Below, in pieces: positions 1-64,000 of a DNA stretch of 64,000 nucleotides. Made by a program: the position numbers and the translations under genes. The notes below the pieces were generated by a model. It was not told where the DNA came from, ran no database searches, and worked only from the letters and a program-made list of their open reading frames with translations. The stretch comes from Sinorhizobium terangae (GTDB lineage Bacteria; Pseudomonadota; Alphaproteobacteria; Rhizobiales; Rhizobiaceae), in assembly GCF_009601505.1 (NCBI RefSeq), contig NZ_WITC01000032.1, forward strand, positions 1 to 64,000, written 5' to 3'. Every line of letters begins with the position of its first letter. The first letter of the stretch is position 1.

Positions 1-15
1 TAGAGTCTGTCAGAC

Positions 16-675
16 CTACGTTGAAACGTATCCTGCATGCCTGAGATAGGCGGCGCATTCGTGCGGGCTGAACGCCTTGAGAGCTTCGCCGACGCGCCGC
101 CATGTCGCCTCGACGCTACGCTCGTCGGCCTTGCGCAGCAGGGTCTTGAGTTTGGCGAACATCATCTCGATCGGATTGAGGTCGGGGCTGTAGGGCGGCA
201 GGAAGAACAGATGGGCGCCGGCGTCGCGGATGGCGCTGCGCGCCGGCTTGCCCTTGTGGCTGCCGAGATTGTCGAGGATGACGATATCCCCGGGGTTGAG
301 GGTTGGCGCCAGGCATTGCTCGACCCAGGCGGTGAAGGCAATGCCGTTGATCGGGCCGTCGAGCACGAAGGGTGCGACGATGCGGTCGTGACGCAGCCCG
401 GCGAGGAAGGTCAGCGTCTTCCAATGGCCATGCGGTATTCTGGCGATCAGCGGCTGGCCGCGCTGACACCAGCCGCGGCTGCGCGTCATGTTGGTTTTGA
501 CCCAGGTTTCGTCAACGAACACCAGGCGGCGCGGATCAAGTCGATGTTGATGGGTCTTCCAGCGGCTTCGGAAGCGCGCCACCTTCGGCCTGTCCTGCTC
601 GCTGGCGATCAGCGTTTTTTTTAAATGTCTTGCCTTCGCGGCGCAGAAACCGCCAAACGGTGTCATGCGAGACAT
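16..675 (-). CDS. IS630 transposase, C-terminal DDE frame (orfB)
   Basis: Second frame of the transposase; the part downstream of the A run carries the catalytic DDE domain. The three acidic motifs are visible in order: FVDETW, VILDNLGSHKG and PPYSPDLNPIE. Similarity starts at the slippery run (RHLKKTL), so the first residues of the open frame are antisense noise of the other frame and the protein is probably made only as a fusion with the upstream frame. No internal stop or deletion is seen, so the element may be active. Confidence 0.85.
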   Translation of the reverse strand: MSRMTPFGGFCAAKARHLKKTLIASEQDRPKVARFRSRWKTHQHRLDPRRLVFVDETWVKTNMTRSRGWCQRGQPLIARIPHGHWKTLTFLAGLRHDRIVAPFVLDGPINGIAFTAWVEQCLAPTLNPGDIVILDNLGSHKGKPARSAIRDAGAHLFFLPPYSPDLNPIEMMFAKLKTLLRKADERSVEATWRRVGEALKAFSPHECAAYLRHAGYVST

Positions 676-964
676 CGATCCCGGCCGCCTTCAGATCGGC
701 GGCAAGCGCCCGCACCGTCCAATCGGTTTTGGCCGCCAGTCGGCGGTGAACCTCATCGGCCGCCGCGCCCCGCAGCATGGGTTTGACATGGCCCCCCATC
801 TTGGCCGGCGCCAAACCGCGGCCGGACCGGTCGAGCTGGCCGATCCGCACCGCCGTCGCCGCCGATATCCCAAAGCGCAAGGCGGCCGCCCGCACCGTCA
901 TGCCTCCGGCCAAAGCGGCGGCGACGCGCTGGCGTAAATCAAGAGAAAGAGGTCGCGCCATCAT
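536..964 (-). CDS. IS630 transposase, N-terminal frame (orfA)
   Basis: First frame of the two-frame transposase. After a start at 964 or 961 it begins MARPLSLDLRQRV and contains a paired helix-turn-helix of the IS630 type (motif RFGISAATAVR near residue 40), followed by the linker VSHDTVWRFLRREGK that in IS630 proteins leads into the catalytic domain. The reading frame leaves the family similarity at the run of eight A residues (615-622 on the plus strand as T) and then continues with unrelated sequence to the stop. The full transposase is therefore expected from a frame change into the second frame, a +1 shift in sense. Confidence 0.85.
   Translation of the reverse strand: MMARPLSLDLRQRVAAALAGGMTVRAAALRFGISAATAVRIGQLDRSGRGLAPAKMGGHVKPMLRGAAADEVHRRLAAKTDWTVRALAADLKAAGIDVSHDTVWRFLRREGKTFKKNADRQRAGQAEGGALPKPLEDPSTST
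615..622 (-). other. Slippery A8 run for frame change in IS630 transposase
   Basis: The coding strand has TTT followed by eight A residues exactly where the helix-turn-helix frame and the DDE frame have to be joined. Such homopolymers support ribosomal frameshifting or polymerase slippage. Codon phases (964 frame versus 675 frame) need a net +1 shift, or loss of one A from the transcript. Confidence 0.6.
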
Positions 965-1054
965 TGCTGGCCTCCTCACCAGCAATGATCTTGAATCACA
1001 ATCCCAACAAAAAGGGAATCCTGTTTCGATTCAGCTTAACGCTGACCGACTCTA

Positions 1055-1134
1055 GCGAGGGATGAGGAAAGGTATGCGGTTTTCCGCCCGCATCTAGCGC
1101 TAACTTCTTGGAATCGATCACGTTTATGATCTAG
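1055..1134. repeat. Rhizobial palindromic intergenic repeat, flanking the IS
   Basis: Contains GGGATGAGGAAAGG, GCGGTTTTCCGCC and a tail ending in AATCGATCACGTTTATGAT. The first part matches the palindrome at 53495-53548 (GGGATGAGGAAAAG and GCGGTTTTCC). I recall this as a widespread rhizobial intergenic element. Its outer left arm appears interrupted or lost where the insertion sequence ends. Confidence 0.55.
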
Positions 1135-1157
1135 CGGCGCGGCCACGCCGCCGTCGC

Positions 1158-2633
1158 TCAGATGTTGCCCATGCAGAGATACTTCATCTCGAGATAGTCC
1201 TCGAGCCCATGGCGGGAGCCTTCCCGGCCGATACCGGATTGCTTGATGCCGCCGAAAGGCGCCGCTTCGGAAGACATCCGCCCGGTATTGATGCCAACCA
1301 TGCCATATTCGAGCGCTTCGGCCACATGCCAGACGCGCTTCAGGTTCTCGGCGTAGAAATAGGCGGCGAGACCATAGATCGTGTCGTTGGCCTCGGCCAC
1401 CACTTGTTCGGCCGTTTCGAAACGAATGATCGGCGCAATCGGGCCGAAGGTCTCTTCCTGGGCAACGCGCATACTATGTGAAATGCCGGTTAGGACGGTC
1501 GGCTCGAAGAAAGTGCCCGTGGAGCCGATCCGTCTGCCGCCGCATCGTACTTCTCCGCCCTTGGCCAAGGCGTCGGCGACATGCGCCTCGATCTTCTCGA
1601 TAGCATGGCTGTCTATCATCGGGCCAATCGCGACCCCGGCAGAAAACCCGTCGCCGACGGTGAGTTCGCGCACGCGTGCGACGAATTTATCAGCGAAAGC
1701 GTCGTGCACGGCGGATTGCACATAGATGCGGTTGGCAGAAACGCAGGTCTGGCCGGCATTGCGGAACTTGGCCTGAACGGCGCCGTCCACCGCCTCGTCG
1801 ATATCGGCATCGTCGAATACGATGAAGGGTGCATTGCCGCCGAGTTCGAGGCTGACCTTCTTGATCTGATCGGAACATTGCCGCATCAAGAGCCGTCCGA
1901 CCTCGGTGGAGCCGGTGAAGCTGATCTTGCGGACCTTGGGGTTGCTGCAGAGTTCGCGGCCGATCGGGGCGCCTTCAGCGGCGTAAAGCAGATTGACGAC
2001 GCCTTTCGGAAAGCCTGCCTTTTCCGCGAGCACGAACATCGCGCCGGCGACGAGCGGCGTCTGTTCCGCCGGCTTCAGCACCACGGCGCAGCCGGCGGCG
2101 AGCGCGGGCGAGATCTTGCGCGCCACCATCGAGCCCGGAAAATTCCACGGCGTGATGGTGCCGACGACGCCGACGGGCTGCTTGATGACAAGCATGCGGC
2201 GGTCATTGGCGGGCGCCGGGAAGGTTTCGCCATAGACGCGCTTGGCCTCTTCGGCATACCACTCGACATAGGATGCCGCGTGAAGGACTTCGCCCTTTGC
2301 TTCCGCGAGCGGCTTGCCCATTTCGGCGGTCAGAATGGCTGCGAGATCATCGACATGCTCGACGATCAGGTCATGCCAACGCCTGAGGATTGTGCTTCGG
2401 TCCTTCGCCGGCTTTGCAGCCCAGAGGCCCTGCGCCGCGGCCGCAGCGTCGATCGCGGCATGCGCCTCGTCGGCACCCATGTCGGGAAGCGTTGCAAGCA
2501 ATTCGCCGGTCGAGGGGTTGAACACGTCGAATGTCGCGCCGGTCCACTTGACCGAGGACCGGGTTACATTTTCGAGTGCCGCAAACAGGTCGGCTGCTCG
2601 CAGGTGCTTGGTCAGTGCGGATGTCAATCCCAT
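1158..2633 (-). CDS. gabD: NAD(P)+-dependent succinate-semialdehyde dehydrogenase
   Basis: Oxidises succinic semialdehyde to succinate, the second step of cytoplasmic GABA catabolism. The 491-residue length is usual for the aldehyde dehydrogenase superfamily. Visible landmarks: the cofactor-binding TPWNFP near 161-166, the GSTEVG turn at 241-246, the general base Glu in SLELGG (about E263) and the nucleophilic cysteine in GQTC (C297). The C-terminal PFGGIKQSGIGREG motif is typical of GabD. The gene lies 123 bp downstream of gabT on the same strand, so the two probably form an operon. A more general semialdehyde dehydrogenase is possible but the gabT neighbour favours this call. Confidence 0.9.
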   Translation of the reverse strand: MGLTSALTKHLRAADLFAALENVTRSSVKWTGATFDVFNPSTGELLATLPDMGADEAHAAIDAAAAAQGLWAAKPAKDRSTILRRWHDLIVEHVDDLAAILTAEMGKPLAEAKGEVLHAASYVEWYAEEAKRVYGETFPAPANDRRMLVIKQPVGVVGTITPWNFPGSMVARKISPALAAGCAVVLKPAEQTPLVAGAMFVLAEKAGFPKGVVNLLYAAEGAPIGRELCSNPKVRKISFTGSTEVGRLLMRQCSDQIKKVSLELGGNAPFIVFDDADIDEAVDGAVQAKFRNAGQTCVSANRIYVQSAVHDAFADKFVARVRELTVGDGFSAGVAIGPMIDSHAIEKIEAHVADALAKGGEVRCGGRRIGSTGTFFEPTVLTGISHSMRVAQEETFGPIAPIIRFETAEQVVAEANDTIYGLAAYFYAENLKRVWHVAEALEYGMVGINTGRMSSEAAPFGGIKQSGIGREGSRHGLEDYLEMKYLCMGNI

Positions 2634-2756
2634 GGCACGTCCTCGGGCGAGGCCTGTTGGCCAAGCCTCGCTTCATTTTTCTGCGGAGCGGCGGTTGCGC
2701 ACCCCGAGCCGGCGTCGTTGGCCGGACGCCCGCGATAGCGGGCGCCCGAGTTGCCG

Positions 2757-4025
2757 TCAACCACGCGCCTCGAGGATTGACGCTTCGAGAATCTCGAGCG
2801 CTTCCGCGAAGACTTCGTCCTGGATGGTGATCGGCGCCAGGAAGCGGATGACGTTGCCGTGGACGCCGCAGGTCAAAAGGATCAGGCCCTTTTCCAAAGC
2901 AATGAGGCGGACCTTGTTGGCGAACTCGGCGCTTGGCAGATTGGTTTTCACGTCGTTGAATTCGACCGCGTTCATGAAGCCCGGGCCCCGGATGTCGACG
3001 ATCTCGGGCGCCTTTTCGCGGATTGCGGCGAGGCGCTGCTTCAGGCGGTTGCCGAGCTGGTTCGCGCGATCGCAGAGCCTCTCCTCCTTGATGACATCGA
3101 GAACGGCATGGGCGGCGGCGATGCCGAGCGGGTTGCCGCCGTAGGTGCCGCCGAGGCCGCCAGGTCCTGGCGCGTCCATGATTTCGGCGCGGCCGGTGAC
3201 CGCGGCAAGCGGGAAGCCACCGGCAAGGCTCTTTGCCATCGTCATCAGATCGGGCGCGACGTCATGGTGCTCCATCGCGAAGAGCTTGCCGGTGCGGGCG
3301 AAGCCGGTCTGGACCTCATCGGCGATCAGCAGGATGCCGTGCTGGTCGCAGATTTCGCGCAGCGCCTTCATGAAGGCGGTCGGGGCCGGGTAGAAGCCGC
3401 CTTCGCCCTGAACCGGCTCGACGATGATCGCAGCCACGCGGCCCGGATCGACATCGGCGGCAAAAAGCTTCTTCAGTGCGGCAAGCGACTGTTCGACGCT
3501 GACGCCGTGGAGCTCGATCGGGAAGGGGGCATGGAAGACGTCGGCCGGCATCGCGCCGAAGCCGACCTTGTAGGGCACGACCTTGCCGGTGAGCGCCATG
3601 CCCATGAAAGTGCGGCCATGGAAGCCGCCGCCGAACGCGACGATCGCCTGGCGGCCCGTTGCGGCGCGGGCGATCTTGACCGCGTTTTCGACGGCTTCGG
3701 CGCCGGTCGTGACGAAGATCGTCTTCTTCGCGAAGTTGCCGGGCGTGATCGCGTTCAGGCGCTCGGCGAGATGGACATAATTCTCGTAGGGCACGACCTG
3801 GTGGCAGGTGTGGGTGAAGCGATCGAGCTGTTCCTTGACCGCCGCGATCACCTTGGGGTGGCGGTGACCGGTGTTGACGACCGCGATGCCTGCGGCGAAA
3901 TCGATGTAGCGGTTGCCCTCCTTGTCCCAGATCTCGGCATTTTCTGCGCGGTCGGCGTAGATCTGCGTGGTCATTCCGACGCCACGGGAAATGGCTGCAT
4001 TCTTGCGATCGGTGAGGCTGGTCAT
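2757..4025 (-). CDS. gabT: 4-aminobutyrate aminotransferase (PLP class III)
   Basis: Transfers the amino group of GABA to 2-oxoglutarate, giving succinic semialdehyde for the GabD product. The open frame extends upstream to 4574, but similarity begins at MTSLTDRKN; the ATG at 4025 follows an AGGA ribosome site and gives 422 residues, close to the E. coli GabT length. Class III aminotransferase features are present: TTGAEAVENA at 106-115, FGGGFHGRT at 131-139, DEVQTGFARTG starting at D236, and the cofactor lysine in MTMAKSLAGG (K265). It is divergent from the MerR/XRE/cupin regulator at 4254, with about 230 bp between starts. Confidence 0.92.
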   Translation of the reverse strand: MTSLTDRKNAAISRGVGMTTQIYADRAENAEIWDKEGNRYIDFAAGIAVVNTGHRHPKVIAAVKEQLDRFTHTCHQVVPYENYVHLAERLNAITPGNFAKKTIFVTTGAEAVENAVKIARAATGRQAIVAFGGGFHGRTFMGMALTGKVVPYKVGFGAMPADVFHAPFPIELHGVSVEQSLAALKKLFAADVDPGRVAAIIVEPVQGEGGFYPAPTAFMKALREICDQHGILLIADEVQTGFARTGKLFAMEHHDVAPDLMTMAKSLAGGFPLAAVTGRAEIMDAPGPGGLGGTYGGNPLGIAAAHAVLDVIKEERLCDRANQLGNRLKQRLAAIREKAPEIVDIRGPGFMNAVEFNDVKTNLPSAEFANKVRLIALEKGLILLTCGVHGNVIRFLAPITIQDEVFAEALEILEASILEARG

Positions 4026-4253
4026 CGTCGTCGTCCTGTTTACGAGGAGGGAATATATTGCATTTTTTCTGCAATTTTTCTCCGGAAGTGGTACATCTTT
4101 TCGGATGGATTGCAAATCAAATTTGGTGATCGAGACAACACCGCCACTGATGGGCGCTTCTTGTGAATCGACGAGCGCGGCGGCTAGATTGCCGGCGACA
4201 CCGATAGCTTGGAATCGCCTGGGACACCGATGCCAGAAAGAGGAAATGGATCG

Positions 4254-5078
4254 ATGAGCGGAGCCGGCACTATACGCTACAAGGTTGCCGAAGCGGCAAG
4301 GCTGGCCGGCGTTTCGGCGTCCACGCTCAGGCTGTGGGAAACGCAAGGGCTGGTGGTGCCGGAGCGCTCGGCCACGGGGCATCGGCAATATACCGATGCA
4401 GATCTCGCCCGCCTGAAGCGCATTTCCTGGTTTCGTGCCGAGCGCGGCCTGAACCCGGCCGCCATTCGCGAGGCTTTGGAGGCCGAGGACCCAAACGACG
4501 ACACCAGTCCGGCTGCATCGTCGGAGAGCAATCCTGACCTCCAGGTCGGCCGAAAGTTGCGGAGCCTGAGGCACGCCGCGGGCAAGACGCTCGAGCAGGT
4601 GGCAAGCGATGTCGGCATCGTAGCATCCGTCCTTTCGACCTTGGAACGCACCTCACAGGGCGTCTCCGTCGCAGTTCTTCATAATCTCGCAGAATATTTC
4701 GGCACGACCGTTTCCAGCCTTTCCGGCGAGGAAGAGCCTGAGGTGCGGGCGCTCGTCAGGGCCGGTGAATGGCGCAACTGGCCGCGCACGACGCCAGGGG
4801 TGACCGTGCAATTGCTCGCGGAAGGCAAGAACCAGATGGACTGCCATCGTTTTGTGCTGGCGCCGGGAGCCTCAAGCGAGGGTGCATACCGGCACGATGG
4901 CGAGGAGTTCGTTTATGTCCTCTCCGGTCGTGTCGAATTCATATTGGACTCCGATCAGTTCTACGATCTTCATCCGGGCGACTCGCTCTATTTCGAGAGC
5001 CGCCGACGGCATGCCTGGTCCAATCGTCACGACGGCGAGACCGTTCTGCTGTGGGTCAATACGCCGCCGACATTCTAG
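4254..5078 (+). CDS. MerR-XRE-cupin three-domain transcriptional regulator
   Basis: A 274-residue protein with three recognisable modules. Residues about 7-75 form a MerR winged helix (KVAEAARLAGVSASTLRLWE). Residues 97-156 form an XRE helix-turn-helix (LEQVASDVGIVASVLSTLE). Residues about 195-270 form a small cupin barrel (RHDGEEFVYVLSG, HPGDSLYFES, H253). XRE-cupin regulators of the PuuR/SutR type are well known; an added N-terminal MerR domain gives two different DNA-binding domains in one chain. The start at 4254 follows AGAGGA with good spacing, which excludes the longer start at 4209. Divergence from gabT suggests control of gabTD, with the cupin sensing GABA or a related amine; that is inference. 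Confidence 0.8.
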   Translation: MSGAGTIRYKVAEAARLAGVSASTLRLWETQGLVVPERSATGHRQYTDADLARLKRISWFRAERGLNPAAIREALEAEDPNDDTSPAASSESNPDLQVGRKLRSLRHAAGKTLEQVASDVGIVASVLSTLERTSQGVSVAVLHNLAEYFGTTVSSLSGEEEPEVRALVRAGEWRNWPRTTPGVTVQLLAEGKNQMDCHRFVLAPGASSEGAYRHDGEEFVYVLSGRVEFILDSDQFYDLHPGDSLYFESRRRHAWSNRHDGETVLLWVNTPPTF

Positions 5079-5472
5079 TCTGCAGACGCGCGCGCGCGGG
5101 ATAGTTGAATTAGTATATTCTTATCATGAAGCCGCCTGTCGGCTGTATTGGCAAGATTTCTACAACTAATGTCGCCGTACCTGTGCTCGATCTGATGTCT
5201 AATCAGACTTTAGTCCGATATTGCCGCAAAGACACACCTCAGGTGTCTCGGCCGCTGAAGCATTATCCTTGGCTCTGCGGTGCCAAAGTTTGGCCCTATT
5301 CGCTCCTACTGTCGCGGAGGCTGCCTCTTAACCATTCGTTTACCTGCATAAATTTGAGACTCTCGCCAGAGTACTTTCACCGAAACCGGCGGCAAAAATC
5401 ATGATTGCGTAGGGAGCTGGTGCCACCAGGAGAGTATCCCGCAAGGATTTTCAGCTCGGAGGGGGATGTTCG
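5079..5472. other. Intergenic region without a recognisable gene
   Basis: About 390 bp between the regulator and the glycoconjugate operon. Open frames here have no recognisable domains or convincing ribosome sites. A short interrupted palindrome, AGACACACCTCAGGTGTCT, lies near 5230-5250 and may be a regulator site for the downstream operon. A strong ribosome site (GGAGGGGG) precedes the ATG at 5473. Confidence 0.4.
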
Positions 5473-6660
5473 ATGCGGATTGCACGCGACCGGCAGTTGG
5501 ATGGGTTGAGAGCCATCGCTGTCACGATGGTGCTCTATGGACATTTTTTCGCGGCCGACAGTTCCTATTGGGGCCATATCGGCGTGCGGCTGTTCTTCGT
5601 GCTGAGCGGCTTCCTGATTACCCGACTGCTGCTCGACGCGCGCCAGAATGCCGGTTTCGCGCCAGCGACGGCGCTGAAATCCTTTTATGCGCGTCGGGCG
5701 CTGCGCATCTTTCCGCCCTATTTCGCAGTGCTGGGCATCGTTTGGCTTATCGATCTGGAGAGTTCCAAGACGGTGCTGGCGTGGCACGCGCTTTATGTTT
5801 CGAATTTGTGGTACGCGCTCCAGGACGCGTGGACGCCATGGGTCCTCTGTCATACTTGGAGCCTCAGCATCGAAGAGCAATTCTACGTCGTCTGGCCGCT
5901 GATCGTCCTCATCGCACCGAGACGCTCGATCGCAGCAATCTGCATCGGCGTCATCGTCTGCTCCATCGCCTACCGCTTCTATTGGCCGTTCACCGGTGAG
6001 CCGTCGCTCGCTCGCGATCTGCTTCCGCCCGCGTCAATGGACGCGCTCGTCTCCGGCGCTCTGCTGGCAGCCTACCGGTCGGAGAATGCGGCCTGGCCAC
6101 AATGGGCCAAATTCAGCTTGATGCCGCTCCTCAGCGCATCCGTCGTCCTGTTCTGGCTGAGGCCCGCGACGTTGACGCCGATGCTGGAATGGCTGGGCTG
6201 GATAGGGCTGGAGGTCTTTCCCCTTCTGCCACTGACGATGCTGGTCGGTAATTGCTCGAGAGGGCTCGGCGGCTATCTCGGCCGGCTGACCGAACTTCCG
6301 CCCCTGACCGCGCTCGGGCGCATCAGTTACGGCGTCTATCTCTATCATGCGATCGTGCTGGCGCTGGCGGTCAAGGCTCAGCCCTGGATTCCGGTCAACG
6401 TCTCCGAGCAGGGGCTTGGGCGATTCCTGGTTGCGGGAGCGGCCACGTTGCTGATCGCCTCGATCTCCTGGCTGGCCTTCGAACAGCCGCTCAATGCACT
6501 GAAACGACATTTTCCATACGTCCGGCCGAGGGCAACAGGGGCCGTGCCGGTATTGACGAACGCGGGCGATCGGATTGGAGGCAGGCACGCCAAATATCCC
6601 GCCTATCGGCCGGAACCCCTCAGTTCCCGCAAATCCTTTCGAACTTCGGATCTCCATTAA
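5473..6660 (+). CDS. Acyltransferase 3 family membrane O-acyltransferase
   Basis: Integral inner-membrane protein of 395 residues expected to move an acyl (often acetyl) group onto a sugar of a lipid-linked or exported glycan. Family marks: LDGLRAIAV with R13, H24, the FFVLSGFLI segment at 41-49, and the YARRALRIFPPYF block around 72-84. About ten hydrophobic segments follow, and the C-terminal tail after residue 355 is polar. It is the first gene of a tight operon with two glycosyltransferases and an ABC exporter (17 bp to the next gene), so its substrate is probably that operon's glycan. I recall the corresponding S. meliloti pSymB gene standing before msbA2. Confidence 0.85.
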   Translation: MRIARDRQLDGLRAIAVTMVLYGHFFAADSSYWGHIGVRLFFVLSGFLITRLLLDARQNAGFAPATALKSFYARRALRIFPPYFAVLGIVWLIDLESSKTVLAWHALYVSNLWYALQDAWTPWVLCHTWSLSIEEQFYVVWPLIVLIAPRRSIAAICIGVIVCSIAYRFYWPFTGEPSLARDLLPPASMDALVSGALLAAYRSENAAWPQWAKFSLMPLLSASVVLFWLRPATLTPMLEWLGWIGLEVFPLLPLTMLVGNCSRGLGGYLGRLTELPPLTALGRISYGVYLYHAIVLALAVKAQPWIPVNVSEQGLGRFLVAGAATLLIASISWLAFEQPLNALKRHFPYVRPRATGAVPVLTNAGDRIGGRHAKYPAYRPEPLSSRKSFRTSDLH

Positions 6661-6676
6661 CCTTGCGAGCTGAACA

Positions 6677-7780
6677 ATGCCGACGCCATTGGTCTCTGTC
6701 CTGCTGCCTGTCTACAACGCGGAATCCTTTCTTCCCGCGGCGCTCGAAAGCATCCTGCGCCAGGACTACGAGCATGTCGAAATCATTGCCATCGACGACG
6801 GGTCGACGGACCGTTCGCTGGAAATCCTCGAGCGATATCGGAAAGACGACGGTCGCATCCTCATCGTCTCGCGCGAAAACCGCGGCCTTATCGCCACGTT
6901 GAACGAAGGGCTAGGCCTCGCGAGAGGCGATCTCGTCGCCAGGATGGACGCCGACGACATTTCGTATCCGTCCCGCTTTTCGCGTCAGGTCGCGTTGTTC
7001 AGGCAACGGCCGGAACTGGCGCTTTGCGGCACGGGGATCGACACGCTGATCGGCAATCGCATCATTCGCGGTACGCCCAACCCGATCTTTCGGGCCGGCA
7101 GCCTGCGGACATTGTCGTTGTTCTTCACGATCTTCATGCACTCGACCGTGATCTACAATCGCAAGGCGATACCGGAGCCGATGCTCGCGTACGATCCGAG
7201 CTACGTGCATGCGGAGGATTTCGATCTGTTCAGGCGCATTGCCGATCGCTTTCCGGTAGCGATTATCGACGAAGCTCTGGTCGCCTATCGTATCCACGGC
7301 GAGAGTGTCACGAATAAGCACAAGCGCCGGATGCGCCAAACCCATCTGAAGATCGTGGCCGAAAACCTTCGGCGGGAATGCCTCGTCGATGACACGAGCG
7401 CGCTCCACGAGATCGGCATCGCTGTCACGATCGAAACGATACGAAATCTCGCCGAATTCCTCCTGGCGCTCGAACGGACAATTTCGTCCCGACCGGCGGA
7501 CGTGCGCCGGGCATATGAGGACGGAGTGCTGTGTTTCTTTTACTTTCTTTATCAGCTCATAGCCGATGAAGAGCGACCGGACCTGACCCATGCTTTCCTG
7601 ACCCGTACCGGAAAATGGGGCCTCATTCGGCGCCGCGAGCGATACGGTTTGCTCGCCGGTGCGCGTGCACCGTGGTGCAGCCGCATGTCGCTTGCCGCTA
7701 CGCGGCGTGTGGACGAGCTGGCGCGGTACCTGCAATCGGTGCCCGCTGCAACTGTTCTTCCTCAGAATGGCACGGCCTAA
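6677..7780 (+). CDS. Glycosyltransferase family 2
   Basis: GT-A fold, inverting family 2 glycosyltransferase of 367 residues. The nucleotide-sugar motifs are visible: LLPVYNAE at 9-16, IDDGSTDRS around D40-D41, and the metal-binding ARMDADD at 88-94. The C-terminal half holds the ED motif in HAEDFDLFRR, expected to contain the catalytic base. No transmembrane segment is evident, so it should act at the cytoplasmic face on a lipid-linked acceptor. It sits between the acyltransferase and a second family 2 enzyme; sugar donor and acceptor cannot be told from sequence. Confidence 0.88.
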   Translation: MPTPLVSVLLPVYNAESFLPAALESILRQDYEHVEIIAIDDGSTDRSLEILERYRKDDGRILIVSRENRGLIATLNEGLGLARGDLVARMDADDISYPSRFSRQVALFRQRPELALCGTGIDTLIGNRIIRGTPNPIFRAGSLRTLSLFFTIFMHSTVIYNRKAIPEPMLAYDPSYVHAEDFDLFRRIADRFPVAIIDEALVAYRIHGESVTNKHKRRMRQTHLKIVAENLRRECLVDDTSALHEIGIAVTIETIRNLAEFLLALERTISSRPADVRRAYEDGVLCFFYFLYQLIADEERPDLTHAFLTRTGKWGLIRRRERYGLLAGARAPWCSRMSLAATRRVDELARYLQSVPAATVLPQNGTA

Positions 7781-7781
7781 C

Positions 7782-8819
7782 ATGGCGTCAGAGCGTTCTA
7801 CAATCACACAAGAGCATCGCGACGCAGTCGTCGCGCGGCCGACCTCCACTGCTTCCGTTCCCGGCGGGTCGCGGCCATTCGCGAGCTTCATCATCTGCAC
7901 GCGAAACCGTGTTCAGGCACTTGCCGCCTGCATCCGGTCGATCGAGACCGCATGTCTGGCACATGCCGCCGTCGCGAGCGAGCTCGTGATCGTCGACAAC
8001 GGCTCGACGGATGGGACACCGGACGAACTGGTCCGAATAGCGGCGGCGTCACCTGTCGCGATGACGCTCGTCGCCGAGCCGCGCCCGGGCCTGGCGGCGG
8101 CGCGCAATGCGGGAATGGAGCGGGCGCGCGGCCGGATTCTCGTTTTCGTCGACGACGATTGCGAAGTGCACCGCCGCTATCTCGGCGATCTCGCGCGACA
8201 TTACGCCGATGGCGAACGGCGCATCATCCGCGGCGGCCGCGTCGAACTTGGCGATCCGTCCGATCTGCCGTTCACGATCAAACGATCTGCCGTTTCCGCG
8301 CGATTGACCCGCGACGTCCATCCGGGGGGCTTCGTGCTCGGGTGCAACATGACGATGCACCGCGACGTCGCGGCGCTGGTCGGCCCTTTCGACGAGCGCT
8401 TCGGGGCGGGCGCGCCGCTGCAATCGGCTGAGGATACCGACTATCTGGTACGCGCCTTCCAGCTCGCTATCCCTGTCGAATACGTGCCCGACATGACCGT
8501 CTATCATCACCACGGCCGGAAGGCTCGCGAGGCTATAGAGAAGCTGCACCGCAACTACAGCCTCGGTAACGGCGCTCTCTGCTTGAAGCATCTATTCAAG
8601 GCGCCATGGCTGCTCAAGCATTTCTGCTGGACTTTCAGATCCGCCTGCGGCCAAGCCCTAGGCGGTGAGAGGTTCGACCCTGAACTGCAGCTATCCCATT
8701 GGCCGATCGTGTCGATGAACCTGCTTGGCGCCGCAAGGTTCGCGCGTCTCGCCGTGACCGGCCCGGCACCGCGGTCAGGCCTGCGTCAGATCGACCGCAC
8801 AGCGGCAAAGGTAAGATGA
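7782..8819 (+). CDS. Glycosyltransferase family 2
   Basis: Second GT2 enzyme of the operon. FIICTRNR near 36-43, IVDNGSTDGTP at 70-80 and FVDDDCEV at 122-129 are the nucleotide-sugar and metal motifs, and SAEDTDYLVR supplies the ED motif. Two ATG starts (7767, overlapping the previous gene, or 7782, just after its stop) fit; neither has a strong ribosome site and translation is probably coupled to the upstream gene. The frame is open far upstream but only as a shadow of the first transferase. The stop overlaps the exporter start as ATGA (8816-8819), so the operon is tightly coupled. Confidence 0.87.
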   Translation: MASERSTITQEHRDAVVARPTSTASVPGGSRPFASFIICTRNRVQALAACIRSIETACLAHAAVASELVIVDNGSTDGTPDELVRIAAASPVAMTLVAEPRPGLAAARNAGMERARGRILVFVDDDCEVHRRYLGDLARHYADGERRIIRGGRVELGDPSDLPFTIKRSAVSARLTRDVHPGGFVLGCNMTMHRDVAALVGPFDERFGAGAPLQSAEDTDYLVRAFQLAIPVEYVPDMTVYHHHGRKAREAIEKLHRNYSLGNGALCLKHLFKAPWLLKHFCWTFRSACGQALGGERFDPELQLSHWPIVSMNLLGAARFARLAVTGPAPRSGLRQIDRTAAKVR

Positions 8820-10621
8820 GGGCTGTGATGTTGCGATTCCTATTGCCCGGCATCCAGGTCCTGCGCAACGCGCTGGGACGGCAGTTGCGGCTGCTGCCCA
8901 TCGTCGTTGCCTTGGGTCTCGCCAGCGCCGCGCTCGAAGGCGCCGGCATCGGCCTTATCATCCCGATGCTTGGCATCATTGCCGGCGATCAGGGTGCCGG
9001 CGGTTTGCACGGGATCTCTGCCTTCTTTCAGCAGGTGGGGGCGGGACTCGACGACGGCGAAAGGCTACTGGCGATCGCAGCGGGCGTTCTTGCGCTGATC
9101 GCGCTGAAGAATGTCCTCGCCTTTGTGAACACCCTGCTGACGACCTTCATCTATGGAAAGGCCAGTCACGCGATCCGAAGTGCGCTCTCGGACCAGCTTT
9201 TGCGGATCGGCTATCCCTTCTTCCTGCAGCAAAGCCCCGGTCGCCTGCTCAACATCATCTCCAACGAGTCATGGCGGGCCTCCGACGCAATACAAACCGT
9301 GCTTGCTGCCTTGGTGAACGGGTCCGCCGCCGTCATCCTGCTTGCGTTTCTGCTCATGCTTTCCTGGCAAATGACGCTGTTCGTGGCGCTTGGCCTCGTT
9401 CTCGTCCAACTGGCGCACGCCGCCTTGTCGGCCACTCTTAGAGGCCCGAGCCGGGAAGTGACGTCCTTCAACAGCGAACTCGCCGCGAGGATGCTTCATC
9501 TCGTGCATGCCGGCCGGCTCATCCGCGTGTTCGGCCAGGAGGAGCGCGAGAAGGCCGTATTCGACTCCGCTTCGGACGCCGTCCGCCGCGCTGGATTCGT
9601 TTTGCAGACCCGCCAGGGTTCGCTGCCGCCGCTCACCGAAGTGCTGCATTCGGCCCTGTTCCTGGCGGCGGTTGTCAGTGCGTGGTCTGTCGGCGTGAGC
9701 TTCCCGGTCATCGTCGCCTTCGTCGTCCTGCTCTATCGCTTGCAGCCGCATGTGCGTGCGCTGCAAATGTCCTGGGGGCAGATCCAGGGTTGGAGCGGGT
9801 CGCTCGAAGAGGTGCGCTGGCTCCTCGATCCGTCGGACAAGCCGAAGCCTCCCGCCGGTCATGAGCCCGTCGCCGGGTTGCGCGAGGGCATGAAATTCGA
9901 TCACGTGACGTTCCGGTATCCAGGCTCCGAGGCTCGCCCCATCGTGCTCAGTTCGGCGACCTTCGACATTCGCAGCGGCCGCTCGACGGCGATCATCGGG
10001 CGGTCGGGCGCCGGCAAGACCACGATCGTCAACCTCCTGTGCCGGTTTGTTGAGCCTGATGAAGGGCGCATCCTCGTCGACGGTGTGCCGCTCGATCAAA
10101 TCGATCCCGCCCAGTGGCGGCGTCAGATCGCCGTCGCCAGCCAGGACCTCGAACTGGTGGACGGCAGCATCCTCGAGAATATCACCTACGGACAGGACGC
10201 AACGATCGCCGAAGTGGAGCAAGCAGCCAAACTGGCAGAGGCACATAGCTTCGTGGAAAAGCTGCCCGACGGCTACGCGACGATCGTCGGCTATCGCGGA
10301 GCGAGCCTGTCAGCGGGGCAGCGGCAGCGCATTGCCCTTGCACGGGCTTTGGTGCGCGACCCCGAAATCCTGATCCTCGACGAAGCGACCAATGCGGTGG
10401 ACGGTCTGTCGGAGGCCGCGATCGTCGAGACGCTGAGGCTGAGGGCCGGCCGCCGCACGACCATCGTGATCAGCCACCACCGCAGCACGATTTCGTTCTG
10501 CGACGACGTAGTGGTTCTCGGCAGCGGCCGCGTGCAAAGTCAGACGCCCCTGGCTGACGTCGCCTCCTTGAGCATGGATCAGCTCTACGAGCACGAGACG
10601 CGCGTGGAGCGCCACGGTTGA
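8816..10621 (+). CDS. msbA2: MsbA-like ABC exporter (fused membrane and ATPase domains)
   Basis: Half-size ABC exporter of 601 residues: six hydrophobic segments in the first 330 residues followed by one nucleotide-binding domain. Walker A is GRSGAGKTT (about 394-402), the signature is LSAGQRQR (about 497) and Walker B is ILILDEAT (about 519). Such proteins flip lipid-linked saccharides or lipids across the inner membrane as homodimers. Gene order (acyltransferase, two GT2 genes, this exporter, then a class II aldolase on the other strand) matches what I remember of S. meliloti msbA2, reported as needed for alfalfa nodule infection. The symbol rests on that remembered synteny, not on a search. 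Confidence 0.72.
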   Translation: MRAVMLRFLLPGIQVLRNALGRQLRLLPIVVALGLASAALEGAGIGLIIPMLGIIAGDQGAGGLHGISAFFQQVGAGLDDGERLLAIAAGVLALIALKNVLAFVNTLLTTFIYGKASHAIRSALSDQLLRIGYPFFLQQSPGRLLNIISNESWRASDAIQTVLAALVNGSAAVILLAFLLMLSWQMTLFVALGLVLVQLAHAALSATLRGPSREVTSFNSELAARMLHLVHAGRLIRVFGQEEREKAVFDSASDAVRRAGFVLQTRQGSLPPLTEVLHSALFLAAVVSAWSVGVSFPVIVAFVVLLYRLQPHVRALQMSWGQIQGWSGSLEEVRWLLDPSDKPKPPAGHEPVAGLREGMKFDHVTFRYPGSEARPIVLSSATFDIRSGRSTAIIGRSGAGKTTIVNLLCRFVEPDEGRILVDGVPLDQIDPAQWRRQIAVASQDLELVDGSILENITYGQDATIAEVEQAAKLAEAHSFVEKLPDGYATIVGYRGASLSAGQRQRIALARALVRDPEILILDEATNAVDGLSEAAIVETLRLRAGRRTTIVISHHRSTISFCDDVVVLGSGRVQSQTPLADVASLSMDQLYEHETRVERHG

Positions 10622-10663
10622 GCTACAGCGGCGCGCTTCTGGTAAGACGCGCGGCGCTGTAGC
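10622..10663. terminator. Palindromic repeat acting as a likely bidirectional terminator
   Basis: Arms GCTACAGCG (10622-10630) and CGCTGTAGC (10655-10663) enclose further GC-rich pairing. It starts one base after the exporter stop and ends 19 bp before the aldolase stop on the opposite strand, so it could end both transcripts. There is no T run. It belongs to a family with copies at 35898-35941 and 36624-36726. Confidence 0.55.
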
Positions 10664-10681
10664 AGCATCGGTGCGGACGGA

Positions 10682-11728
10682 TCAGGCGGCCTTGGCGTAA
10701 TGCTTGGCCATTTCCGGCAGGCGCAGCACCCTGATCTTCGAGGCTTGGCCGGCAGCGCGGAAGGCCTCGAAGCGTTCCTTGCAGACCTCGGTCATGCGCG
10801 CGATCGCTGGCTTCAGGTAGTTGCGCGGGTCGAAATTGTCCGGATGCTCGAGGTGATGCTTGCGGATTTCGCCGGTGAAGGCGAGCCGGAGATCGGTGTC
10901 GATATTGACCTTGCGCACGCCGAGCGGGATCGCCTTCTGGATCTCGGCGACCGGCACGCCCCAGGTCTTCTTCATCTTGCCGCCGTAGGCATTGAAGAGC
11001 TCCTGGAGATCGGCCGGCACAGATGACGATCCATGCATGACAAGGTGGGTGTTTGGCAGCCGCCTGTTGATCTTGGCGATCGTGTCGATCGAAAGGATTT
11101 CGCCGTCCGGCTCGCGGGTGAACTTGTAGGCGCCGTGGCTGGTGCCGATCGCGACGGCAAGTGCGTCGACGCCCGTCTTGGAGACGAAATCGAAGGCCTG
11201 GTCCGGATCCGTCAGCAGTTCTTCGCGGGAGAGCTTGCCCTCGAAGCCGTGACCATCCTCCTTGTCGCCGGCACCGGTTTCGAGATTGCCGAGGCAGCCG
11301 AGTTCGCCTTCCACGGAAACGCCGGCCGCATGGGCGATCTTCACGACTTCCGCCGTCACCGCGACGTTATACTCATAGCTCGCAACGGTCTTGCCGTCCT
11401 TTTCGAGCGAGCCGTCCATCATCACGGAGGTGAAGCCGTTGGTGATGGCGGAAATGCAGGTCGAGGGCTGGTCGCCGTGGTCGAGATGCAGACAGACCGG
11501 GATGTGTGGGTACTCTTCGGCCGCGCCGAGGATCAGGTGGCGAAGGAAGGCGTCTCCGGCATAGGCGCGCGCGCCGCGGCTCGCCTGCAGGATCACCGGG
11601 GAATCCGTCGCATCCGCGGCTCGCATGACGGCCTGAATATATTCGAGATTGTTCACATTGAAGGCAGGCAGCGCATAATTGTTCTCCGCCGCGTGGTCGA
11701 GCAGTTGCCGCAATGTGATCAATGCCAT
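10682..11728 (-). CDS. fba: Class II fructose-bisphosphate aldolase (CbbA type)
   Basis: Zinc-dependent aldolase that cleaves fructose-1,6-bisphosphate to dihydroxyacetone phosphate and glyceraldehyde-3-phosphate, or runs in reverse. At 348 residues it has the Calvin-cycle subtype length. The zinc and substrate region CLHLDHGD and the later HGSSSVP and NIDTDLRLA motifs are clear, and the N-terminus [15 protein letters not shown] is characteristic. An upstream ATG at 11758 is open but the ATG at 11728 has AGGGAG at the right distance. No other Calvin-cycle genes are in the window, so a glycolytic or gluconeogenic role is equally possible. Confidence 0.9.
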
Positions 11729-12130
11729 TCGAAATCTCCCTGATGCTGGACGCCCCACTCCAGGCGCCGTCGATAGGCGGACACGGGTTCAACAATACCC
11801 GATCGGTCTTGTTCGCGCGGGCGTCGAAGCCAGTTCTGACGCGCTTCCGGCGGACCTGGAACGGACGCTGCCGGATCAAGTCGAAGGCACAATAATTCAT
11901 GCGGCTCTTTTGGCAACGGGGGCACCGGCACGGCCGAACACTTGATTGACGTGCGTCAGCGGATTTTGCTGTGGATGAGAAATCGTACCGTCAGAATTCA
12001 CGGCTTTCGCTTTCTGGTGGTGCTGGCAGGGTGGCGCGTGGAGGAGGGTAAGGGCGCGCATGCCGTTGTCGCGGAGAGACAAGATCGACCCCTGACGACG
12101 CCGGGGCGCGGTGGATGCTTACTCGCGAAT

Positions 12131-12169
12131 TGCAAAAAAATTGCGACAGGGGCCGCAAATTTTTTTGCA
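12131..12169. promoter_or_regulatory. Inverted repeat TGCAAAAAAATTGCG / CGCAAATTTTTTTGCA
   Basis: Left arm 12131-12145 and right arm 12154-12169 pair along their full length except for one extra T, with an 8-base spacer (ACAGGGGC). It lies about 320 bp before the oligopeptide-binding protein gene. A regulator operator is the simplest reading; a cruciform or transcript hairpin is possible. Confidence 0.55.
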
Positions 12170-12212
12170 TATTACGTAAAGTGCCACTTCAATTCACAAT
12201 GTTTGCATATCG

Positions 12213-12246
12213 GCCCTTCGGGGTCGGTTTTCGGACCCGAAAGGGC
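12213..12246 (+). promoter_or_regulatory. GC-rich hairpin in the leader of the peptide transporter operon
   Basis: GCCCTTCGGGGTC (12213-12225) and GACCCGAAAGGGC (12234-12246) pair at 11 of 13 positions around an 8-base loop. No T run follows, so it is not an obvious terminator. It could be a leader structure, part of an attenuator or a small RNA element, about 240 bp before the first start codon. Confidence 0.45.
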
Positions 12247-12484
12247 GATCCTTGAATCTGAACTAAAACGTTACAGTTTGCTCTTCGGCCTGTTGCTGTC
12301 CAGCCTGACAAAAGTCGCAAAGGAGACGAAATCCACCGCAAACGTCATACAACTTATGCGTCTACAAAAATGACGCCCTATAGAGCAGGATGCAATTTTC
12401 CGCACAAAGCGCCTTGCCTTTGTTGAGAATTTGCCCTTCTCTCCTGCGATCACAAACCCAAAAAGAGGGGAAGGAGAAAAAACA

Positions 12485-14083
12485 ATGACCTCACTGAAAC
12501 TTAAACTCAGCGCCGCAGCGTTGCTTGGCTCGCTGCTGATCGGCGCAAGCCCGGCGCTCGCGGAAGCGGTGCTTCACCGCGGCAACGCCGGCGAGCCGCA
12601 GACGCTCGACCAGGCCCACACTTCGATTAATATCGAAGAATTCATCCTGAAGGATCTCTATGAAGGCCTGACGATTTACGACGCCGCGGGCAAGATCATC
12701 CCCGGTGCAGCCGAAACCTGGGAGCTTTCGGATGACGGCACCGTCTATACCTTCAAGCTGCGCGCCGATGCCAAGTGGTCGGATGGTTCGCCGGTAACGG
12801 CCGAAGATTTCGCCTTCTCGTTCCGTCGTGTGGAAGATCCGAAAACGGCGGCCGAATACGCCAACATTCTCTTCCCGATCAAGAATGCCGAGAAGGTCAA
12901 CAAGGGTGAAGCGCCGGTCGACCAGCTCGGCGTGAAGGCGGTCGACGACAAGACGCTCGAAATCACGCTTGAGCGCCCGACCCCGTTCTTCCTGGAACTG
13001 CTCGCGCACCAGACCGCTCTTCCCGTCAGCAAGGCAAGCGTCGAGAAGAACGCTGCCGATTTCGTCAAGCCGGGTGTGATGGTCTCGAACGGCGCGTTCA
13101 AGCTGACCGCCCATGTGCCGAACGACAGCCTGACCGTCGAGAAGAACGCGAACTACTGGGACGCTGCCAACGTCAAGCTCGACAAGGTGATCTTCTACCC
13201 GATCGATGACCAGGCTGCCTCGGTGCGTCGCTTCGAAGCGAAGGAAATGGACCTCGCCTACAACTTCTCGGCCGATCAGATCGAGCGGCTGCGCAAGTCC
13301 TATGGCGACCAGGTCCACGTCTCGCCGACGCTTGCGACGTATTACTATGCGTTCGACACGCGCCAGGAGCCCTATAGCGACGTCCGCGTTCGCCGCGCCC
13401 TGTCGATGGCGGTCGACCGCGACTTCCTCGCCAAGGAGATCTACAGCGGCTCGCAGCTTCCGTCCTACTCGATGGTGCCGCCGGGCATCGAGAGCTACGG
13501 TGAGCCCGCCAAGGCCGATTTTGCGGACATGTCGCAACTCGATCGCGAGGACAAGGCAATCGAGTTGATGAAGGAAGCCGGCTACGGTGAAGGCGGCAAG
13601 CCGCTGAACATCGAAATCCGCTACAACACCAACCCGAACCATGAGCGTGTTGCAACGGCTGTCGCCGACATGTGGAAGAACACCTTCGGAGCAAAGGTCT
13701 CGCTGGTGAACCTCGACGTGTCGTCGCACTACGCCTACCTGCAGGAAGGCGGCAAGTTCAACGTCGCGCGTGCCGGCTGGGTTGCCGACTATGCCGACGC
13801 CGAAAACTTCCTGGCGCTGAGCCTCAGCAGCAACAAGACCTTCAACTATGGCCACTTCGAAAACGCCGAGTACGACGCGTTGATGAAGAAGTCCTATGAA
13901 GAACAGGATCCTGCAGCGCGCGCGAAGCTTCTCCATGAAGCCGAGGCGCTGCTGATGAAGGAACAGCCGATCGCGCCGTTCCTCACCCAGGCGGACCTGT
14001 GGCTCGTATCGAGCCGCGTCAAGGGCTGGCAGGACAACGGACCGAACGCGCATCTGAGCAAGTTCCTGAGCGTCGCCGAATAA
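12485..14083 (+). CDS. Peptide ABC transporter substrate-binding protein (OppA/DppA family)
   Basis: Periplasmic solute-binding protein (532 residues, SBP family 5) that captures peptides for the downstream permeases. It begins with a Sec signal peptide (hydrophobic AAALLGSLLIGASPALA, cleavage near residue 26) and shows family landmarks such as LDQAHTSINIEEFILKDLYE, the DAKWSDGSPVTAEDFAFSFR core and the later RRALSMAVDR segment. The ATG at 12485 has GGAG at good spacing, so the upstream in-frame start at 12431 is not used. Residues near NFLALSLSS and the aspartates of VADYADAEN are typical of oligopeptide binders. Confidence 0.88.
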   Translation: MTSLKLKLSAAALLGSLLIGASPALAEAVLHRGNAGEPQTLDQAHTSINIEEFILKDLYEGLTIYDAAGKIIPGAAETWELSDDGTVYTFKLRADAKWSDGSPVTAEDFAFSFRRVEDPKTAAEYANILFPIKNAEKVNKGEAPVDQLGVKAVDDKTLEITLERPTPFFLELLAHQTALPVSKASVEKNAADFVKPGVMVSNGAFKLTAHVPNDSLTVEKNANYWDAANVKLDKVIFYPIDDQAASVRRFEAKEMDLAYNFSADQIERLRKSYGDQVHVSPTLATYYYAFDTRQEPYSDVRVRRALSMAVDRDFLAKEIYSGSQLPSYSMVPPGIESYGEPAKADFADMSQLDREDKAIELMKEAGYGEGGKPLNIEIRYNTNPNHERVATAVADMWKNTFGAKVSLVNLDVSSHYAYLQEGGKFNVARAGWVADYADAENFLALSLSSNKTFNYGHFENAEYDALMKKSYEEQDPAARAKLLHEAEALLMKEQPIAPFLTQADLWLVSSRVKGWQDNGPNAHLSKFLSVAE

Positions 14084-14137
14084 CGAACTGAGGCGACGCG
14101 CGGCCGGTCTGCCGCGCGTCGCCTCCGGAGTACATCC

Positions 14138-15061
14138 ATGATCCCCTTCATCCTCCGCCGACTGGCGAGTGCGGTGCCGACGCTGTTCATCGTCGTCACC
14201 ATATCCTTCTTTCTGATGCGGTTTGCCCCGGGCGGCCCCTTCAATCTCGAGCGTCCTCTCCCTCCCTCCACGATGGAGAACCTGATGAGGACCTATCACC
14301 TCGATCAGCCGCTCTGGCGCCAATACGTTCACTATCTCAGCAATGCGGTGACGGGCGACTTCGGTCCGAGCTACATCTATAAGGACAACAACGTTGCGCA
14401 GCTGATCGGCAAGGGCTTGCCCTATTCGATGGAGCTGGGTTTCTATGCACTGCTACTGGCCGTGATCGGCGGTGTGATCGCCGGTACGATTGCAGCCCTC
14501 AGGCAGAACAGCATCCTCGACTTCGGGATCATGGCCGTCTCGACGATTGGCGTCACCGTTCCGAACTTCGTCGTCGGTCCGGTCCTGACGCTCGTTTTCG
14601 CGATCGTTCTGTCGTGGTTGCCGGCGGGCGGCTGGGGGGACGGGTCGTTCCGCTTCCTGATCCTGCCGATGATCGCTCTCGCATTGCCGCAGCTCGCCGT
14701 CTTCGCCCGGCTCACCCGCGGCTCGATGATCGAAGCGCTCCACACCGACCACATTCGTACCGCCAAAGCCTATGGCCTGCCGTCACGCGCGGTGGTGGTG
14801 ACGCACGCGATGCGCGGAGCGATGCTTCCGGTCGTTTCCTATCTCGCACCCTGTGCGGCGGCACTTCTCACCGGCTCGGCCGTGGTGGAGACGATCTTCA
14901 CCATTCCCGGTGTCGGCCGCTATTTCGTACTCGGCGCGATCAATCGCGACTACACACTGGTCATGGGCACCGTGATCCTGGTCGCCATATTCGTCATCGT
15001 CTTCAATCTCATGGTCGATATTCTCTACGGCCTGCTCGATCCGAGGGTCCGCCATGACTGA
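14138..15061 (+). CDS. Peptide ABC transporter permease (OppB/DppB type)
   Basis: Inner-membrane permease of 307 residues with six hydrophobic segments. The N-terminus MIPFILRRLASAVPTLFIVV and the family segment MRFAPGGPF are typical of OppB. The cytoplasmic coupling EAA-type loop occurs around RTAKAYGLPSRAV, which contacts the ATPase. It follows the binding protein by 54 bp and overlaps the next permease by 8 bp, so the four genes form one operon. Confidence 0.9.
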   Translation: MIPFILRRLASAVPTLFIVVTISFFLMRFAPGGPFNLERPLPPSTMENLMRTYHLDQPLWRQYVHYLSNAVTGDFGPSYIYKDNNVAQLIGKGLPYSMELGFYALLLAVIGGVIAGTIAALRQNSILDFGIMAVSTIGVTVPNFVVGPVLTLVFAIVLSWLPAGGWGDGSFRFLILPMIALALPQLAVFARLTRGSMIEALHTDHIRTAKAYGLPSRAVVVTHAMRGAMLPVVSYLAPCAAALLTGSAVVETIFTIPGVGRYFVLGAINRDYTLVMGTVILVAIFVIVFNLMVDILYGLLDPRVRHD

Positions 15062-16184
15062 TATCGTCCAAGCACCGGCGTCGACGCCGGAGACCAAGGG
15101 ACGCAGCCTCTTTCAGCTTGCCGCGCTCCGATTCCGCCGCAATCGCGCCGCCATGGCCGGCTGCGTCATGTTGGCACTGATTGCACTGTTTTCGTTCCTT
15201 GGGCCGCTGTTCTCGCCGCACACCTACGATCAGGTCTTCCCGTCCTATGTCTCGATCGGTCCGAGCCTCGAGCCAAGACCGGATGCGTCGACACTTCAGG
15301 AGGTCATGGAAGGTGTTGCCACCCGGGCCCGCGTGACGCTCAAGGAATTCAACGTCGAAGGCGAAAACTTCACCGCCACCATTACTTCGGATCAGCCGAT
15401 TGATCCGCGCGCGACGCGCTACTTCGACAGGGCCAACGAGTTCGAGGGCACGAAGGTGGTCGCGACCGAAGACGATGGCCGTACCTTGAAGGTCGAAGGT
15501 CAGGTGGACCGCGAATATTTCCCCTTCGGCACTGACTCGAACGGTCGAGACCTGCTCGTTCGCGTGATGCTCGGTGGACAGATTTCCATCGCGGTCGGGC
15601 TGCTCGCGAGTCTCGTCTCGCTCGGCATCGGCGTCGTCTACGGTGCGACCTCGGGCTATATCGGCGGGCGCGTCGACAATGTCATGATGCGTCTGGTCGA
15701 GATCCTCTATTCGCTGCCCTTCGTCTTCCTCGTCGTGGTGCTCGTCGTCTTCTTCGGCCGCAGCTTCATCCTGATCTTCCTGGTGATCGGCGCGGTCGAA
15801 TGGCTGGACATGGCACGTATCGTGCGCGGGCAGACGCTTGCGCTCAAACGGCGCGAGTTCGTCGGCGCGGCGCAGGCGCTCGGTCTTACCGACTGGCAGA
15901 TCATCCGCCGTCACATCATTCCGAATACGATCGGCCCGGTGATCGTCTTCGTCACCGTCGTCGTGCCGAAGGTCATCCTGCTCGAAAGCTTCCTCTCCTT
16001 CCTCGGTCTTGGCGTGCAGGCGCCGCTGACGAGCTGGGGGGCGCTGATCTCCGAAGGAGCAAACAACATCCAGTCGGCGCCGTGGCTGCTCATCTTCCCG
16101 GCCATCTTCTTCGTCGTCACGCTGTTTTCGCTGAATTTCGTCGGCGACGGCCTGCGCGATGCGCTCGACCCGAAGGACCGCTGA
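15054..16184 (+). CDS. Peptide ABC transporter permease (OppC/DppC type) with enlarged periplasmic loop
   Basis: Second permease, 376 residues against about 300 in standard OppC. The extra length lies between the first membrane segment (about 35-52) and the conserved FGTDSNGRDLLVRV block (about 160): roughly 100 polar residues that should fold in the periplasm. The C-terminal half has the usual segments, the coupling loop in FVGAAQALGLTDWQII and the FLGLGVQAPLTSWG signature. The insertion may contact the binding protein or substrate. No frameshift is seen, so the insertion seems genuine. Confidence 0.9.
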   Translation: MTDIVQAPASTPETKGRSLFQLAALRFRRNRAAMAGCVMLALIALFSFLGPLFSPHTYDQVFPSYVSIGPSLEPRPDASTLQEVMEGVATRARVTLKEFNVEGENFTATITSDQPIDPRATRYFDRANEFEGTKVVATEDDGRTLKVEGQVDREYFPFGTDSNGRDLLVRVMLGGQISIAVGLLASLVSLGIGVVYGATSGYIGGRVDNVMMRLVEILYSLPFVFLVVVLVVFFGRSFILIFLVIGAVEWLDMARIVRGQTLALKRREFVGAAQALGLTDWQIIRRHIIPNTIGPVIVFVTVVVPKVILLESFLSFLGLGVQAPLTSWGALISEGANNIQSAPWLLIFPAIFFVVTLFSLNFVGDGLRDALDPKDR

Positions 16185-16185
16185 C

Positions 16186-17787
16186 ATGGCAGACATGAAG
16201 GAATCCATTCTCACCGTCCGCGGCCTCAAGGTGGACTTTTCGACCCCGGACGGTACCGTCGAGGCCGTCAAGGGCATTGACCTCGACGTCTGCGCCGGCG
16301 AAACGCTGGCGGTCGTCGGCGAGTCCGGATCGGGAAAAAGCCAGACCATGATGGGTATCATGGGACTGTTGGCGAAGAACGGCACCGTGACCGGCTCGGC
16401 CCGCTATCGCGGTCAGGAGCTTGTCGGCCTTGCGCCCAAGGCGCTGAACAACGTCAGGGGCTCGAAGGTCACGATGATCTTCCAGGAGCCGATGACGTCG
16501 CTCGATCCACTCTACACGATCGGCCGGCAGATCGCCGAGCCGATCGTCCACCACCGCGGCGGGACGTTCAAGCAGGCGCGCAAGCGCGTGCTTGAACTGC
16601 TGGAGCTCGTGGGCATCCCCGAACCGGCTCGTCGTGTCGACAGTTATCCGCACGAACTCTCGGGCGGTCAGCGGCAGCGCGTGATGATCGCCATGGCGCT
16701 TGCCAACGAGCCGGATATCCTGATCGCCGACGAACCGACGACCGCGCTGGACGTCACCATCCAGGCGCAGATTCTCGACCTTCTGAAGTCGCTGCAAAAG
16801 CGCTTCGGCATGGCGATCGTGCTGATCACGCACGACCTCGGAATCGTGAAGCACTTTGCCGAGCGCGTTGCCGTGATGCGCCGCGGCGAGGTCGTCGAGC
16901 AGGGCACGACTGCGGAAATCTTCGAACGGCCGAAGGCCGACTATACGAAGATGCTGCTTGCTGCCGAACCAAGCGGACGCAAGGCCTCACCGCCGGAAAA
17001 CGCCCCGATCGTTCTGGAAGGCCGTGACGTTTCGGTCGATTATGCGATCGGCGGCGGGCTGTTCCGTGGCGGCTCTTCGGTGTTTCGGGCCGTCGATCGC
17101 GTCAATCTGCGCCTGAGGCAGGGCCAGACGATCGGCATCGTCGGCGAATCCGGGTCGGGCAAATCGACCTTGGGGCGGGCGCTGCTGAGGCTCTTGCCGA
17201 GCAAGGGGCACTATCGCTTCGGCATGACCGATATTTCGGGTTTCGACCGCGGCGCCATGCGGCCCCTGCGCCGCGAGCTTCAGCTCGTGTTCCAGGATCC
17301 CTATGGCTCTCTGTCGCCGCGTCGGACGGTCGGTGAGATTATCACCGAGGGCCTTTACGTGCACGAGCCCGATCTCAACCGGGCCGAACGGGACCGCCGT
17401 GCGATCGCCGCACTCAAAGAGGTCGGCCTCGATCCCGCTTCGCGCAACCGCTATCCGCACGAGTTCTCCGGCGGACAGCGCCAGCGCATCGCGATCGCCC
17501 GTGCCATGATCCTGAAGCCGAAAGTCGTGATCCTCGACGAACCGACGTCGGCGCTCGACCGTTCGGTGCAGGGGCAGGTCATCGAGCTTCTGCGCGACCT
17601 GCAGCGTTCGTACGGCCTCTCCTACATCTTTATCAGTCACGATCTTTCCGTCGTGAAGGCGATGTCGGACTATGTGATCGTGATGAAGAACGGCCGCATC
17701 GTCGAGGAAGGCGAAACGGATGCGATCTTCGAGGCGCCGAAGGAGCCCTATACGAAGACGCTGATCGGCGCGGCGTTCAACGTCTGA
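16186..17787 (+). CDS. Peptide ABC transporter ATPase, fused OppD-OppF
   Basis: One 533-residue protein with two nucleotide-binding domains. Domain 1 has Walker A GESGSGKS at 45-52 and signature LSGGQRQR; domain 2 has a second GESGSGKS near 321-328 and FSGGQRQR. Both have intact Walker B ([12 protein letters not shown] and [11 protein letters not shown]). It powers uptake through the two upstream permeases. The start at 16186 immediately follows the OppC stop; the ribosome site AAGGA lies inside that gene, so translation is coupled. Fusions of this type are common in rhizobia. Confidence 0.92.
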
Positions 17788-17804
17788 GATCCGCAGCATA
17801 AACT

Positions 17805-17831
17805 GCAGAGACGCGACACCTGCGTCTCTGC
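17805..17831 (+). terminator. Hairpin terminator after the peptide transporter operon
   Basis: Perfect 10-bp arms GCAGAGACGC (17805-17814) and GCGTCTCTGC (17822-17831) with a 7-base loop, 18 bp after the ATPase stop. A T-rich tail is absent, so termination may be weak. Confidence 0.6.
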
Positions 17832-17976
17832 CTCTGTCGCGTCGGCGCCCGCTTCGACTGGCGGGTGCCACGACAGGAACCATCCTTGCCTCATCCGAGT
17901 TTCCAATCCGAGCATCGGTTTTGAGAGAACTCGATGCCGCGGGTTGCCCCCTGCGGAAATTTCGGCGAGAAAGGTG

Positions 17977-19323
17977 ATGGACTTCCTTGAAGCGGTCAGC
18001 GCTGCCGGATCCTGGCTGCAGACTGTCATTCTGAACCAGTGGACGGTCTATCAGTCTGTCGTGATTGTAGCCGGTTACCTGTTTTGCGGTTTCCTGGCAA
18101 AACGGATAGAGCCGGCATTGGAAAGCCGCGCGCGCACCATCAAGGGAAATCCCGATCTGCTCCGCGTCATCATCGCCTTCATGCGGCGGCTGCGGTGGCT
18201 CTTCTTGATCGTGTGGCTCTGGATCGCGGACGTGGTGCTGTCGCGATTTGGATGGCCTTCGTACCGGTGGATGGTGGCCACAGCCCTTACGCTCGTGGCG
18301 GCCTGGTTTGTGATCGCGGTGCTCACGCGCATAATCAGAAACCAAATGCTCGCGCGGGTCGTTGCGGTCGCCGGTTGGCTCTACTTTGCACTTTATGCAC
18401 TTGGACTGGATGAGACGATACTGGCAGCCCTCGATGGCATTGCCGTCAACCTTGGCGCGGCCCGTCTTTCGATGTTGCTGGTCTTGAAGGCCATCGTCCT
18501 TTCTGCTGCGCTTATCTGGCTGGCCGTTCTGATCGGCAATATGTCGTCGCATTGGATACAGAAGTCCGCGGATCTCACTCCATCGCTCAAGGTCCTCATC
18601 AGCAAGCTCATCAAGATCAGCTTGATCGGGTTGGCGGGCGCCATCGCTTTATCTGCGACAGGCATTGACCTGACGGCCCTCACGGTCTTTTCGGGCGCCG
18701 TCGGCGTCGGCATCGGTTTCGGCCTGCAGAAGGTGGTCTCCAATTTCATATCCGGCATTATCATCCTTCTCGACAAGTCGATCAAACCGGGGGACACGAT
18801 AACGCTTGGGGAAACCTTCGGCGCGATCCGCGACCTACGTTCCCGCTTCGTCTCCGTCATCACGAGAGATGGAAAGGAGTACCTCATCCCGAACGAAGAT
18901 TTTATTTCCCAGCAGGTCGTGAACTGGTCCTTTTCCAGCGAGTATGTCCGCATCGAGGTCGATTTTGGAACCTCGTATGACAGCGATCCGCACGAGGTTG
19001 CGCGCATAGCAGTCGAGACTGCGAAAGCCATTCCGCGGGTCGCCAGTGCCTACGCCCAGCCGGTCTGCTGGATGACCGCATTTGGCTCATCGTCGCTCGA
19101 CTTCAAACTGAGATTCTGGATTTCCGATCCGAGCAACGGACTGACCAACGTCCGTGGCGAGGTCCTCATGGCGTTGTGGGATGCGTTCAAGGCGGCCGGC
19201 ATTTCCATCCCGTTCCCGCACCGTGAAATCATCATGAAGACACCTGTCGAGGTCGTGGATTCGCTTGAACGGGGCGAAGAAATGCGTAGCGGTCCAGCGC
19301 CCGCTTCCCGTTCCAACGCTTGA
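17977..19323 (+). CDS. MscS-family mechanosensitive channel
   Basis: Membrane channel of about 448 residues, longer than E. coli MscS (286) through extra N-terminal membrane segments (four or five before the pore). The pore-lining helix and beta domain are recognisable: TVFSGAVGVGIGFGLQKVVSNFISG (shown in part), then DKSIKPGDTI and the ITRDGKEYLIPNEDF stretch. It releases solutes on hypo-osmotic shock. The ATG at 17977 is preceded closely by GAGAAAGG; a TTG at 17944 is open but has no ribosome site, so the N-terminus is uncertain. The stop lies 5 bp from the convergent response regulator gene. Confidence 0.85.
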   Translation: MDFLEAVSAAGSWLQTVILNQWTVYQSVVIVAGYLFCGFLAKRIEPALESRARTIKGNPDLLRVIIAFMRRLRWLFLIVWLWIADVVLSRFGWPSYRWMVATALTLVAAWFVIAVLTRIIRNQMLARVVAVAGWLYFALYALGLDETILAALDGIAVNLGAARLSMLLVLKAIVLSAALIWLAVLIGNMSSHWIQKSADLTPSLKVLISKLIKISLIGLAGAIALSATGIDLTALTVFSGAVGVGIGFGLQKVVSNFISGIIILLDKSIKPGDTITLGETFGAIRDLRSRFVSVITRDGKEYLIPNEDFISQQVVNWSFSSEYVRIEVDFGTSYDSDPHEVARIAVETAKAIPRVASAYAQPVCWMTAFGSSSLDFKLRFWISDPSNGLTNVRGEVLMALWDAFKAAGISIPFPHREIIMKTPVEVVDSLERGEEMRSGPAPASRSNA

Positions 19324-19328
19324 GGGCA

Positions 19329-20693
19329 TCACGCGTTGTCGTCGCGTTGTGCCTCGGCCGCCAGAAGCCTCTTGTCGAGGCCGAATTTCTGCATCTTTTC
19401 ATAGAGCGTCTTGCGCGAGATACCGAGAGATTCGTAGACGGCCTTCAGTGCCCCGCCATGGGCCGCAAGCGCGCTGGCGATCAGGCTCTTTTCGAAGGCG
19501 GCGACCTTGTCGGCGAGACGCGTGCCGTTGGACCGAACGGAAGTGGCGTCGTCCTCTTCGGCATCGAGCCCGAGCACGAACCGTTCGGCCGCATTGCGCA
19601 GCTCGCGAACGTTGCCGGGCCAGTCGCGCTCGGCGACTTCCGACGCCAGAGCAGGGGAAATTTCGACGTCGCCGCGGCCGTAGCGCGCAGCGGATTCGCG
19701 CACGAGCTGCATGAAAAGCAGCGGAATGTCGGAGCGGCGTTGGCTGAGCGGCGGCACACGCAGCGTCGCGACGTTCAAGCGATAGAGCAGATCGGCGCGG
19801 AAACGGCCAGCGGCAACCTCCCGCTCCAGGTCGACCTTGCTGGTGGCGACGAAACGCACATCGAGCGGCACGATTTCATTGGAGCCGAGCCGGGTTATCA
19901 CTCGTTCCTGCAGCACGCGCAGGAACTTTGCCTGGAGGTCGATTGGCATGGAGCCGATCTCGTCGAGCAGGATCGTGCCGCCGCGTCCGTGCTCGAACTT
20001 GCCGTAGCGCGGTCGCAATGCGCCGGGAAAGGCGCCGGCCTCGTGCCCGAAAAGCTCGCTCTCGATCAGCGTCTCCGGGAGAGCGGCGCAATTGATGGCG
20101 ATGAAGGGACTGTTGGCGCGGCTGCTCAAGTCATGGAGGGCGCGTGCCACGACTTCCTTGCCGACACCCGTTTCGCCGATGATCAGCGTATCGGCATCGG
20201 ATGCGCCGATGGCGCGGATCTTGTAACGCAGGTCTACCATCGTCTGGCTTCGACCCGGCAGCCGTTGCTCGATGTCGTCGCGCTTTCCCGCAACCGCTCG
20301 GAGGCGGCGGTTTTCAAGCACGAGGCTGCGCCACTCGAGCGCGCGGCGAATGGTGCCGGCGAGCGTTTGCGCGGTGAAGGGTTTTTCGACGAAATCATAG
20401 GCGCCTTCGCGCATCGCCCGCACGGCAAGCTGGACGTCGCCGTGGCCGGTCACGAGGATCACCGGGACCTCGGCGTCGATTTCGCGAATACGCTGCAGAA
20501 AGGTCATGCCGTCCATGCCGGGCATGCGAATGTCGCTGATCACCACGCCGGAAAAGCTGAAGCTGATGAACTCGAGCGCGCGTTCGGCACTGGCGAATGT
20601 GTCGACGCGAAAACCTGCAAGCTCGAGCGCCTGGGCGCTCGAATGGCGAAGTTCCTCTTCGTCGTCGACGAGCAGGACGCGGCTCTCGGTCAT
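19329..20693 (-). CDS. DctD-like NtrC-family response regulator with GAFPGA loop
   Basis: Sigma-54 activator architecture in 454 residues: receiver domain 1-120 with phosphorylated D54 (SDIRMPGMDG), AAA+ domain about 145-370 with Walker A GETGVGKE (173-180) and Walker B LLDE (242-245), and a C-terminal Fis-type helix-turn-helix. The sigma-54 contact loop, normally GAFTGA, reads GAFPGA (220-225). The receiver resembles DctD, and the partner upstream is a DctB-like kinase overlapping by ATGA. No dctA lies beside it, so it is more likely a paralogue controlling another transporter. A start at 20951 is open but inside the kinase gene. Confidence 0.85.
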   Translation of the reverse strand: MTESRVLLVDDEEELRHSSAQALELAGFRVDTFASAERALEFISFSFSGVVISDIRMPGMDGMTFLQRIREIDAEVPVILVTGHGDVQLAVRAMREGAYDFVEKPFTAQTLAGTIRRALEWRSLVLENRRLRAVAGKRDDIEQRLPGRSQTMVDLRYKIRAIGASDADTLIIGETGVGKEVVARALHDLSSRANSPFIAINCAALPETLIESELFGHEAGAFPGALRPRYGKFEHGRGGTILLDEIGSMPIDLQAKFLRVLQERVITRLGSNEIVPLDVRFVATSKVDLEREVAAGRFRADLLYRLNVATLRVPPLSQRRSDIPLLFMQLVRESAARYGRGDVEISPALASEVAERDWPGNVRELRNAAERFVLGLDAEEDDATSVRSNGTRLADKVAAFEKSLIASALAAHGGALKAVYESLGISRKTLYEKMQKFGLDKRLLAAEAQRDDNA

Positions 20694-22537
20694 TCGGCGG
20701 CCTCGCGCTCGGTCCGGCTGACGACCGCAAGTTCGATGCGAAACACGGCGCCTCCTTCTGGGTGGTTCGAAACGGTGAGGTTGCCGCCGAAATCCTTGAC
20801 GATGTTGTAGGAGATGGAAAGCCCGAGGCCGAGCCCCTTGCCGACACCCTTGGTGCTGAAGAACGGATCGAAGATGCGTTCGGCGATGGCGGATGCCACA
20901 CCGGGTCCGCGGTCGCGGATGGTAAGCACCACCTTGTCGCCTTCGCGGCACGCCTTGACCGAAATCACACGATGATCGAGGCCGTCGACCGCGTCGACTG
21001 CGTTGGAGATAATGTTGACGAGCACTTGCTGAAGCCGGACCGAACCCGCCCGGACAACAAGTGGCTCATCACCGAGATCGATGTTCACGGCGGCGTTTGC
21101 TGACTTGATCCGAGCGGCAACGATTTCCATCGTATCGCGCATGACGTCGTCGAGAGGTACTGGACCAAGCTTCTCATTGGGCTTGCGCGCGAAATTGCGC
21201 AGATGCCGGCTGATGGACGCCATACGGTCGATGAGGCCGGAAATGCGCCTGACATTGTCGCTCGCCTCGGTCGTACGCCCCCGCTCGATCAGGAGGGCAG
21301 CACTGTCGGCATAGGTCTTGGCGGCGGCAAGCGGCTGGTTGAATTCGTGCGAGAGGGCTGCCGACATCTGGCCGAGGCCGGCGAGCTTGCCCGCCTGGAT
21401 GAGATCGGCCTGGGTCTGGCGCAATTGCTGCTCGGTGAGCCTCCGCTCGGCGATCTCCTCCTCGATCTGGGCATTGACGCGCGCGAGATCGGCGGTGCGC
21501 TCTTCGACCCGGCGCTCAAGCTCGCTTTGGGCTTGCGCCTGCATCAGGAGGCGCTCCCGGAGGCGCGCACGGCGCTGCCAGAGCACCGCGACCGCAAGGC
21601 CGGCAAGGCCGCAAAGCAGCATCGCGGCTGCAACGGCGGTCAGCGCCTGTGTCTTGGCCGACGCAGTGTCGATCAGGACGTTCACCGTCCAATCAGCCTC
21701 CGGCATATATTGCGAAAGAACGAGGTATTCGCGGCTCGCGTCACCGGTCGCAATCCGCATCAGTTGGTGATCGAAGAGCGTGCTGCGCGACACCGGCAGC
21801 GGGCGCAGAACCGCATTTGCATAGCGGCGTGAAGCCTCGGTTCGCGAGAGACGGTCAGGCGTCAAAGGCAGGATACTCGCATAGAGCCATTCCGGGCTGC
21901 CGCTCATGAAAATGATGCCTTCTGGATCGGAGACGAACAGCTTGTATTCGCCTCCCTGCCAGGAGGCCTCAATCGTTTCGATATCGACCTTGAAGACGAT
22001 GACGCCGCGGATTTCATCGCCGACGCGGATTGGCGAGCCGAAATAATAGCCGCGCTTGAGCGACGTCGTGCCGAGCGCATAGAACCGCGACTGCATGCCC
22101 TTCAAGGCATCCTGAAAATAGGGGCGATAGCTGAAATTCTCGCCGACGAAGCTCGCGGGGCCGTCGTAATTGCTTGCTGCGATCGTGTCGCCATCCGGCG
22201 TGATCACATAGATGTCCGACGATCTGAGGAGCGCGTTGATTTCTTTCAGGTAGGTGTTGACGGACTCGCGGAGCCGCCGGTCCTGCGGCCGCGTGGCCAG
22301 TTCTTTGATGTCATCGTGATCGGCAATCAGGGCCGGAAGCGCCTGGTAGCGATTGAGGTGGCCGCTCAAGGCGGAGACGGCAAGCCTCAGTGTCGTGGTC
22401 GCCTGCGCCGAAGCCTCCTGCATATAGCGGCGCGTGGCGACAGCATTGCCCTCCCAGGCAATGGGCACGGCGATGAGCGGCAGCAGGCAGAGCGCAAGCA
22501 CTAAACGATATCTCACGGAATGCCCGGCTCCTCCCAT
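20690..22537 (-). CDS. DctB-like sensor histidine kinase
   Basis: Membrane kinase of 615 residues. One N-terminal membrane segment (about 10-28), a long periplasmic sensor with the two-lobed Cache character of DctB (YVITPDGDTIAASNYDG; FVSDPEGIIFMSGSP), a second membrane segment near 305-325, a coiled coil, then the H-box LSHEFNQPLAA (histidine near residue 397) and the ATP lid motifs RDRGPGV and GKGLGLGLSIS. The ATG at 22537 has AGAGGA upstream. DctB-type kinases sense C4-dicarboxylates; here the ligand is unknown. Divergent from the VOC gene at 22755. Confidence 0.86.
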   Translation of the reverse strand: MGGAGHSVRYRLVLALCLLPLIAVPIAWEGNAVATRRYMQEASAQATTTLRLAVSALSGHLNRYQALPALIADHDDIKELATRPQDRRLRESVNTYLKEINALLRSSDIYVITPDGDTIAASNYDGPASFVGENFSYRPYFQDALKGMQSRFYALGTTSLKRGYYFGSPIRVGDEIRGVIVFKVDIETIEASWQGGEYKLFVSDPEGIIFMSGSPEWLYASILPLTPDRLSRTEASRRYANAVLRPLPVSRSTLFDHQLMRIATGDASREYLVLSQYMPEADWTVNVLIDTASAKTQALTAVAAAMLLCGLAGLAVAVLWQRRARLRERLLMQAQAQSELERRVEERTADLARVNAQIEEEIAERRLTEQQLRQTQADLIQAGKLAGLGQMSAALSHEFNQPLAAAKTYADSAALLIERGRTTEASDNVRRISGLIDRMASISRHLRNFARKPNEKLGPVPLDDVMRDTMEIVAARIKSANAAVNIDLGDEPLVVRAGSVRLQQVLVNIISNAVDAVDGLDHRVISVKACREGDKVVLTIRDRGPGVASAIAERIFDPFFSTKGVGKGLGLGLSISYNIVKDFGGNLTVSNHPEGGAVFRIELAVVSRTEREAAE

Positions 22538-22754
22538 GCGTTCCTCTCGGATGACCGATTTAATCGATGGTAGGGGGCGGCTCAACCGGTGGCAAGTCAC
22601 GCATGGCAGTCGATTTTTCTCAACGAGATGCCACGCATGTCAACGCCGCATTGACAATGCGTTTGTTCGCGTCAGCCTTTCGGAAAGGAAGGGAAGAGCG
22701 CATCTATACGCCATCAACGAGCCCGATTGGAGACGGGCAGAAAGGAATTTGACA

Positions 22755-23687
22755 ATGCTCGACCAGATCAAGGGCCTGCATCACGTCACGTCGATGGCGG
22801 ACGACGCCCTGACCAACAACCGGTTCTTCACCAACACGCTCGGCCTGCGCCGGGTCAAGAAGACCGTGAATTTCGATTCGCCGGACGTCTACCACCTCTA
22901 TTATGGTGACGAGATCGGCACGCCCGGCACCGTGATGACCTATTTCCCGTTTCCCCAGATGCCGCGCGGCCGTGCCGGCACGGGAGAGGTCGGAACCACC
23001 GTCTTCGCCGTCCCTGTCGGTTCGCTCGGTTTCTGGTGCGAGCGCTTAAGCAAACTCGGTGTCACGGGCCTCAAGGACGAAGAAACCTTCGGCGAGAAGC
23101 GCCTGAACTTCGCCGGCCCGGACGGTGACGGCTTCGCTCTGGTCGAGGTGAAGGATGATCCGCGTGCCCCGTGGACCGAGGGCGGCATTTCCGCGGACCA
23201 CGCGATCCGTGGCTTCCATTCCGTCGCCATGCGGTTGCGCGATGAAGGCGCTACTTCCGAACTGCTCAAGTTCATGGGCTACGAGGAACTCGACCGCAAG
23301 GATGGCGTCACCCGGCTGATCGTGCCCGGCGGCAATGGCGCAAGCCTCGTCGACCTCGAAACGCTGCCGAACGTCAATCGCGCGGCACAGGGCGCCGGCT
23401 CCGTGCACCACGTCGCCTTCGCGGTCGACAATCGCGAAAAGCAGTTGGAGGTCCGCAAGGCCCTGATGGACACTGGCTACCACGTCACGCCGGTCATCGA
23501 TCGCGATTACTTCTGGGCGATCTATTTCCGCACGCCGGGAGGGGTGCTCTTCGAGGTCGCCACGAACGAACCCGGGTTTGATCGTGACGAAGAGATTGCC
23601 CATCTCGGCGAGGCGCTGAAACTGCCGCAGCAGCACAAGCATCTGCGCCCGATCCTGGAAAGCCACCTGCAGAAGCTGGAAGCTTAA
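22755..23687 (+). CDS. VOC-family ring-cleaving dioxygenase (MhqO-like)
   Basis: 310-residue protein with two vicinal-oxygen-chelate modules, N-terminal GLHHVTSMADD and C-terminal SVHHVAFAVDN, each starting with the metal-binding His, and a distal metal-ligand Glu in GGVLFEVATNEPGF. The family includes B. subtilis MhqO, linked to hydroquinone and other electrophile resistance. The long upstream open frame is ignored: the ATG at 22755 has AAAGGA at proper spacing. It is followed by a carboxylesterase gene in the same order as mhqO-mhqD-type pairs. Confidence 0.87.
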   Translation: MLDQIKGLHHVTSMADDALTNNRFFTNTLGLRRVKKTVNFDSPDVYHLYYGDEIGTPGTVMTYFPFPQMPRGRAGTGEVGTTVFAVPVGSLGFWCERLSKLGVTGLKDEETFGEKRLNFAGPDGDGFALVEVKDDPRAPWTEGGISADHAIRGFHSVAMRLRDEGATSELLKFMGYEELDRKDGVTRLIVPGGNGASLVDLETLPNVNRAAQGAGSVHHVAFAVDNREKQLEVRKALMDTGYHVTPVIDRDYFWAIYFRTPGGVLFEVATNEPGFDRDEEIAHLGEALKLPQQHKHLRPILESHLQKLEA

Positions 23688-23792
23688 TTCCTGCAGCCGC
23701 GATTTCCTCCTCCGTCTCACGCGGGGGAGGGGCTTGATGTGACGAATAGTGGCGGCACCGCCTGCATGTGCAGGCTGCCAAGGAGAGTTCCA

Positions 23793-24395
23793 ATGGTCGA
23801 CCACGGCTATGTACATAAATTGAAAGCCGGCAAGCCCGGCAGCCCGATCCTCTTCGTTCTTCACGGGACGGGAGGTGACGAGAACCAGTTCTTCACCTTC
23901 GGCTCGCAACTTTTGCCGGAGGCAACGATCGTGTCGCCTCGCGGCGACGTTTCGGAGCATGGCGCAGCTCGCTTCTTCAGGCGCACCGGTGAGGGTGTCT
24001 ACGACATGGCGGATCTCGCCCGCGCCACCACGAAGCTTGCAAACTTCGCCAGCGCGCTCGCGGGCGAGCACGAGGCCTCGGAAATCATCGGCCTCGGATA
24101 TTCCAACGGCGCCAATATTATTGCGAATGTGCTGATCGAAGAGGGTGTCTTCGACAAGGCGGTGCTGATGCACCCGCTGGTCCCGTTCAAGCCGAAAGCC
24201 AATCCGAAGCTCGAGGGCCGGGGCATACTGATCACTGCCGGAGAGCGCGATCCGATTTGCCCCGCACCGCTGACGCAGTCGCTCGCCGATTATTTCAAGG
24301 CTCAAAAGTCGGTGGTTACCGTTGAGTGGCATCCCGGTGGCCACGATATCCGGCAGAACGAGATCGCCGCGGTTGAGCGGTTCCTGAACGCTTGA
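23793..24395 (+). CDS. Alpha/beta hydrolase, phospholipase/carboxylesterase type (MhqD-like)
   Basis: 200-residue serine hydrolase with the oxyanion region LFVLHGTGGDENQF, nucleophile elbow GLGYSNGANI, acidic residue in GERDPICP and catalytic His in HPGGHDIRQNE. It probably hydrolyses small esters or glutathione/thiol adducts made from quinones. The start at 23793 has AGGAGAG. It follows the VOC gene by 105 bp, and a short palindrome GCCTGCATGTGCAGGC (23760-23775) lies just before the ribosome site. Confidence 0.85.
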   Translation: MVDHGYVHKLKAGKPGSPILFVLHGTGGDENQFFTFGSQLLPEATIVSPRGDVSEHGAARFFRRTGEGVYDMADLARATTKLANFASALAGEHEASEIIGLGYSNGANIIANVLIEEGVFDKAVLMHPLVPFKPKANPKLEGRGILITAGERDPICPAPLTQSLADYFKAQKSVVTVEWHPGGHDIRQNEIAAVERFLNA

Positions 24396-24401
24396 AAGTC
24401 T

Positions 24402-24444
24402 CATCGGATTGAACTAAGTCTAGTAAACTAAGTTCAATCCGATG
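24402..24444. promoter_or_regulatory. Operator-like palindrome of the toxin-antitoxin module
   Basis: Perfect 14-bp arms CATCGGATTGAACT (24402-24415) and AGTTCAATCCGATG (24431-24444) with a 15-base A/T-rich centre that could hold promoter sequence. Its right end covers the first possible ATG of the antitoxin. Phd-type antitoxins usually autorepress through such sites. Confidence 0.7.
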
Positions 24445-24699
24445 GGGGCAGCCGTGGAGACGGTCAATATTCACGAGGCCAAGACCCATTTGTCGCGGCT
24501 GGTCGAAAAGGCGGCGAGGGGGGAGCCGTTCATCATCGCCAAGGCGGGAAAGCCCCTGGTGAAGGTGGTCGCCCTCGATCAGCCTTCCGAGACCGAAAAG
24601 CAGAGGTTCGGCTTTATGACCGGCCAGATCGTTGTGCCGGACGATTTCGATCGTATGGGCAGCGATGAGATTGAAAATCTCTTCGGCACCGGCGCATGA
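24442..24699 (+). CDS. Phd/YefM-family antitoxin
   Basis: 85-residue antitoxin of the prevent-host-death family. The N-terminal VNIHEAKTHLSRLVEKA forms the DNA-binding fold and the acidic C-terminal tail (DDFDRMGSDEIENLFG) should wrap the toxin. The first ATG (24442) lies inside the operator palindrome and has no ribosome site; a GTG at 24454 has GGGGG five bases upstream and may be the real start, giving 81 residues. The stop overlaps the toxin start by ATGA, normal for such pairs. Confidence 0.85.
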   Translation: MGAAVETVNIHEAKTHLSRLVEKAARGEPFIIAKAGKPLVKVVALDQPSETEKQRFGFMTGQIVVPDDFDRMGSDEIENLFGTGA

Positions 24700-25082
24700 A
24701 TATTCTGCTCGACACGCACATACTTCTGTGGGTAGCCGGTGCTCCCGACCGGTTACCGCAGGAAGCCCGGGCGCTCGTCGAAAGCCGAGAGAACGCCCTC
24801 TTTTTCAGTGCGGCGAGCTTTTGGGAAATCGCCATCAAGCGTGGCCTCGGGCGCGCCGATTTCGAGGCCGACCCTCGGTTGCTGCGCCGCGGCTTGTTGG
24901 ACAACGGCTATGAGGAACTGCCCATCAGCAGTGCCCACACGGTAGAAATCGACCAACTCCCTGCAATCCACAAAGACCCTTTCGATCGTCTTCTGATCGC
25001 CCAGTCGATAGTCGAAGGTGTGACATTGCTCACCGCGGACGAGATCGTAGGCAAGTATCCCGGACCAATCCGGCTTGTCTGA
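24696..25082 (+). CDS. PIN-domain toxin (VapC type)
   Basis: 128-residue PIN-fold ribonuclease. Acidic metal-binding residues are in place: D6 in LLDTH, the Glu of SFWEIAIK, and the Asp residues of KDPFDRLLIAQ and TADE. It would cleave RNA when free of the overlapping antitoxin. VapC-like PIN toxins paired with Phd-type antitoxins are common in rhizobia. Its stop is 4 bp from the convergent efflux permease gene. Confidence 0.86.
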   Translation: MNILLDTHILLWVAGAPDRLPQEARALVESRENALFFSAASFWEIAIKRGLGRADFEADPRLLRRGLLDNGYEELPISSAHTVEIDQLPAIHKDPFDRLLIAQSIVEGVTLLTADEIVGKYPGPIRLV

Positions 25083-25086
25083 CTTG

Positions 25087-26199
25087 CTATTCCAGTTTGC
25101 TGCGGAAGAGCCAGGCGGCGGCGGTAAGTGTCACGATGGCGATCAGGCAGAGCGGCAGCGTCTGGTGGACGACCTCGGCGAAGGGGATATCTTTCAGGAA
25201 CACGCCTTTCACGATCACCAGGAAATAGCGCAGCGGGTTGATGAGCGTGACCGGCTGCAGCCAGGACGGCATGTTCTCGATCGGTGTCGCGAACCCTGAC
25301 AGGAGCATCGCGGGAACCATGAACAGGAAGGCGCCCAAAATCGCCTGTTGCTGCGTCATCGACAGTGCCGAGATGAAAAGGCCGAGCCCGACGACGGAAG
25401 CGAGATAGAAGACAGCACTGCCGTAAAGCAGGAGAAGCGAGCCGCGCAACGGCACGCCGAAGATGAACACGGCCGCGAGAATATAGATCGTGATGTGGAA
25501 GAGCCCGATCATCATTGGCGGTATCAGCTTGCCGATGAGGATTTCATGGGTGCGCAGCGGCGAGACGATGAGCTGATCGAACGTCCCGAGCTCGCGCTCG
25601 CGGGCTACCGATAGGGCGGTGACGACCAGCCCGATCAACAGCGCGATGCTCGCCACCAGGTTCGGCACCATGAACCATTGGTAGGTGAGGTTGGGATTGA
25701 ACCAGTTGCGTGCCTCGACCCGGATCGCATCGGATGCCGCGCGTTTTCCCGCGGGGGTTTCCGAAGCGAGCGTGCCGACGATCTGGCTCAGGTAACCGGA
25801 AACGATCTGCGAGGCGTTGGAACGCCGCCCGTCCAGGATCACCTGCACTTCGGCCGGCCGTCCCGCTTCGATGTCGCGGGAGAAGGTCGGGCCGATTTCC
25901 AATGCGGCAAGAACACGCTGCGTATCCAGGGCGAGCCGGATTTCTGCCGGGCTGTTTGCCCCCGTGATCGTTCGAAAGGTCGGCGACCCGCCGATCCGCT
26001 GGACCAGTTCCTGGCTCCATTGGCCCGTATCGCGATCGAGCACCATCAAATCGACGTTCTTCACCTCCAACGTCGCCGCATAGGAAAAGACGAGCAGCTG
26101 GATGATCGGCGGACCGATCAGGATGGCGCGGCCCTTCGGATCGCGCAGCACCGCCAGAAGCTCCTTGATGATCAGTGCCTTCAGCCGTGTCCACCACAT
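25087..26199 (-). CDS. ABC-2 type efflux permease (YbhR position)
   Basis: 370-residue integral membrane protein with one N-terminal segment (after KELLAVLRDPKGRAI), a large periplasmic domain of about 140 residues and five C-terminal segments containing the ABC-2 signature around GTFDQLIVSPLRTHEILIGK. Last gene of a five-gene operon; its ATG directly follows the stop of the other permease. It pairs with that permease to form the channel driven by the double ATPase. Order and sizes match ybhR in E. coli cecR-ybhGFSR. Confidence 0.87.
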   Translation of the reverse strand: MWWTRLKALIIKELLAVLRDPKGRAILIGPPIIQLLVFSYAATLEVKNVDLMVLDRDTGQWSQELVQRIGGSPTFRTITGANSPAEIRLALDTQRVLAALEIGPTFSRDIEAGRPAEVQVILDGRRSNASQIVSGYLSQIVGTLASETPAGKRAASDAIRVEARNWFNPNLTYQWFMVPNLVASIALLIGLVVTALSVARERELGTFDQLIVSPLRTHEILIGKLIPPMMIGLFHITIYILAAVFIFGVPLRGSLLLLYGSAVFYLASVVGLGLFISALSMTQQQAILGAFLFMVPAMLLSGFATPIENMPSWLQPVTLINPLRYFLVIVKGVFLKDIPFAEVVHQTLPLCLIAIVTLTAAAWLFRSKLE

Positions 26200-27354
26200 T
26201 TAGCCGATCCTCTTTCTGGTGCTGCGTGCGGCAAGCGCGAAGAAGACGCTGCCGATCAAAAGCATGACTGCGATCGCGCGTGCAAACATCGGCCAGATAT
26301 CCCCGGCCAGAAACACGGACTGCAGGCTGGGGATCAGATAGCGCGCCGGCACGATGAAGGTGATCCATTGGATGACTGTCGGCATGGAATTGATCTCGAA
26401 GAGGAAACCGGAAAGCAGGAAGGCCGGCAGGAACGCTGTTATCAACGCAAGCTGCGAGGCGAGGAACTGGTTTTTGGTGGCAGCCGAGATCAGCAACCCT
26501 TGGCCGAGCGCCGGCATGAGGAACGTGGCGGAGAGGGCGTAGAGCGCCGCCACCGAGCCGCGGAAAGGCACGCCGAACAGGAAGACGGCGAGCAGCACGC
26601 AGAGCGTCATCGAGGTGAGCCCGAGAATGAAATAGGGCAGGAGCTTGCCGGCGAGGAGCTCTGCGGCGGAGACCGGTGTTGCCATCATCGCCTCCATCGT
26701 CCCGCGCTCCCATTCCCGCGCCACGACCAGCGACGTCAGCAGCGTGCCGACGAGGGTCATGACGATGGCGATCGATCCGGGAACAAGAAAATTGCGACTC
26801 GTCAACTCAGGGTTGAACCAGAAGCGTTGCTCGGCAGCAATCGCCGGCGAGCGGCCCATGCCCTCGCTGAAACGCTGGCGCTCCCAGTTGGCGACGGTGC
26901 CCTGCGCGTAGTTCTGGACGAAATTTGCCGTGTTCGGATCGGAGCCATCGACGACGACCTGGATCGCCGGATGGCGTCCCGCGGCGTGGTCGGCCGCAAA
27001 GCCGGCCGGAATCACCAGGATGCCGCGCACGCGGCCGAGTACGAGATCATCCTCGAATTCGCGGCGATCGTGGCCGTTGACGACGGCGAAATAACGCGAC
27101 CCTTGAAAGCTTGCGGCGAGGTCGCGCGTCAATGGGGTTGCTTCCTCGACGACCAGTGCGACGCGCGTCCGCGTCGTATCGAGCGAAACGCCGTAGCCGA
27201 AGAGGAAGAGCAGGATCAGCGGCAGCACGAAGGCGATCAGAATGCTGCTCGGGTCGCGCACGATCTGATAGCTTTCCTTGCGGACGAGGGCGGCGAAGCG
27301 CCTTGCTCTGCCGCCACGCTCCTCAATGCTGTCACTCTTCCGGCTGACGTTCAT
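26200..27354 (-). CDS. ABC-2 type efflux permease (YbhS position)
   Basis: 384-residue permease with the same architecture as the following gene: KESYQIVRDPSSIL then membrane segment 1, a periplasmic domain of about 150 residues, and a C-terminal bundle with the signature REWERGTMEAMMATPVSAAE. The open frame runs upstream to 27669, but the ATG at 27354 overlaps the ATPase stop by ATGA and is the likely start. It is the heterodimer partner of the second permease. Confidence 0.87.
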   Translation of the reverse strand: MNVSRKSDSIEERGGRARRFAALVRKESYQIVRDPSSILIAFVLPLILLFLFGYGVSLDTTRTRVALVVEEATPLTRDLAASFQGSRYFAVVNGHDRREFEDDLVLGRVRGILVIPAGFAADHAAGRHPAIQVVVDGSDPNTANFVQNYAQGTVANWERQRFSEGMGRSPAIAAEQRFWFNPELTSRNFLVPGSIAIVMTLVGTLLTSLVVAREWERGTMEAMMATPVSAAELLAGKLLPYFILGLTSMTLCVLLAVFLFGVPFRGSVAALYALSATFLMPALGQGLLISAATKNQFLASQLALITAFLPAFLLSGFLFEINSMPTVIQWITFIVPARYLIPSLQSVFLAGDIWPMFARAIAVMLLIGSVFFALAARSTRKRIG

Positions 27355-29111
27355 GCCGCTTCCTCCGCCTCCGAGCCTTGGACGAGCGAGATGAAGGCAT
27401 CTTCCATCGTCGGGTCCGGGAGGTCCTTGTTGGCGACGCGCGCTTTCATCTCGTCCGGGGAGCCGAGCGCGATCGACCGGCCGCGATAAATCAACGAGAT
27501 ACGATCGCAATATTCCGCCTCGTCCATGAAATGGGTGGTGACGAGAACGGTCACGCCCTTTTCCACGAGGCCGTTGATGTGGGTCCAGAACTCGCGCCGG
27601 GTGATCGGATCGACGCCCGAAGTCGGCTCGTCGAGAAAGAGCACTTCCGGCTCGTGCAGCACGGCGCATGCAAGGGCCAGGCGCTGCTTGAGGCCGAGCG
27701 GCAGGTCCTTGGCGGACATATCGTGGATCGGCCGAAAATCGAAGATCTCAGTCATCAGTTCGATGCGCTCGCGCCGCTTCGCGCCGGAAAGCCCGTAGAC
27801 GCCTGCAAAGAAATTGAGGTTCTGGATGACGCTGAGATCGCCGTAGAGAGAGAATTTCTGCGCCATGTAACCGAGCCGGTTGCGTGCTTCGGCGGCATCG
27901 CGCCTGAGATCGAAGCCTGCGACCCGGCCTGCGCCGGCGGTCGGCTTCAGCAGCCCGCACAGCATCTTGAACGTGGTCGACTTGCCGGCGCCGTTCGGAC
28001 CGAGCAAGCCGAAAATCTCGCCGCGGGGGATATCGAAGGTGATGTTGTCGGCGGCGGTGAAGTCGCCGAAGCGTTTTGTCAGTCCTCGCGCTTCGATCAC
28101 CGCTTTGCCCTCTTCCGCGGCAAAGGTCCTCTGCGTTTCCGCAAGCCGCGAGCGGCCGCCGGGGCCGCCGCCAAGCATGTCGACAAAGGCATCCTCGAAG
28201 CGCGGCGGCCTCATATCGGTTCGCCAGGTCGTCGCGGCGCCGTTGCCGGCGACTGACGGAGGCTCGAGTCCCGCCTTCATCACCAGGCGGATCGCTTCTC
28301 CCTGAATGACACCATCGACCACGCCTTCATCGTCGAGAAGGCGCGCAAGCTTCTCGCGGCGACGACCTTCGATGCCGCTCACCCGAAACACACGTTCCGC
28401 CACGCGGCTCGTCATGTCCTGCGGCCGGCCGGCGAAAAGCAGTTTGCCCTGGTTGAGCAGGAAGACATGGTCGCAGGCCTCCGCCTCTTCGAGGTAGGCC
28501 GTCGACCAGACGACACCGACGCCTTCGGATGTCAGGTTTTCGACCATTTTCCAGAGATCGCGCCGCGAAATGGGGTCGACGCCGACGCCCGGCTCATCGA
28601 GCAGCAGCAGGCGCGGCTTGCGCAGGAGCGCGCAAGCAAGGCCGAGTTTCTGCTTCATACCGCCGGAAAGCTTTCCGGCAAGGCGCGTCGTGAAGCGCTG
28701 GAGATCGGTAAATTCGAGCAAATCGCCGAACGTCGCGGCGCGCTCGTCCTTGGGCAGGCCACGGAGGTCCGCATAGAGATCGAGATTTTCCTGAACCGAG
28801 AGGTCTTCGTAGAGGCCGAAGCGTTGCGGCATGTAGCCGATTGCCGCCTGGATGCCCGCCGGATCCGTGCGCGTGTCGTAGCCAAGCACCTGGACAGTGC
28901 CCGCGTCCGGCAGCATGAGCCCGGTCATCAGGCGGATCAGTGTCGTCTTGCCGGCGCCATCGGGGCCGACGAGGCCGGTGATCCGCCCGCCAGCAATCGT
29001 ACCGTCGATGGCGTCGAGCGCAGGCGCCGGGGCACCGAACCGTTTGGTGACACCTGTCAACCGGACGAAGGCGCCGGAGATGGCAGCACCATCAGGGGCA
29101 GCGTCCGTCAT
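27351..29111 (-). CDS. Double ABC ATPase of efflux system (YbhF-like)
   Basis: 586 residues with two complete nucleotide-binding domains: Walker [10 protein letters not shown] near 49-57 and signature LSGGMKQK in the first, Walker [10 protein letters not shown] in the second. The second domain's signature reads LPLGLKQR, a variant of LSGGQ. Walker B motifs are [13 protein letters not shown] and [13 protein letters not shown]. It resembles E. coli YbhF (fused ATPases), not RbbA, because the permease is separate. It overlaps both neighbours by ATGA. Confidence 0.9.
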
Positions 29112-30115
29112 GACATGGCCTCCCCCTCCGGCGGCAGATGAATGGTGACCGGCATGCCTTGGCGCAGGTCCGCACCGGGATTGGTCACCACGATCCTGAG
29201 CCGGTAGACGAGATCAGTCCTCAGTTCAGGTGTCTCCACCGATTTCGGCGTAAACTCGGCAACGGGCGAGATGAAGCCGACGGTCGCCTCATATGCCCTG
29301 TTGGGGGCGGTGTCCGAGGTCACCTTGACCTTCATACCCGGGTGAACGCGGCCAAGATCCGGTTCTGCAACATAGGCGCGGACCCAGACCGGTTCGGTCA
29401 GCGAGAGCACATAGACATTGTCGGCCGGGGAAACGATGGCGCCGGTCTCGCGGACGCGCGAGAGGACGACGCCGGCGCTTGGTGCGACAAGCTCGGTGTC
29501 CTTGAGCGAAGTCCGGGCACTGGCGAGCTTCGCCGTTGCGGCATTCACCTGCGCTTGGGCCGTGGCTATGTCCTCCACGCGGCTACCCTCTTCAAGCAGC
29601 GCTAAGGCCTCGCGCGCCGAGGCTGCGCGGGCTACCGCTGCGGCGCGGGAAGCGCTCGCCTGATCGAGTTCCGCCTGGGAAATCGTGCCGTTCGGCCTGA
29701 GTTGCCGCGCGCGCTCATAGGCGAGATTGGCGTTTTCCAGCTCGGCGAGGCGTTCTTCGTGGACGGCGCGTGCCTGTGCGATTTCCGTAGCCCGGGCGCC
29801 CGCCCTGAGCTTGGTAAGCGTGGCGCTCAAGGCTTCAACGTCGGCCTTGGCTGCATCGACCGCCTGCTCGAACGGTTCGGCGTCAAGTCTGGCGATCACA
29901 TCGCCGGCCTTTACGGCATCGCCCTCGTCGACACGCAGCTCCGCGATGCGGCCGCTGACGCGGAAGCCAAGCGACACCTGTCGGATATCGACATTGCCGT
30001 AAAGAACCGCCTGGCGATTGTCCTCGGCCCAGCCGATCCGCGCCGGCAGGTCGAACCACCAGCCCCCGGCCGCCAGGACGGCGAGAAGGAGAGCGGGAAC
30101 AGCTATTTTCTTCAT
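29108..30115 (-). CDS. HlyD-family membrane fusion protein (YbhG-like)
   Basis: Periplasmic adaptor of 335 residues linking the ABC pump to an outer-membrane channel. An N-terminal membrane anchor or signal ([16 protein letters not shown]) is followed by the first half lipoyl-like motif ([17 protein letters not shown]), a long alpha hairpin rich in Ala/Glu/Arg at about 80-190, and the second half with [18 protein letters not shown]. Overlaps of four bases with tetR before it and the ATPase after it show tight co-expression. Confidence 0.88.
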
Positions 30116-30816
30116 GACGTGTAGTTCCTTTCAGCGCCGAGCACGGCGACGAGTTCGGCCGCGTGCTGGCGCAGGATTTCGAGTTCATGCGGCCCGGCGG
30201 TTTCCCATTCGAGCTGGGCATAGACGGCGGCATGGGCCATCCGAAAGACGAGGACGCTTCCGACGAAGGACAGCGTCCTCAGGCGAATGCGTTCGGAGGC
30301 TGGATCGTCGCTGAGGATGGTGCCTATCAGCCGCCGCGCCATCTCGATCATCGGCCGCATGATGTTGCCGTAGATGCGGTTGAATGCCTCGGTCGGCTCC
30401 ATCTGCTCGCGGATGATGAACCGCGCCCAGCTTTCCGATCGCTCGCTGACGAAGAGCACGATCATTCTCTGAACCATCTGGGTCAGAAGCGCGCGTGCTT
30501 CCGCAGGGGCCATTTCCGTTCCGCCAGCATCGAGTTCCGCGAAGCGCGTAAGAATGACGCTCCGCAAATCCGCGACATGTCCGCCTATGATCGAGGCGAG
30601 GTGCTCTGCGGCGGCGATGTAGAGGCCTTCCTTGCCGCCAAAATAATAGGGGATGGCCTGCAGGTTGACGCCCGCCTTGTCGGCGAGCATGCGGGTCGTT
30701 GCGCCATCGAAGCCATAGCGCCCGAAGACGTCGATGGAGGCGCTGAGGAGCTTCTCCCGCGTTACGTCGCCGCGGTCAGCACGAGGTTGTAAAGTCGGGT
30801 CATTGTTTTTCATCAT
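30112..30816 (-). CDS. TetR-family repressor (CecR-like) of the efflux operon
   Basis: 234-residue TetR protein. The N-terminal helix-turn-helix is clear: [32 protein letters not shown] then [10 protein letters not shown] (shown in part). The C-terminal domain resembles CecR/YbiH (DUF1956). It is the first gene of the operon, so it should autoregulate together with the pump; E. coli CecR has the same position before ybhGFSR. The ATG at 30816 has GAGG about 10 bases upstream; the ATG at 30837 lies within the palindrome and has no ribosome site. Confidence 0.86.
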
Positions 30817-30830
30817 AAGCTTAATTACCT

Positions 30831-30857
30831 CATTCAACTGATTAAGTCAATCGAATG
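30831..30857. promoter_or_regulatory. TetR operator-like palindrome
   Basis: Imperfect 27-bp inverted repeat with outer arms CATTC and GAATG and an inner TGA/TCA pair around TTAAG, just before the TetR start. Size and place fit autorepression by the TetR protein. Confidence 0.6.
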
Positions 30858-31024
30858 AATTCGGTTTGAACAAAAGCGGGTCGGAGGCTCAGGCAGCGTT
30901 CCGCGACTCCCCGGCGCTGTCGAACCGCCGCTGGAACAAGGCTCCGGATAAGGTCGGAGTGCGTCACGATGCCGATCACGCGGCTGTCGGCGTCGACCAC
31001 CGGCATGCGATGCATCGTGCCCAC
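30842..31024 (-). pseudogene. Remnant of a CBS-domain protein
   Basis: The minus strand encodes HRMPVVDADSRVIGIVTHSD, a typical second half of a CBS domain, then a few residues to a stop at 30842. Upstream the frame continues open for some codons but no first half or second CBS domain is recognisable before the histidine kinase gene ends at 31064. It therefore looks like the C-terminal leftover of a longer protein lost by deletion. Confidence 0.45.
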
Positions 31025-31063
31025 GAAAGATCCGAGGGCAACGCCATTTCGCGGAAAAGGACC

Positions 31064-32416
31064 TTAAGCTGCGGTGGCGAAATCGATCGTGACCTTCGTC
31101 CCTTGATCGGGCGCTGTGTCGATCGCAATCCTTGCCTTGTGCAACTCGCTGATCCGGTGAACGATCTTCAATCCGAGGCCGATCTGGCCCGAACGCTTGA
31201 CGTAGCCGAGATCCTCGCGATGCTCTGGCAAATCGACCAGCCCGTTGCCATTGTCCTCGACCGAGACCTGAGGGCCGGGGCCGCAGGTCACCACGATGCG
31301 TGTGCCCGGCGGATTATGCTTTACCGCATTCTCGATCAGGTTGCGCAGCATGTTTTCAACGAGCGCGGGAATAACGGTGACCGGCGTCGTGCCGTGGTCG
31401 ACGAATTCGATCGACTTGTCCTGATCGAACACGAGTGGCGCCGTCATCTCCGTGACCTCGGCTCCGATAAGGGAGAGATTTGCACGCTGATAGGCGGAGG
31501 GGTCGACGGCATCGGCACGTGCGAGCGACGTCAGTTGCTCGAGGATATGCGTCAGCGCATCGAGATCGCGCTCGGCATTGCGCGCACGCGGGTCGGCGAT
31601 GCGGCTAAGTTCCATCTTGGCGATCGAGACGGGCGTACGTATCTCGTGGGCGATCGAGGACGAAAATATCTTTTGCGACTGGATCAGATCGGCGACACGG
31701 ACCAGCAGCCGGTTGACGGCGCTGACAAGGCGCTCGATTTCCTGCGGCATGCGGGTCGCCGGCAGACGCGCGCCGCTGTCGCGCGGGTCGATCGCGTCAG
31801 CCGCCTTGACAGCCACCGCCACCGGGCGCAGCGCGCTGCGGATCGACCAGATGGTTGCGCCGATGACGAGACAGAACATCAGAGTCATCGGCACGATCAT
31901 CGAATCGAACATTTCATGAAGCAGGGCGCTGAACATGAAGCCGTTCGGGTCCTTGAGAATCGCAAGCTCGACAAGAACCGGCACGCCGTCGCGTTCGAAG
32001 GACTGGCCCCCGGCGATACTGAAGGGCTTGCCCGGCGCGATCAGCCGCTTCCAGAAATTCGGTGCGTTGACGCTGAGCGGCAGGAAATGCGCCGCGCACT
32101 CCGTCGTGCAATTGGAAAAGAGCACCGAGCCGGAGGCTGTGCGCACCCGGACATAGATCGCACCATCGCGGCCGCGGCGTTCCAGATAGCGCTCGCGCAG
32201 TTCATGATCCGGCTTGTAGGTCAGCACGCCGTCCCGGTTCACGATCCCTCTTGATAGGGTCTCGGTCTCCTGCTGCAGCATGAGCACGCTGAGCTTGTCA
32301 TCGTCGAACCAATAGTCGGCGAAGACCACGCCGATCTGCAGCGCCATCGCGAGCAGGGAGAAAGCGATGATGCGGCGCGCGACGATACCGATCAGAGACG
32401 GATTTCTTCTTTTCAT
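31064..32416 (-). CDS. Sensor histidine kinase (EnvZ/QseC type)
   Basis: 450-residue membrane kinase: membrane segment about 13-33, periplasmic domain of about 130 residues containing a Cys pair (SNCTTEC), second membrane segment about 170-190, HAMP region, H-box SIAHEIRTPVS, N-box ENAVKHNPPG and G-box QIGLGLKIVH. It overlaps its response regulator by ATGA. The operon also holds a cytochrome b561 and a PepSY gene and is divergent from eptA, which suggests it senses envelope cations, antimicrobial peptides or redox state; the signal is not visible. Confidence 0.87.
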   Translation of the reverse strand: MKRRNPSLIGIVARRIIAFSLLAMALQIGVVFADYWFDDDKLSVLMLQQETETLSRGIVNRDGVLTYKPDHELRERYLERRGRDGAIYVRVRTASGSVLFSNCTTECAAHFLPLSVNAPNFWKRLIAPGKPFSIAGGQSFERDGVPVLVELAILKDPNGFMFSALLHEMFDSMIVPMTLMFCLVIGATIWSIRSALRPVAVAVKAADAIDPRDSGARLPATRMPQEIERLVSAVNRLLVRVADLIQSQKIFSSSIAHEIRTPVSIAKMELSRIADPRARNAERDLDALTHILEQLTSLARADAVDPSAYQRANLSLIGAEVTEMTAPLVFDQDKSIEFVDHGTTPVTVIPALVENMLRNLIENAVKHNPPGTRIVVTCGPGPQVSVEDNGNGLVDLPEHREDLGYVKRSGQIGLGLKIVHRISELHKARIAIDTAPDQGTKVTIDFATAA

Positions 32417-33087
32417 GCGCCGGTCCTGAGCAGGTAGCCAATTCCACGCACGGTCTCGATCTGCACTCCGGTTTCGAGGGGCTGCAGTCGTTTGCGCACC
32501 CTGGAAACGGCAAGTTCCAGTGCATTGGAACTGATTTCCTGCCCGTATTCCGAAAGCGCCGTCTCGAGCCTGCGCTTCGGAACGACGCGCCCGACCTCGC
32601 GCATCAGGATCTCCATCAGGGAGCGCTCGCGAGGAGGCAGCGGCACGACGGCGCCGTCGCAGGTAAGGTCGGCCGTGGCCGGATCGTAACGCAACGCACC
32701 GGCCTCCAGGACCGGCTGTATCGCATGCGGATTGCGCCTCAGCATGGCCCGGCAGCGCGACAGCAATTCACGGTGATGGAAGGGTTTGACGAGATAGTCG
32801 TCGGCGCCGGCATCGAGCCCCATGATGCGTTCATCGACCGATCCCCGGGCGGTTATGATCAAGACCGGAAGTCCGGGATGCTCACGCCGGATCCACTTCA
32901 AGAGATCGAGACCGTCACCGTCAGGCAGCCCAAGGTCGAGAAGCACGAGATCGTGTTCCTGCGCGGCGATCGCCGCCTCGGCATCGTGAAGTGTCGATAC
33001 CGCATCAAGTCGCCAGCCGGCGTCACGCATTGTCTCTCCCACGAGCTCGATGAGGCGGGGACTGTCTTCCACGAGCAGGAGGCGCAT
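32413..33087 (-). CDS. OmpR-family response regulator
   Basis: 224 residues: receiver domain with LLVEDSPRL, phosphorylated Asp in LVLLDLGLPDGDG and conserved KPF Lys, then a winged-helix output domain ending in VRGIGYLLRTG. The start at 33087 follows AGGA; a longer frame to 33225 overlaps the cytochrome gene. It is likely phosphorylated by the overlapping kinase, and the divergent eptA promoter region is its most obvious target (inference). Confidence 0.9.
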   Translation of the reverse strand: MRLLLVEDSPRLIELVGETMRDAGWRLDAVSTLHDAEAAIAAQEHDLVLLDLGLPDGDGLDLLKWIRREHPGLPVLIITARGSVDERIMGLDAGADDYLVKPFHHRELLSRCRAMLRRNPHAIQPVLEAGALRYDPATADLTCDGAVVPLPPRERSLMEILMREVGRVVPKRRLETALSEYGQEISSNALELAVSRVRKRLQPLETGVQIETVRGIGYLLRTGA

Positions 33088-33100
33088 ATGGTTTCCTGGA

Positions 33101-33655
33101 TCAAGCCTTCTTACGACCGGTGACCATCGACCATATGAGGTTTTCCTTGAGGTGCCAACTTTCGAAAATGGCCGCGGCGGCATGCACACCGGCAAGCACC
33201 ATGATGGAATTCGCGACGAATTCATGTGCCTCTTCGAGCGTCTCGTTGCCCCAGAATGCGTCGAGCGTCGTCAGCCATCCGGACACAATGACGACCGCCA
33301 GCAATGCCATCAGCAACACCATCATCCAGCCGGCGGCAGGGTTGTGGCCAATGTGTCTTTCGGCTGTGCCAGTGGCAGCGGCGCGCGCATAGCGGAGAAC
33401 CACTGGAGGTGCGCGAACAAAGTCAGCGAAGCGCGCATATCTGGTGCCGATGAAACCCCAGACGAAACGGACGGCGAGCAATAACAGTGCGGCATAGCCG
33501 ACGTAACGGTGCGCCGCTTTTCCGGGCGCCAGCAGGAAGAGATCGAGGGCGCAGCACAGAACGACGCCCCAGTGAAAAAGCCGGGCGATCGGGTCCCAGA
33601 CGAGAACTTCGCGGACGCCGGAGGCCGCCTCCCGACTTTCGGCCGGCGACGTCAA
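33101..33655 (-). CDS. Cytochrome b561-type membrane protein
   Basis: 184 residues with four hydrophobic segments and haem-ligand histidines in VWDPIARLFHWG and in HEFVANSIMVLAGVHAAAA, the pattern of bacterial cytochrome b561 / Ni-Fe hydrogenase b-type subunits. It would shuttle electrons in the inner membrane, perhaps quinol oxidation linked to a periplasmic partner. It overlaps the PepSY gene start-to-stop and precedes the response regulator by 13 bp, so it is in the same operon. Confidence 0.85.
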   Translation of the reverse strand: MTSPAESREAASGVREVLVWDPIARLFHWGVVLCCALDLFLLAPGKAAHRYVGYAALLLLAVRFVWGFIGTRYARFADFVRAPPVVLRYARAAATGTAERHIGHNPAAGWMMVLLMALLAVVIVSGWLTTLDAFWGNETLEEAHEFVANSIMVLAGVHAAAAIFESWHLKENLIWSMVTGRKKA

Positions 33656-33933
33656 TCCTCCACCTCCGCTTTGACGATCTCGGCAGTCACGGGATTCATG
33701 TAAACCTCGGCGCGCTCGTGCTTTGCCGTGAAGGCATATATCTCGTAGCAGGAACCGGTCGCCTTGATGTTGCGCACATCCGAGTAGCCTGCTTCCTCAA
33801 CCTTTGAGGCGGCGACCTCAAGCTTCATCCACGCGGACTGCGGTTTTGTCGTGCAGGACACGCTGTCGTCGTCTGCAAGCGCGAAGGCGGGCAGGGCGGC
33901 GACCGCGAGGGCACAGAAAAGAATCGTTCTCAT
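33652..33933 (-). CDS. Small secreted PepSY-domain protein
   Basis: 93-residue protein with a Sec signal peptide (ILFCALAVAALPAFALA, cleavage near residue 20) and a single PepSY-like module (CYEIYAFTAKHERAEVYMNP). Two cysteines in the mature part could form a disulfide. Start at 33933 with GGAG seven bases upstream. First gene of the operon pepSY, cytochrome b561, response regulator, kinase. PepSY proteins often accompany envelope sensing or haem/iron membrane redox proteins. Confidence 0.83.
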   Translation of the reverse strand: MRTILFCALAVAALPAFALADDDSVSCTTKPQSAWMKLEVAASKVEEAGYSDVRNIKATGSCYEIYAFTAKHERAEVYMNPVTAEIVKAEVED

Positions 33934-34186
33934 AACAGCTCCATCAGAAACCAGCTCAAGCAGTGGCAGTGCCGACCGTGCCCTTGGCTTGCTGTCTGGC
34001 AACTGTCCGCATCTCGAAATGCGGACGCCGCCCTCCTCGACCCTCGCTCCGCAAACTCCCGACAGGACTTCGACAGCTTATCCGCAGTACTGCCGACGGA
34101 CTTTAGACGTGGCGGCGATTCGGCTGCACGCCGCCAAAAGGACAGCCGGTACGCGCTTCGGCACCGGCCTGTTCGTCGTTTTGGAG

Positions 34187-35893
34187 ATGAGTGTTTTGAC
34201 CTTTTCAAGAATTCGCCGGCCTGAGATCGGCAGCGTAGCCTTGTGCGCCATCGCCGCCGCTTATTTGCTTCTGGCGACCAACAATACCTTCTGGACCCAT
34301 GCGGACCGCTATTTCGGGACTTCGAAAACGAGCCTGCTATTTTTCGGCGCGGCGCTCTACCTTGCGCTGTTTTCGATACTGATCCCGATGTCGGTCAAAT
34401 ACCTGATGAAGCCGGCATTGATATTCTTCATCCTGGTATCGGCCTCCGCCTCTTATTTCGCCGACGCATTCGGCGTCATCGTCGACAGGGACATGATCGG
34501 CAGCGCCGTGGTTACGACGCCAGCCGAGTCCAGCCATCTCCTGACAGGCAGCCTTGCGCAGCACCTGGTGGTCTATGGTCTCGTTCCCGCGCTCATCGTG
34601 GCGTGGGTCAAGGTCCGCCATCGTCGCTTTCTGCAAAAGTTTGTCGTCAATTTTCTCTTTGTGACCGCCGCGCTCTTCGCCGCCGGCGGCCTGGTCTACT
34701 CCAACTTCGCAACCTACGCCTATGTGTTGCGGGAGCACACGGACCTGATGAAAAGGTTCAACCCCACCGGGCCGATTATCGCCGCGGCACGCTACGGCCT
34801 GTCGACCTATCGTGAGCGCAATCTCGTCGTCCAACCGCTCGGCACCGACGCACACCAGGGCGGCCGTATTGCACAATCCGGAAAACCCGTGGTCGTCATC
34901 GTGGTTGCCGGGGAGACGGCCCGGGCGATGAACTTTTCGCTGAACGGTTACGGTCGCGAGACCAATCCGGAACTGAAGGCGCTTGGCGCCGTCAACTACT
35001 CCAAGACGACGAGCTGCGGCACGGCGACGGCAGTGTCGCTGCCCTGCATGTTCTCGGTCTACCCGCGTGCCGACTACAGCGACTGGAAGGCGCGCTCGAC
35101 CGAAAACCTTGTCAACGTCCTCACCCACGCGGGTGTATCGGTCACCTGGTGGGACAACAACACCGGCAGCAAGGGCATCGCCGACCTCATCAGCTTCGCC
35201 AACATGACGAAGCAGAAGAACAGCCCATTGTGCCACAAGGGCGAATGCCTCGATGAAATCTTCCTCGGTGAACTGGATCGCAAGCTCAGCGCCACCACTC
35301 GAAACAGCGTCATCGTCCTCCACCAGCTCGGCAGCCACGGACCGTCCTATTATCTGCGCTATCCCGAGGCGTACCGCCGGTTCACCCCCGATTGCCGCAC
35401 GCCTGAACTGATGCGCTGCACAACCGCCGAGATCGTCAACGCCTATGACAACACGATCCTCTACACCGACCACGTCCTGGCAAGCGTCGCGAAGCTTCTG
35501 GAGAAGCATCAGGATCGCCTTGCCGGCGCGATGATCTACATGTCGGATCACGGCGAGTCGCTCGGAGAGAACGGCATCTACCTGCACGGCGCACCCTATG
35601 CCATCGCGCCGGAGGAGCAGACCCGGATACCCTTCATCGCATGGTTCTCCAAATCGTATCAAGCGGTGATGGGGGTCGATACCGGCTGCCTGGCGAAGGA
35701 GAGCGATCAACCGAGATCACACGACAATCTGTTCCATACGGTGCTTGGAATGATGGACGTTGAGACCAAGGTCTACAACCGCGCCCTCGACGCGTTCGCC
35801 TCGTGCACGCGACCCGATGCCGGTAAAGCGGCGCCCGGATACCACGCCGTGGACAGCCAATCGATTGTTAACCCGGTCTCGGGCCTCCTCTGA
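34187..35893 (+). CDS. eptA: EptA-family lipid A phosphoethanolamine transferase
   Basis: About 568 residues: five membrane segments in the first 190 residues, then a periplasmic sulfatase-like domain. The catalytic motif CGTATAVSLPC has nucleophile Thr281 between Cys277 and Cys287, the same spacing as in EptA and MCR-1. Zinc-site residues appear in VAGETARA and MSDHGES. It adds phosphoethanolamine to lipid A and lowers binding of cationic peptides. GGAG directly abuts the ATG at 34187, so a TTG nine codon-bases further (34196) is an alternative start. It is divergent from a PepSY/two-component operon, like PmrAB-type control. Confidence 0.86.
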   Translation: MSVLTFSRIRRPEIGSVALCAIAAAYLLLATNNTFWTHADRYFGTSKTSLLFFGAALYLALFSILIPMSVKYLMKPALIFFILVSASASYFADAFGVIVDRDMIGSAVVTTPAESSHLLTGSLAQHLVVYGLVPALIVAWVKVRHRRFLQKFVVNFLFVTAALFAAGGLVYSNFATYAYVLREHTDLMKRFNPTGPIIAAARYGLSTYRERNLVVQPLGTDAHQGGRIAQSGKPVVVIVVAGETARAMNFSLNGYGRETNPELKALGAVNYSKTTSCGTATAVSLPCMFSVYPRADYSDWKARSTENLVNVLTHAGVSVTWWDNNTGSKGIADLISFANMTKQKNSPLCHKGECLDEIFLGELDRKLSATTRNSVIVLHQLGSHGPSYYLRYPEAYRRFTPDCRTPELMRCTTAEIVNAYDNTILYTDHVLASVAKLLEKHQDRLAGAMIYMSDHGESLGENGIYLHGAPYAIAPEEQTRIPFIAWFSKSYQAVMGVDTGCLAKESDQPRSHDNLFHTVLGMMDVETKVYNRALDAFASCTRPDAGKAAPGYHAVDSQSIVNPVSGLL

Positions 35894-35897
35894 CACA

Positions 35898-35941
35898 CGA
35901 CAGCGCCACGCGTCTTGTCAGACGCGCAAAGGACGCTGTCG
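35898..35941. repeat. Palindromic repeat downstream of eptA
   Basis: CGACAGCG (35898-35905) pairs with CGCTGTCG (35934-35941), with inner CGCGTCT and AGACGCG. It begins 5 bp after the eptA stop and may act as its terminator. Same family as 10622-10663 and 36624-36726. Confidence 0.6.
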
Positions 35942-36098
35942 CAGGGTGACATCGGTCGCCGGCAAAGCTGTCGGCTGGCCTGCAAATCTGATAGACTCCG
36001 CGAAACAAGACGCCACCCGAGCGTTTCTTGTAAGTGGCCGCTGGGCGCCTGATCGACTTCATCGCGACCTTCGTGGCACATGCGCGGAAGGAGTTTGA

Positions 36099-36482
<384 letters not shown>

Positions 36483-36790
36483 AGGGTTCACGCGACTTGA
36501 GAAGGCTGCCGTAACATTTTGAGTTACCGCGCTTTTTTTCAGAATTTGGATTCTCCTGGGCAAGAATTTGCGCTAGAGCTTGTGCCCGACTTCCGGCGCT
36601 ACCGCATCCGGAAGCGCCCACCACTACAGTGCCGCGCGTCCTTTCAGCCGCACAAAGGTCGCTGTAGCACTTTGAATTGTTGCATGTTTTTATCGTTAAT
36701 CGGCCACGATTTAAGGACACATGCAGCGGCGACGGTCGATTCTCATCAAGCGGAGAACGCCACCCTGAACAAGTGCAGGAGATCCAATGC
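36483..36790. other. Intergenic region with repeats, no gene
   Basis: About 300 bp. Besides the palindromic repeat at 36624-36726 there is a shorter stem, GGCGCT and AGCGCC, around 36596-36619. No coding frame has a domain or ribosome site apart from the gene at 36791. Confidence 0.5.
36624..36726. repeat. Extended copy of the palindromic intergenic repeat
   Basis: CTACAGTGCCGCGCGTC and the returning GGTCGCTGTAG form the palindrome, followed by a tail with CACTTTGAATTGTTGCATG and a terminal ACATGCAG. The head matches the copies at 10622 and 35898; the tail is only here. I recall this extended form as frequent in Sinorhizobium. Confidence 0.6.
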
Positions 36791-37453
36791 ATGAATGCCC
36801 GACGTCTTACCTTCGCAGTCGGTGACATTCACGGATGCCTGGCGCAGCTCGAAGCCCTACTGACAAGCATCGAATCCGCCGTGCCGAGCGGCAGGATCAT
36901 ATTCCTTGGCGATCTGATCGACCGGGGGCCGGAGAGTCGTGGTGTGGTCGAGCGGATAATGGCGGGGCCGACGAAGCCCGGCTGGGAATGGCTGACCCTC
37001 AAGGGTAATCATGAAGAAATGCTCCTGGCCGCACGAAGAGGCTACGCCGAGATGAGCGCGTGGCTCATGAACGGCGGCGACGAGACCATGGCATCCTATG
37101 GCGGAGCAATACCCTTGAGCCATCTTGTCTGGATGGCCGAGAGGCCGTCCATCATCGTCGATCAGTATCGCATCTTCGTGCACGCCGGGGTCGACGAGAA
37201 TATTCCGCTGGACCAGCAGGGCGACGACATCCTGCTTTGGATCAGAACCCCGTCAAATCATTCCGGCGATTACTGGGGCAAGCATCTGTGCCATGGCCAT
37301 ACGCCGAGCCGAAGCAATCCCAGGACAGTCGGCAACAGGACCAATGTCGATTCCGGAGCCGTATTCGGCGGCGTGCTTTCCTGCGCTGTCTTCGACGACG
37401 ACCAGCCGGGCGGCCCGGTCGGTTTTCTCGTCGCCGAGAGCGTGGACGGCTAA
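36791..37453 (+). CDS. Metallophosphoesterase, PPP serine/threonine phosphatase type
   Basis: 220 residues with the three bimetal motifs in order: GDIHG (11-15), GDLIDRGPES and GNHEE, plus later His ligands in FVHAGVD and CHGHTPS. The family includes phage lambda phosphatase and bacterial PrpA/PrpB and can dephosphorylate proteins or nucleotides. AGGAG precedes the ATG at 36791. It is followed at about 105 bp by a HAD phosphatase gene. Confidence 0.88.
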   Translation: MNARRLTFAVGDIHGCLAQLEALLTSIESAVPSGRIIFLGDLIDRGPESRGVVERIMAGPTKPGWEWLTLKGNHEEMLLAARRGYAEMSAWLMNGGDETMASYGGAIPLSHLVWMAERPSIIVDQYRIFVHAGVDENIPLDQQGDDILLWIRTPSNHSGDYWGKHLCHGHTPSRSNPRTVGNRTNVDSGAVFGGVLSCAVFDDDQPGGPVGFLVAESVDG

Positions 37454-37559
37454 ATCATCCCGCTTTCAAGTGGCATCACTGGAAGCGAGGGATTGTCATG
37501 CAGTGCGCAAGATTATACCCGTGCGCTCGTCGCTCGCTTCCATTACCAAGGGGATTGGC

Positions 37560-38234
37560 TTGGATCAGTTGAATTCATCGCTCTTCACGAAAAGCTTTGC
37601 CGCCCTTTTATTCGATATGGATGGAACGTTGCTCAACTCGATGGCCGTCGTCGAAAGGGTCTGGGGGGCCTGGGCAGTCCGCAACGGGGTCGATCGCGAA
37701 ATTCTGATGAAGTCCGTACACGGCGTGCGCGCGGCCGATGTCATCCGCACACTGGGCCTCGCGGTCGACGCCGAACATGAAGCGCGCGACCTGGCCGCTG
37801 CGGAAATCGCGGACGTCGAGGGCATCGTCGAAATTCCGGGCGCCATCGCATTTCTGAACTCCCTGCCACCGGAGAAATGGGCGATCGTCACTTCCGCGCC
37901 GCTGGAACTCGCGGTCCGCCGCCTTGCCGCTGCAGGGATACCGACGCCGCGGCTGATGGTAACCGGTGAAGATGTATCGGCCGGAAAACCCGACCCGCAA
38001 GGCTACCTTCTTGCCGCCGGAAGGCTGGGCGTCAGCGCAGAGGACTGCCTCGTCTTCGAGGACGCGCCGGCCGGCATCCTTGCAGGAAGAGCAGCGGGGG
38101 CAGAAGTCGCGGTTATCACCGGCGCACATGTCGCGGCCGCCGACATGCCTCATATCACGCTGGCGCACTACACCGACGTCGAAGCCCGCCTCGGCGAAGA
38201 CGGGCGTCTGGCGCTGCATCGGCTTAATCGCTGA
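37560..38234 (+). CDS. HAD-family sugar-phosphate phosphatase
   Basis: 224 residues, HAD subfamily I: motif 1 FDMDGTLLNS with D19 and D21, motif 2 IVTSAP, motif 3 Lys in AGKPDPQGY and motif 4 VFEDAPAGI. The pattern resembles 2-deoxyglucose-6-phosphate or glycerol-1-phosphate phosphatases. No ATG fits; a TTG at 37560 lies seven bases after AAGGGG and gives a normal N-terminus. A GTG at 37521 is the alternative. It is followed 33 bp later by a sugar-type SDR gene. Confidence 0.82.
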   Translation: MDQLNSSLFTKSFAALLFDMDGTLLNSMAVVERVWGAWAVRNGVDREILMKSVHGVRAADVIRTLGLAVDAEHEARDLAAAEIADVEGIVEIPGAIAFLNSLPPEKWAIVTSAPLELAVRRLAAAGIPTPRLMVTGEDVSAGKPDPQGYLLAAGRLGVSAEDCLVFEDAPAGILAGRAAGAEVAVITGAHVAAADMPHITLAHYTDVEARLGEDGRLALHRLNR

Positions 38235-38267
38235 GGCGGGGGCGACATGGCGCAGGAGAACACAGCA

Positions 38268-39035
38268 ATGGCTTTTCCACTTTTTGACCTCACAGGCAGG
38301 CGTGCCCTTGTCACCGGCTCGTCGCAGGGCATCGGCTACGCGCTGGCGCGTGGTCTCGCCGAGCATGGTGCCTCGATCGTTCTCAATGGGCGGGACCGCT
38401 CGAAACTGGAAAGTGCAGCAAAATCGCTGCGGGATGCCGGACATGAGGTGTCGGTTTCCGATTTCGACGTCACCGACCACGATGCGGTCAGGCAAGGCAT
38501 CGACGCGATCGAGCGGGATATCGGGCCGATCGACATCCTGGTCAACAATGCCGGCATGCAGTTCCGCACGGCGCTCGAGGACTTTCCGGCCGAGCGCTGG
38601 GAGCAGCTGCTGAAAGCGAACATCTCCAGCGTCTTCTACGCTGGCCAGGCGGCCGCTCGTCACATGATCAAGCGCGGGCAGGGCAAGATCATCAACATCG
38701 CCTCGGTACAAAGCGAGCTCGCGCGTCCCGGGATCGCCCCCTACACCGCGACCAAGGGTGCAGTGAGAAACCTGACGCGCGGCATGTGCGCCGACTGGGC
38801 AAAGCACGGCCTGCAGGTGAACGCCATTGCACCGGGCTATTTCAAGACGCCGTTGAACCAGGCGCTTGTCGACAGCGAAGAGTTTTCTTCGTGGCTGGAA
38901 AAGCGGACACCAGCGGCGCGCTGGGGCGACGTTGATGAGCTCGTCGGCGCGGCTGTCTTTCTTGCCAGCCGTGCATCATCCTTCGTCAATGGACACACGC
39001 TTTATGTCGATGGCGGAATCACGACCTGCCTTTGA
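38268..39035 (+). CDS. SDR oxidoreductase, gluconate 5-dehydrogenase-like
   Basis: 255-residue classical short-chain dehydrogenase: cofactor loop TGSSQGIG, NNAG structural motif, catalytic Ser in IASVQSE and YTATK catalytic Tyr/Lys. It resembles IdnO/Gno enzymes that interconvert 5-ketogluconate and gluconate. The ATG at 38268 follows AGGAG; the ATG at 38247 is possible. Together with the HAD phosphatase it could form a small sugar-acid unit. The 3' end overlaps the tail of the nitronate monooxygenase pseudogene on the other strand. Confidence 0.82.
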   Translation: MAFPLFDLTGRRALVTGSSQGIGYALARGLAEHGASIVLNGRDRSKLESAAKSLRDAGHEVSVSDFDVTDHDAVRQGIDAIERDIGPIDILVNNAGMQFRTALEDFPAERWEQLLKANISSVFYAGQAAARHMIKRGQGKIINIASVQSELARPGIAPYTATKGAVRNLTRGMCADWAKHGLQVNAIAPGYFKTPLNQALVDSEEFSSWLEKRTPAARWGDVDELVGAAVFLASRASSFVNGHTLYVDGGITTCL

Positions 39036-39971
39036 CCATCGAGTTCGCCTAGCCACTGGCGCGCCTTCGTCCCGACTGTTCCTTCATTCGAGAAGAGTTG
39101 GTCGATCAGTTCGGATGCCGGGCCCTGCCATAGATCTCCTTGTCCTGCGCCGGCCCATAACGACTGGAAATCCGCCGAACCGCCGGCCGCCGATGCGCTC
39201 CTGATATCGCGCGTGAACTTGTTCTGCGCGGGAAAGGGCATGATTGCCTCGGCCTTCATTTCGTCCATGAAGCGGTTCTCAATCCCGCGTGCCAGGCGAC
39301 CCAAAAGACCCGTGTCGTCCGTGTCTTTCGTGTGGGTTCCAGAAGCTTCGACCAATAGGGCGCCGCTTCGGCGCTGGCCAGGAACGCCGTGCCCATCGGC
39401 ACCGCCAGTGCCGCGGTGACCGCCGGCCTCGAAGCCCTGAAGTGTGATCGCGTCGACGCCACTTTCTTCAAGGAGCTGCGCTTCCTCCGGCGCTGTGGCA
39501 GTGCCGATGAGGAGCATGCCAGCCCGTCGTGCGGCGCGCATATGCTGGGCCGACGGCAGTCCGAAGACGCAGTTGAAGACAGCCGGTCGGACCCGGAGGA
39601 CCGCCTCGAACTGTGCATCGAAGTCTTCCGCATACGGTCCCGAGAAGGCCGCGGGCGCCGGATCGACTTCGGCGCGGTACTTGGCAGTGGCTGCGAATGC
39701 TCGCTCGACCGTGCCGGGATCAATCTGGGGGATCGGGGGGGAATGAAGAGGTTGAGCGCGAAGGGCCGATCGGTACGCCGACGAACTTGAGCGGCGAATT
39801 TTTCGATCTCCTCCGGACTTGAACAAGCCGCACCGGCTGACCCAGTGCGCCTACGGCTGACGCTGCTGCCACAAGCTCAGGCGATGAAGGACCGCCCGCC
39901 ATCGGTGCGACAATGAGGGGATGCTTCAGCCCCAGTTTTCGAAAAGCATTGTTGTGCATGATCGTTGCCAT
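39002..39971 (-). pseudogene. Broken nitronate monooxygenase gene
   Basis: Similarity to FMN-dependent nitronate monooxygenases (2-nitropropane dioxygenase) is spread over all three minus-strand frames. From the ATG at 39971 (GGAG before it) frame 1 reads KHPLIVAPMAGGPSSPELVA; another frame then gives SSPEEIEKFAAQVRRR; the frame of 39002-39826 gives GLPSAQHMRAARRAGMLL and later RGIENRFMDEM. After GFEAGGHRGT about 50 expected residues are missing, and VPMGTAFLASAEAAPYW appears in yet another frame. One shift lies at or near an eight-G run near 39730-39745. At least three frame changes plus a deletion make it non-functional. Confidence 0.85.
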
Positions 39972-40069
39972 GTTCGATCTCCGCAAGTTCCAGTCGCTTT
40001 CTCGCGTGTGTGGGATCGCTTGCCGCCTGCGGGGCGCACCGACAGACGGCAAACGCCTAGGTTGGGACG

Positions 40070-40309
40070 TCAGGACTTTGCCTCTGCGGCCCGTCTTTGG
40101 CGGTATTGAACGGTGGGAAGGCCGCCCCAGCCCCAATTGTCGAGGTCGACCTCCTCGATCACGACATAGGTTGATTCAAGCGGCTTGTTCAGGACGTTGA
40201 AGAGCACCTCGCTGACGCCCTTTATGATGGCGGCCTTCTCCTCGGCGGTAACCGAATTGCGGCCCGGTACGCTTCCCTCACGGGTAACCTGTACGGTGAC
40301 GATAGGCAT
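40070..40309 (-). CDS. 4-oxalocrotonate tautomerase family protein
   Basis: 79 residues starting MPIVTVQVTREG, so Pro1 after Met removal is the catalytic base. The family isomerises enol/keto intermediates in aromatic degradation or acts on halogenated compounds. AAGGAG lies upstream of the ATG at 40309. It is 79 bp downstream of an SDR gene on the same strand and upstream of the broken nitronate monooxygenase, likely one transcript. Confidence 0.85.
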   Translation of the reverse strand: MPIVTVQVTREGSVPGRNSVTAEEKAAIIKGVSEVLFNVLNKPLESTYVVIEEVDLDNWGWGGLPTVQYRQRRAAEAKS

Positions 40310-40388
40310 TGCAGTCTCCTTTGTGTAAATTTTTTCGTCGTTGACCGCGGCCGCGCCGCTACAGCGCGGCCGCTCTCCATTGTGCGGG

Positions 40389-41102
40389 TTACCAGCGTCC
40401 GGCACTCTGGCCGCCATCGACGTGGAGGATCTCGCCGGTGACGAAACCGGCGGACTCGAGGTAAAGAACGGCGTCGACGATGTCGCGGATATCGCCCATG
40501 CGGCCGACCGGGTGCAGTCCGGCCAGCGCCGAGTGCGTCTCGGGCGCATGCATGGGCGTCTTGATGATCCCCGGGGAGACCGCGTTGACGCGAACGCCGC
40601 TCTTCGAGAACTCCATCGCCAGCGACCGAGTCACCGCGTTCAGGCCACCCTTGGTCAGGGAGGCAAGGGCGGACGGTATGCCGACCATCGGCTGGTCGAC
40701 CAGGCTGGTGGTGATGCTGACGATGTGGCCCGAGCCCTGCTTCAGCATCTCGGCCGCAGCGCGTCGGGTGATGTGGAAGAAGCCGCCCACGTTCACGCCG
40801 AGGTTATGCTCGTAGTCCTCCTCGGACATTTCGACGAACGGCTTTGCGAGGAAGACGCCTGCATTGTTAACCAGCGTGTCAATGCGGCCGTAGCGTTCGA
40901 GCGCTTCTCGGACGATCCGTTCCGCGGTCTCCGGCTGGCTGATATCGCCGGCGACCGTGTGAATATCCGGGTCAGCGCTCGGCCTTATGGACCGGGAGGT
41001 GGCGACGACGCGGTAGTTTCGGTCGCGGTAGGCGCGAACCAACCCCGCGCCGATGCCCTGTGATGCGCCGGTGATGATGACGACTTTCTGTTCGGTAGCC
41101 AT
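40389..41102 (-). CDS. Atypical SDR oxidoreductase lacking the catalytic tyrosine
   Basis: 237 residues with normal SDR framework: TGASQGIG cofactor loop, NNAG motif, SPGIIKTPMH. At the YxxxK position the sequence is PSALASLTKGG, which puts Ala where Tyr is required while keeping Lys. The cofactor site is therefore intact but the standard proton donor is absent, so it may use another residue, be a binding protein or act on unusual substrates. AAGGAT precedes the ATG at 41102. It is downstream of the LysR gene on the same strand. Confidence 0.83.
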   Translation of the reverse strand: MATEQKVVIITGASQGIGAGLVRAYRDRNYRVVATSRSIRPSADPDIHTVAGDISQPETAERIVREALERYGRIDTLVNNAGVFLAKPFVEMSEEDYEHNLGVNVGGFFHITRRAAAEMLKQGSGHIVSITTSLVDQPMVGIPSALASLTKGGLNAVTRSLAMEFSKSGVRVNAVSPGIIKTPMHAPETHSALAGLHPVGRMGDIRDIVDAVLYLESAGFVTGEILHVDGGQSAGRW

Positions 41103-41246
41103 GATCGTGATCCTTTTTTCGATTGCAGCGGCCGCTTCCCTGCGTCCGCCCTCCGCCCTCGGCGTTGGTGCAATCGAAGTTAGATCCGTCCGATCTTTGG
41201 GAGAATTGCCAGCGGTTGGCGGACACTCATTCGCGAATCGGCATAA

Positions 41247-42179
41247 TCAGCCGAGCGTACCCGATCCTGCCGCCAAGCGAGCAAATTCGGAGCGCAGACG
41301 CGGCGCGGCGAAGTCGACAAAGGCACGGACCTTCGGCACCGACATGCGACCTTGGGGTGCGAGCATATGTGCCGGCAGGGGCGGATGCTCGGCGTCGGCG
41401 AGCACGATCTTGAGGCGCCCGTCTCTCACATACTCCGCGACATGGTAGGAATAGAGCCGGGTGACGCCGTGGCCCGCGGCCGCTGAGGCGGCTGCAGCCC
41501 GCACGCTGTTGACGATGCTTCTCGGCGTGAACTGGACCGTTCTGGGGATGGACGAGCCCTCCGCGGGCGTAAAGCTCCAGGACTCAAGACCGAAATTGGT
41601 GAAGGCCACGATCTGATGCTTGGCGAGGTCCGCAGGTTCATCGATACGAGGATGATTGGCGAGGTATCGAGGCGAGGCGACCACGACCCGCCGCACGTCG
41701 CCGCCGATCCGCGTGGAGATGAGCGACGAATCCGCCAGATGGCCGATGCGCAAGGCGATGTCGATTCCTTCATCCACCAGGTTGACGAACCGATCGAGAA
41801 GAAGAAGCTGGGCCGACACGGCGGGGTAGAGGTCGAGGAAGTCATCGACAATGGGGCGAAGCACCTCTTCGCCGAGGATTGGTGGCGCCGAAATCGTCAA
41901 CATCCCACGGGGCGCGGAACGCTCTCCTCCTGCGAGCATGTCGGCTTCCTCGAGGTCGGTGAGCACCCGCCGACAGGCGGCCGCATAGCGTTGCCCGGCC
42001 TCGCTCAGCTTGAGCGTGCGGGTCGTGCGATGCAAGAGCTCGACACCGACATGGGCCTCCAGGAAGCTCAGCGCCCGGCTGACCGCCGTCGGTGATCGCT
42101 TCAACCGGCGAGCGGCGCCGGCGAGGCTGCCCTCGTCGATCGCAGTAACGAACACTTTCATTGCATCGATGCGATCCAT
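41247..42179 (-). CDS. LysR-family transcriptional regulator
   Basis: 310 residues, beginning MDRIDAMKVFVTAIDEGSLA and containing the LysR helix-turn-helix AARRLKRSPTAVSRALSFLE, followed by the two-lobed effector-binding domain. The ATG at 42179 fits the family N-terminus; the longer frame to 42275 does not. It is divergent from the DJ-1 gene at 42434 and precedes SDR, tautomerase and nitronate monooxygenase genes on its own strand; either could be its target. Confidence 0.88.
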   Translation of the reverse strand: MDRIDAMKVFVTAIDEGSLAGAARRLKRSPTAVSRALSFLEAHVGVELLHRTTRTLKLSEAGQRYAAACRRVLTDLEEADMLAGGERSAPRGMLTISAPPILGEEVLRPIVDDFLDLYPAVSAQLLLLDRFVNLVDEGIDIALRIGHLADSSLISTRIGGDVRRVVVASPRYLANHPRIDEPADLAKHQIVAFTNFGLESWSFTPAEGSSIPRTVQFTPRSIVNSVRAAAASAAAGHGVTRLYSYHVAEYVRDGRLKIVLADAEHPPLPAHMLAPQGRMSVPKVRAFVDFAAPRLRSEFARLAAGSGTLG

Positions 42180-42433
42180 CTTATTCTGCCGTTTTGCGGG
42201 AGAGTGACTGTCGTGCACCAAGTATTCCCGCGAAGGCGGCAAGAAGTAAATATGGTGCAGAAGAAGCCGCTGCAATCGGCCAATATCCGGCCAAGTACCA
42301 GGAATAGGCTGAGAAGCTGGAACATCTGTGCCCGTGTGGTCATGGACGAGCTATCCTCATGGTACGAAGCCCCGTGGTCGAGAATTATCCCGGCGATCCC
42401 AAGTTTGGGCGCCTCAAAAGAGGGAGAATGACG

Positions 42434-43108
42434 ATGAAAATCTTGATGGTTTTGACTTCGCATGACCAACTCGGGAACACCGGCAAACCGACCGGTTTCT
42501 GGCTCGAGGAGTTCGCTGCACCCTATTATGTTTTCAAGGACGCCGGTGCGGAGATCACGCTCGCCTCGCCGAAGGGCGGCCAGCCGCCGATCGATCCCAA
42601 GAGCGACGAGCCGGGCAACCAGACCGAGGCGATGGAGCGCTTCAAGAAAGATCCGGCGGCCCAGAAGGCACTGGCAACTACAATAAAGCTCGGCGACGTC
42701 AAAGCCGACGGCTTCGACGCAATCTTCTATCCGGGTGGACATGGCCCCCTGTGGGATCTCGCCGACGACAAGAACTCGATCGCCCTGATCGAGAATTTCT
42801 ACAACACCGGCAAGCCGGTCGCGGCCGTCTGCCATGGCCCGGCTGTTCTCAAAGCGGTCACTCACCAGGGGCAGCCCATCGTCAGAGGAAAGCGCGTTAC
42901 CGGCTTCACCAATTCCGAGGAGGAGGCGGTGCAACTGACCGACGTCGTGCCGTTCCTTGTCGAAGACGTATTGAAACGTCTGGGCGGGCGCTTTGAAAAA
43001 GCCGCCGACTGGGCTGATTTCACGGTCGTGGATGGGCGGCTAATTACTGGACAGAACCCTTCTTCCTCGACCTCGGCTGCCAAGGAACTGCTCAAGCTTC
43101 TGCAGTAG
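42434..43108 (+). CDS. DJ-1/PfpI-family protein (type 1 glutamine amidotransferase-like)
   Basis: 224 residues. The nucleophile elbow AVCHGPA supplies the reactive Cys, with the upstream acidic YPGGHGPLWD motif typical of Hsp31/YajL-type glyoxalases or chaperones. It may detoxify methylglyoxal or repair glycated proteins. AGAGGGAGA sits just before two ATGs; the second (42434) has proper spacing, the first (42428) is too close. Divergent from LysR; a hairpin at 43152-43174 ends the transcript. Confidence 0.84.
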   Translation: MKILMVLTSHDQLGNTGKPTGFWLEEFAAPYYVFKDAGAEITLASPKGGQPPIDPKSDEPGNQTEAMERFKKDPAAQKALATTIKLGDVKADGFDAIFYPGGHGPLWDLADDKNSIALIENFYNTGKPVAAVCHGPAVLKAVTHQGQPIVRGKRVTGFTNSEEEAVQLTDVVPFLVEDVLKRLGGRFEKAADWADFTVVDGRLITGQNPSSSTSAAKELLKLLQ

Positions 43109-43151
43109 CCGTCTCTAGCACGGGCTGGTTCGCCGGCGGCATTTGCGGGTA

Positions 43152-43184
43152 CAGGAGGTTCCCGGGACCTCCTGCAGCATTTTG
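43152..43184 (+). terminator. Rho-independent-like terminator after the DJ-1 gene
   Basis: CAGGAGGT (43152-43159) pairs with ACCTCCTG (43167-43174) across a TCCCGGG loop, followed within 8 bases by TTTT. It separates the DJ-1 gene from the DipZ gene. Confidence 0.6.
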
Positions 43185-43299
43185 ATACACATCCCCTTGG
43201 AGGAGGACACAAACCGGATACTTCGCTCTGGTCTCTTGCTGCGCGTGTCAAGCGCGACCGACGCTGAATAAGGCGTTGGTTCATTGCAGAGGGACGACG

Positions 43300-45060
43300 A
43301 TGATCCTTTTCACGATAGCCTATCTCGCAGGCGTGCTGACCATTGTCAGCCCCTGCATCCTTCCTGTCTTGCCCTTCGTGTTTTCCCGAGCCGGTCAACC
43401 ATTCACGAGGAGCATTCTTCCGATGCTTCTCGGAAAGGTCGTGACATTCGCGGGCGTGGCGACGCTTGCTGCGATCGGCGGGGACTGGGCCGTCCAGGCG
43501 AATGAGGCCGGCCGATATGCGGCGATAGTGGTGCTCGCGGTCTTCGGCGTGATGTTGCTTTCGCCGCAGGTTGCAGCGATCGTCACCCGGCCGGCAGTCG
43601 CCCTCGGCAACCGGCTCGCACGACAAACGGCCGGGCAGAAGGCGAGCGTTGGAGCATCTCTGCTCCTTGGCGTAGCAACCGGGCTTCTATGGGCGCCCTG
43701 CGCCGGGCCGATTCTTGGGCTGGTCCTGACCGGTGCCGCACTCCACGGCGCCAACGTCGAGACGACTCTTCTGCTCACCGCCTACGCGGCGGGCGCGGCC
43801 ACCTCGCTCGCCCTCGCTGTATTCGCCGGCGGAAAGGTATTCGCGGCGATGAAGCGGTCGCTCGGTCTTGGCGAGCGTCTGCGGCAGGTGCTTGGCATCG
43901 CCGTGCTCGCCGGCGTCGCGGCAATTGCGCTCGGCCTCGATACGGGGATGCTGGCACGACTGTCTTATGCGGGCACGGCGAATCTTGAGCAGTCGCTCCT
44001 GAACCGTCTGGGGGCTGACACCTCCGGAGCGGCAACTGTAAATCGTGCCGCATCGGCCGCGAACGGTCAGCGGCAGACGTATCGAAGCAGCTTGCCGGTG
44101 GAAGGCATTCTCCCACCGCTCGACGGTGCCGTAGAGTGGCTGAATTCCAAGCCGCTGACCGCGGAAGAACTGCGCGGCAAGGTCGTGCTCGTCGATTTCT
44201 GGACCTACTCCTGCATCAATTGCATTCGCACGATCCCCTATGTTCGCGCCTGGGCTGAAAAATACCGGGACCAGGGGCTAGTGGTCATCGGCGTGCATGC
44301 ACCTGAATTCGCCTTCGAGAAGAGTATCGACAACGTCAGGCGGGCAGTACAGGATTTCAAGATCGGCTATCCCGTTGCGATCGACAACGACTTCGCCATC
44401 TGGCGCGCCTTCGGGAACAGCTACTGGCCGGCGCACTATTTCATCGATGCGGAGGGGCGGATCAGATATCACCACTTCGGAGAGGGCGAATACGAGCAGT
44501 CCGAGCGCGTCATACAGGAACTGCTGGCGGAAGCGGCGGGCAGCCACCGGAACGGCAGCGATCTCGTGAGGCCGGAGGCAAAGGGCGCCGAGGCCGCGCC
44601 CGACTTCGCCAATCTGCAGTCGGGTGAGGACTATGTCGGCTACATGCGTGCCGCGAACTTCGTATCGCCCGAAGGTGTCGCGGCCGACGAGCCACGCGAC
44701 TATACGACCGGAAAGCCTCGCCTCAACCAGTGGGGCCTCGCCGGCAACTGGACCGTCGGGCCTGAGCAGGCGACACTCAATCGCGCCGGCGGAGGCATCA
44801 CCTACAAGTTCAGCGCCCGCGACCTGCACCTCGTCCTCGGACCAGGGGCCGGCGACAGGGAAGTGCGCTTTCAGGTGAAGGTCGACGGCGTTTCACCGGG
44901 TCCGGATCACGGTTCGGACGTCGACCGCGATGGCAACGGTACGGTTTCGGAAACGCGGCTCTATCAACTCGTACGCCAATCGGGAGAGGTGCGGGAGCGG
45001 ACGTTCGAGATCCGCTTCCTTGATCCAGGTGTTGAAGCATTCGTATTCACGTTTGGATAG
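43300..45060 (+). CDS. DipZ-type thiol redox protein (CcdA + thioredoxin-like fusion)
   Basis: 586 residues. The N-terminal part (about 1-220) is a CcdA/DsbD-like electron-carrying membrane domain with cysteines in VSPCILPVLP (C19) and WAPCAGPIL. A periplasmic thioredoxin-like domain follows with SCINC, a C-x-x-C pair near 305-308. The C-terminal 150 residues are the beta-rich extra domain of mycobacterial DipZ. It would move reducing equivalents from cytoplasmic thioredoxin to periplasmic targets. AGAGGG precedes the ATG at 43300. Its place at the head of the plus-strand detoxification genes suggests periplasmic redox repair. Confidence 0.86.
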   Translation: MILFTIAYLAGVLTIVSPCILPVLPFVFSRAGQPFTRSILPMLLGKVVTFAGVATLAAIGGDWAVQANEAGRYAAIVVLAVFGVMLLSPQVAAIVTRPAVALGNRLARQTAGQKASVGASLLLGVATGLLWAPCAGPILGLVLTGAALHGANVETTLLLTAYAAGAATSLALAVFAGGKVFAAMKRSLGLGERLRQVLGIAVLAGVAAIALGLDTGMLARLSYAGTANLEQSLLNRLGADTSGAATVNRAASAANGQRQTYRSSLPVEGILPPLDGAVEWLNSKPLTAEELRGKVVLVDFWTYSCINCIRTIPYVRAWAEKYRDQGLVVIGVHAPEFAFEKSIDNVRRAVQDFKIGYPVAIDNDFAIWRAFGNSYWPAHYFIDAEGRIRYHHFGEGEYEQSERVIQELLAEAAGSHRNGSDLVRPEAKGAEAAPDFANLQSGEDYVGYMRAANFVSPEGVAADEPRDYTTGKPRLNQWGLAGNWTVGPEQATLNRAGGGITYKFSARDLHLVLGPGAGDREVRFQVKVDGVSPGPDHGSDVDRDGNGTVSETRLYQLVRQSGEVRERTFEIRFLDPGVEAFVFTFG

Positions 45061-45202
45061 CGGAAGCAAGCCTCGGGCAGCGAGGGATGCTGCCCGGTCG
45101 AGCGGCGAAGGGGTTCCGTCTCTCGACCGCCTCCACCGGGCTGCCGCGGTACCCCGCCAGCGTCACAATCACCATGGTCAGACGCAATAGAGGAGAGTTC
45201 AC

Positions 45203-45340
45203 ATGCGCATTCTTGTGATGGGCATTGCCATCGTCGCGCTCGCCGCCGCGCCCTGTGCCTGGGATTCCGATCCGCGGGAGCCGTCGGCGATCGTCGCGCT
45301 CTTCGGCGGGGCGATAGTTCCGGCCGACGCCCGACGGTGA
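45203..45340 (+). CDS. Small secreted peptide, 45 residues
   Basis: A short frame with a strong ribosome site (AGGAGAG, 5 bases before ATG at 45203). It encodes a start MRILVMGIAIVALAAAPCAW, which is a convincing signal peptide or lipoprotein-like leader with a Cys, followed by about 25 small and acidic residues. No family recognised. It may be a real small exported protein or the broken front of a longer exported protein. Confidence 0.5.
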   Translation: MRILVMGIAIVALAAAPCAWDSDPREPSAIVALFGGAIVPADARR

Positions 45341-45396
45341 TGTCCCGACGGCGTTGCCCCCCGGACAGAAACAGCCGACGCGCTATGTCCTAAAAT

Positions 45397-45420
45397 GCCG
45401 GATATATGACATTTGAGACA
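45397..45420 (+). promoter_or_regulatory. Copy A of a shared 24-bp regulatory box
   Basis: Begins GCCGGATATATG and continues ACATTTGAGACA, 53 bp before the SDR start codon. It agrees with copy B (48974-48997) at 21 of 24 positions and with the reverse of copy C (46425-46448) at 19 of 24. Likely the site of the AraC-type regulator encoded at 46472. Confidence 0.7.
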
Positions 45421-45473
45421 TTGTCTTTTCGGACTAGTATCAGGGCTCCAAATCCAACGGAACGGAGTCCCTC

Positions 45474-46277
45474 ATGACCCAGCATTCGAAAGGTACCGCG
45501 CTTATCACCGGCGCATCCTCGGGCATCGGTGCGATCTACGCCGATCGCCTGGCGCGCAGGGGATATGATCTGATCCTGGTCGCTCGCAACCGGGCCCGCC
45601 TAAGTGAACTGGCCAGGCGCCTTGCCGACGACACCGGCCGCAGCGTCGAGGTGGTCACCGCGGATCTCGGTAATAAGGCCGATGTCCATCGCGTCGAGAA
45701 GATCCTTCAGACCGACGCCAGCATCACCATGTTGGTCAACAACGCCGGCGTTGGCGCGACCGCCCCGCTGCTCAACTCCGATATCGAGAAGATGGAAGAG
45801 ATGATTACGCTGAATGTCAGCGCGCTGACGCGGCTGACCTATGCTGCGGTGCCCAGCTTTGCGGCACGCGGGACCGGTGCGATCATCAACATCGCTTCGA
45901 TCGTCGGCATCGCACCGGAAGTGCTGAACGGCGTCTACGGCGGCAGCAAGGCCTTCGTCCTCGCTTTCACCTTGTCGCTTCAGAAGGAGCTTGCCGAGAA
46001 GAATATCCGCATCCAGGCCGTACTCCCCGGCGCGACGGCGACCGATTTCTGGGGCATTGCCGGAACGCCGCTGGAACATGTGCCGAGTGAGATCGTGATG
46101 CCTGCCGAGGACATGGTGGACGCGGCGCTCGCGGGCTTCGATATGGGTGAACGGATCACGATACCGGCACTGCCGGACGCCGCTGATTGGGATGCCTACG
46201 AGGCAGCCCGCCAGAAGCTGATGCCGAACCTTTCCCGCAGTGTCCCCGCCGCCCGATATCGAGCAGCGGCCGGCTAA
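45474..46277 (+). CDS. SDR oxidoreductase (NAD(P)-dependent)
   Basis: 267-residue classical SDR with TGASSGIG, NNAG, IASIVG and YGGSK (catalytic Tyr and Lys present). It resembles short-chain ketoacyl or carbonyl reductases (DltE/YqjQ style); substrate unknown. GGAG lies before the ATG at 45474. Regulatory box copy A is 53 bp upstream, linking it with the epoxide hydrolase at 49144 and the AraC gene next to it. Confidence 0.85.
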   Translation: MTQHSKGTALITGASSGIGAIYADRLARRGYDLILVARNRARLSELARRLADDTGRSVEVVTADLGNKADVHRVEKILQTDASITMLVNNAGVGATAPLLNSDIEKMEEMITLNVSALTRLTYAAVPSFAARGTGAIINIASIVGIAPEVLNGVYGGSKAFVLAFTLSLQKELAEKNIRIQAVLPGATATDFWGIAGTPLEHVPSEIVMPAEDMVDAALAGFDMGERITIPALPDAADWDAYEAARQKLMPNLSRSVPAARYRAAAG

Positions 46278-46424
46278 CGCGTTCTCTTGGAGCGATACGG
46301 TATGCGCTCCGGAGCGCGTACCGCCTCAAATGATGAATGCACGACCAGTCGTCGAAAGCGCGACAGCGACGGCGGCCATTCGAAAGGCCGAAAAGATGAG
46401 CGAGACACCACAGGGTTTATGTCA

Positions 46425-46448
46425 TGTCGCAGATGCCATATATACAGC
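46425..46448 (-). promoter_or_regulatory. Copy C of the 24-bp regulatory box, inverted
   Basis: Read on the minus strand it begins GCTGTATATATG and continues GCATCTGCGACA, matching copy A at 19 of 24 positions. It lies 24 bp before the preferred start (46472) of the AraC-type regulator, consistent with autoregulation. Confidence 0.65.
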
Positions 46449-46471
46449 AATTCCAGCCAGGGAATTGCGTC

Positions 46472-47410
46472 ATGCATCGGATCGGCTTTGTCGTCTTTCC
46501 AGGATTCCAGCTCATGGGCTTCGCGGCGGTGACCGCCTTCGAGATGGCCAATATCGCGCTGGGAGAGCCGGCCTACGAGATAGAGCTGCTTTCGGAAACG
46601 GGCGGGGAGGTCAAATCGTCCGCCGGCTTCGGTGTCCTCACGAAAGCCTTCGATGACGCCGCCTATGACACGGTGATGTTCGGCGCCAGCTCAACGATCG
46701 AGCCGATGACGGCGGGATTGATCGAGTTCGCGCGTCATGCGCTCGAAACGGCGCGGCGCGTAGCTGCCCCATGCACGGGCGCCTTCATCCTCGCCGAAGC
46801 TGGCCTGCTGGACGGGCGTCGGGCGACGACCCATTGGGCCTTCGCGCGCCAGTTCCAGGAGCGGTTCCCGACGGTCAAGCTAGAGGAAGATCGCATCTTC
46901 ATTGTCGACGGAAGCGTGTGGACGTCTGCCGGGATGACGGCGAGCATCGATCTCGCGCTTGCGATGATCGAGAAGGACCACGGCCAGGACATTGCACGCG
47001 CGGCCGCCCGCAAGCTCGTCGTCTATCATCGGCGCGCCGGCGGCCAGTCGCAGTTCTCGGCATTGCTCGAGCTCGATCCGAAGTCTGACCGGATCCAGCG
47101 ATCGATCGACTACGCCAAGGCTCACTTGCGCGGAGTCCTGTCGGTGGAAGAGCTGGCGGATGCGGCCGGGCTGAGCGCGCGACAGTTCAGCCGGGCGTTT
47201 CGGGCCGAGACCGGACAGTCGCCGGCCAAGGCGGTGGAGAATATTCGCGTGGAGGCGGCCCGGCTGATGATGGAGCAGGGCCGGCATTCCATGGACGTGA
47301 TCGCCGAGGAAACCGGCTTTGCCGACCGCGACCGTATGCGCCGGGCCTTCCTTCGCACGCTCGGCCAGCCGCCACAAACGATCCGGCGGAATGCGCGCGA
47401 AAGCGCATAG
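46472..47410 (+). CDS. GlxA-like AraC-family regulator (DJ-1-like sensor + HTH)
   Basis: 312 residues: an N-terminal DJ-1/PfpI-like domain (about 1-165) with Cys in APCTGAFILAEAG, then a C-terminal double AraC helix-turn-helix (LSVEELADAAGLSARQFSRA, then the second HTH near SMDVIAEETGFAD). The frame is open from 46424, but those codons overlap regulatory box copy C, and the ATG at 46472 has AGGGA at normal spacing. The sensor domain is close to amidotransferase-like regulators responding to small amines or aldehydes. Likely controls the box-bearing genes around it (inference). Confidence 0.85.
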   Translation: MHRIGFVVFPGFQLMGFAAVTAFEMANIALGEPAYEIELLSETGGEVKSSAGFGVLTKAFDDAAYDTVMFGASSTIEPMTAGLIEFARHALETARRVAAPCTGAFILAEAGLLDGRRATTHWAFARQFQERFPTVKLEEDRIFIVDGSVWTSAGMTASIDLALAMIEKDHGQDIARAAARKLVVYHRRAGGQSQFSALLELDPKSDRIQRSIDYAKAHLRGVLSVEELADAAGLSARQFSRAFRAETGQSPAKAVENIRVEAARLMMEQGRHSMDVIAEETGFADRDRMRRAFLRTLGQPPQTIRRNARESA

Positions 47411-47545
47411 GCAGCCGGAAGCGGCCCCCGATCTGGTGTTTCGCCAACCTCGGCGAGTGCCGACGCAGCGGCATGAAATTGTATCTCAATATGTCTGCGC
47501 GCCCGATTTCGACATTGGCTTTCAATTTCGCCGGCTGAGGACACA

Positions 47546-47585
47546 GTGAAGACAAGTGGGTGCCGGCACCTGTCGCTGTCTTCAC
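47546..47585. promoter_or_regulatory. Nested palindrome before the exported hydrolase gene
   Basis: Outer arms GTGAAGACA (47546-47554) and TGTCTTCAC (47577-47585) surround a perfect GGTGCCGGCACC (47559-47570). It ends 19 bp before the ATG at 47605. Either an operator distinct from the 24-bp box or a transcript stem masking translation. Confidence 0.5.
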
Positions 47586-47604
47586 GCAATCGGGGAAAAA
47601 GTCG

Positions 47605-48651
47605 ATGACGGAGCAAATCAACCAGCCGCGGCGGCATTTCATGGGCATGGCGGCATTGACGGTCGCAGCTGCCAAACTCGGCATGACGAGCATCGCCCAT
47701 GCACAATCAGCCACTGAGGTCCGCATTCCTGCGACCGCACCTGGCACGAACACATCCTTCGCCTCGCTCAAGCAGATCGACGCCGGCCTGCTCAATGTCG
47801 GCTATGCCGAGCTCGGTGCGAGCGACGCCCCTGTGGTCATCCTTCTGCATGGCTGGCCCTACGACATCCATACCTATGTCGATGTGGCGCCCTTGCTGGC
47901 CACGGCCGGCTACCGCGTGATCGTTCCCTATCTGCGCGGCTACGGGACGACGCGCTTCCTGTCGCCCGACACGCCGCGCAACGGCCAACAGTCGGCAATC
48001 GCCGCCGACATCATCGACCTGATGGATGCGCTGGGGATCCAGAAGGCGGTCATCGCGGGCTGCGATTGGGGCGCGCGCACCGCCAACATCATCGCCGCTC
48101 TTTGGCCGGAGCGGTGCAAGGCCCTGGTTTCGGTGAGCGGCTATCTGATCGGCAGCCGTGACCTGAATAAGAAGCCCTTGCCGCCAAAGGCGGAACTCGC
48201 CTGGTGGTACCAGTTCTACTTCGCTACCGAACGCGGCCGAGCCGGCTACGAGCAAAACCGCGCCGAATTCGCGAGGCTCATCTGGCAGCTCGCGTCGCCG
48301 AGGTGGAATTTCGACGACGCCACCTTCAATCGCAGCGCAGCGGCATTCGAAAACCCGGATCATGTCGACATCACGATCCACAATTACCGCTGGCGGATCA
48401 GCCTGGCTGACGGCGAGCCGAAATACGATGATCTGGAAGCGAAGCTCGCCAAACTCCCATCGATCGGCGTGCCGACGATCACGCTCGAGGGCGATGCCAA
48501 CGGCGCGCCGCATCCGGAGCCCGCAGCCTATGCCAAGAAGTTCTCGGGCAGGTATGAGCACCGGTCGGTCACCGGCGGCATCGGCCACAACCTGCCGCAG
48601 GAGGCACCACAAGCATTTGCCCAGGCCGTGGTCGACGTCGATCGTTTCTGA
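47605..48651 (+). CDS. Tat-exported alpha/beta hydrolase
   Basis: 348 residues. N-terminal PRRHFMGMAALTVAAAKLG is a twin-arginine signal ending near an AHAQ cleavage site, so the folded enzyme is exported. The mature part is an alpha/beta hydrolase: oxyanion HGWPYD, nucleophile Asp in AGCDWGARTA (about D153) and catalytic His in GGIGHNLPQEAP. An Asp nucleophile points to the epoxide hydrolase or haloalkane dehalogenase branch. The ATG at 47605 follows GGGGAAAA. Same direction as the AraC gene, gap about 190 bp. Confidence 0.83.
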   Translation: MTEQINQPRRHFMGMAALTVAAAKLGMTSIAHAQSATEVRIPATAPGTNTSFASLKQIDAGLLNVGYAELGASDAPVVILLHGWPYDIHTYVDVAPLLATAGYRVIVPYLRGYGTTRFLSPDTPRNGQQSAIAADIIDLMDALGIQKAVIAGCDWGARTANIIAALWPERCKALVSVSGYLIGSRDLNKKPLPPKAELAWWYQFYFATERGRAGYEQNRAEFARLIWQLASPRWNFDDATFNRSAAAFENPDHVDITIHNYRWRISLADGEPKYDDLEAKLAKLPSIGVPTITLEGDANGAPHPEPAAYAKKFSGRYEHRSVTGGIGHNLPQEAPQAFAQAVVDVDRF

Positions 48652-49143
48652 TCAACTTCGCCAGCAGGCGGTGATGTCCGAACTCGTGCACGCGCTGGTG
48701 ACGACCACTCTAGTGTGCAAGACGCATCATCAGGGCGCCATCGGCACCTCCGGCTTCTCCGGAGTTGCCGATGACGAGCAGTGAGCCACCCGAGCGCGTG
48801 ACGTGCATTCGTATCGCAATGTGTCTGTCCTCTATTCTGTGAGGATTGGCTGACATTTCGCGCCCGTCCCGAAACATCCGATACACGTGCAGAGTGCCAA
48901 GTGTGCCTCGACAGTCGAACAAGGCAGTCACGCATCGAGGGCCGAGATGACGCGTGCCGGCATGGCCGAAAAAGCCGTATATACGACATTTGAGCCACAA
49001 GCGCCTCGTCTTAGTATTGGTATTGGAAAATGAACTGAATGAATCCGTGTTTTACTCGACATCGAGAGTATCGCCGCCATCAGCATTTGCGTTTCACACC
49101 AAATCGGCGGCGGTCCGTCGACGTCACAGAATAGGAGAATGAC
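48652..49143. other. Intergenic leader region with regulatory box B
   Basis: About 490 bp between two exported hydrolase genes. Apart from the box at 48974-48997, no gene, terminator or repeat is evident; short open frames lack ribosome sites and domains. Confidence 0.45.
48974..48997 (+). promoter_or_regulatory. Copy B of the 24-bp regulatory box
   Basis: Begins GCCGTATATACG and continues ACATTTGAGCCA; differs from copy A at only 3 of 24 positions. It lies about 147 bp before the epoxide hydrolase start at 49144. Confidence 0.7.
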
Positions 49144-50511
49144 ATGACCAGATTCTATTCGTTGATTGATAAGCATCGTGTTGCGGCCTCCCTGTTGGTC
49201 GGAGCGATCGGCGTCTTTCTTCCCACGGCCGCCGCCTACGCCGGAACGATTTCTGCCGCTTCCGGCAGTGCTACAACCGTTGGGCAGCCTTCGGTGGTCG
49301 GTGCGGCTGAAACCAAACCGGCCTTCGACGAATCCATCCGTCCCTTCCAGTTCCGTGCCACAGACGAGGCCCTTGCCGACCTCAAGCGGCGCATCGTGGC
49401 AACCAAGTGGCCCGGGCGGGAGCTGGTCTGGGATGCCACCCAGGGCGTGCAGCTCGACACCATGGAGAAGCTCGCAAAGTATTGGTCGACGGACTATGAC
49501 TGGCGCAAGTTCGAGAAGAGACTCAATGCCCTCCCGCAGTTCGTAACCAACATCGACGGGGTTGACATTCACTTCATTCACGTACGTTCGAAGCACAAGA
49601 ACGCTTTGCCGATGATCGTCACGCATGGGTGGCCCGGCTCGATTGTCGAACAGATGAAGATCATCGAGCCCCTGACGAACCCCACGGCCCATGGAGGGAC
49701 CGAGGCGGATGCTTTCGACGTCGTCATACCGTCGCTGCCCGGCCATGGATTTTCGGGCAAGCCTGACGAACTTGGCTGGGATCCGGTCCGGATCGCTCGT
49801 GCCTGGACGGTGCTGATGAAGCGCCTGGGCTACACCAGATACGTCGCTCAGGGCGGCGACTGGGGTGACGCGGTCACCGAGCAGATGGCCGTTCAGGCGC
49901 CGCCGGAGCTCATCGGCATTCACACCAACATGCCGGGCGCAGTACCGAAAGAAATCCAGAAGGCGCTTGATGTCGGCGGCCCGCCGCCGTCCGGCCTCTC
50001 TCCCGACGAGCTTCGGGCCTATGAGCAGCTCGACTTCTTCTACAAGAACGGCCTCTCCTATGCCCTGGAGATGAGCAAGCGCCCGCAGACGCTATACGGG
50101 ATCGACGACTCGCCGATCGGGCTGGCAGGCTGGATGCTTGACCACGATGCACGCAGCTATGACCTCATCGCCCGCGTCTTCGACGGTGAGCGCGAGGGCC
50201 TGACGCGAGACGACGTGCTCGACAACATAACCCTCTACTGGCTGACCAACACGGGAGTGTCTTCGGCACGCCTCTACTGGGAAAATAAGCTCGCGTTCTT
50301 TGCCCCGAAGGGCATTACAATACCGGTTGCCGTGAGCGCATTTCCGGACGAACTCTATCAGGCACCGCGCTCCTGGGCAGAGAAGGCGTTTCCCAAGCTC
50401 ATTCATTACAATCGGCTGGAAAAAGGCGGACACTTCGCCGCCTGGGAACAGCCGGAGGTCTTCACGCAGGAACTCAGAGCCGCATTCAGATCCTTGCGGC
50501 AGTCGATTTGA
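49144..50511 (+). CDS. Exported epoxide hydrolase family protein (EHN + alpha/beta hydrolase), Sec signal
   Basis: 455 residues with a Sec signal peptide ([20 protein letters not shown]). The mature N-terminus carries the epoxide hydrolase N-terminal (EHN) region seen in juvenile-hormone-type enzymes ([28 protein letters not shown]). Core motifs: THGWPGS, nucleophile Asp in QGGDWGD (near residue 239), His in [12 protein letters not shown]. It would open epoxides to diols in the periplasm. The gene at 53550 encodes a close relative with a Tat signal. Box copy B upstream suggests control by the AraC-type regulator. Confidence 0.86.
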
Positions 50512-50520
50512 CAAACAAGA

Positions 50521-50539
50521 GGCGCGCCCATGGCGCGCC
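50521..50539. terminator. GGCGCGCC hairpin between epoxide hydrolase and VOC genes
   Basis: Two copies of self-complementary GGCGCGCC (50521-50528, 50532-50539) separated by 3 bases, 9 bp after the epoxide hydrolase stop. Strong stem but no T run; may attenuate transcription into the next gene. Confidence 0.4.
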
Positions 50540-50566
50540 GCCCTTCTAAAACCTAAGGAGAAAGCC

Positions 50567-51202
50567 ATGACAACCGAAACCAGCACCGGGGGAGCGCCAA
50601 CGGTCGACCTGAAGCTCGAGGTCGTCGTCATCCCCGTTTCCGACGTCGATCGTGCCAAGAATTTTTACGGCGGCCTCGGCTGGAGGCTCGACGCCGACTT
50701 TGCCGTCGGTGACGCGTTCCGCGTGGTGCAGTTCACCCCGCCGGGTTCGCCGAGCTCGATCCACTTCGGGAAGGGGATCACCTCGGCCGCGCCCGGCTCG
50801 GCAAGCGGGATGTACCTGGTCGTGTCGGATATTGAGGCGGCGCGCGCTGAACTCGTCGGCCGCGGCGCAGAGGTGAGCGAAGTTTTTCATCGCGCCGGCC
50901 CCGGACAGCCGCCCGTGAGCGGACGGCACCCCGAGCGGGGCAGCTACCGCTCCTATGCCACGTTCAGCGATCCGGACGGCAACGGCTGGCTCATCCAGGA
51001 GGTGACCGAGCGCTTGCCCGGACGCGTCGATGCGAGCGCCACGACATTCGCCTCGGCGGCGGACCTCGCGAGCGCCTTCCGGCGTGCGGAGACGGCACAC
51101 GGCGAATACGAGAAGCAACTCGGCCACCGGGACGAGGACTGGCCCACCTGGTACGCCGAGTACATGGTGCGCGAGCAGACCGGAGCGGCGACCGCCGCAT
51201 GA
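50567..51202 (+). CDS. VOC-family glyoxalase/bleomycin-resistance-like protein
   Basis: 211 residues: one VOC domain from about 10 to 145 (EVVVIPVSDVDRAKNFYGGL, then GMYLVVSDIEAAR, then FSDPDGNGWLIQEV) plus a C-terminal helical extension of about 60 residues (HGEYEKQLGHRDEDWPTWYA) often seen on rhizobial VOC proteins. Ligand or reaction unknown. AAGGAG precedes the ATG. Last gene of the plus-strand detoxification series. Confidence 0.84.
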   Translation: MTTETSTGGAPTVDLKLEVVVIPVSDVDRAKNFYGGLGWRLDADFAVGDAFRVVQFTPPGSPSSIHFGKGITSAAPGSASGMYLVVSDIEAARAELVGRGAEVSEVFHRAGPGQPPVSGRHPERGSYRSYATFSDPDGNGWLIQEVTERLPGRVDASATTFASAADLASAFRRAETAHGEYEKQLGHRDEDWPTWYAEYMVREQTGAATAA

Positions 51203-51345
51203 ACGAATGCGGGAGCAGGGCGGCCGAGCCCGCCCTGCTGCCGTGGAAAGCGGCAGTTAACACTTTAGGTGAAGTGAAATATCTAACCAGTTGAGAATAC
51301 ACAATTCAGGACGGAACTCCGCTATGCATCCTTCCTGGAATTGCG

Positions 51346-52668
51346 CTACTGGCGGAGGGCTATTTCTGCCGCAAGGCCGCCACCTTCGCGGTTGCGCAAC
51401 GTCAATGAAGCGCCGATGACGGTGGCAAGCTGCTGGGCGATGGCAAGGCCGAGGCCCGTCCCACCGGTGTCGCGGTTGCGCGACTGCTCCAGGCGGTAGA
51501 AGGGTTCCATGACCGCTTCCAGCTGACTTTCCGGAATGCCAGGGCCTCGATCGAGAACCTTTATGATCACGGTGTCATCGGCGCGACGCTGCACCTCGAT
51601 TTCCGCGCTGCCGCCGAACTTCAGCGCGTTGTCGATCAGATTGGTGAGGATTCGCTTCAAGGCGTGCGGCCGGATCAGGATGGCCCCGCTGCTCAATTCT
51701 CCGACTGTGACGGCCTTGCCGGTATCTTGATAATCATAGGCCAGGCTCTCGATGAACGAGGGGAGGTCGATGCGCGATGCCTGTTCGTCGTTGCCATGGG
51801 CGCTGCGCGCATAGGCGACTCCTTCCTTCACGAGACGTTCGACTTCATCGAGATCCTGAATGAGCTTGTCCCTGTCGACGGATTCTTCGGCCATTTCCGC
51901 GCGGAGCTTCATGCGCGTAATCGGCGTCTGGAGATCATGTGAAATCGCCGCGAGGATCTGCACGCGCTCCTCCAGATACTGTGCGATGCGATCACGCATC
52001 GCATTGAAGGCCGTTGCCGCATAGGCGACTTCCCTTGGTCCAATCTCGCTGAGCCGCGGCGTGTTGCTGTTCGGGTCAAGCGTGTCGACGGCTCTCGCGA
52101 GGTTGGCGAGGGGACGGACGGCTTGGCGCATCGCGAGCCAGCTGCACAGCACCAGGAGGGCAAGCTGCGCAACGAGTACGTAGGGCAGCCAGTCAGCCAC
52201 TGGCATGACGCCCCTTGGCGTGACATCGATCGTCAGCGGTTCGCCGTCGCTCAAACGAAGATGGGCCTGAAAATGGCGGGCCCCGCCCGGGATCGCTTCA
52301 ACCTCGATTGGGTATTTCGCGCCGATCGCGGTCTGGATCCTGGAGGCGACCTCGACGTCATCAGCCCCAAGCACGGGATTGCCGGGGATGCCTTGCCCCA
52401 GAACGAACCGGTAGGAGCCGCGGGCAAGTTGATCGAGCCAGGCGGCACGCTCGGCGGCCGGGAGCCGGTCAAGGATGGCGATCGATGTCGCGACGTCATT
52501 TTCGAGCGTATTGAACATCACCGACCTGGCGGCGATGTAGCGTTCGGAAAACAGCACCGCAAACGACATGGCGTGGGCGATCCCCAGGCCGGCAAGCAGA
52601 ATGACGAACAGCCGCGCTCTGAGTGTGCGCGGCCACAGGCGAATTCCGTTGAGAACGGAGGGCGCCAT
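51346..52668 (-). CDS. Sensor histidine kinase (OmpR-type partner)
   Basis: 440 residues: membrane segment about 20-42, periplasmic region of about 120 residues, second segment near 155-175, HAMP domain, H-box ISHDLQTPITRMK, N-box DNALKFGG and G-boxes DRGPGIPES and GGTGLGLAIAQ. Its ATG overlaps the response regulator stop by one base (TGATG). The neighbourhood of epoxide hydrolases hints at an envelope or solvent stress signal. Confidence 0.87.
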   Translation of the reverse strand: MAPSVLNGIRLWPRTLRARLFVILLAGLGIAHAMSFAVLFSERYIAARSVMFNTLENDVATSIAILDRLPAAERAAWLDQLARGSYRFVLGQGIPGNPVLGADDVEVASRIQTAIGAKYPIEVEAIPGGARHFQAHLRLSDGEPLTIDVTPRGVMPVADWLPYVLVAQLALLVLCSWLAMRQAVRPLANLARAVDTLDPNSNTPRLSEIGPREVAYAATAFNAMRDRIAQYLEERVQILAAISHDLQTPITRMKLRAEMAEESVDRDKLIQDLDEVERLVKEGVAYARSAHGNDEQASRIDLPSFIESLAYDYQDTGKAVTVGELSSGAILIRPHALKRILTNLIDNALKFGGSAEIEVQRRADDTVIIKVLDRGPGIPESQLEAVMEPFYRLEQSRNRDTGGTGLGLAIAQQLATVIGASLTLRNREGGGLAAEIALRQ

Positions 52669-53405
52669 CAGCGGGGTTCCACGATTTCGACCGGCATTGA
52701 AAAGACATAGCCCTCGCTGCGCACGGTCTTGATGTAGGCCGGTTCCCGGGCATCGTCGCCGAGACGCTGGCGAACCCGGCTGACAAGGAGATCGATGGAG
52801 CGGTCGAAGAGTTCGGCATCGCGGCCCTGCGTGAGATTGAGCAGCTGATCGCGATTGAGGACGCGTTGCGGGTGATCGATGAAAACCCGCAGAAGGCGGT
52901 ATTCGGCTCCGCTGAGTGCAATGACCGTTTCGTCGGAGTCAACGAGATGTCTCGCCGTCGTGTCCAGCCTCCATCTGCCGAAACGCAGCAGCTGCCCAGC
53001 CTCGGAGATCTGAAGATTTGGAGGCAGCATGCGCGCGCGCCGCAGGACCGCCTTAATGCGGGCCAGCAGTTCGCGCGCCGAAAACGGCTTGGCGAGGTAG
53101 TCGTCCGCGCCCATTTCAAGTCCGATGATGCGATCCATCTCGTCGGAGCGGGCGGTCAGCATGACTATGGGCGTCGCCTTGTGTCTGCCCACACGCAGCT
53201 CGCGGCTCAAGACGAGGCCGTCGTCTCCCGGCATCATGACGTCGAGAACGATCAGATCGACCGTATTACCTTCGAGGAATGTGCGCATCTGGCGCCCATC
53301 GGCGACGGCGGTAACGCGCAGGCCGTTCTTCTTCAGGTAAGCCGATACCAGCTCCCGGATTTCCCGATCGTCATCGACGACCAGGATGTGATCAATGTGC
53401 TCCAT
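52668..53405 (-). CDS. OmpR-family response regulator
   Basis: 245 residues: receiver with ILVVDDDREIREL, phosphorylated Asp in LIVLDVMMPGDDG, KPF motif, and winged-helix domain (ALSGAEYRLLRVFIDHP; TVRSEGYVFSMPV). Start at 53405 has GGAG upstream. First gene of a two-gene operon with the kinase. An OmpR-type regulator; no obvious target site was identified. Confidence 0.88.
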   Translation of the reverse strand: MEHIDHILVVDDDREIRELVSAYLKKNGLRVTAVADGRQMRTFLEGNTVDLIVLDVMMPGDDGLVLSRELRVGRHKATPIVMLTARSDEMDRIIGLEMGADDYLAKPFSARELLARIKAVLRRARMLPPNLQISEAGQLLRFGRWRLDTTARHLVDSDETVIALSGAEYRLLRVFIDHPQRVLNRDQLLNLTQGRDAELFDRSIDLLVSRVRQRLGDDAREPAYIKTVRSEGYVFSMPVEIVEPR

Positions 53406-53494
53406 CGCGCGATCTCCACCGTTCAATAGCCATTCCTTATCAAAATCAGCATGCTGTGGCAGCATCGCTCGACAGTGCGCCTATGGCGAGGTGC

Positions 53495-53548
53495 TTAGAG
53501 CGGGATGAGGAAAAGTGTGCGCGGTTTTCCTCTCCCATCCCGCTCTAA
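53495..53548. repeat. Rhizobial palindromic intergenic repeat
   Basis: Perfect 13-bp arms TTAGAGCGGGATG (53495-53507) and CATCCCGCTCTAA (53536-53548) with inner GAGGAAAA/TTTTCCTC pairing. Same family as the remnant at 1055-1134. It directly follows the epoxide hydrolase stop and could end that transcript. Confidence 0.7.
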
Positions 53549-53549
53549 C

Positions 53550-54854
53550 CTAATAGAACCGACGCAAAGGATGGAAAGCGGCCCGCAGCTCTCTGCTGAA
53601 TAGATCCGGCTCCTCCCAGGCGGCGAAGTGCCCGCCCTTGTCCACTCGGTTGTAGTAGATGAGATTGTGATAAGTCCGTACTGCCCAGTTCTTCGGCGGC
53701 CGGTAGACCTCGCCCGGGAAAATTGTCACGGCCGCTGGGATCGAAATAGCGGACAGTTTACTGTTGCCGGCAGCGTTCTCCCAATAGATCCGGCCGCTTG
53801 AGGGTCCCGTGTTCGTCAGCCAGTAAAGCGTGATGTTGTCGAGGATCTCGTCACGGCTCAACGCATGCTCCGGTTCGCCACGGGTGAACACCCAGTCTGC
53901 GATCTTGTCGTAGAACCATGCCGCCAATCCGACCGGCGAGTCGGCGAGGCCGTACCCGACGGTTTGCGGACGCGTGCCCATGATCGCCGCATATCCGAAA
54001 CCCTTGTTGAGGAATTCCCTGGCTTCATCAAACAAGGCTCGTTCCTCGGCGGTCAGCCCAGCCGGGGCGGGTTCCCCATATTTCAGGGCCTTCGCAACGT
54101 CAGGCGGGAGCGTGGTGGAGCGCTCGATCCTGTTGACATGGATGCCGAGCAGGCCCGAAGGCGCCTGGCGTCCCATGGCATCGGAAATGATGGCGCCCCA
54201 GTCGCCGCCCTGTGACACATAGCGGCTGTATCCAAGGCGCTGCATGAGGGCGTGCCAGGCGCGGGCGATGCGGGCCGGGTTCCAGCCGGTGCCCTTGGGT
54301 TTCTCCGAAAAGCCGAAGCCGGGGATGGACGGAAGCACGAGATGGAAAGCGTCTTCCGCGTTCCCCCCGTGCGCCGTCGGATCCGTCAGAGGACCGATGA
54401 CTTTCAGCAGCTCGAAGATCGAACCGGGCCAGCCGTGGGTCATGATAAGCGGCAATGCATTCGCGTGATGCGAGCGAACGTGGATGAAATGAATGTCCAG
54501 GTCGTCGATATTCGTCTGGAACTGCGGCAAGGCGTTGAGCTTCGCTTCGGCCTTGCGCCAGTCGTAGTCCGTCTCCCAATAGCGCGCGAGCGCCTGAAGC
54601 TTCTCGAGTTGCACGCCCTGGGACCGGTCGCTGACGGTTTCCGGGTCTGGCCAGCGCGTCGCCGCAAGGCGACGGCGAAGATCGACGAGTTCTGCTTCCA
54701 GCACGTCGACGCGGAAAGGACGGATGTCGTCGGCCGCGAAAGACTGCGAGGCGGCCGCCATTGCGGGAGAGAATATTGCTGCAAGACTCGCCGCAGCCGC
54801 TCCGTTGAGGAGCAGGGCTCGACGGGAGAGAGTGAAAGCGTTGGCCGATTTCAA
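53550..54854 (-). CDS. Tat-exported epoxide hydrolase family protein (EHN + alpha/beta hydrolase)
   Basis: 434 residues from a TTG start at 54854, which has AAGGGG eight bases upstream. The N-terminus TLSRRALLLNGAAAASLAA is a twin-arginine signal. The mature protein has the EHN region (LRRRLAATRWPDPE), oxyanion THGWPGS, nucleophile Asp in QGGDWGAII (about residue 217) and C-terminal HFAAWEEPD. It is closely similar in layout to the protein at 49144 but uses a different export route. It ends a minus-strand series of marR, nitrilase, NmrA and cupin genes. Confidence 0.86.
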   Translation of the reverse strand: MKSANAFTLSRRALLLNGAAAASLAAIFSPAMAAASQSFAADDIRPFRVDVLEAELVDLRRRLAATRWPDPETVSDRSQGVQLEKLQALARYWETDYDWRKAEAKLNALPQFQTNIDDLDIHFIHVRSHHANALPLIMTHGWPGSIFELLKVIGPLTDPTAHGGNAEDAFHLVLPSIPGFGFSEKPKGTGWNPARIARAWHALMQRLGYSRYVSQGGDWGAIISDAMGRQAPSGLLGIHVNRIERSTTLPPDVAKALKYGEPAPAGLTAEERALFDEAREFLNKGFGYAAIMGTRPQTVGYGLADSPVGLAAWFYDKIADWVFTRGEPEHALSRDEILDNITLYWLTNTGPSSGRIYWENAAGNSKLSAISIPAAVTIFPGEVYRPPKNWAVRTYHNLIYYNRVDKGGHFAAWEEPDLFSRELRAAFHPLRRFY

Positions 54855-54906
54855 GTTCGCACCCCTTTGCCGGTCGTACCCAATATCCGTTTCATCGCAA
54901 GAAAGC

Positions 54907-55308
54907 TCACCTGAGGGGCACGACGAGGGGCTTGCCCTTGTTGACGATATAGGTCGCGAGCTCCGAGGCCTTGCTGCTGCCGACATTCTTCGCCACGTGG
55001 GCCACGCCATCCGGAATGAACAGGGCCTCGCCGGCGTGAAGCGTCACTGGGGCCTTGCCCTCGAGTTGATACTCAAGCGAGCCTTCGAGGACATAGGCGA
55101 CCTCTTCGCCCGGATGGGAATGCTTGATCGAGGCCGCGCCCGGTTCGATGTCGACACGCACTTGGACGACCTCACGTCCGGGGGTGCCAAGATCGTCGTT
55201 GAGGATATCGGTGCGGTGAATTCCCGGCTGCTGTGCCTCAGCAACGTTCAGCGTCCATCCGCCGCCAACGATCAACAATGCGGCTGCCATGATCCGAGTG
55301 GGTTTCAT
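54907..55308 (-). CDS. Secreted cupin-domain protein
   Basis: 133 residues with a Sec signal peptide (AAALLIVGGGWTLNVAEA). One cupin barrel: metal motif HSHPGEEVAYVLEG (His, His, Glu) and second motif with PDGVAHVAKN. Periplasmic cupins of this kind often accompany oxidoreductases or quinone-degrading functions; activity unknown. AAGGAT lies before the ATG at 55308. It lies 52 bp before the epoxide hydrolase gene. Confidence 0.85.
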   Translation of the reverse strand: MKPTRIMAAALLIVGGGWTLNVAEAQQPGIHRTDILNDDLGTPGREVVQVRVDIEPGAASIKHSHPGEEVAYVLEGSLEYQLEGKAPVTLHAGEALFIPDGVAHVAKNVGSSKASELATYIVNKGKPLVVPLR

Positions 55309-55469
55309 AAGGTCATCCTTTCACTCCTATGATCGAGCCTTCATCCGAGGCCGGCGTCGATTTCAGTGCAGGCGTGTATTGGCGATGTGTCGGACGCGCG
55401 GGATATTTGTAAGCCCATGTATCCAGGCGCGCCGTCGGCGGGCCGGGCGAGCCCCGGCCGGCATCGGTC

Positions 55470-56411
55470 TTACCCCCAGGCCGATGCTTCACGTTGCGTG
55501 AATTCAGCGGCATGGAGCTTGACGAAGTCATGCACCCTCGTCGGCGTCCTGCCGGTGAGTTTGAACAAGTCGTCCGTCATACGGTCGTAGCGCCCATCCG
55601 CGTGAAGCTTCGACATTACGGAAAGGTGGCTGGCGAGGTGATCCGACACGCCGAAGCCGCGCAGAGCCTCGATCCAGCCGGCAAGCGGCATGTTGCGATA
55701 CGTTATCTTGCGGCCCAACGCCTCGGAGAACACGCGCGCATAGTGCTCCAGATCCGCCGACTCGTAACCTGTCAGATTATAGACCTTGCCGATATGGGGC
55801 GCCGGCTCGTCAAGGATGACCGACACTGCGCGCGCCACGTCGACAGCCGAGACCGGCGAAGTCTTGCTGTCGCCGAGCGGCAACGCCAGTTCGTCGCGCT
55901 CCCTAACGCCGGCGGCGGCCAGCCGCAGGAAGAAGCCCTCGAGGAACACCGTCGGCCGCACGGTCACGACCGGAAGCCCCGACCACGCCAATGCCTGCTC
56001 CGCAAGCCAGTGGAGCTTGTGCTGCGGGCTGTCTGTGGTTTCGGTGATGCTCATCTGTGTCACCGTCATCTGCGACATGTTCACGAATGCCTCGACACCA
56101 TGGTGCCGCGCCACGGCGGCCGTGTTGACGGTGGCTTCCAGATAGGCCGGCGAAACCGACATGCCGAAATAGATGCGGGAAACACCCTCGATCGCGCGGT
56201 GCATCGATTGAAGATCGGTCAGGTCCCCCTGCACGACTTCGGCGCCGAGCCGCCTTAGACCCTCGGCACGCTCGTCTTCCTTGCGGACCAGCGCGCGCAC
56301 CCTTTTGCCCTTGGCGAGCAGCATTTCGGTGACGTTGCGGCCGATGGCGCCGAGATCGCCGGCGGCTCCGGTGACAAGGATCGGCCTCTCATTCACGGAT
56401 GTGGCGGTCAT
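55470..56411 (-). CDS. NmrA-like NAD(P)-binding protein
   Basis: 313 residues. N-terminal ILVTGAAGDLGAIGRNV is an extended-SDR nucleotide loop; the rest follows the NmrA/QOR2 pattern (VNMSQMTVTQMS, RPTVFLEGFF). Members are quinone reductases or redox sensors. The ATG at 56411 has AAGGAA upstream; the open frame to 56534 lacks family similarity. It is 40 bp after the nitrilase gene, probably co-transcribed. Confidence 0.85.
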   Translation of the reverse strand: MTATSVNERPILVTGAAGDLGAIGRNVTEMLLAKGKRVRALVRKEDERAEGLRRLGAEVVQGDLTDLQSMHRAIEGVSRIYFGMSVSPAYLEATVNTAAVARHHGVEAFVNMSQMTVTQMSITETTDSPQHKLHWLAEQALAWSGLPVVTVRPTVFLEGFFLRLAAAGVRERDELALPLGDSKTSPVSAVDVARAVSVILDEPAPHIGKVYNLTGYESADLEHYARVFSEALGRKITYRNMPLAGWIEALRGFGVSDHLASHLSVMSKLHADGRYDRMTDDLFKLTGRTPTRVHDFVKLHAAEFTQREASAWG

Positions 56412-56451
56412 ATTGAATTCCTTTCGATTACAATTTGTTGGAGCGGTTTGC

Positions 56452-57453
56452 TCAGACAATCTCGATGGTCTTGCGCTCATCGGCGGCGGCCCGCAGAAAG
56501 TCGATCCTGGACGGGGCGGTTCGCTCGTGAACATGCGGCGCCGGAGTCCGGTCGATCAGCAGGCTCAGCGTTTCGGGGCGGCTGTAGTGGCCAGCCGCAT
56601 CCATGAGCTTCTTGCGTTGGTCGATCAGGGCAAAGTCGAGATCGGCGATCACTTCGCCTTCGCCCTCCGTGATCGGCTCGCCGATGATCTGGCCCTCCGG
56701 ATTGACGATGGCGGTAAAGCAACCGCCGGAGATCGGCCCGATGGAACAGCCGGTATCCTTCATGATCTGGGCTTGCTGGTCGGCATAGAGCCACGCGGTG
56801 GCGTTGACCACGAAGCAGGCCGATTCGAGCGCATGCTGGCGGATGCTGACCTGCATCTTGTCCGTGAACGGCTGACCGTAAGCCGATCCAGGATACATCG
56901 CCGAATGGATCTGCTCGCCATCGGCGATGAGGGCGTAGCGCGCCAGCGGCATGAAGTGCTCCCAGCAGGCGAGTTGCCCGATGCGGCCGACGGCGCTGTC
57001 GACGGCGACGAGGCCCGAGCCGTCGCCCTGGCCCCATACGAGGCGTTCGTGATAGGTGGGCGTGAGCTTGCGGCGGCGCTGGATCAGCGTGCCGTCCGCG
57101 TCGAAGAGAAGCTGCGTATTGTAGATCGTGCCTCCATCGCGCTCATTGACGCCGATCGAGACCACCATGTTCGCCGCTTTCGCAGCCTCGCCGATCGCCC
57201 GCGTTTCGTCGGACGGGACCGTGACCGACTGTTCGAGGAGGCGCTGATGTTCCTTTCCCTGCATCATCTCGATCGCCGACTGTACAAAGGAGAAGTAGGG
57301 ATAGTAAGGGACGAGGGTCTCGGGAAAGGTAGCGAACCGGACGCCCTGTTTGCCCAGCTCACGAATCTTCTTCACGACTTTGGCGACCGTACCCTCTCGG
57401 CTGTACAATACGGGGCTGATCTGCACGGCGGCGGCTCTGACGATGGTGCTCAA
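56452..57453 (-). CDS. Nitrilase (aliphatic, Nit6803-like)
   Basis: 333 residues of the carbon-nitrogen hydrolase family. The catalytic triad is visible: Glu45 in FPETLVP, Lys129 in RRRKLTPT and Cys163 in LACWEHFMP. The CWEHFMP motif marks true nitrilases that turn nitriles into acids, rather than amidases. Substrate could be plant-derived nitriles such as indole-3-acetonitrile or cyanide adducts, but this is not visible. One TGTATATGCA site lies 44 bp upstream, linking it to the MarR regulator encoded next to it. Confidence 0.9.
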   Translation of the reverse strand: MSTIVRAAAVQISPVLYSREGTVAKVVKKIRELGKQGVRFATFPETLVPYYPYFSFVQSAIEMMQGKEHQRLLEQSVTVPSDETRAIGEAAKAANMVVSIGVNERDGGTIYNTQLLFDADGTLIQRRRKLTPTYHERLVWGQGDGSGLVAVDSAVGRIGQLACWEHFMPLARYALIADGEQIHSAMYPGSAYGQPFTDKMQVSIRQHALESACFVVNATAWLYADQQAQIMKDTGCSIGPISGGCFTAIVNPEGQIIGEPITEGEGEVIADLDFALIDQRKKLMDAAGHYSRPETLSLLIDRTPAPHVHERTAPSRIDFLRAAADERKTIEIV

Positions 57454-57496
57454 GCGATTATCCTTTCAGGTTGAGTTTCGAGTTCACGCCTTATGC

Positions 57497-57506
57497 TGTA
57501 TATGCA
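57497..57506. promoter_or_regulatory. MarR operator-like site before the nitrilase gene
   Basis: TGTATATGCA (57497-57506), followed by ACAT, matches the two sites at 58056-58065 and 58077-58086 at 9 of 10 positions and continues AAC like them. Confidence 0.6.
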
Positions 57507-57564
57507 ACATTGGAAATGAGAGCAGTTCCTGGAGGAACATGCAGCGTTGTTCGTCGGGTTTGCG

Positions 57565-58041
57565 TTAAAGACTTGCGGGTTCGTCGGGAGGAAGGCTGTC
57601 AGCCACGCTGACGATGGCGGTGATACCTTCCTCGCCGAGCAATTCCCTTGCCTTCGCCTGCGCCGATCGCCAAGCGGGCGCCGCGATAACCAACAGTTCC
57701 TTGCCCGCTTCCGATATGAAGACCGGACGGCTCCGGCCGCCCGCTTCGGAAGGGATCTCCTCGACCCAGCCTTCCGACAGAAGCGGCGCCAGATTGCGCG
57801 TGAGCGTTGAGCGATCCTGGTAGTTGGCCCGCCCGATTTCGGCGCGGCTTGCTCCGCCCAGCTTCGCGATCAGCACCAGCAGCGAAAACTGCGAGGCATT
57901 GACGCCGTGCGGCCGAAGTGCCTGGTCGTAAATGCCGGTTACGACGCGCGATATCCGACGCGTGCGGGTCATCACGCAATGGCGGGTGACCTCGCCTATA
58001 ACGCCTGCCTCGGCGGTCGGGGTGTTGCTGCTCGTCATCAT
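57565..58041 (-). CDS. MarR-family transcriptional regulator
   Basis: 158 residues. The winged helix is recognisable: QFSLLVLIAKLGGASRAEIG, the recognition helix NYQDRSTLTRNLAPLLSEGW and the wing with GGRSRPVFIS. The frame is open far upstream, but the ATG at 58041 or 58038 gives the normal family length. Two TGCATATGCA palindromes lie 15-45 bp upstream (58056-58086), suggesting autorepression. It leads a minus-strand series with nitrilase, NmrA, cupin and epoxide hydrolase genes, its likely targets. Confidence 0.87.
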   Translation of the reverse strand: MMTSSNTPTAEAGVIGEVTRHCVMTRTRRISRVVTGIYDQALRPHGVNASQFSLLVLIAKLGGASRAEIGRANYQDRSTLTRNLAPLLSEGWVEEIPSEAGGRSRPVFISEAGKELLVIAAPAWRSAQAKARELLGEEGITAIVSVADSLPPDEPASL

Positions 58042-58055
58042 GGGGCACTCGATAG

Positions 58056-58086
58056 TGCATATGCAACACAGAATGATGCATATGCA
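58056..58086. promoter_or_regulatory. Twin TGCATATGCA operators before marR
   Basis: Identical perfect palindromes at 58056-58065 and 58077-58086, each followed by AC, spaced 21 bp start to start (two helical turns). A third near-copy stands before the nitrilase gene. Size and symmetry suit MarR dimers. Confidence 0.75.
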
Positions 58087-58319
58087 ACGTTCTGTCAACG
58101 CCTGCTTCGACGCAGGACGCGACCAGCGGCTTGCCGTCCCGCCGCACAGGCGGGATTTGCGCAGTCTGCAGTTGAGACGACCAACCTGAAGCGGGGGGTC
58201 GGCCTGGCGCCGCTGAAGATAGTTTCGTTCGCCCCTGCACCAATACGGTGAGAGGATGACGAGTGCACAATTCTGCGATACTGTTTGTGCGCCGCACAAT
58301 CTGAAAACAGGCAAGGCTG

Positions 58320-59360
58320 ATGCCGGCAAATGCGAAGGTAACGCAACGGGCCCCACTCCGCGTCGACCTTGCCCTTCAGGGCGGCGGCGCCCACGGTGCC
58401 TTTACCTGGGGCGTGCTCGATCGCCTTCTGGAAGAGCCATGGCTGGTGATCGAGGGGATTTCCGGCACCTCAGCCGGAGCGATGAACGCGGCCGTCATGG
58501 CGCACGGCTATGCCCTCAACGGTGCCGAAGGCGCTCGCGAGGCCCTGGGGGCATTCTGGCGCAGGGTATCGGAGGCGGCGCGCTTCAGTCCATTCCAACG
58601 CGGCCCCCTCGATGTCCTGCTCGGCCGCTGGACGCTCGACCACTCGCCGGTTTTCGTGGCGATGGACATGATGGCGCGGGTGTTCTCGCCTTACAATCTC
58701 AACCCTACCGGCGCCAACCCGCTCCGCGCCATACTTGCGGAAACCGTCGATTTCGAGCGGCTGTCGACCAGTCAGACCAAGCTGTTTGTGACGGCAACGA
58801 ATGTCCGCACCGGCCGCGGGCGCGTGTTCCGCAACGGCGAGCTGACGCCGGACGTGCTGCTTGCTTCCGCATGCCTACCGGCGCTCTTTCAAGCTGTCGA
58901 GATCGATGGTGAAGCTTATTGGGACGGCGGCTACGCCGGCAACCCGACGATCACGCCGCTGGTTCGCGAATGCACATCGCAGGACACCATCCTCGTGCAG
59001 ATCAACCCGGTTGAAAGGCCGGGCACACCCCGGTCTGCGCGCGAGATCCTCAATCGCATCAACGAAGTCTCCTTCAACGCAGTCCTTTTAAAGGAACTGA
59101 AGATGATCGCCCTGCTTCGGAAGGTGGCGCAGGTGAAGGATGACGAGGGCGCACGCTGGGCGTCGATGCGGATCCACCGGGTCGCAAGCGACACCATGAC
59201 CGACCTCGGCTACTCCTCGAAGCTCAATGCGGAATGGGAGTTTCTGACCATGCTGCACAACGAGGGTCGAAGCTCCGCCGAGGCCTTCCTGGACGCCCAT
59301 GGCGACGATCTCGGCCACCGTTCGTCGCTCGATCTCGATATCTTGCTGGAAGGGATCTGA
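58320..59360 (+). CDS. Patatin-like phospholipase
   Basis: 346 residues with the patatin dyad: oxyanion GGGAHGAF at 21-28, nucleophile Ser51 in GTSAG, and catalytic Asp near 202 in WDGGYAGN. It should hydrolyse acyl esters of lipids or polyhydroxybutyrate. The ATG at 58320 follows AGGCAAGG. The permease gene starts 3 bp after its stop (coupled). In some rhizobia related patatin genes neighbour beta-hydroxybutyrate genes, but none is present here. Confidence 0.87.
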   Translation: MPANAKVTQRAPLRVDLALQGGGAHGAFTWGVLDRLLEEPWLVIEGISGTSAGAMNAAVMAHGYALNGAEGAREALGAFWRRVSEAARFSPFQRGPLDVLLGRWTLDHSPVFVAMDMMARVFSPYNLNPTGANPLRAILAETVDFERLSTSQTKLFVTATNVRTGRGRVFRNGELTPDVLLASACLPALFQAVEIDGEAYWDGGYAGNPTITPLVRECTSQDTILVQINPVERPGTPRSAREILNRINEVSFNAVLLKELKMIALLRKVAQVKDDEGARWASMRIHRVASDTMTDLGYSSKLNAEWEFLTMLHNEGRSSAEAFLDAHGDDLGHRSSLDLDILLEGI

Positions 59361-59363
59361 CCC

Positions 59364-60818
59364 GTGGGGCTTCTCGGCATTCTGATCGGGCTCGGGCTCT
59401 TGATCTCATTCGCCTTCCGGGGCTGGAGCGTGCTGCTGCTGGCGCCGGTTGGCGCCTTCGTTACCGCGCTCTTTGCCCGCGAACCGGCGCTGGCGCACTG
59501 GACGCTGACGTTCATGAACAGCGCGGCAGGTTTCTTCGCTCAATTCTTTCCGCTGTTCCTTCTTGGCGCACTCTTCGGCAAGCTGATGGAGGACAGCGGT
59601 TCCATTACCGCCATCGCCGATTTCATGATGCGGCGGCTGGGAAAGGACCACGCCATCCTCGCTGTCGTCGTCGCCGGTGCGCTGATCACCTATGGCGGTG
59701 TCAGCCTCTTTGTCGCCTTCTTCGTCCTCGGGCCGATGGCGCAGGAGCTGTTCCGGTCGACCGGCATTCCGCGGCGGCTGATGCCTGCGGCGATCGTGCT
59801 TGGAACGTCGACTTTCACCATGTCAGCATTTCCGGGAACGCCATCGATACAGAATGCCATCCCGATGCCCTTTTTCGGTACGACACCTTTTGCGGCGCCA
59901 GGTCTCGGCATCGTCGCTTCCGTTATCATGCTTTGCTTCGGCATGTGGTGGCTTCGTCGCGCAGCGGCGGTCGCACGCAGGTCCGGCGAAGGGTTCGGGG
60001 AGGGCGCACCCGCCACACCAGAACGTCTCGCTTCCGACGACCGGCTGCGCGAACGCGCCACGGTCGGCAGGGAATTCGACCCGGCCGAGATCGCACATGG
60101 CCAACACGCCGAAGCTGCGCCGTCAATCCTGGTCGCGATACTGCCGCTCGCCGTGGTCGTTCTTGTCAATCTCGGCATGACGCTGTTGATCCTGCCGGCG
60201 CTTGATCTCAGGTTTCTTGCGGACGAGCGCTGGGGCGGGACCTCCCGCTCCGCCGTCAGCGGTGTATGGGCTGTCGTGACGGCGCTGGCCGCCGCGGTTG
60301 CGACCGTCGTCGCGTTGAACTTCCGCCGATTGCCGACACTGCGCGCGACGATGGACGCAGGTGCCAATGCGTCCGTCCTTCCGGCGGTCGCGGTCGCAAG
60401 TCTGGTCGGCTTTGGAGCGGTTGTCGCGGCGATGCCCGCCTTTGCGATCGTACGCGACTGGGTGCTCGGTATCGGTGGAGGACCGCTCGTTTCGATCGCG
60501 GTGGCCACGAACACCCTGGCGGCGCTCACGGGCTCCGCCTCCGGCGGCCTCACGATCGCCCTCGACGCGCTTGGAAGCACCTACCTGATGCGCGCCCAGG
60601 AAACAGGTCTCGACCCGGCGCTGTTGCACCGTGTCGCGGTCATCGGCGCCGGTACGCTGGATAGCCTGCCCCACAACGGCGCAGTCGTTACCCTGCTTGC
60701 CGTTTGCGGCTCAACCCACGGAGAGAGCTACCGCGACATTGTCGTCGTCGGAATTATCGGAGCGATCCTCGCGCTGATCGCGGTCATCGTTTTGGGGACC
60801 ATTTTCGGCTCGTTTTGA
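59364..60818 (+). CDS. GntP-family permease
   Basis: 484 residues, about 12 hydrophobic segments, matching the gluconate/H+ symporter family (motifs GALITYGGVSLFVAFFVLGP and ALTGSASGGLTIALDALG). A polar loop near 205-245 divides two halves. GTG start at 59364 with AAGGGA upstream. Transport of a hydroxy acid such as gluconate or 3-hydroxybutyrate is plausible; the patatin partner favours the latter but this is inference. Its 3' end overlaps the convergent MFS gene by 108 bp. Confidence 0.85.
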   Translation: MGLLGILIGLGLLISFAFRGWSVLLLAPVGAFVTALFAREPALAHWTLTFMNSAAGFFAQFFPLFLLGALFGKLMEDSGSITAIADFMMRRLGKDHAILAVVVAGALITYGGVSLFVAFFVLGPMAQELFRSTGIPRRLMPAAIVLGTSTFTMSAFPGTPSIQNAIPMPFFGTTPFAAPGLGIVASVIMLCFGMWWLRRAAAVARRSGEGFGEGAPATPERLASDDRLRERATVGREFDPAEIAHGQHAEAAPSILVAILPLAVVVLVNLGMTLLILPALDLRFLADERWGGTSRSAVSGVWAVVTALAAAVATVVALNFRRLPTLRATMDAGANASVLPAVAVASLVGFGAVVAAMPAFAIVRDWVLGIGGGPLVSIAVATNTLAALTGSASGGLTIALDALGSTYLMRAQETGLDPALLHRVAVIGAGTLDSLPHNGAVVTLLAVCGSTHGESYRDIVVVGIIGAILALIAVIVLGTIFGSF

Positions 60819-62495
60819 TAGTCCCGTGAGAGGGAACGTTGCGACTGAGCAGTCGTCGGGTTCAACCTCTGACGCTGGGTCCTGGCTACGATCCTGCGCT
60901 TCTGGCAGCCGCCCAGCGCGCGCTTTCTCGTACCGGGCGATGCCGATCTTGATCGCCACCAGCACGGGCGCGGCGAATACAAAGAGCAGGGCGACTGCGT
61001 TGAAGGCCGTGTCGAAGGCGATCACGGTGGACTGACCTGTCACGGCCCGGCCGAGAAGGCCCGTCGCTGCCCGGCCTGCGGCTGCCGCGTCCATTCCTTT
61101 CGCGCTCAGCATGGCTGTCGTGGTCGCCAGGCGTTCGATGACCGCGGAGCGCCCCGACGTGACACTGGCGCCGAGCACCGCGACATTGCCGGCGACGTTG
61201 TGGTCGATCAGGGTCTGGAGTGCGGCGACCCCGATGAGGCCACCAAGCTGACGACCCGTATTGAAGAGGCCGATTCCGAAGGCGAGATTTCGGCTGTCGA
61301 GCTTGCTGAAGGCGATCAGGGTGATCGAGAGAAACAGGAAGCCGAGACCGAACCCGCGCAGCAGGATCGCCGCCATCATGTCATCCGCGCCGCTTTCGCT
61401 GGTCGATCCGGAGAGCATCCACATCGAAACCATGATCATCAGGATGCCAAAAGGCACGGTGGCGAACGGAGGAACGTGGCGGACCTGCATGAGAAAGGCG
61501 GCAAAGAGGAGTGCGCCGACGAAAAGTGCACCGCTCGGCAACAGCAACTGCCCGGCATCGGTGGGCGTGAAGGCGAGGACGGACACGGCAAACGACGGAA
61601 TCAAGTACGCGCTCCCGAACAGTGCGGCGCCGGCGACGAAACTGACGATGAAGGCGAAGAGAAAATCGTCCGATTTGAACACGGTTAAGTCGAGCAGGCC
61701 TTGGCCCCTTGCCAACACCTGTTGGCCGAGGAATGCCAGCAGAGCGGCCGCGCCGATCACGGCCAGCCACAGGATGCGCGGTTCCTCGAACCAGTCCCAT
61801 CGGCTGCCTTGGCTGAGGACATAGGTGAAACAGAACAGCGTGATGGAAATCAGCGAGAAACCGATCCAGTCAAACGGGCGGCGGTGTGCGGTCCTGACAG
61901 GCGTCGGGCTATCCGCGACCATCAGGAGCCCGGCAGCCGCCAGCGCGACCGGAACGACGCTGAAGAAGATCCATGTCCAGGATTGGCTATCGAGCAACCA
62001 CCCCTGAAGAGCGGGGGCGATCGTCGCCGGCGCGACAACGGACCCCATCGCAAACAGCGCCTGAAGGATGGGCTGCCGGGATTGCGGATAGGCGAGAAAA
62101 ATGATCGCCTGGCCGCCGACGAGCAGGGTGGCGCCGGAGAAGCCTTGAATCATGCGCAGTGCAATCAGCAGGTCCAGCTGCGTCGTAAAGGCGGCAACGC
62201 CGCACGCCATACCCATGGCGAGCGTCGAGGCGATAATCAGGCTCAACGGATTGATGCGGCTCACCAACCAGGGGACTGCCATGAAACCGATGAGCTTCAG
62301 AGCGGTATAGCCGACATCCAGCCATGCGAACTCGTCGGGAGTGGCATATGTGTCACCGATGATGTCGCCGCGTCCGAGCGACAGGACCGTGCTCGCGATC
62401 GCCTCGGTCAGCGTGGCCAGCACGATGCCCGCGATCAGAAGGGCTCCTGCCTCAGATCTTCCGCGGGCCGGTGCAACTGCGATGGCCGAGGTCAT
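60711..62495 (-). CDS. MFS efflux permease, EmrB/DHA2 type
   Basis: 594 residues with 14 expected membrane segments. DHA2 features include LIALRMIQGFSGATLLVGGQ and GIGLFNTGRQLGGLIG. The cytoplasmic tail after about residue 520 is long, acidic and low-complexity (QNDDRDQREDRSDNSDDDN) and is encoded antisense to the GntP gene; the usual end may once have been earlier. It overlaps the stop of the HlyD gene by ATGA, so they form an EmrAB-type pump extruding hydrophobic compounds. Confidence 0.88.
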   Translation of the reverse strand: MTSAIAVAPARGRSEAGALLIAGIVLATLTEAIASTVLSLGRGDIIGDTYATPDEFAWLDVGYTALKLIGFMAVPWLVSRINPLSLIIASTLAMGMACGVAAFTTQLDLLIALRMIQGFSGATLLVGGQAIIFLAYPQSRQPILQALFAMGSVVAPATIAPALQGWLLDSQSWTWIFFSVVPVALAAAGLLMVADSPTPVRTAHRRPFDWIGFSLISITLFCFTYVLSQGSRWDWFEEPRILWLAVIGAAALLAFLGQQVLARGQGLLDLTVFKSDDFLFAFIVSFVAGAALFGSAYLIPSFAVSVLAFTPTDAGQLLLPSGALFVGALLFAAFLMQVRHVPPFATVPFGILMIMVSMWMLSGSTSESGADDMMAAILLRGFGLGFLFLSITLIAFSKLDSRNLAFGIGLFNTGRQLGGLIGVAALQTLIDHNVAGNVAVLGASVTSGRSAVIERLATTTAMLSAKGMDAAAAGRAATGLLGRAVTGQSTVIAFDTAFNAVALLFVFAAPVLVAIKIGIARYEKARAGRLPEAQDRSQDPASEVEPDDCSVATFPLTGLSKRAENGPQNDDRDQREDRSDNSDDDNVAVALSVG

Positions 62496-63526
62496 GGCGC
62501 GCTTCCCGTGTCGACCGCGACGCGCGCGGACAGGCCGGGCACGAGGCGGCCGGGCATCGGATTGCTGGCAAACCGGATCTTCACGGGAACACGCTGGACG
62601 ACGCGAACGAAGTTGCCTGTTGCATTGTCGGCCGGGAGCAAGCTGAAGGCTGACCCGCTGCCGGGTGCAAAGCTGTCGACCACGCCTTCAAGCGCTCCGC
62701 TCGGATAGCCGTCGATGGTGATGCGGACGCGCTGACCGGCCTGGATATGTTCGACCTGGGTCTCCTTGAAATTGGCCACGATCCACACATCGTTGACCGG
62801 AACGATATCGAGTAGTGGGACGCCGGGCGTAACAAACCGGCCGATGCGGACCTGACGGTTGCCGATGACGCCGCCGACGGGTGCGCGGACCACGGTGCTC
62901 TCGAAATCGATCTCAGCGAGATCGCGCGCGGCCCGTGCCTGGGCCACCGCAGCGACGGCCGCCTCGCGCTGGGCGGCAAGGACGGCGATGCGCTGCTGCT
63001 GCGCCTCCAGCGTTGCGGCGGCAGCCGACACGCTCGCCTCGGCTCTCGTTCGCGCCGCGTCGCTTTCATCGACATGGGCCTGACTGATGGTGTTGCTGCG
63101 GATGAGTTCGCGGCGGCGGTCATAGGCCTTGGTCGCCAGGTCCAGCTCCGCAACGGCGGAACGCCGCTGAGCCTCGGCCTGCCTGATCATGGCATGCTGG
63201 AGCTCAGTCTCCGCATCGACATTGGTGAGGTGCGCCTCGGCGGCTGCGACGTTGGCTTCTGTCTGCGCAAGGCGCGCGCGATAGTCGCGATCGTCGATGC
63301 GGAACAGAACGTCACCCGTGCGGACCGCCTGATTGTCCTTGACCTCTACCGCCGTGACATAGCCCGCGATCTTTGGGGCGAGCGAGGTGACATCCCCGCG
63401 GACATAAGCGTTATCGGTCGACGTTGCGCCGCTGGAACGGGCCCAGGCCCAGCCGGCCGCCACGACGACCACCGCCCCGAGGCACAGCGCCAAGCCGACG
63501 ACCTTTTTCTTGTTGAGTTGCGCCAC
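62492..63526 (-). CDS. HlyD/EmrA-type membrane fusion protein
   Basis: 344 residues. N-terminal membrane anchor (VVGLALCLGAVVVVAAGWAWA), then TDNAYVRGDVTSLAPKIAGYV, which is the EmrA/HlyD half-lipoyl signature, a helical hairpin rich in Ala/Arg (about 80-200) and the closing APVGGVIGNRQVRIG. The start is GTG at 63526 with GGAGG upstream. It connects the MFS pump with an outer-membrane channel. Twin palindromic operators stand just before it. S. meliloti emrAB is known, from memory, as TetR-repressed and flavonoid-induced. Confidence 0.88.
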   Translation of the reverse strand: MAQLNKKKVVGLALCLGAVVVVAAGWAWARSSGATSTDNAYVRGDVTSLAPKIAGYVTAVEVKDNQAVRTGDVLFRIDDRDYRARLAQTEANVAAAEAHLTNVDAETELQHAMIRQAEAQRRSAVAELDLATKAYDRRRELIRSNTISQAHVDESDAARTRAEASVSAAAATLEAQQQRIAVLAAQREAAVAAVAQARAARDLAEIDFESTVVRAPVGGVIGNRQVRIGRFVTPGVPLLDIVPVNDVWIVANFKETQVEHIQAGQRVRITIDGYPSGALEGVVDSFAPGSGSAFSLLPADNATGNFVRVVQRVPVKIRFASNPMPGRLVPGLSARVAVDTGSAP

Positions 63527-63536
63527 GACGACCTCC

Positions 63537-63579
63537 GGTAATGTGCGTTACCATCACATTTACGGTAATGGCTGTTACC
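63537..63579. promoter_or_regulatory. Twin TetR-type operators before the EmrAB-like genes
   Basis: GGTAATGTGCGTTACC (63537-63552) and GGTAATGGCTGTTACC (63564-63579), both 16-bp inverted repeats with GGTAA/TTACC arms (GGTAAT at left, GTTACC at right), 27 bp apart start to start. Typical of TetR-family repressors. Confidence 0.75.
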
Positions 63580-64000
63580 AGTCAAGAGGCTGCATCGTCC
63601 GTTGAGATCACGGGCGTTGTTTTGCCTATGTTGGCAAGAAGCGTAATGGCTGAAGAGGTAGCCGTCGACTATACAAAGGTTGGCAAGTATTGCGCCGGGA
63701 TTCAACAGTTTAAAATCTGGGGTTGCAGCGAAACAATGCGGTTGGAAAGTCTATGGGGAGCCCTTCTTCAAGCCGCTACCGAGCTCTTCTTCGAGCAAAC
63801 CTGTAACGCTAGGAATTACCGCATGCTGCATCGATCGAAGCGAACTCGCCAAGAAGCAAGGAAAAATTCGAGCTGATGATTGCCTGTGCAGGCACGGCGC
63901 TAATGCCCCTGGCGATCGGGAGATTGAAGGGCGTGACCTTGATGGCCTGCCGCAAGGACGGCGGTCGCTTCCGCCGGCGCGTCGACCGGCAGCGTGAAGA
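63580..64000. other. Unassigned window end
   Basis: About 420 bp with no recognisable intact gene. One plus-strand frame (starts near 63568) contains LLQAATELFFEQ, which resembles helix 1 of a TetR protein, but the following sequence does not continue as a helix-turn-helix in any frame I checked. A degraded repressor or coincidence are both possible; a real gene may begin beyond the window. Confidence 0.35.

Follow-up and report, generated by a model that had tools for sequence, protein, structure and literature searches.

Regulators that join an XRE helix-turn-helix (HTH) to a cupin domain are described for Pseudomonas, in the part of the source available, as local repressors with palindromic sites (PMC7901475). 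The regulator considered here resembles PuuR, ErfA, PauR and PsdR, as they appear in that text, in having an XRE domain followed by a cupin, in an apparently local action beside a metabolic operon and in a palindromic site, and it differs from them in its MerR head, none being described for those four in the same part of the source (PMC7901475). By name, it would share the control of gabTD with the MocR/GabR proteins of the B. subtilis type, the PucR-type regulators and the sigma54-type GabR, judging from the sections available (PMC5320631, PMC7652997 and PMC4279683). Unlike it, these belong to different protein families, and none of their domains is detected in the regulator at E 0.001; the GntR winged HTH with an aminotransferase-like domain, which is the MocR/GabR build, was likewise not found in it with Pfam at that threshold. 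In R. leguminosarum, the genes named gabDTR (RHL3680-2) are upregulated approximately 80-, 65- and 7-fold in pea bacteroids, with no such rise in bean bacteroids, according to the available excerpt (PMC6421345), and a title cited there as Prell 2002 states that gabT is induced by GABA. With TnrA, GlnR and MtaN, the regulator shares the sequence and the fold of the winged HTH; unlike them, it continues after a variable linker into an XRE-cupin half. A dyad with a 7-bp centre is common to the putative site of this regulator and to the sites of the winged HTH proteins of the TnrA, GlnR and MtaN type.

The window, a stretch of 64,000 nucleotides from Sinorhizobium terangae, carries the gene of this gabR-like regulator on the plus strand (4254-5078; 274 aa, ATG start), divergent from gabT-gabD. 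A first-pass annotation had placed a MerR domain at residues 7-75, an XRE domain at 97-156 and a cupin at 195-270 of a single chain, and the Pfam ranges agree with this to within a few residues. Each of the three domains scores above its curated cut-off on the 274-aa chain, namely a MerR winged HTH at residues 9-77 (4278-4484; PF13411 MerR_1, E 1.1e-21), an XRE HTH at residues 97-153 (4542-4712; PF13560 HTH_31, E 8.7e-15) and a cupin, presumed to be the sensor, at residues 199-268 (4848-5057; PF07883 Cupin_2, E 8.5e-20), all encoded on the plus strand. The XRE domain followed by a C-terminal cupin corresponds to the XRE-cupin build, and the XRE is not the sole DNA-binding domain, with MerR_1 at residues 9-77; the presence of the MerR winged HTH is seen with Pfam as well as by fold match. 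The presence of two HTH domains of different families together with a cupin in one chain is thus supported. The XRE-cupin half aligns with the PuuR equivalog model NF007408 over its whole length, with a score (53.2 bits) below the cut-off of 211. Within the cupin, residues H214, E217 and H253 are invariant in the 13 rows of alignment A2, and E218 is conserved in at least 90% of them. No second full-length copy of the regulator was found in its own genome at E 0.01. Plasmid records that carry annotation label the regulator 'MerR family transcriptional regulator', and its nearest match in plasmid records comes from Sinorhizobium terangae (99.3% protein identity).

The proximity of the regulator to gabTD, also put forward in the first-pass annotation, is borne out in the window and beyond. 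The neighbouring genes on the minus strand pass the NCBIfam cut-offs for gabT, encoding 4-aminobutyrate--2-oxoglutarate transaminase (2757-4025; NF005692, 873 bits, cut-off 724), and for gabD, encoding succinate-semialdehyde dehydrogenase (1158-2633; TIGR01780, 680 bits, cut-off 646). Directly downstream of gabD, two overlapping minus-strand frames (16-985) resemble, by eye, a two-frame insertion-sequence transposase. A scan of named genomes yielded 64 regulator loci with proteins 71-97% identical, from records titled Ensifer/Sinorhizobium, Rhizobium, Pararhizobium, Shinella or 'Rhizobiales bacterium', and gabT and gabD lie divergent beside the regulator in all 64, with partial matches in three of them (L047, L065 and L071). 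Among these relatives, the acyltransferase that lies downstream in the window is kept within the flank in 20/64, and fba is found in 28/64. More diverged relatives also adjoin gabT, on two Agrobacterium plasmids (53-59% identical) and in two genomes that belong to a different family of the class (L147 and L148). At L069, a scanned locus from R. leguminosarum, a three-domain protein (75% identical) is encoded next to gabD-gabT, and the dyad has one mismatch. Judged by gene place and name, the regulator is probably the gabR of the R. leguminosarum gabDTR genes.

The three domains are under strong constraint. Among 31 orthologues, they show a mean pairwise identity of 84-90% versus 28% for the variable linker that joins the MerR and XRE parts (residues 78-96; 4485-4541, plus strand). 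The dN/dS ratios are 0.049 for the MerR, 0.59 for the linker, 0.099 for the XRE and 0.093 for the cupin, with 17 to 208 of the 465 pairs saturated at synonymous sites and many saturated pairs in the linker. Purifying selection therefore acts on the MerR, XRE and cupin domains, the MerR being the most constrained of the three. A vestigial MerR domain was considered and is ruled out by the selection acting on it (dN/dS 0.049). The alignments took 39/65, 50/65 and, for the intergenics, 35/65 of the sequences, and 31/65 for dN/dS.

The predicted folds have a low mean confidence (AF2, 57.1 for the full chain and 52.6 for the XRE-cupin half), within which the MerR blocks reach approximately 84-88 and the XRE core of the XRE-cupin half 75-90. 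The MerR model superposes on TnrA and GlnR chains with a TM-score by target of 0.73-0.80 (rmsd 1.4-2.0 over 66-78 columns), and on MtaN, TnrA and GlnR chains taken together with an rmsd of 1.4-3.2; ranks 1-13 of the fold search were CarH and NmlR chains, which superpose badly (rmsd of at least 9.7). For the XRE-cupin half, the best E-value was obtained with the XRE-cupin regulator 1y9q (9.8e-11), but with a TM-score of 0.38-0.39 and an rmsd of 14.3. The profile match of 1y9q covers residues 90-256 (E 1.9e-12) and is weak with the narrower alignment A3, and the cupin part alone superposes on 6b8w with a TM-score by target of 0.70 (rmsd 3.1). A variable linker is found where the MerR family has its dimerisation helix, and the low-confidence full-chain model has no helix at residues 78-93. 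TnrA/GlnR-type members of the MerR family are not known to have a long C-terminal dimerisation helix. Structure prediction had been proposed in the first-pass annotation as a way of exposing a segment that is not an HTH, and neither of the two segments was shown by these low-confidence models to be anything other than an HTH.

The intergenic region between gabT and the regulator contains a conserved palindrome. A 17-bp dyad pattern, YTRCATTTTTTCTGYAR, occurs with up to two mismatches in all 83 of the gabT-regulator intergenics counted, 81 of which have at most one mismatch and 57 an exact match, compared with a mean of 0.06 in shuffled intergenics. The 83 consist of the window, the 64 loci and 18 more with an adjacent gabT, and many of these loci are close relatives of one another; seven three-domain loci without an adjacent gabT (L088, L089, L149, L151, L161, L164 and L165) were examined separately. 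The dyad has TTGCA/TGCAA or CTACA/TGTAG as its arms and a 7-bp core rich in T, as seen in an alignment of 35 of 65 intergenics. In the window, dyad A (TTGCATTTTTTCTGCAA; 4058-4074, plus strand) is the putative operator and the sole exact match in its own genome, and a degenerate dyad B position (4091-4107, plus strand) has five mismatches; the same position is exact in Shinella, where two dyad copies lie 33 bp apart. Judged by dyad and synteny, a local palindromic site thus appears to be present beside the metabolic target, as in the XRE-cupin regulators described above. In L150 (7700-8523), the MerR and XRE-cupin parts are separated by a linker frameshift, which could be either a natural fission or a sequence error, and both dyads are still exact.

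The exact dyad is also largely specific to the regulator gene at the level of whole genomes. The own genome (7.08 Mb) contains one exact dyad and 11 further matches, all with two mismatches, where a backward control gave three. Across 199 genomes of the family, 26 exact dyads were found in 20 genomes, of which 25, judged from their coordinates, directly precede a regulator gene and one lies inside a clpA-like open reading frame (by eye). An exact dyad is present in 19 of the 32 genomes with the regulator versus one of the 167 without it, in which the search covered exact dyads (Fisher p 4e-17, uncorrected for relatedness; G796, which is frameshifted, and the distant G841 count among the 32, and the XRE-cupin-only G769 and G863 do not). 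Ten of the 13 regulator genomes devoid of an exact dyad have a dyad with one mismatch at the regulator locus, and no dyad was found near the regulator in three of the 32 (G841, G842 and G912); the regulator of G841 is a distant relative (38%). The shuffles and the genome survey rule out a chance dyad. It could still be argued that another protein uses the dyad and that the regulator acts elsewhere, given that binding of the regulator to the dyad is deduced from sequence, but exact dyads are almost confined to regulator genomes and to the regulator locus within them, which makes this reading very improbable.

Two of the genomes without a dyad near the regulator, G842 and G912, belong to one genus (g552), and their regulator genes neither adjoin gabT nor have a dyad upstream (best six mismatches). 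In both, TTGCA-N7-TGCAA lies upstream of a gabT located elsewhere in the genome, with two mismatches to the full pattern in G912 and four, or three on the other strand, in G842. The same genus is represented by the loci L205 and L206, where gabTD is apart from the three-domain regulator and gabT has a diverged dyad upstream. In G912, this gabT adjoins a repC gene. The gabT of g552 is 79-80% identical, while comparably similar regulators (71-76%) elsewhere adjoin an 86-89% identical gabT, so the g552 gene may be of another lineage than the gabT usually linked to so similar a regulator. This arrangement, seen in one genus only, would be expected of a dyad that belongs functionally to gabT and is accessible in trans.

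Many Rhizobiaceae have the three-domain build, which also occurs in two genomes from a different family of the class, in more distant genomes and on one plasmid of Arthrobacter. Full-length matches of the regulator occur in at least 32 of 199 family genomes and at least 8 of 398 phylum genomes, both being lower bounds with at most 12 and at most 6 candidates scored per genome, respectively; no match was found in the viral contigs scanned. The first-pass annotation had regarded a MerR domain in front as unusual, a description that suits its rarity in the wide samples but not its conservation across many Rhizobiaceae. A tree built on the XRE-cupin part places 32 proteobacterial three-domain rows, which were collected using three-domain queries, in a single group (support 97/90), and the 28 two-domain rows fall outside it. 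The tree does not place the Arthrobacter row, and a split in which the three-domain rows have one origin has a support of 76/70 and is present in 77% of bootstrap trees. The tree was built without L092-L099 and omits 22 rows, mostly second cuts of places already kept and including one own-genome paralogue with a 25-residue frame; 11 regulator-bearing genomes (G417, G475, G611, G662, G754, G812, G853, G880, G897, G903 and G921) have no row in it. L105 was grouped with the two-domain rows although its match starts at residue 16, and L150 is labelled three-domain and represented by its XRE-cupin frame alone.

Distant three-domain proteins are found in other settings, namely L088 (44%), L151, L149, L161 and the Arthrobacter plasmid (34%). 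L149 and L161 have the same three-domain front as the regulator (35-39% identical) and, unlike it, a full C-terminal Pro_racemase domain fused on in a single frame of 629-631 aa, in genomes of different orders. The regulator, for its part, has a dyad upstream, which was not found upstream of these fusions (best 5-6 mismatches). The upstream regions of both fusions (L161, also L081, and L149:7347-9233) have TTGACTCGTTCAA in common, and the neighbours of L149 are, by eye, amino-acid transport and catabolic genes. In L088, from S. meliloti MABNR56, a gabD with 60% identity lies approximately 3 kb from the relative, with a reverse-transcriptase-like open reading frame in between (by eye). Ahead of this gabD is a match of 29 residues to the end of gabT, and the region is perhaps a broken gab locus. 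In L151, the relative (38%) and a pair of genes that look hydantoinase/oxoprolinase-like by eye are divergently oriented. Since no dyad was found upstream of five distant three-domain relatives (L088, L089, L149, L151 and L161; best 5-7 mismatches), the operator is not common to the whole architecture.

The dyad is frequently accompanied by a second element. In the window, element C (TTGCAA; 4110-4115, plus strand) lies 2 nt after the B position. Among the 83 loci, TTGCAA with at most one mismatch is found within 5 nt after a dyad in 46, at 2-3 nt in all of these and at 2 nt in 45, against a mean of 4.1 and a maximum of 7 in the shuffled control; counting any of three set offsets, including the one after the degenerate B position, it is present in 71/83. 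The shuffled control refers to the count of 46. TTGCAA is missing in 12 of the 83 loci, and a composite operator is therefore not universal. DNA looping or a composite operator had been suggested in the first-pass annotation. The conserved elements are contiguous within approximately 60 bp and the exact dyad occurs once in the genome, which sets aside looping between distant sites. A composite operator in the gabT-regulator intergenic region is plausible because the conserved dyad carries TTGCAA at set offsets. With regard to the promoter, a consensus scan found none in 3990-4280 and no conserved -35 element was seen. A possible -10 of gabT, TATATT (4052-4057, minus strand), directly abuts the gabT-side end of dyad A. 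In MerR systems the dyad sits within an overlong -35/-10 spacer of the promoter, and by analogy TATATT would put dyad A in such a position.

Which of the two heads reads the dyad bears on how this operator would work. It is possible, if rather unlikely, that a single HTH contacts DNA, with the MerR pair on the dyad and the XRE serving the cupin half in dimerisation and signal relay. The MerR is the most constrained domain (dN/dS 0.049), TnrA and GlnR are among the matches of both its profile and its model, and the dyad is the sole element present in all 83 loci; the XRE is conserved too (dN/dS 0.099), and the second element is found in 71/83 loci, both of which speak against this reading. TnrA and GlnR sites are 5-7-5 dyads with an AT-rich core. 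The regulator dyad has a similar 5-7-5 layout, an analogy that may favour the MerR. Additional evidence comes from MerR-less XRE-cupin relatives, of which four sets with 17 loci were inspected, the start codon being taken as the first possible one. The f3 set (L112, L115, L118, L120 and L121, five loci close to one another) has ATTTTCA-N6-TGAAAAT in an invariant block, and no common dyad was found in the other three sets (12 loci). The f3 dyad fits a different reader, or may just mean a different specificity. It also weighs, with its other arms and spacing in 5/5 loci of that one set, against an ordinary PuuR/ErfA-like XRE-cupin repressor whose XRE pair reads the dyad while the MerR is accessory, for instance contacting RNA polymerase or flanking DNA. 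That the XRE-cupin half can be aligned over its full length with 1y9q and, below the cut-off, with the model of PuuR is in keeping with such a repressor, as is the binding of palindromes by local XRE-cupin repressors in the available text of PMC7901475, but the MerR is the best conserved part of the protein, and we consider this arrangement quite unlikely. Variation in the dyad is uninformative on which head reads it, because the recognition helices are nearly invariant among orthologues.

From its sequence, the regulator is best read as an uncharacterised variant that acts like an XRE-cupin local regulator and has a second DNA-binding head. It is likely to be dedicated to the local control of GABA catabolism in Rhizobiaceae, binding a composite operator and switched by a ligand via its cupin. 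The XRE-cupin half would very likely hold the dimer together, flexible linkers would carry the two MerR heads, and the dimer would thereby offer four HTHs to the DNA. Its composite operator would lie in the promoter region shared by gabT and the regulator gene, consisting of the 17-bp dyad (TTGCA or CTACA arms, 7-bp T-rich core) and the TTGCAA two bases past a dyad position. Without inducer, gabTD and perhaps the regulator gene too would be repressed, and a pathway molecule seated in the cupin, either GABA or succinic semialdehyde, would lead either to derepression or to a switch of the MerR heads to activation. A bolder version, which we hold to be unlikely, is a four-headed dimer that merges both families, in which the MerR pair on a dyad between the promoter elements would activate by distorting the DNA, the XRE pair on TTGCAA or a second dyad would repress, and one cupin ligand would switch between them. 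If this were true, the cupin ligand would toggle the promoter from repression to active opening and back.

Among the matches listed in the open-licence literature, no title or abstract opening concerned a MerR-XRE-cupin regulator. The three-domain family extends to other catabolic settings, including fusions with a proline-racemase domain, and its build permits a direct look at two HTH families sharing one operator, with the conserved dyad as a ready target for testing the regulator. GABA breakdown is strongly on in pea bacteroids and not in bean, according to the available excerpt of PMC6421345, and the regulator is the obvious candidate for the switch. Root-nodule bacteria and their close relatives carry, beside their GABA-breakdown genes, a two-headed regulator with a presumed small-molecule pocket, paired with a short DNA site seldom found in the rest of the genome.
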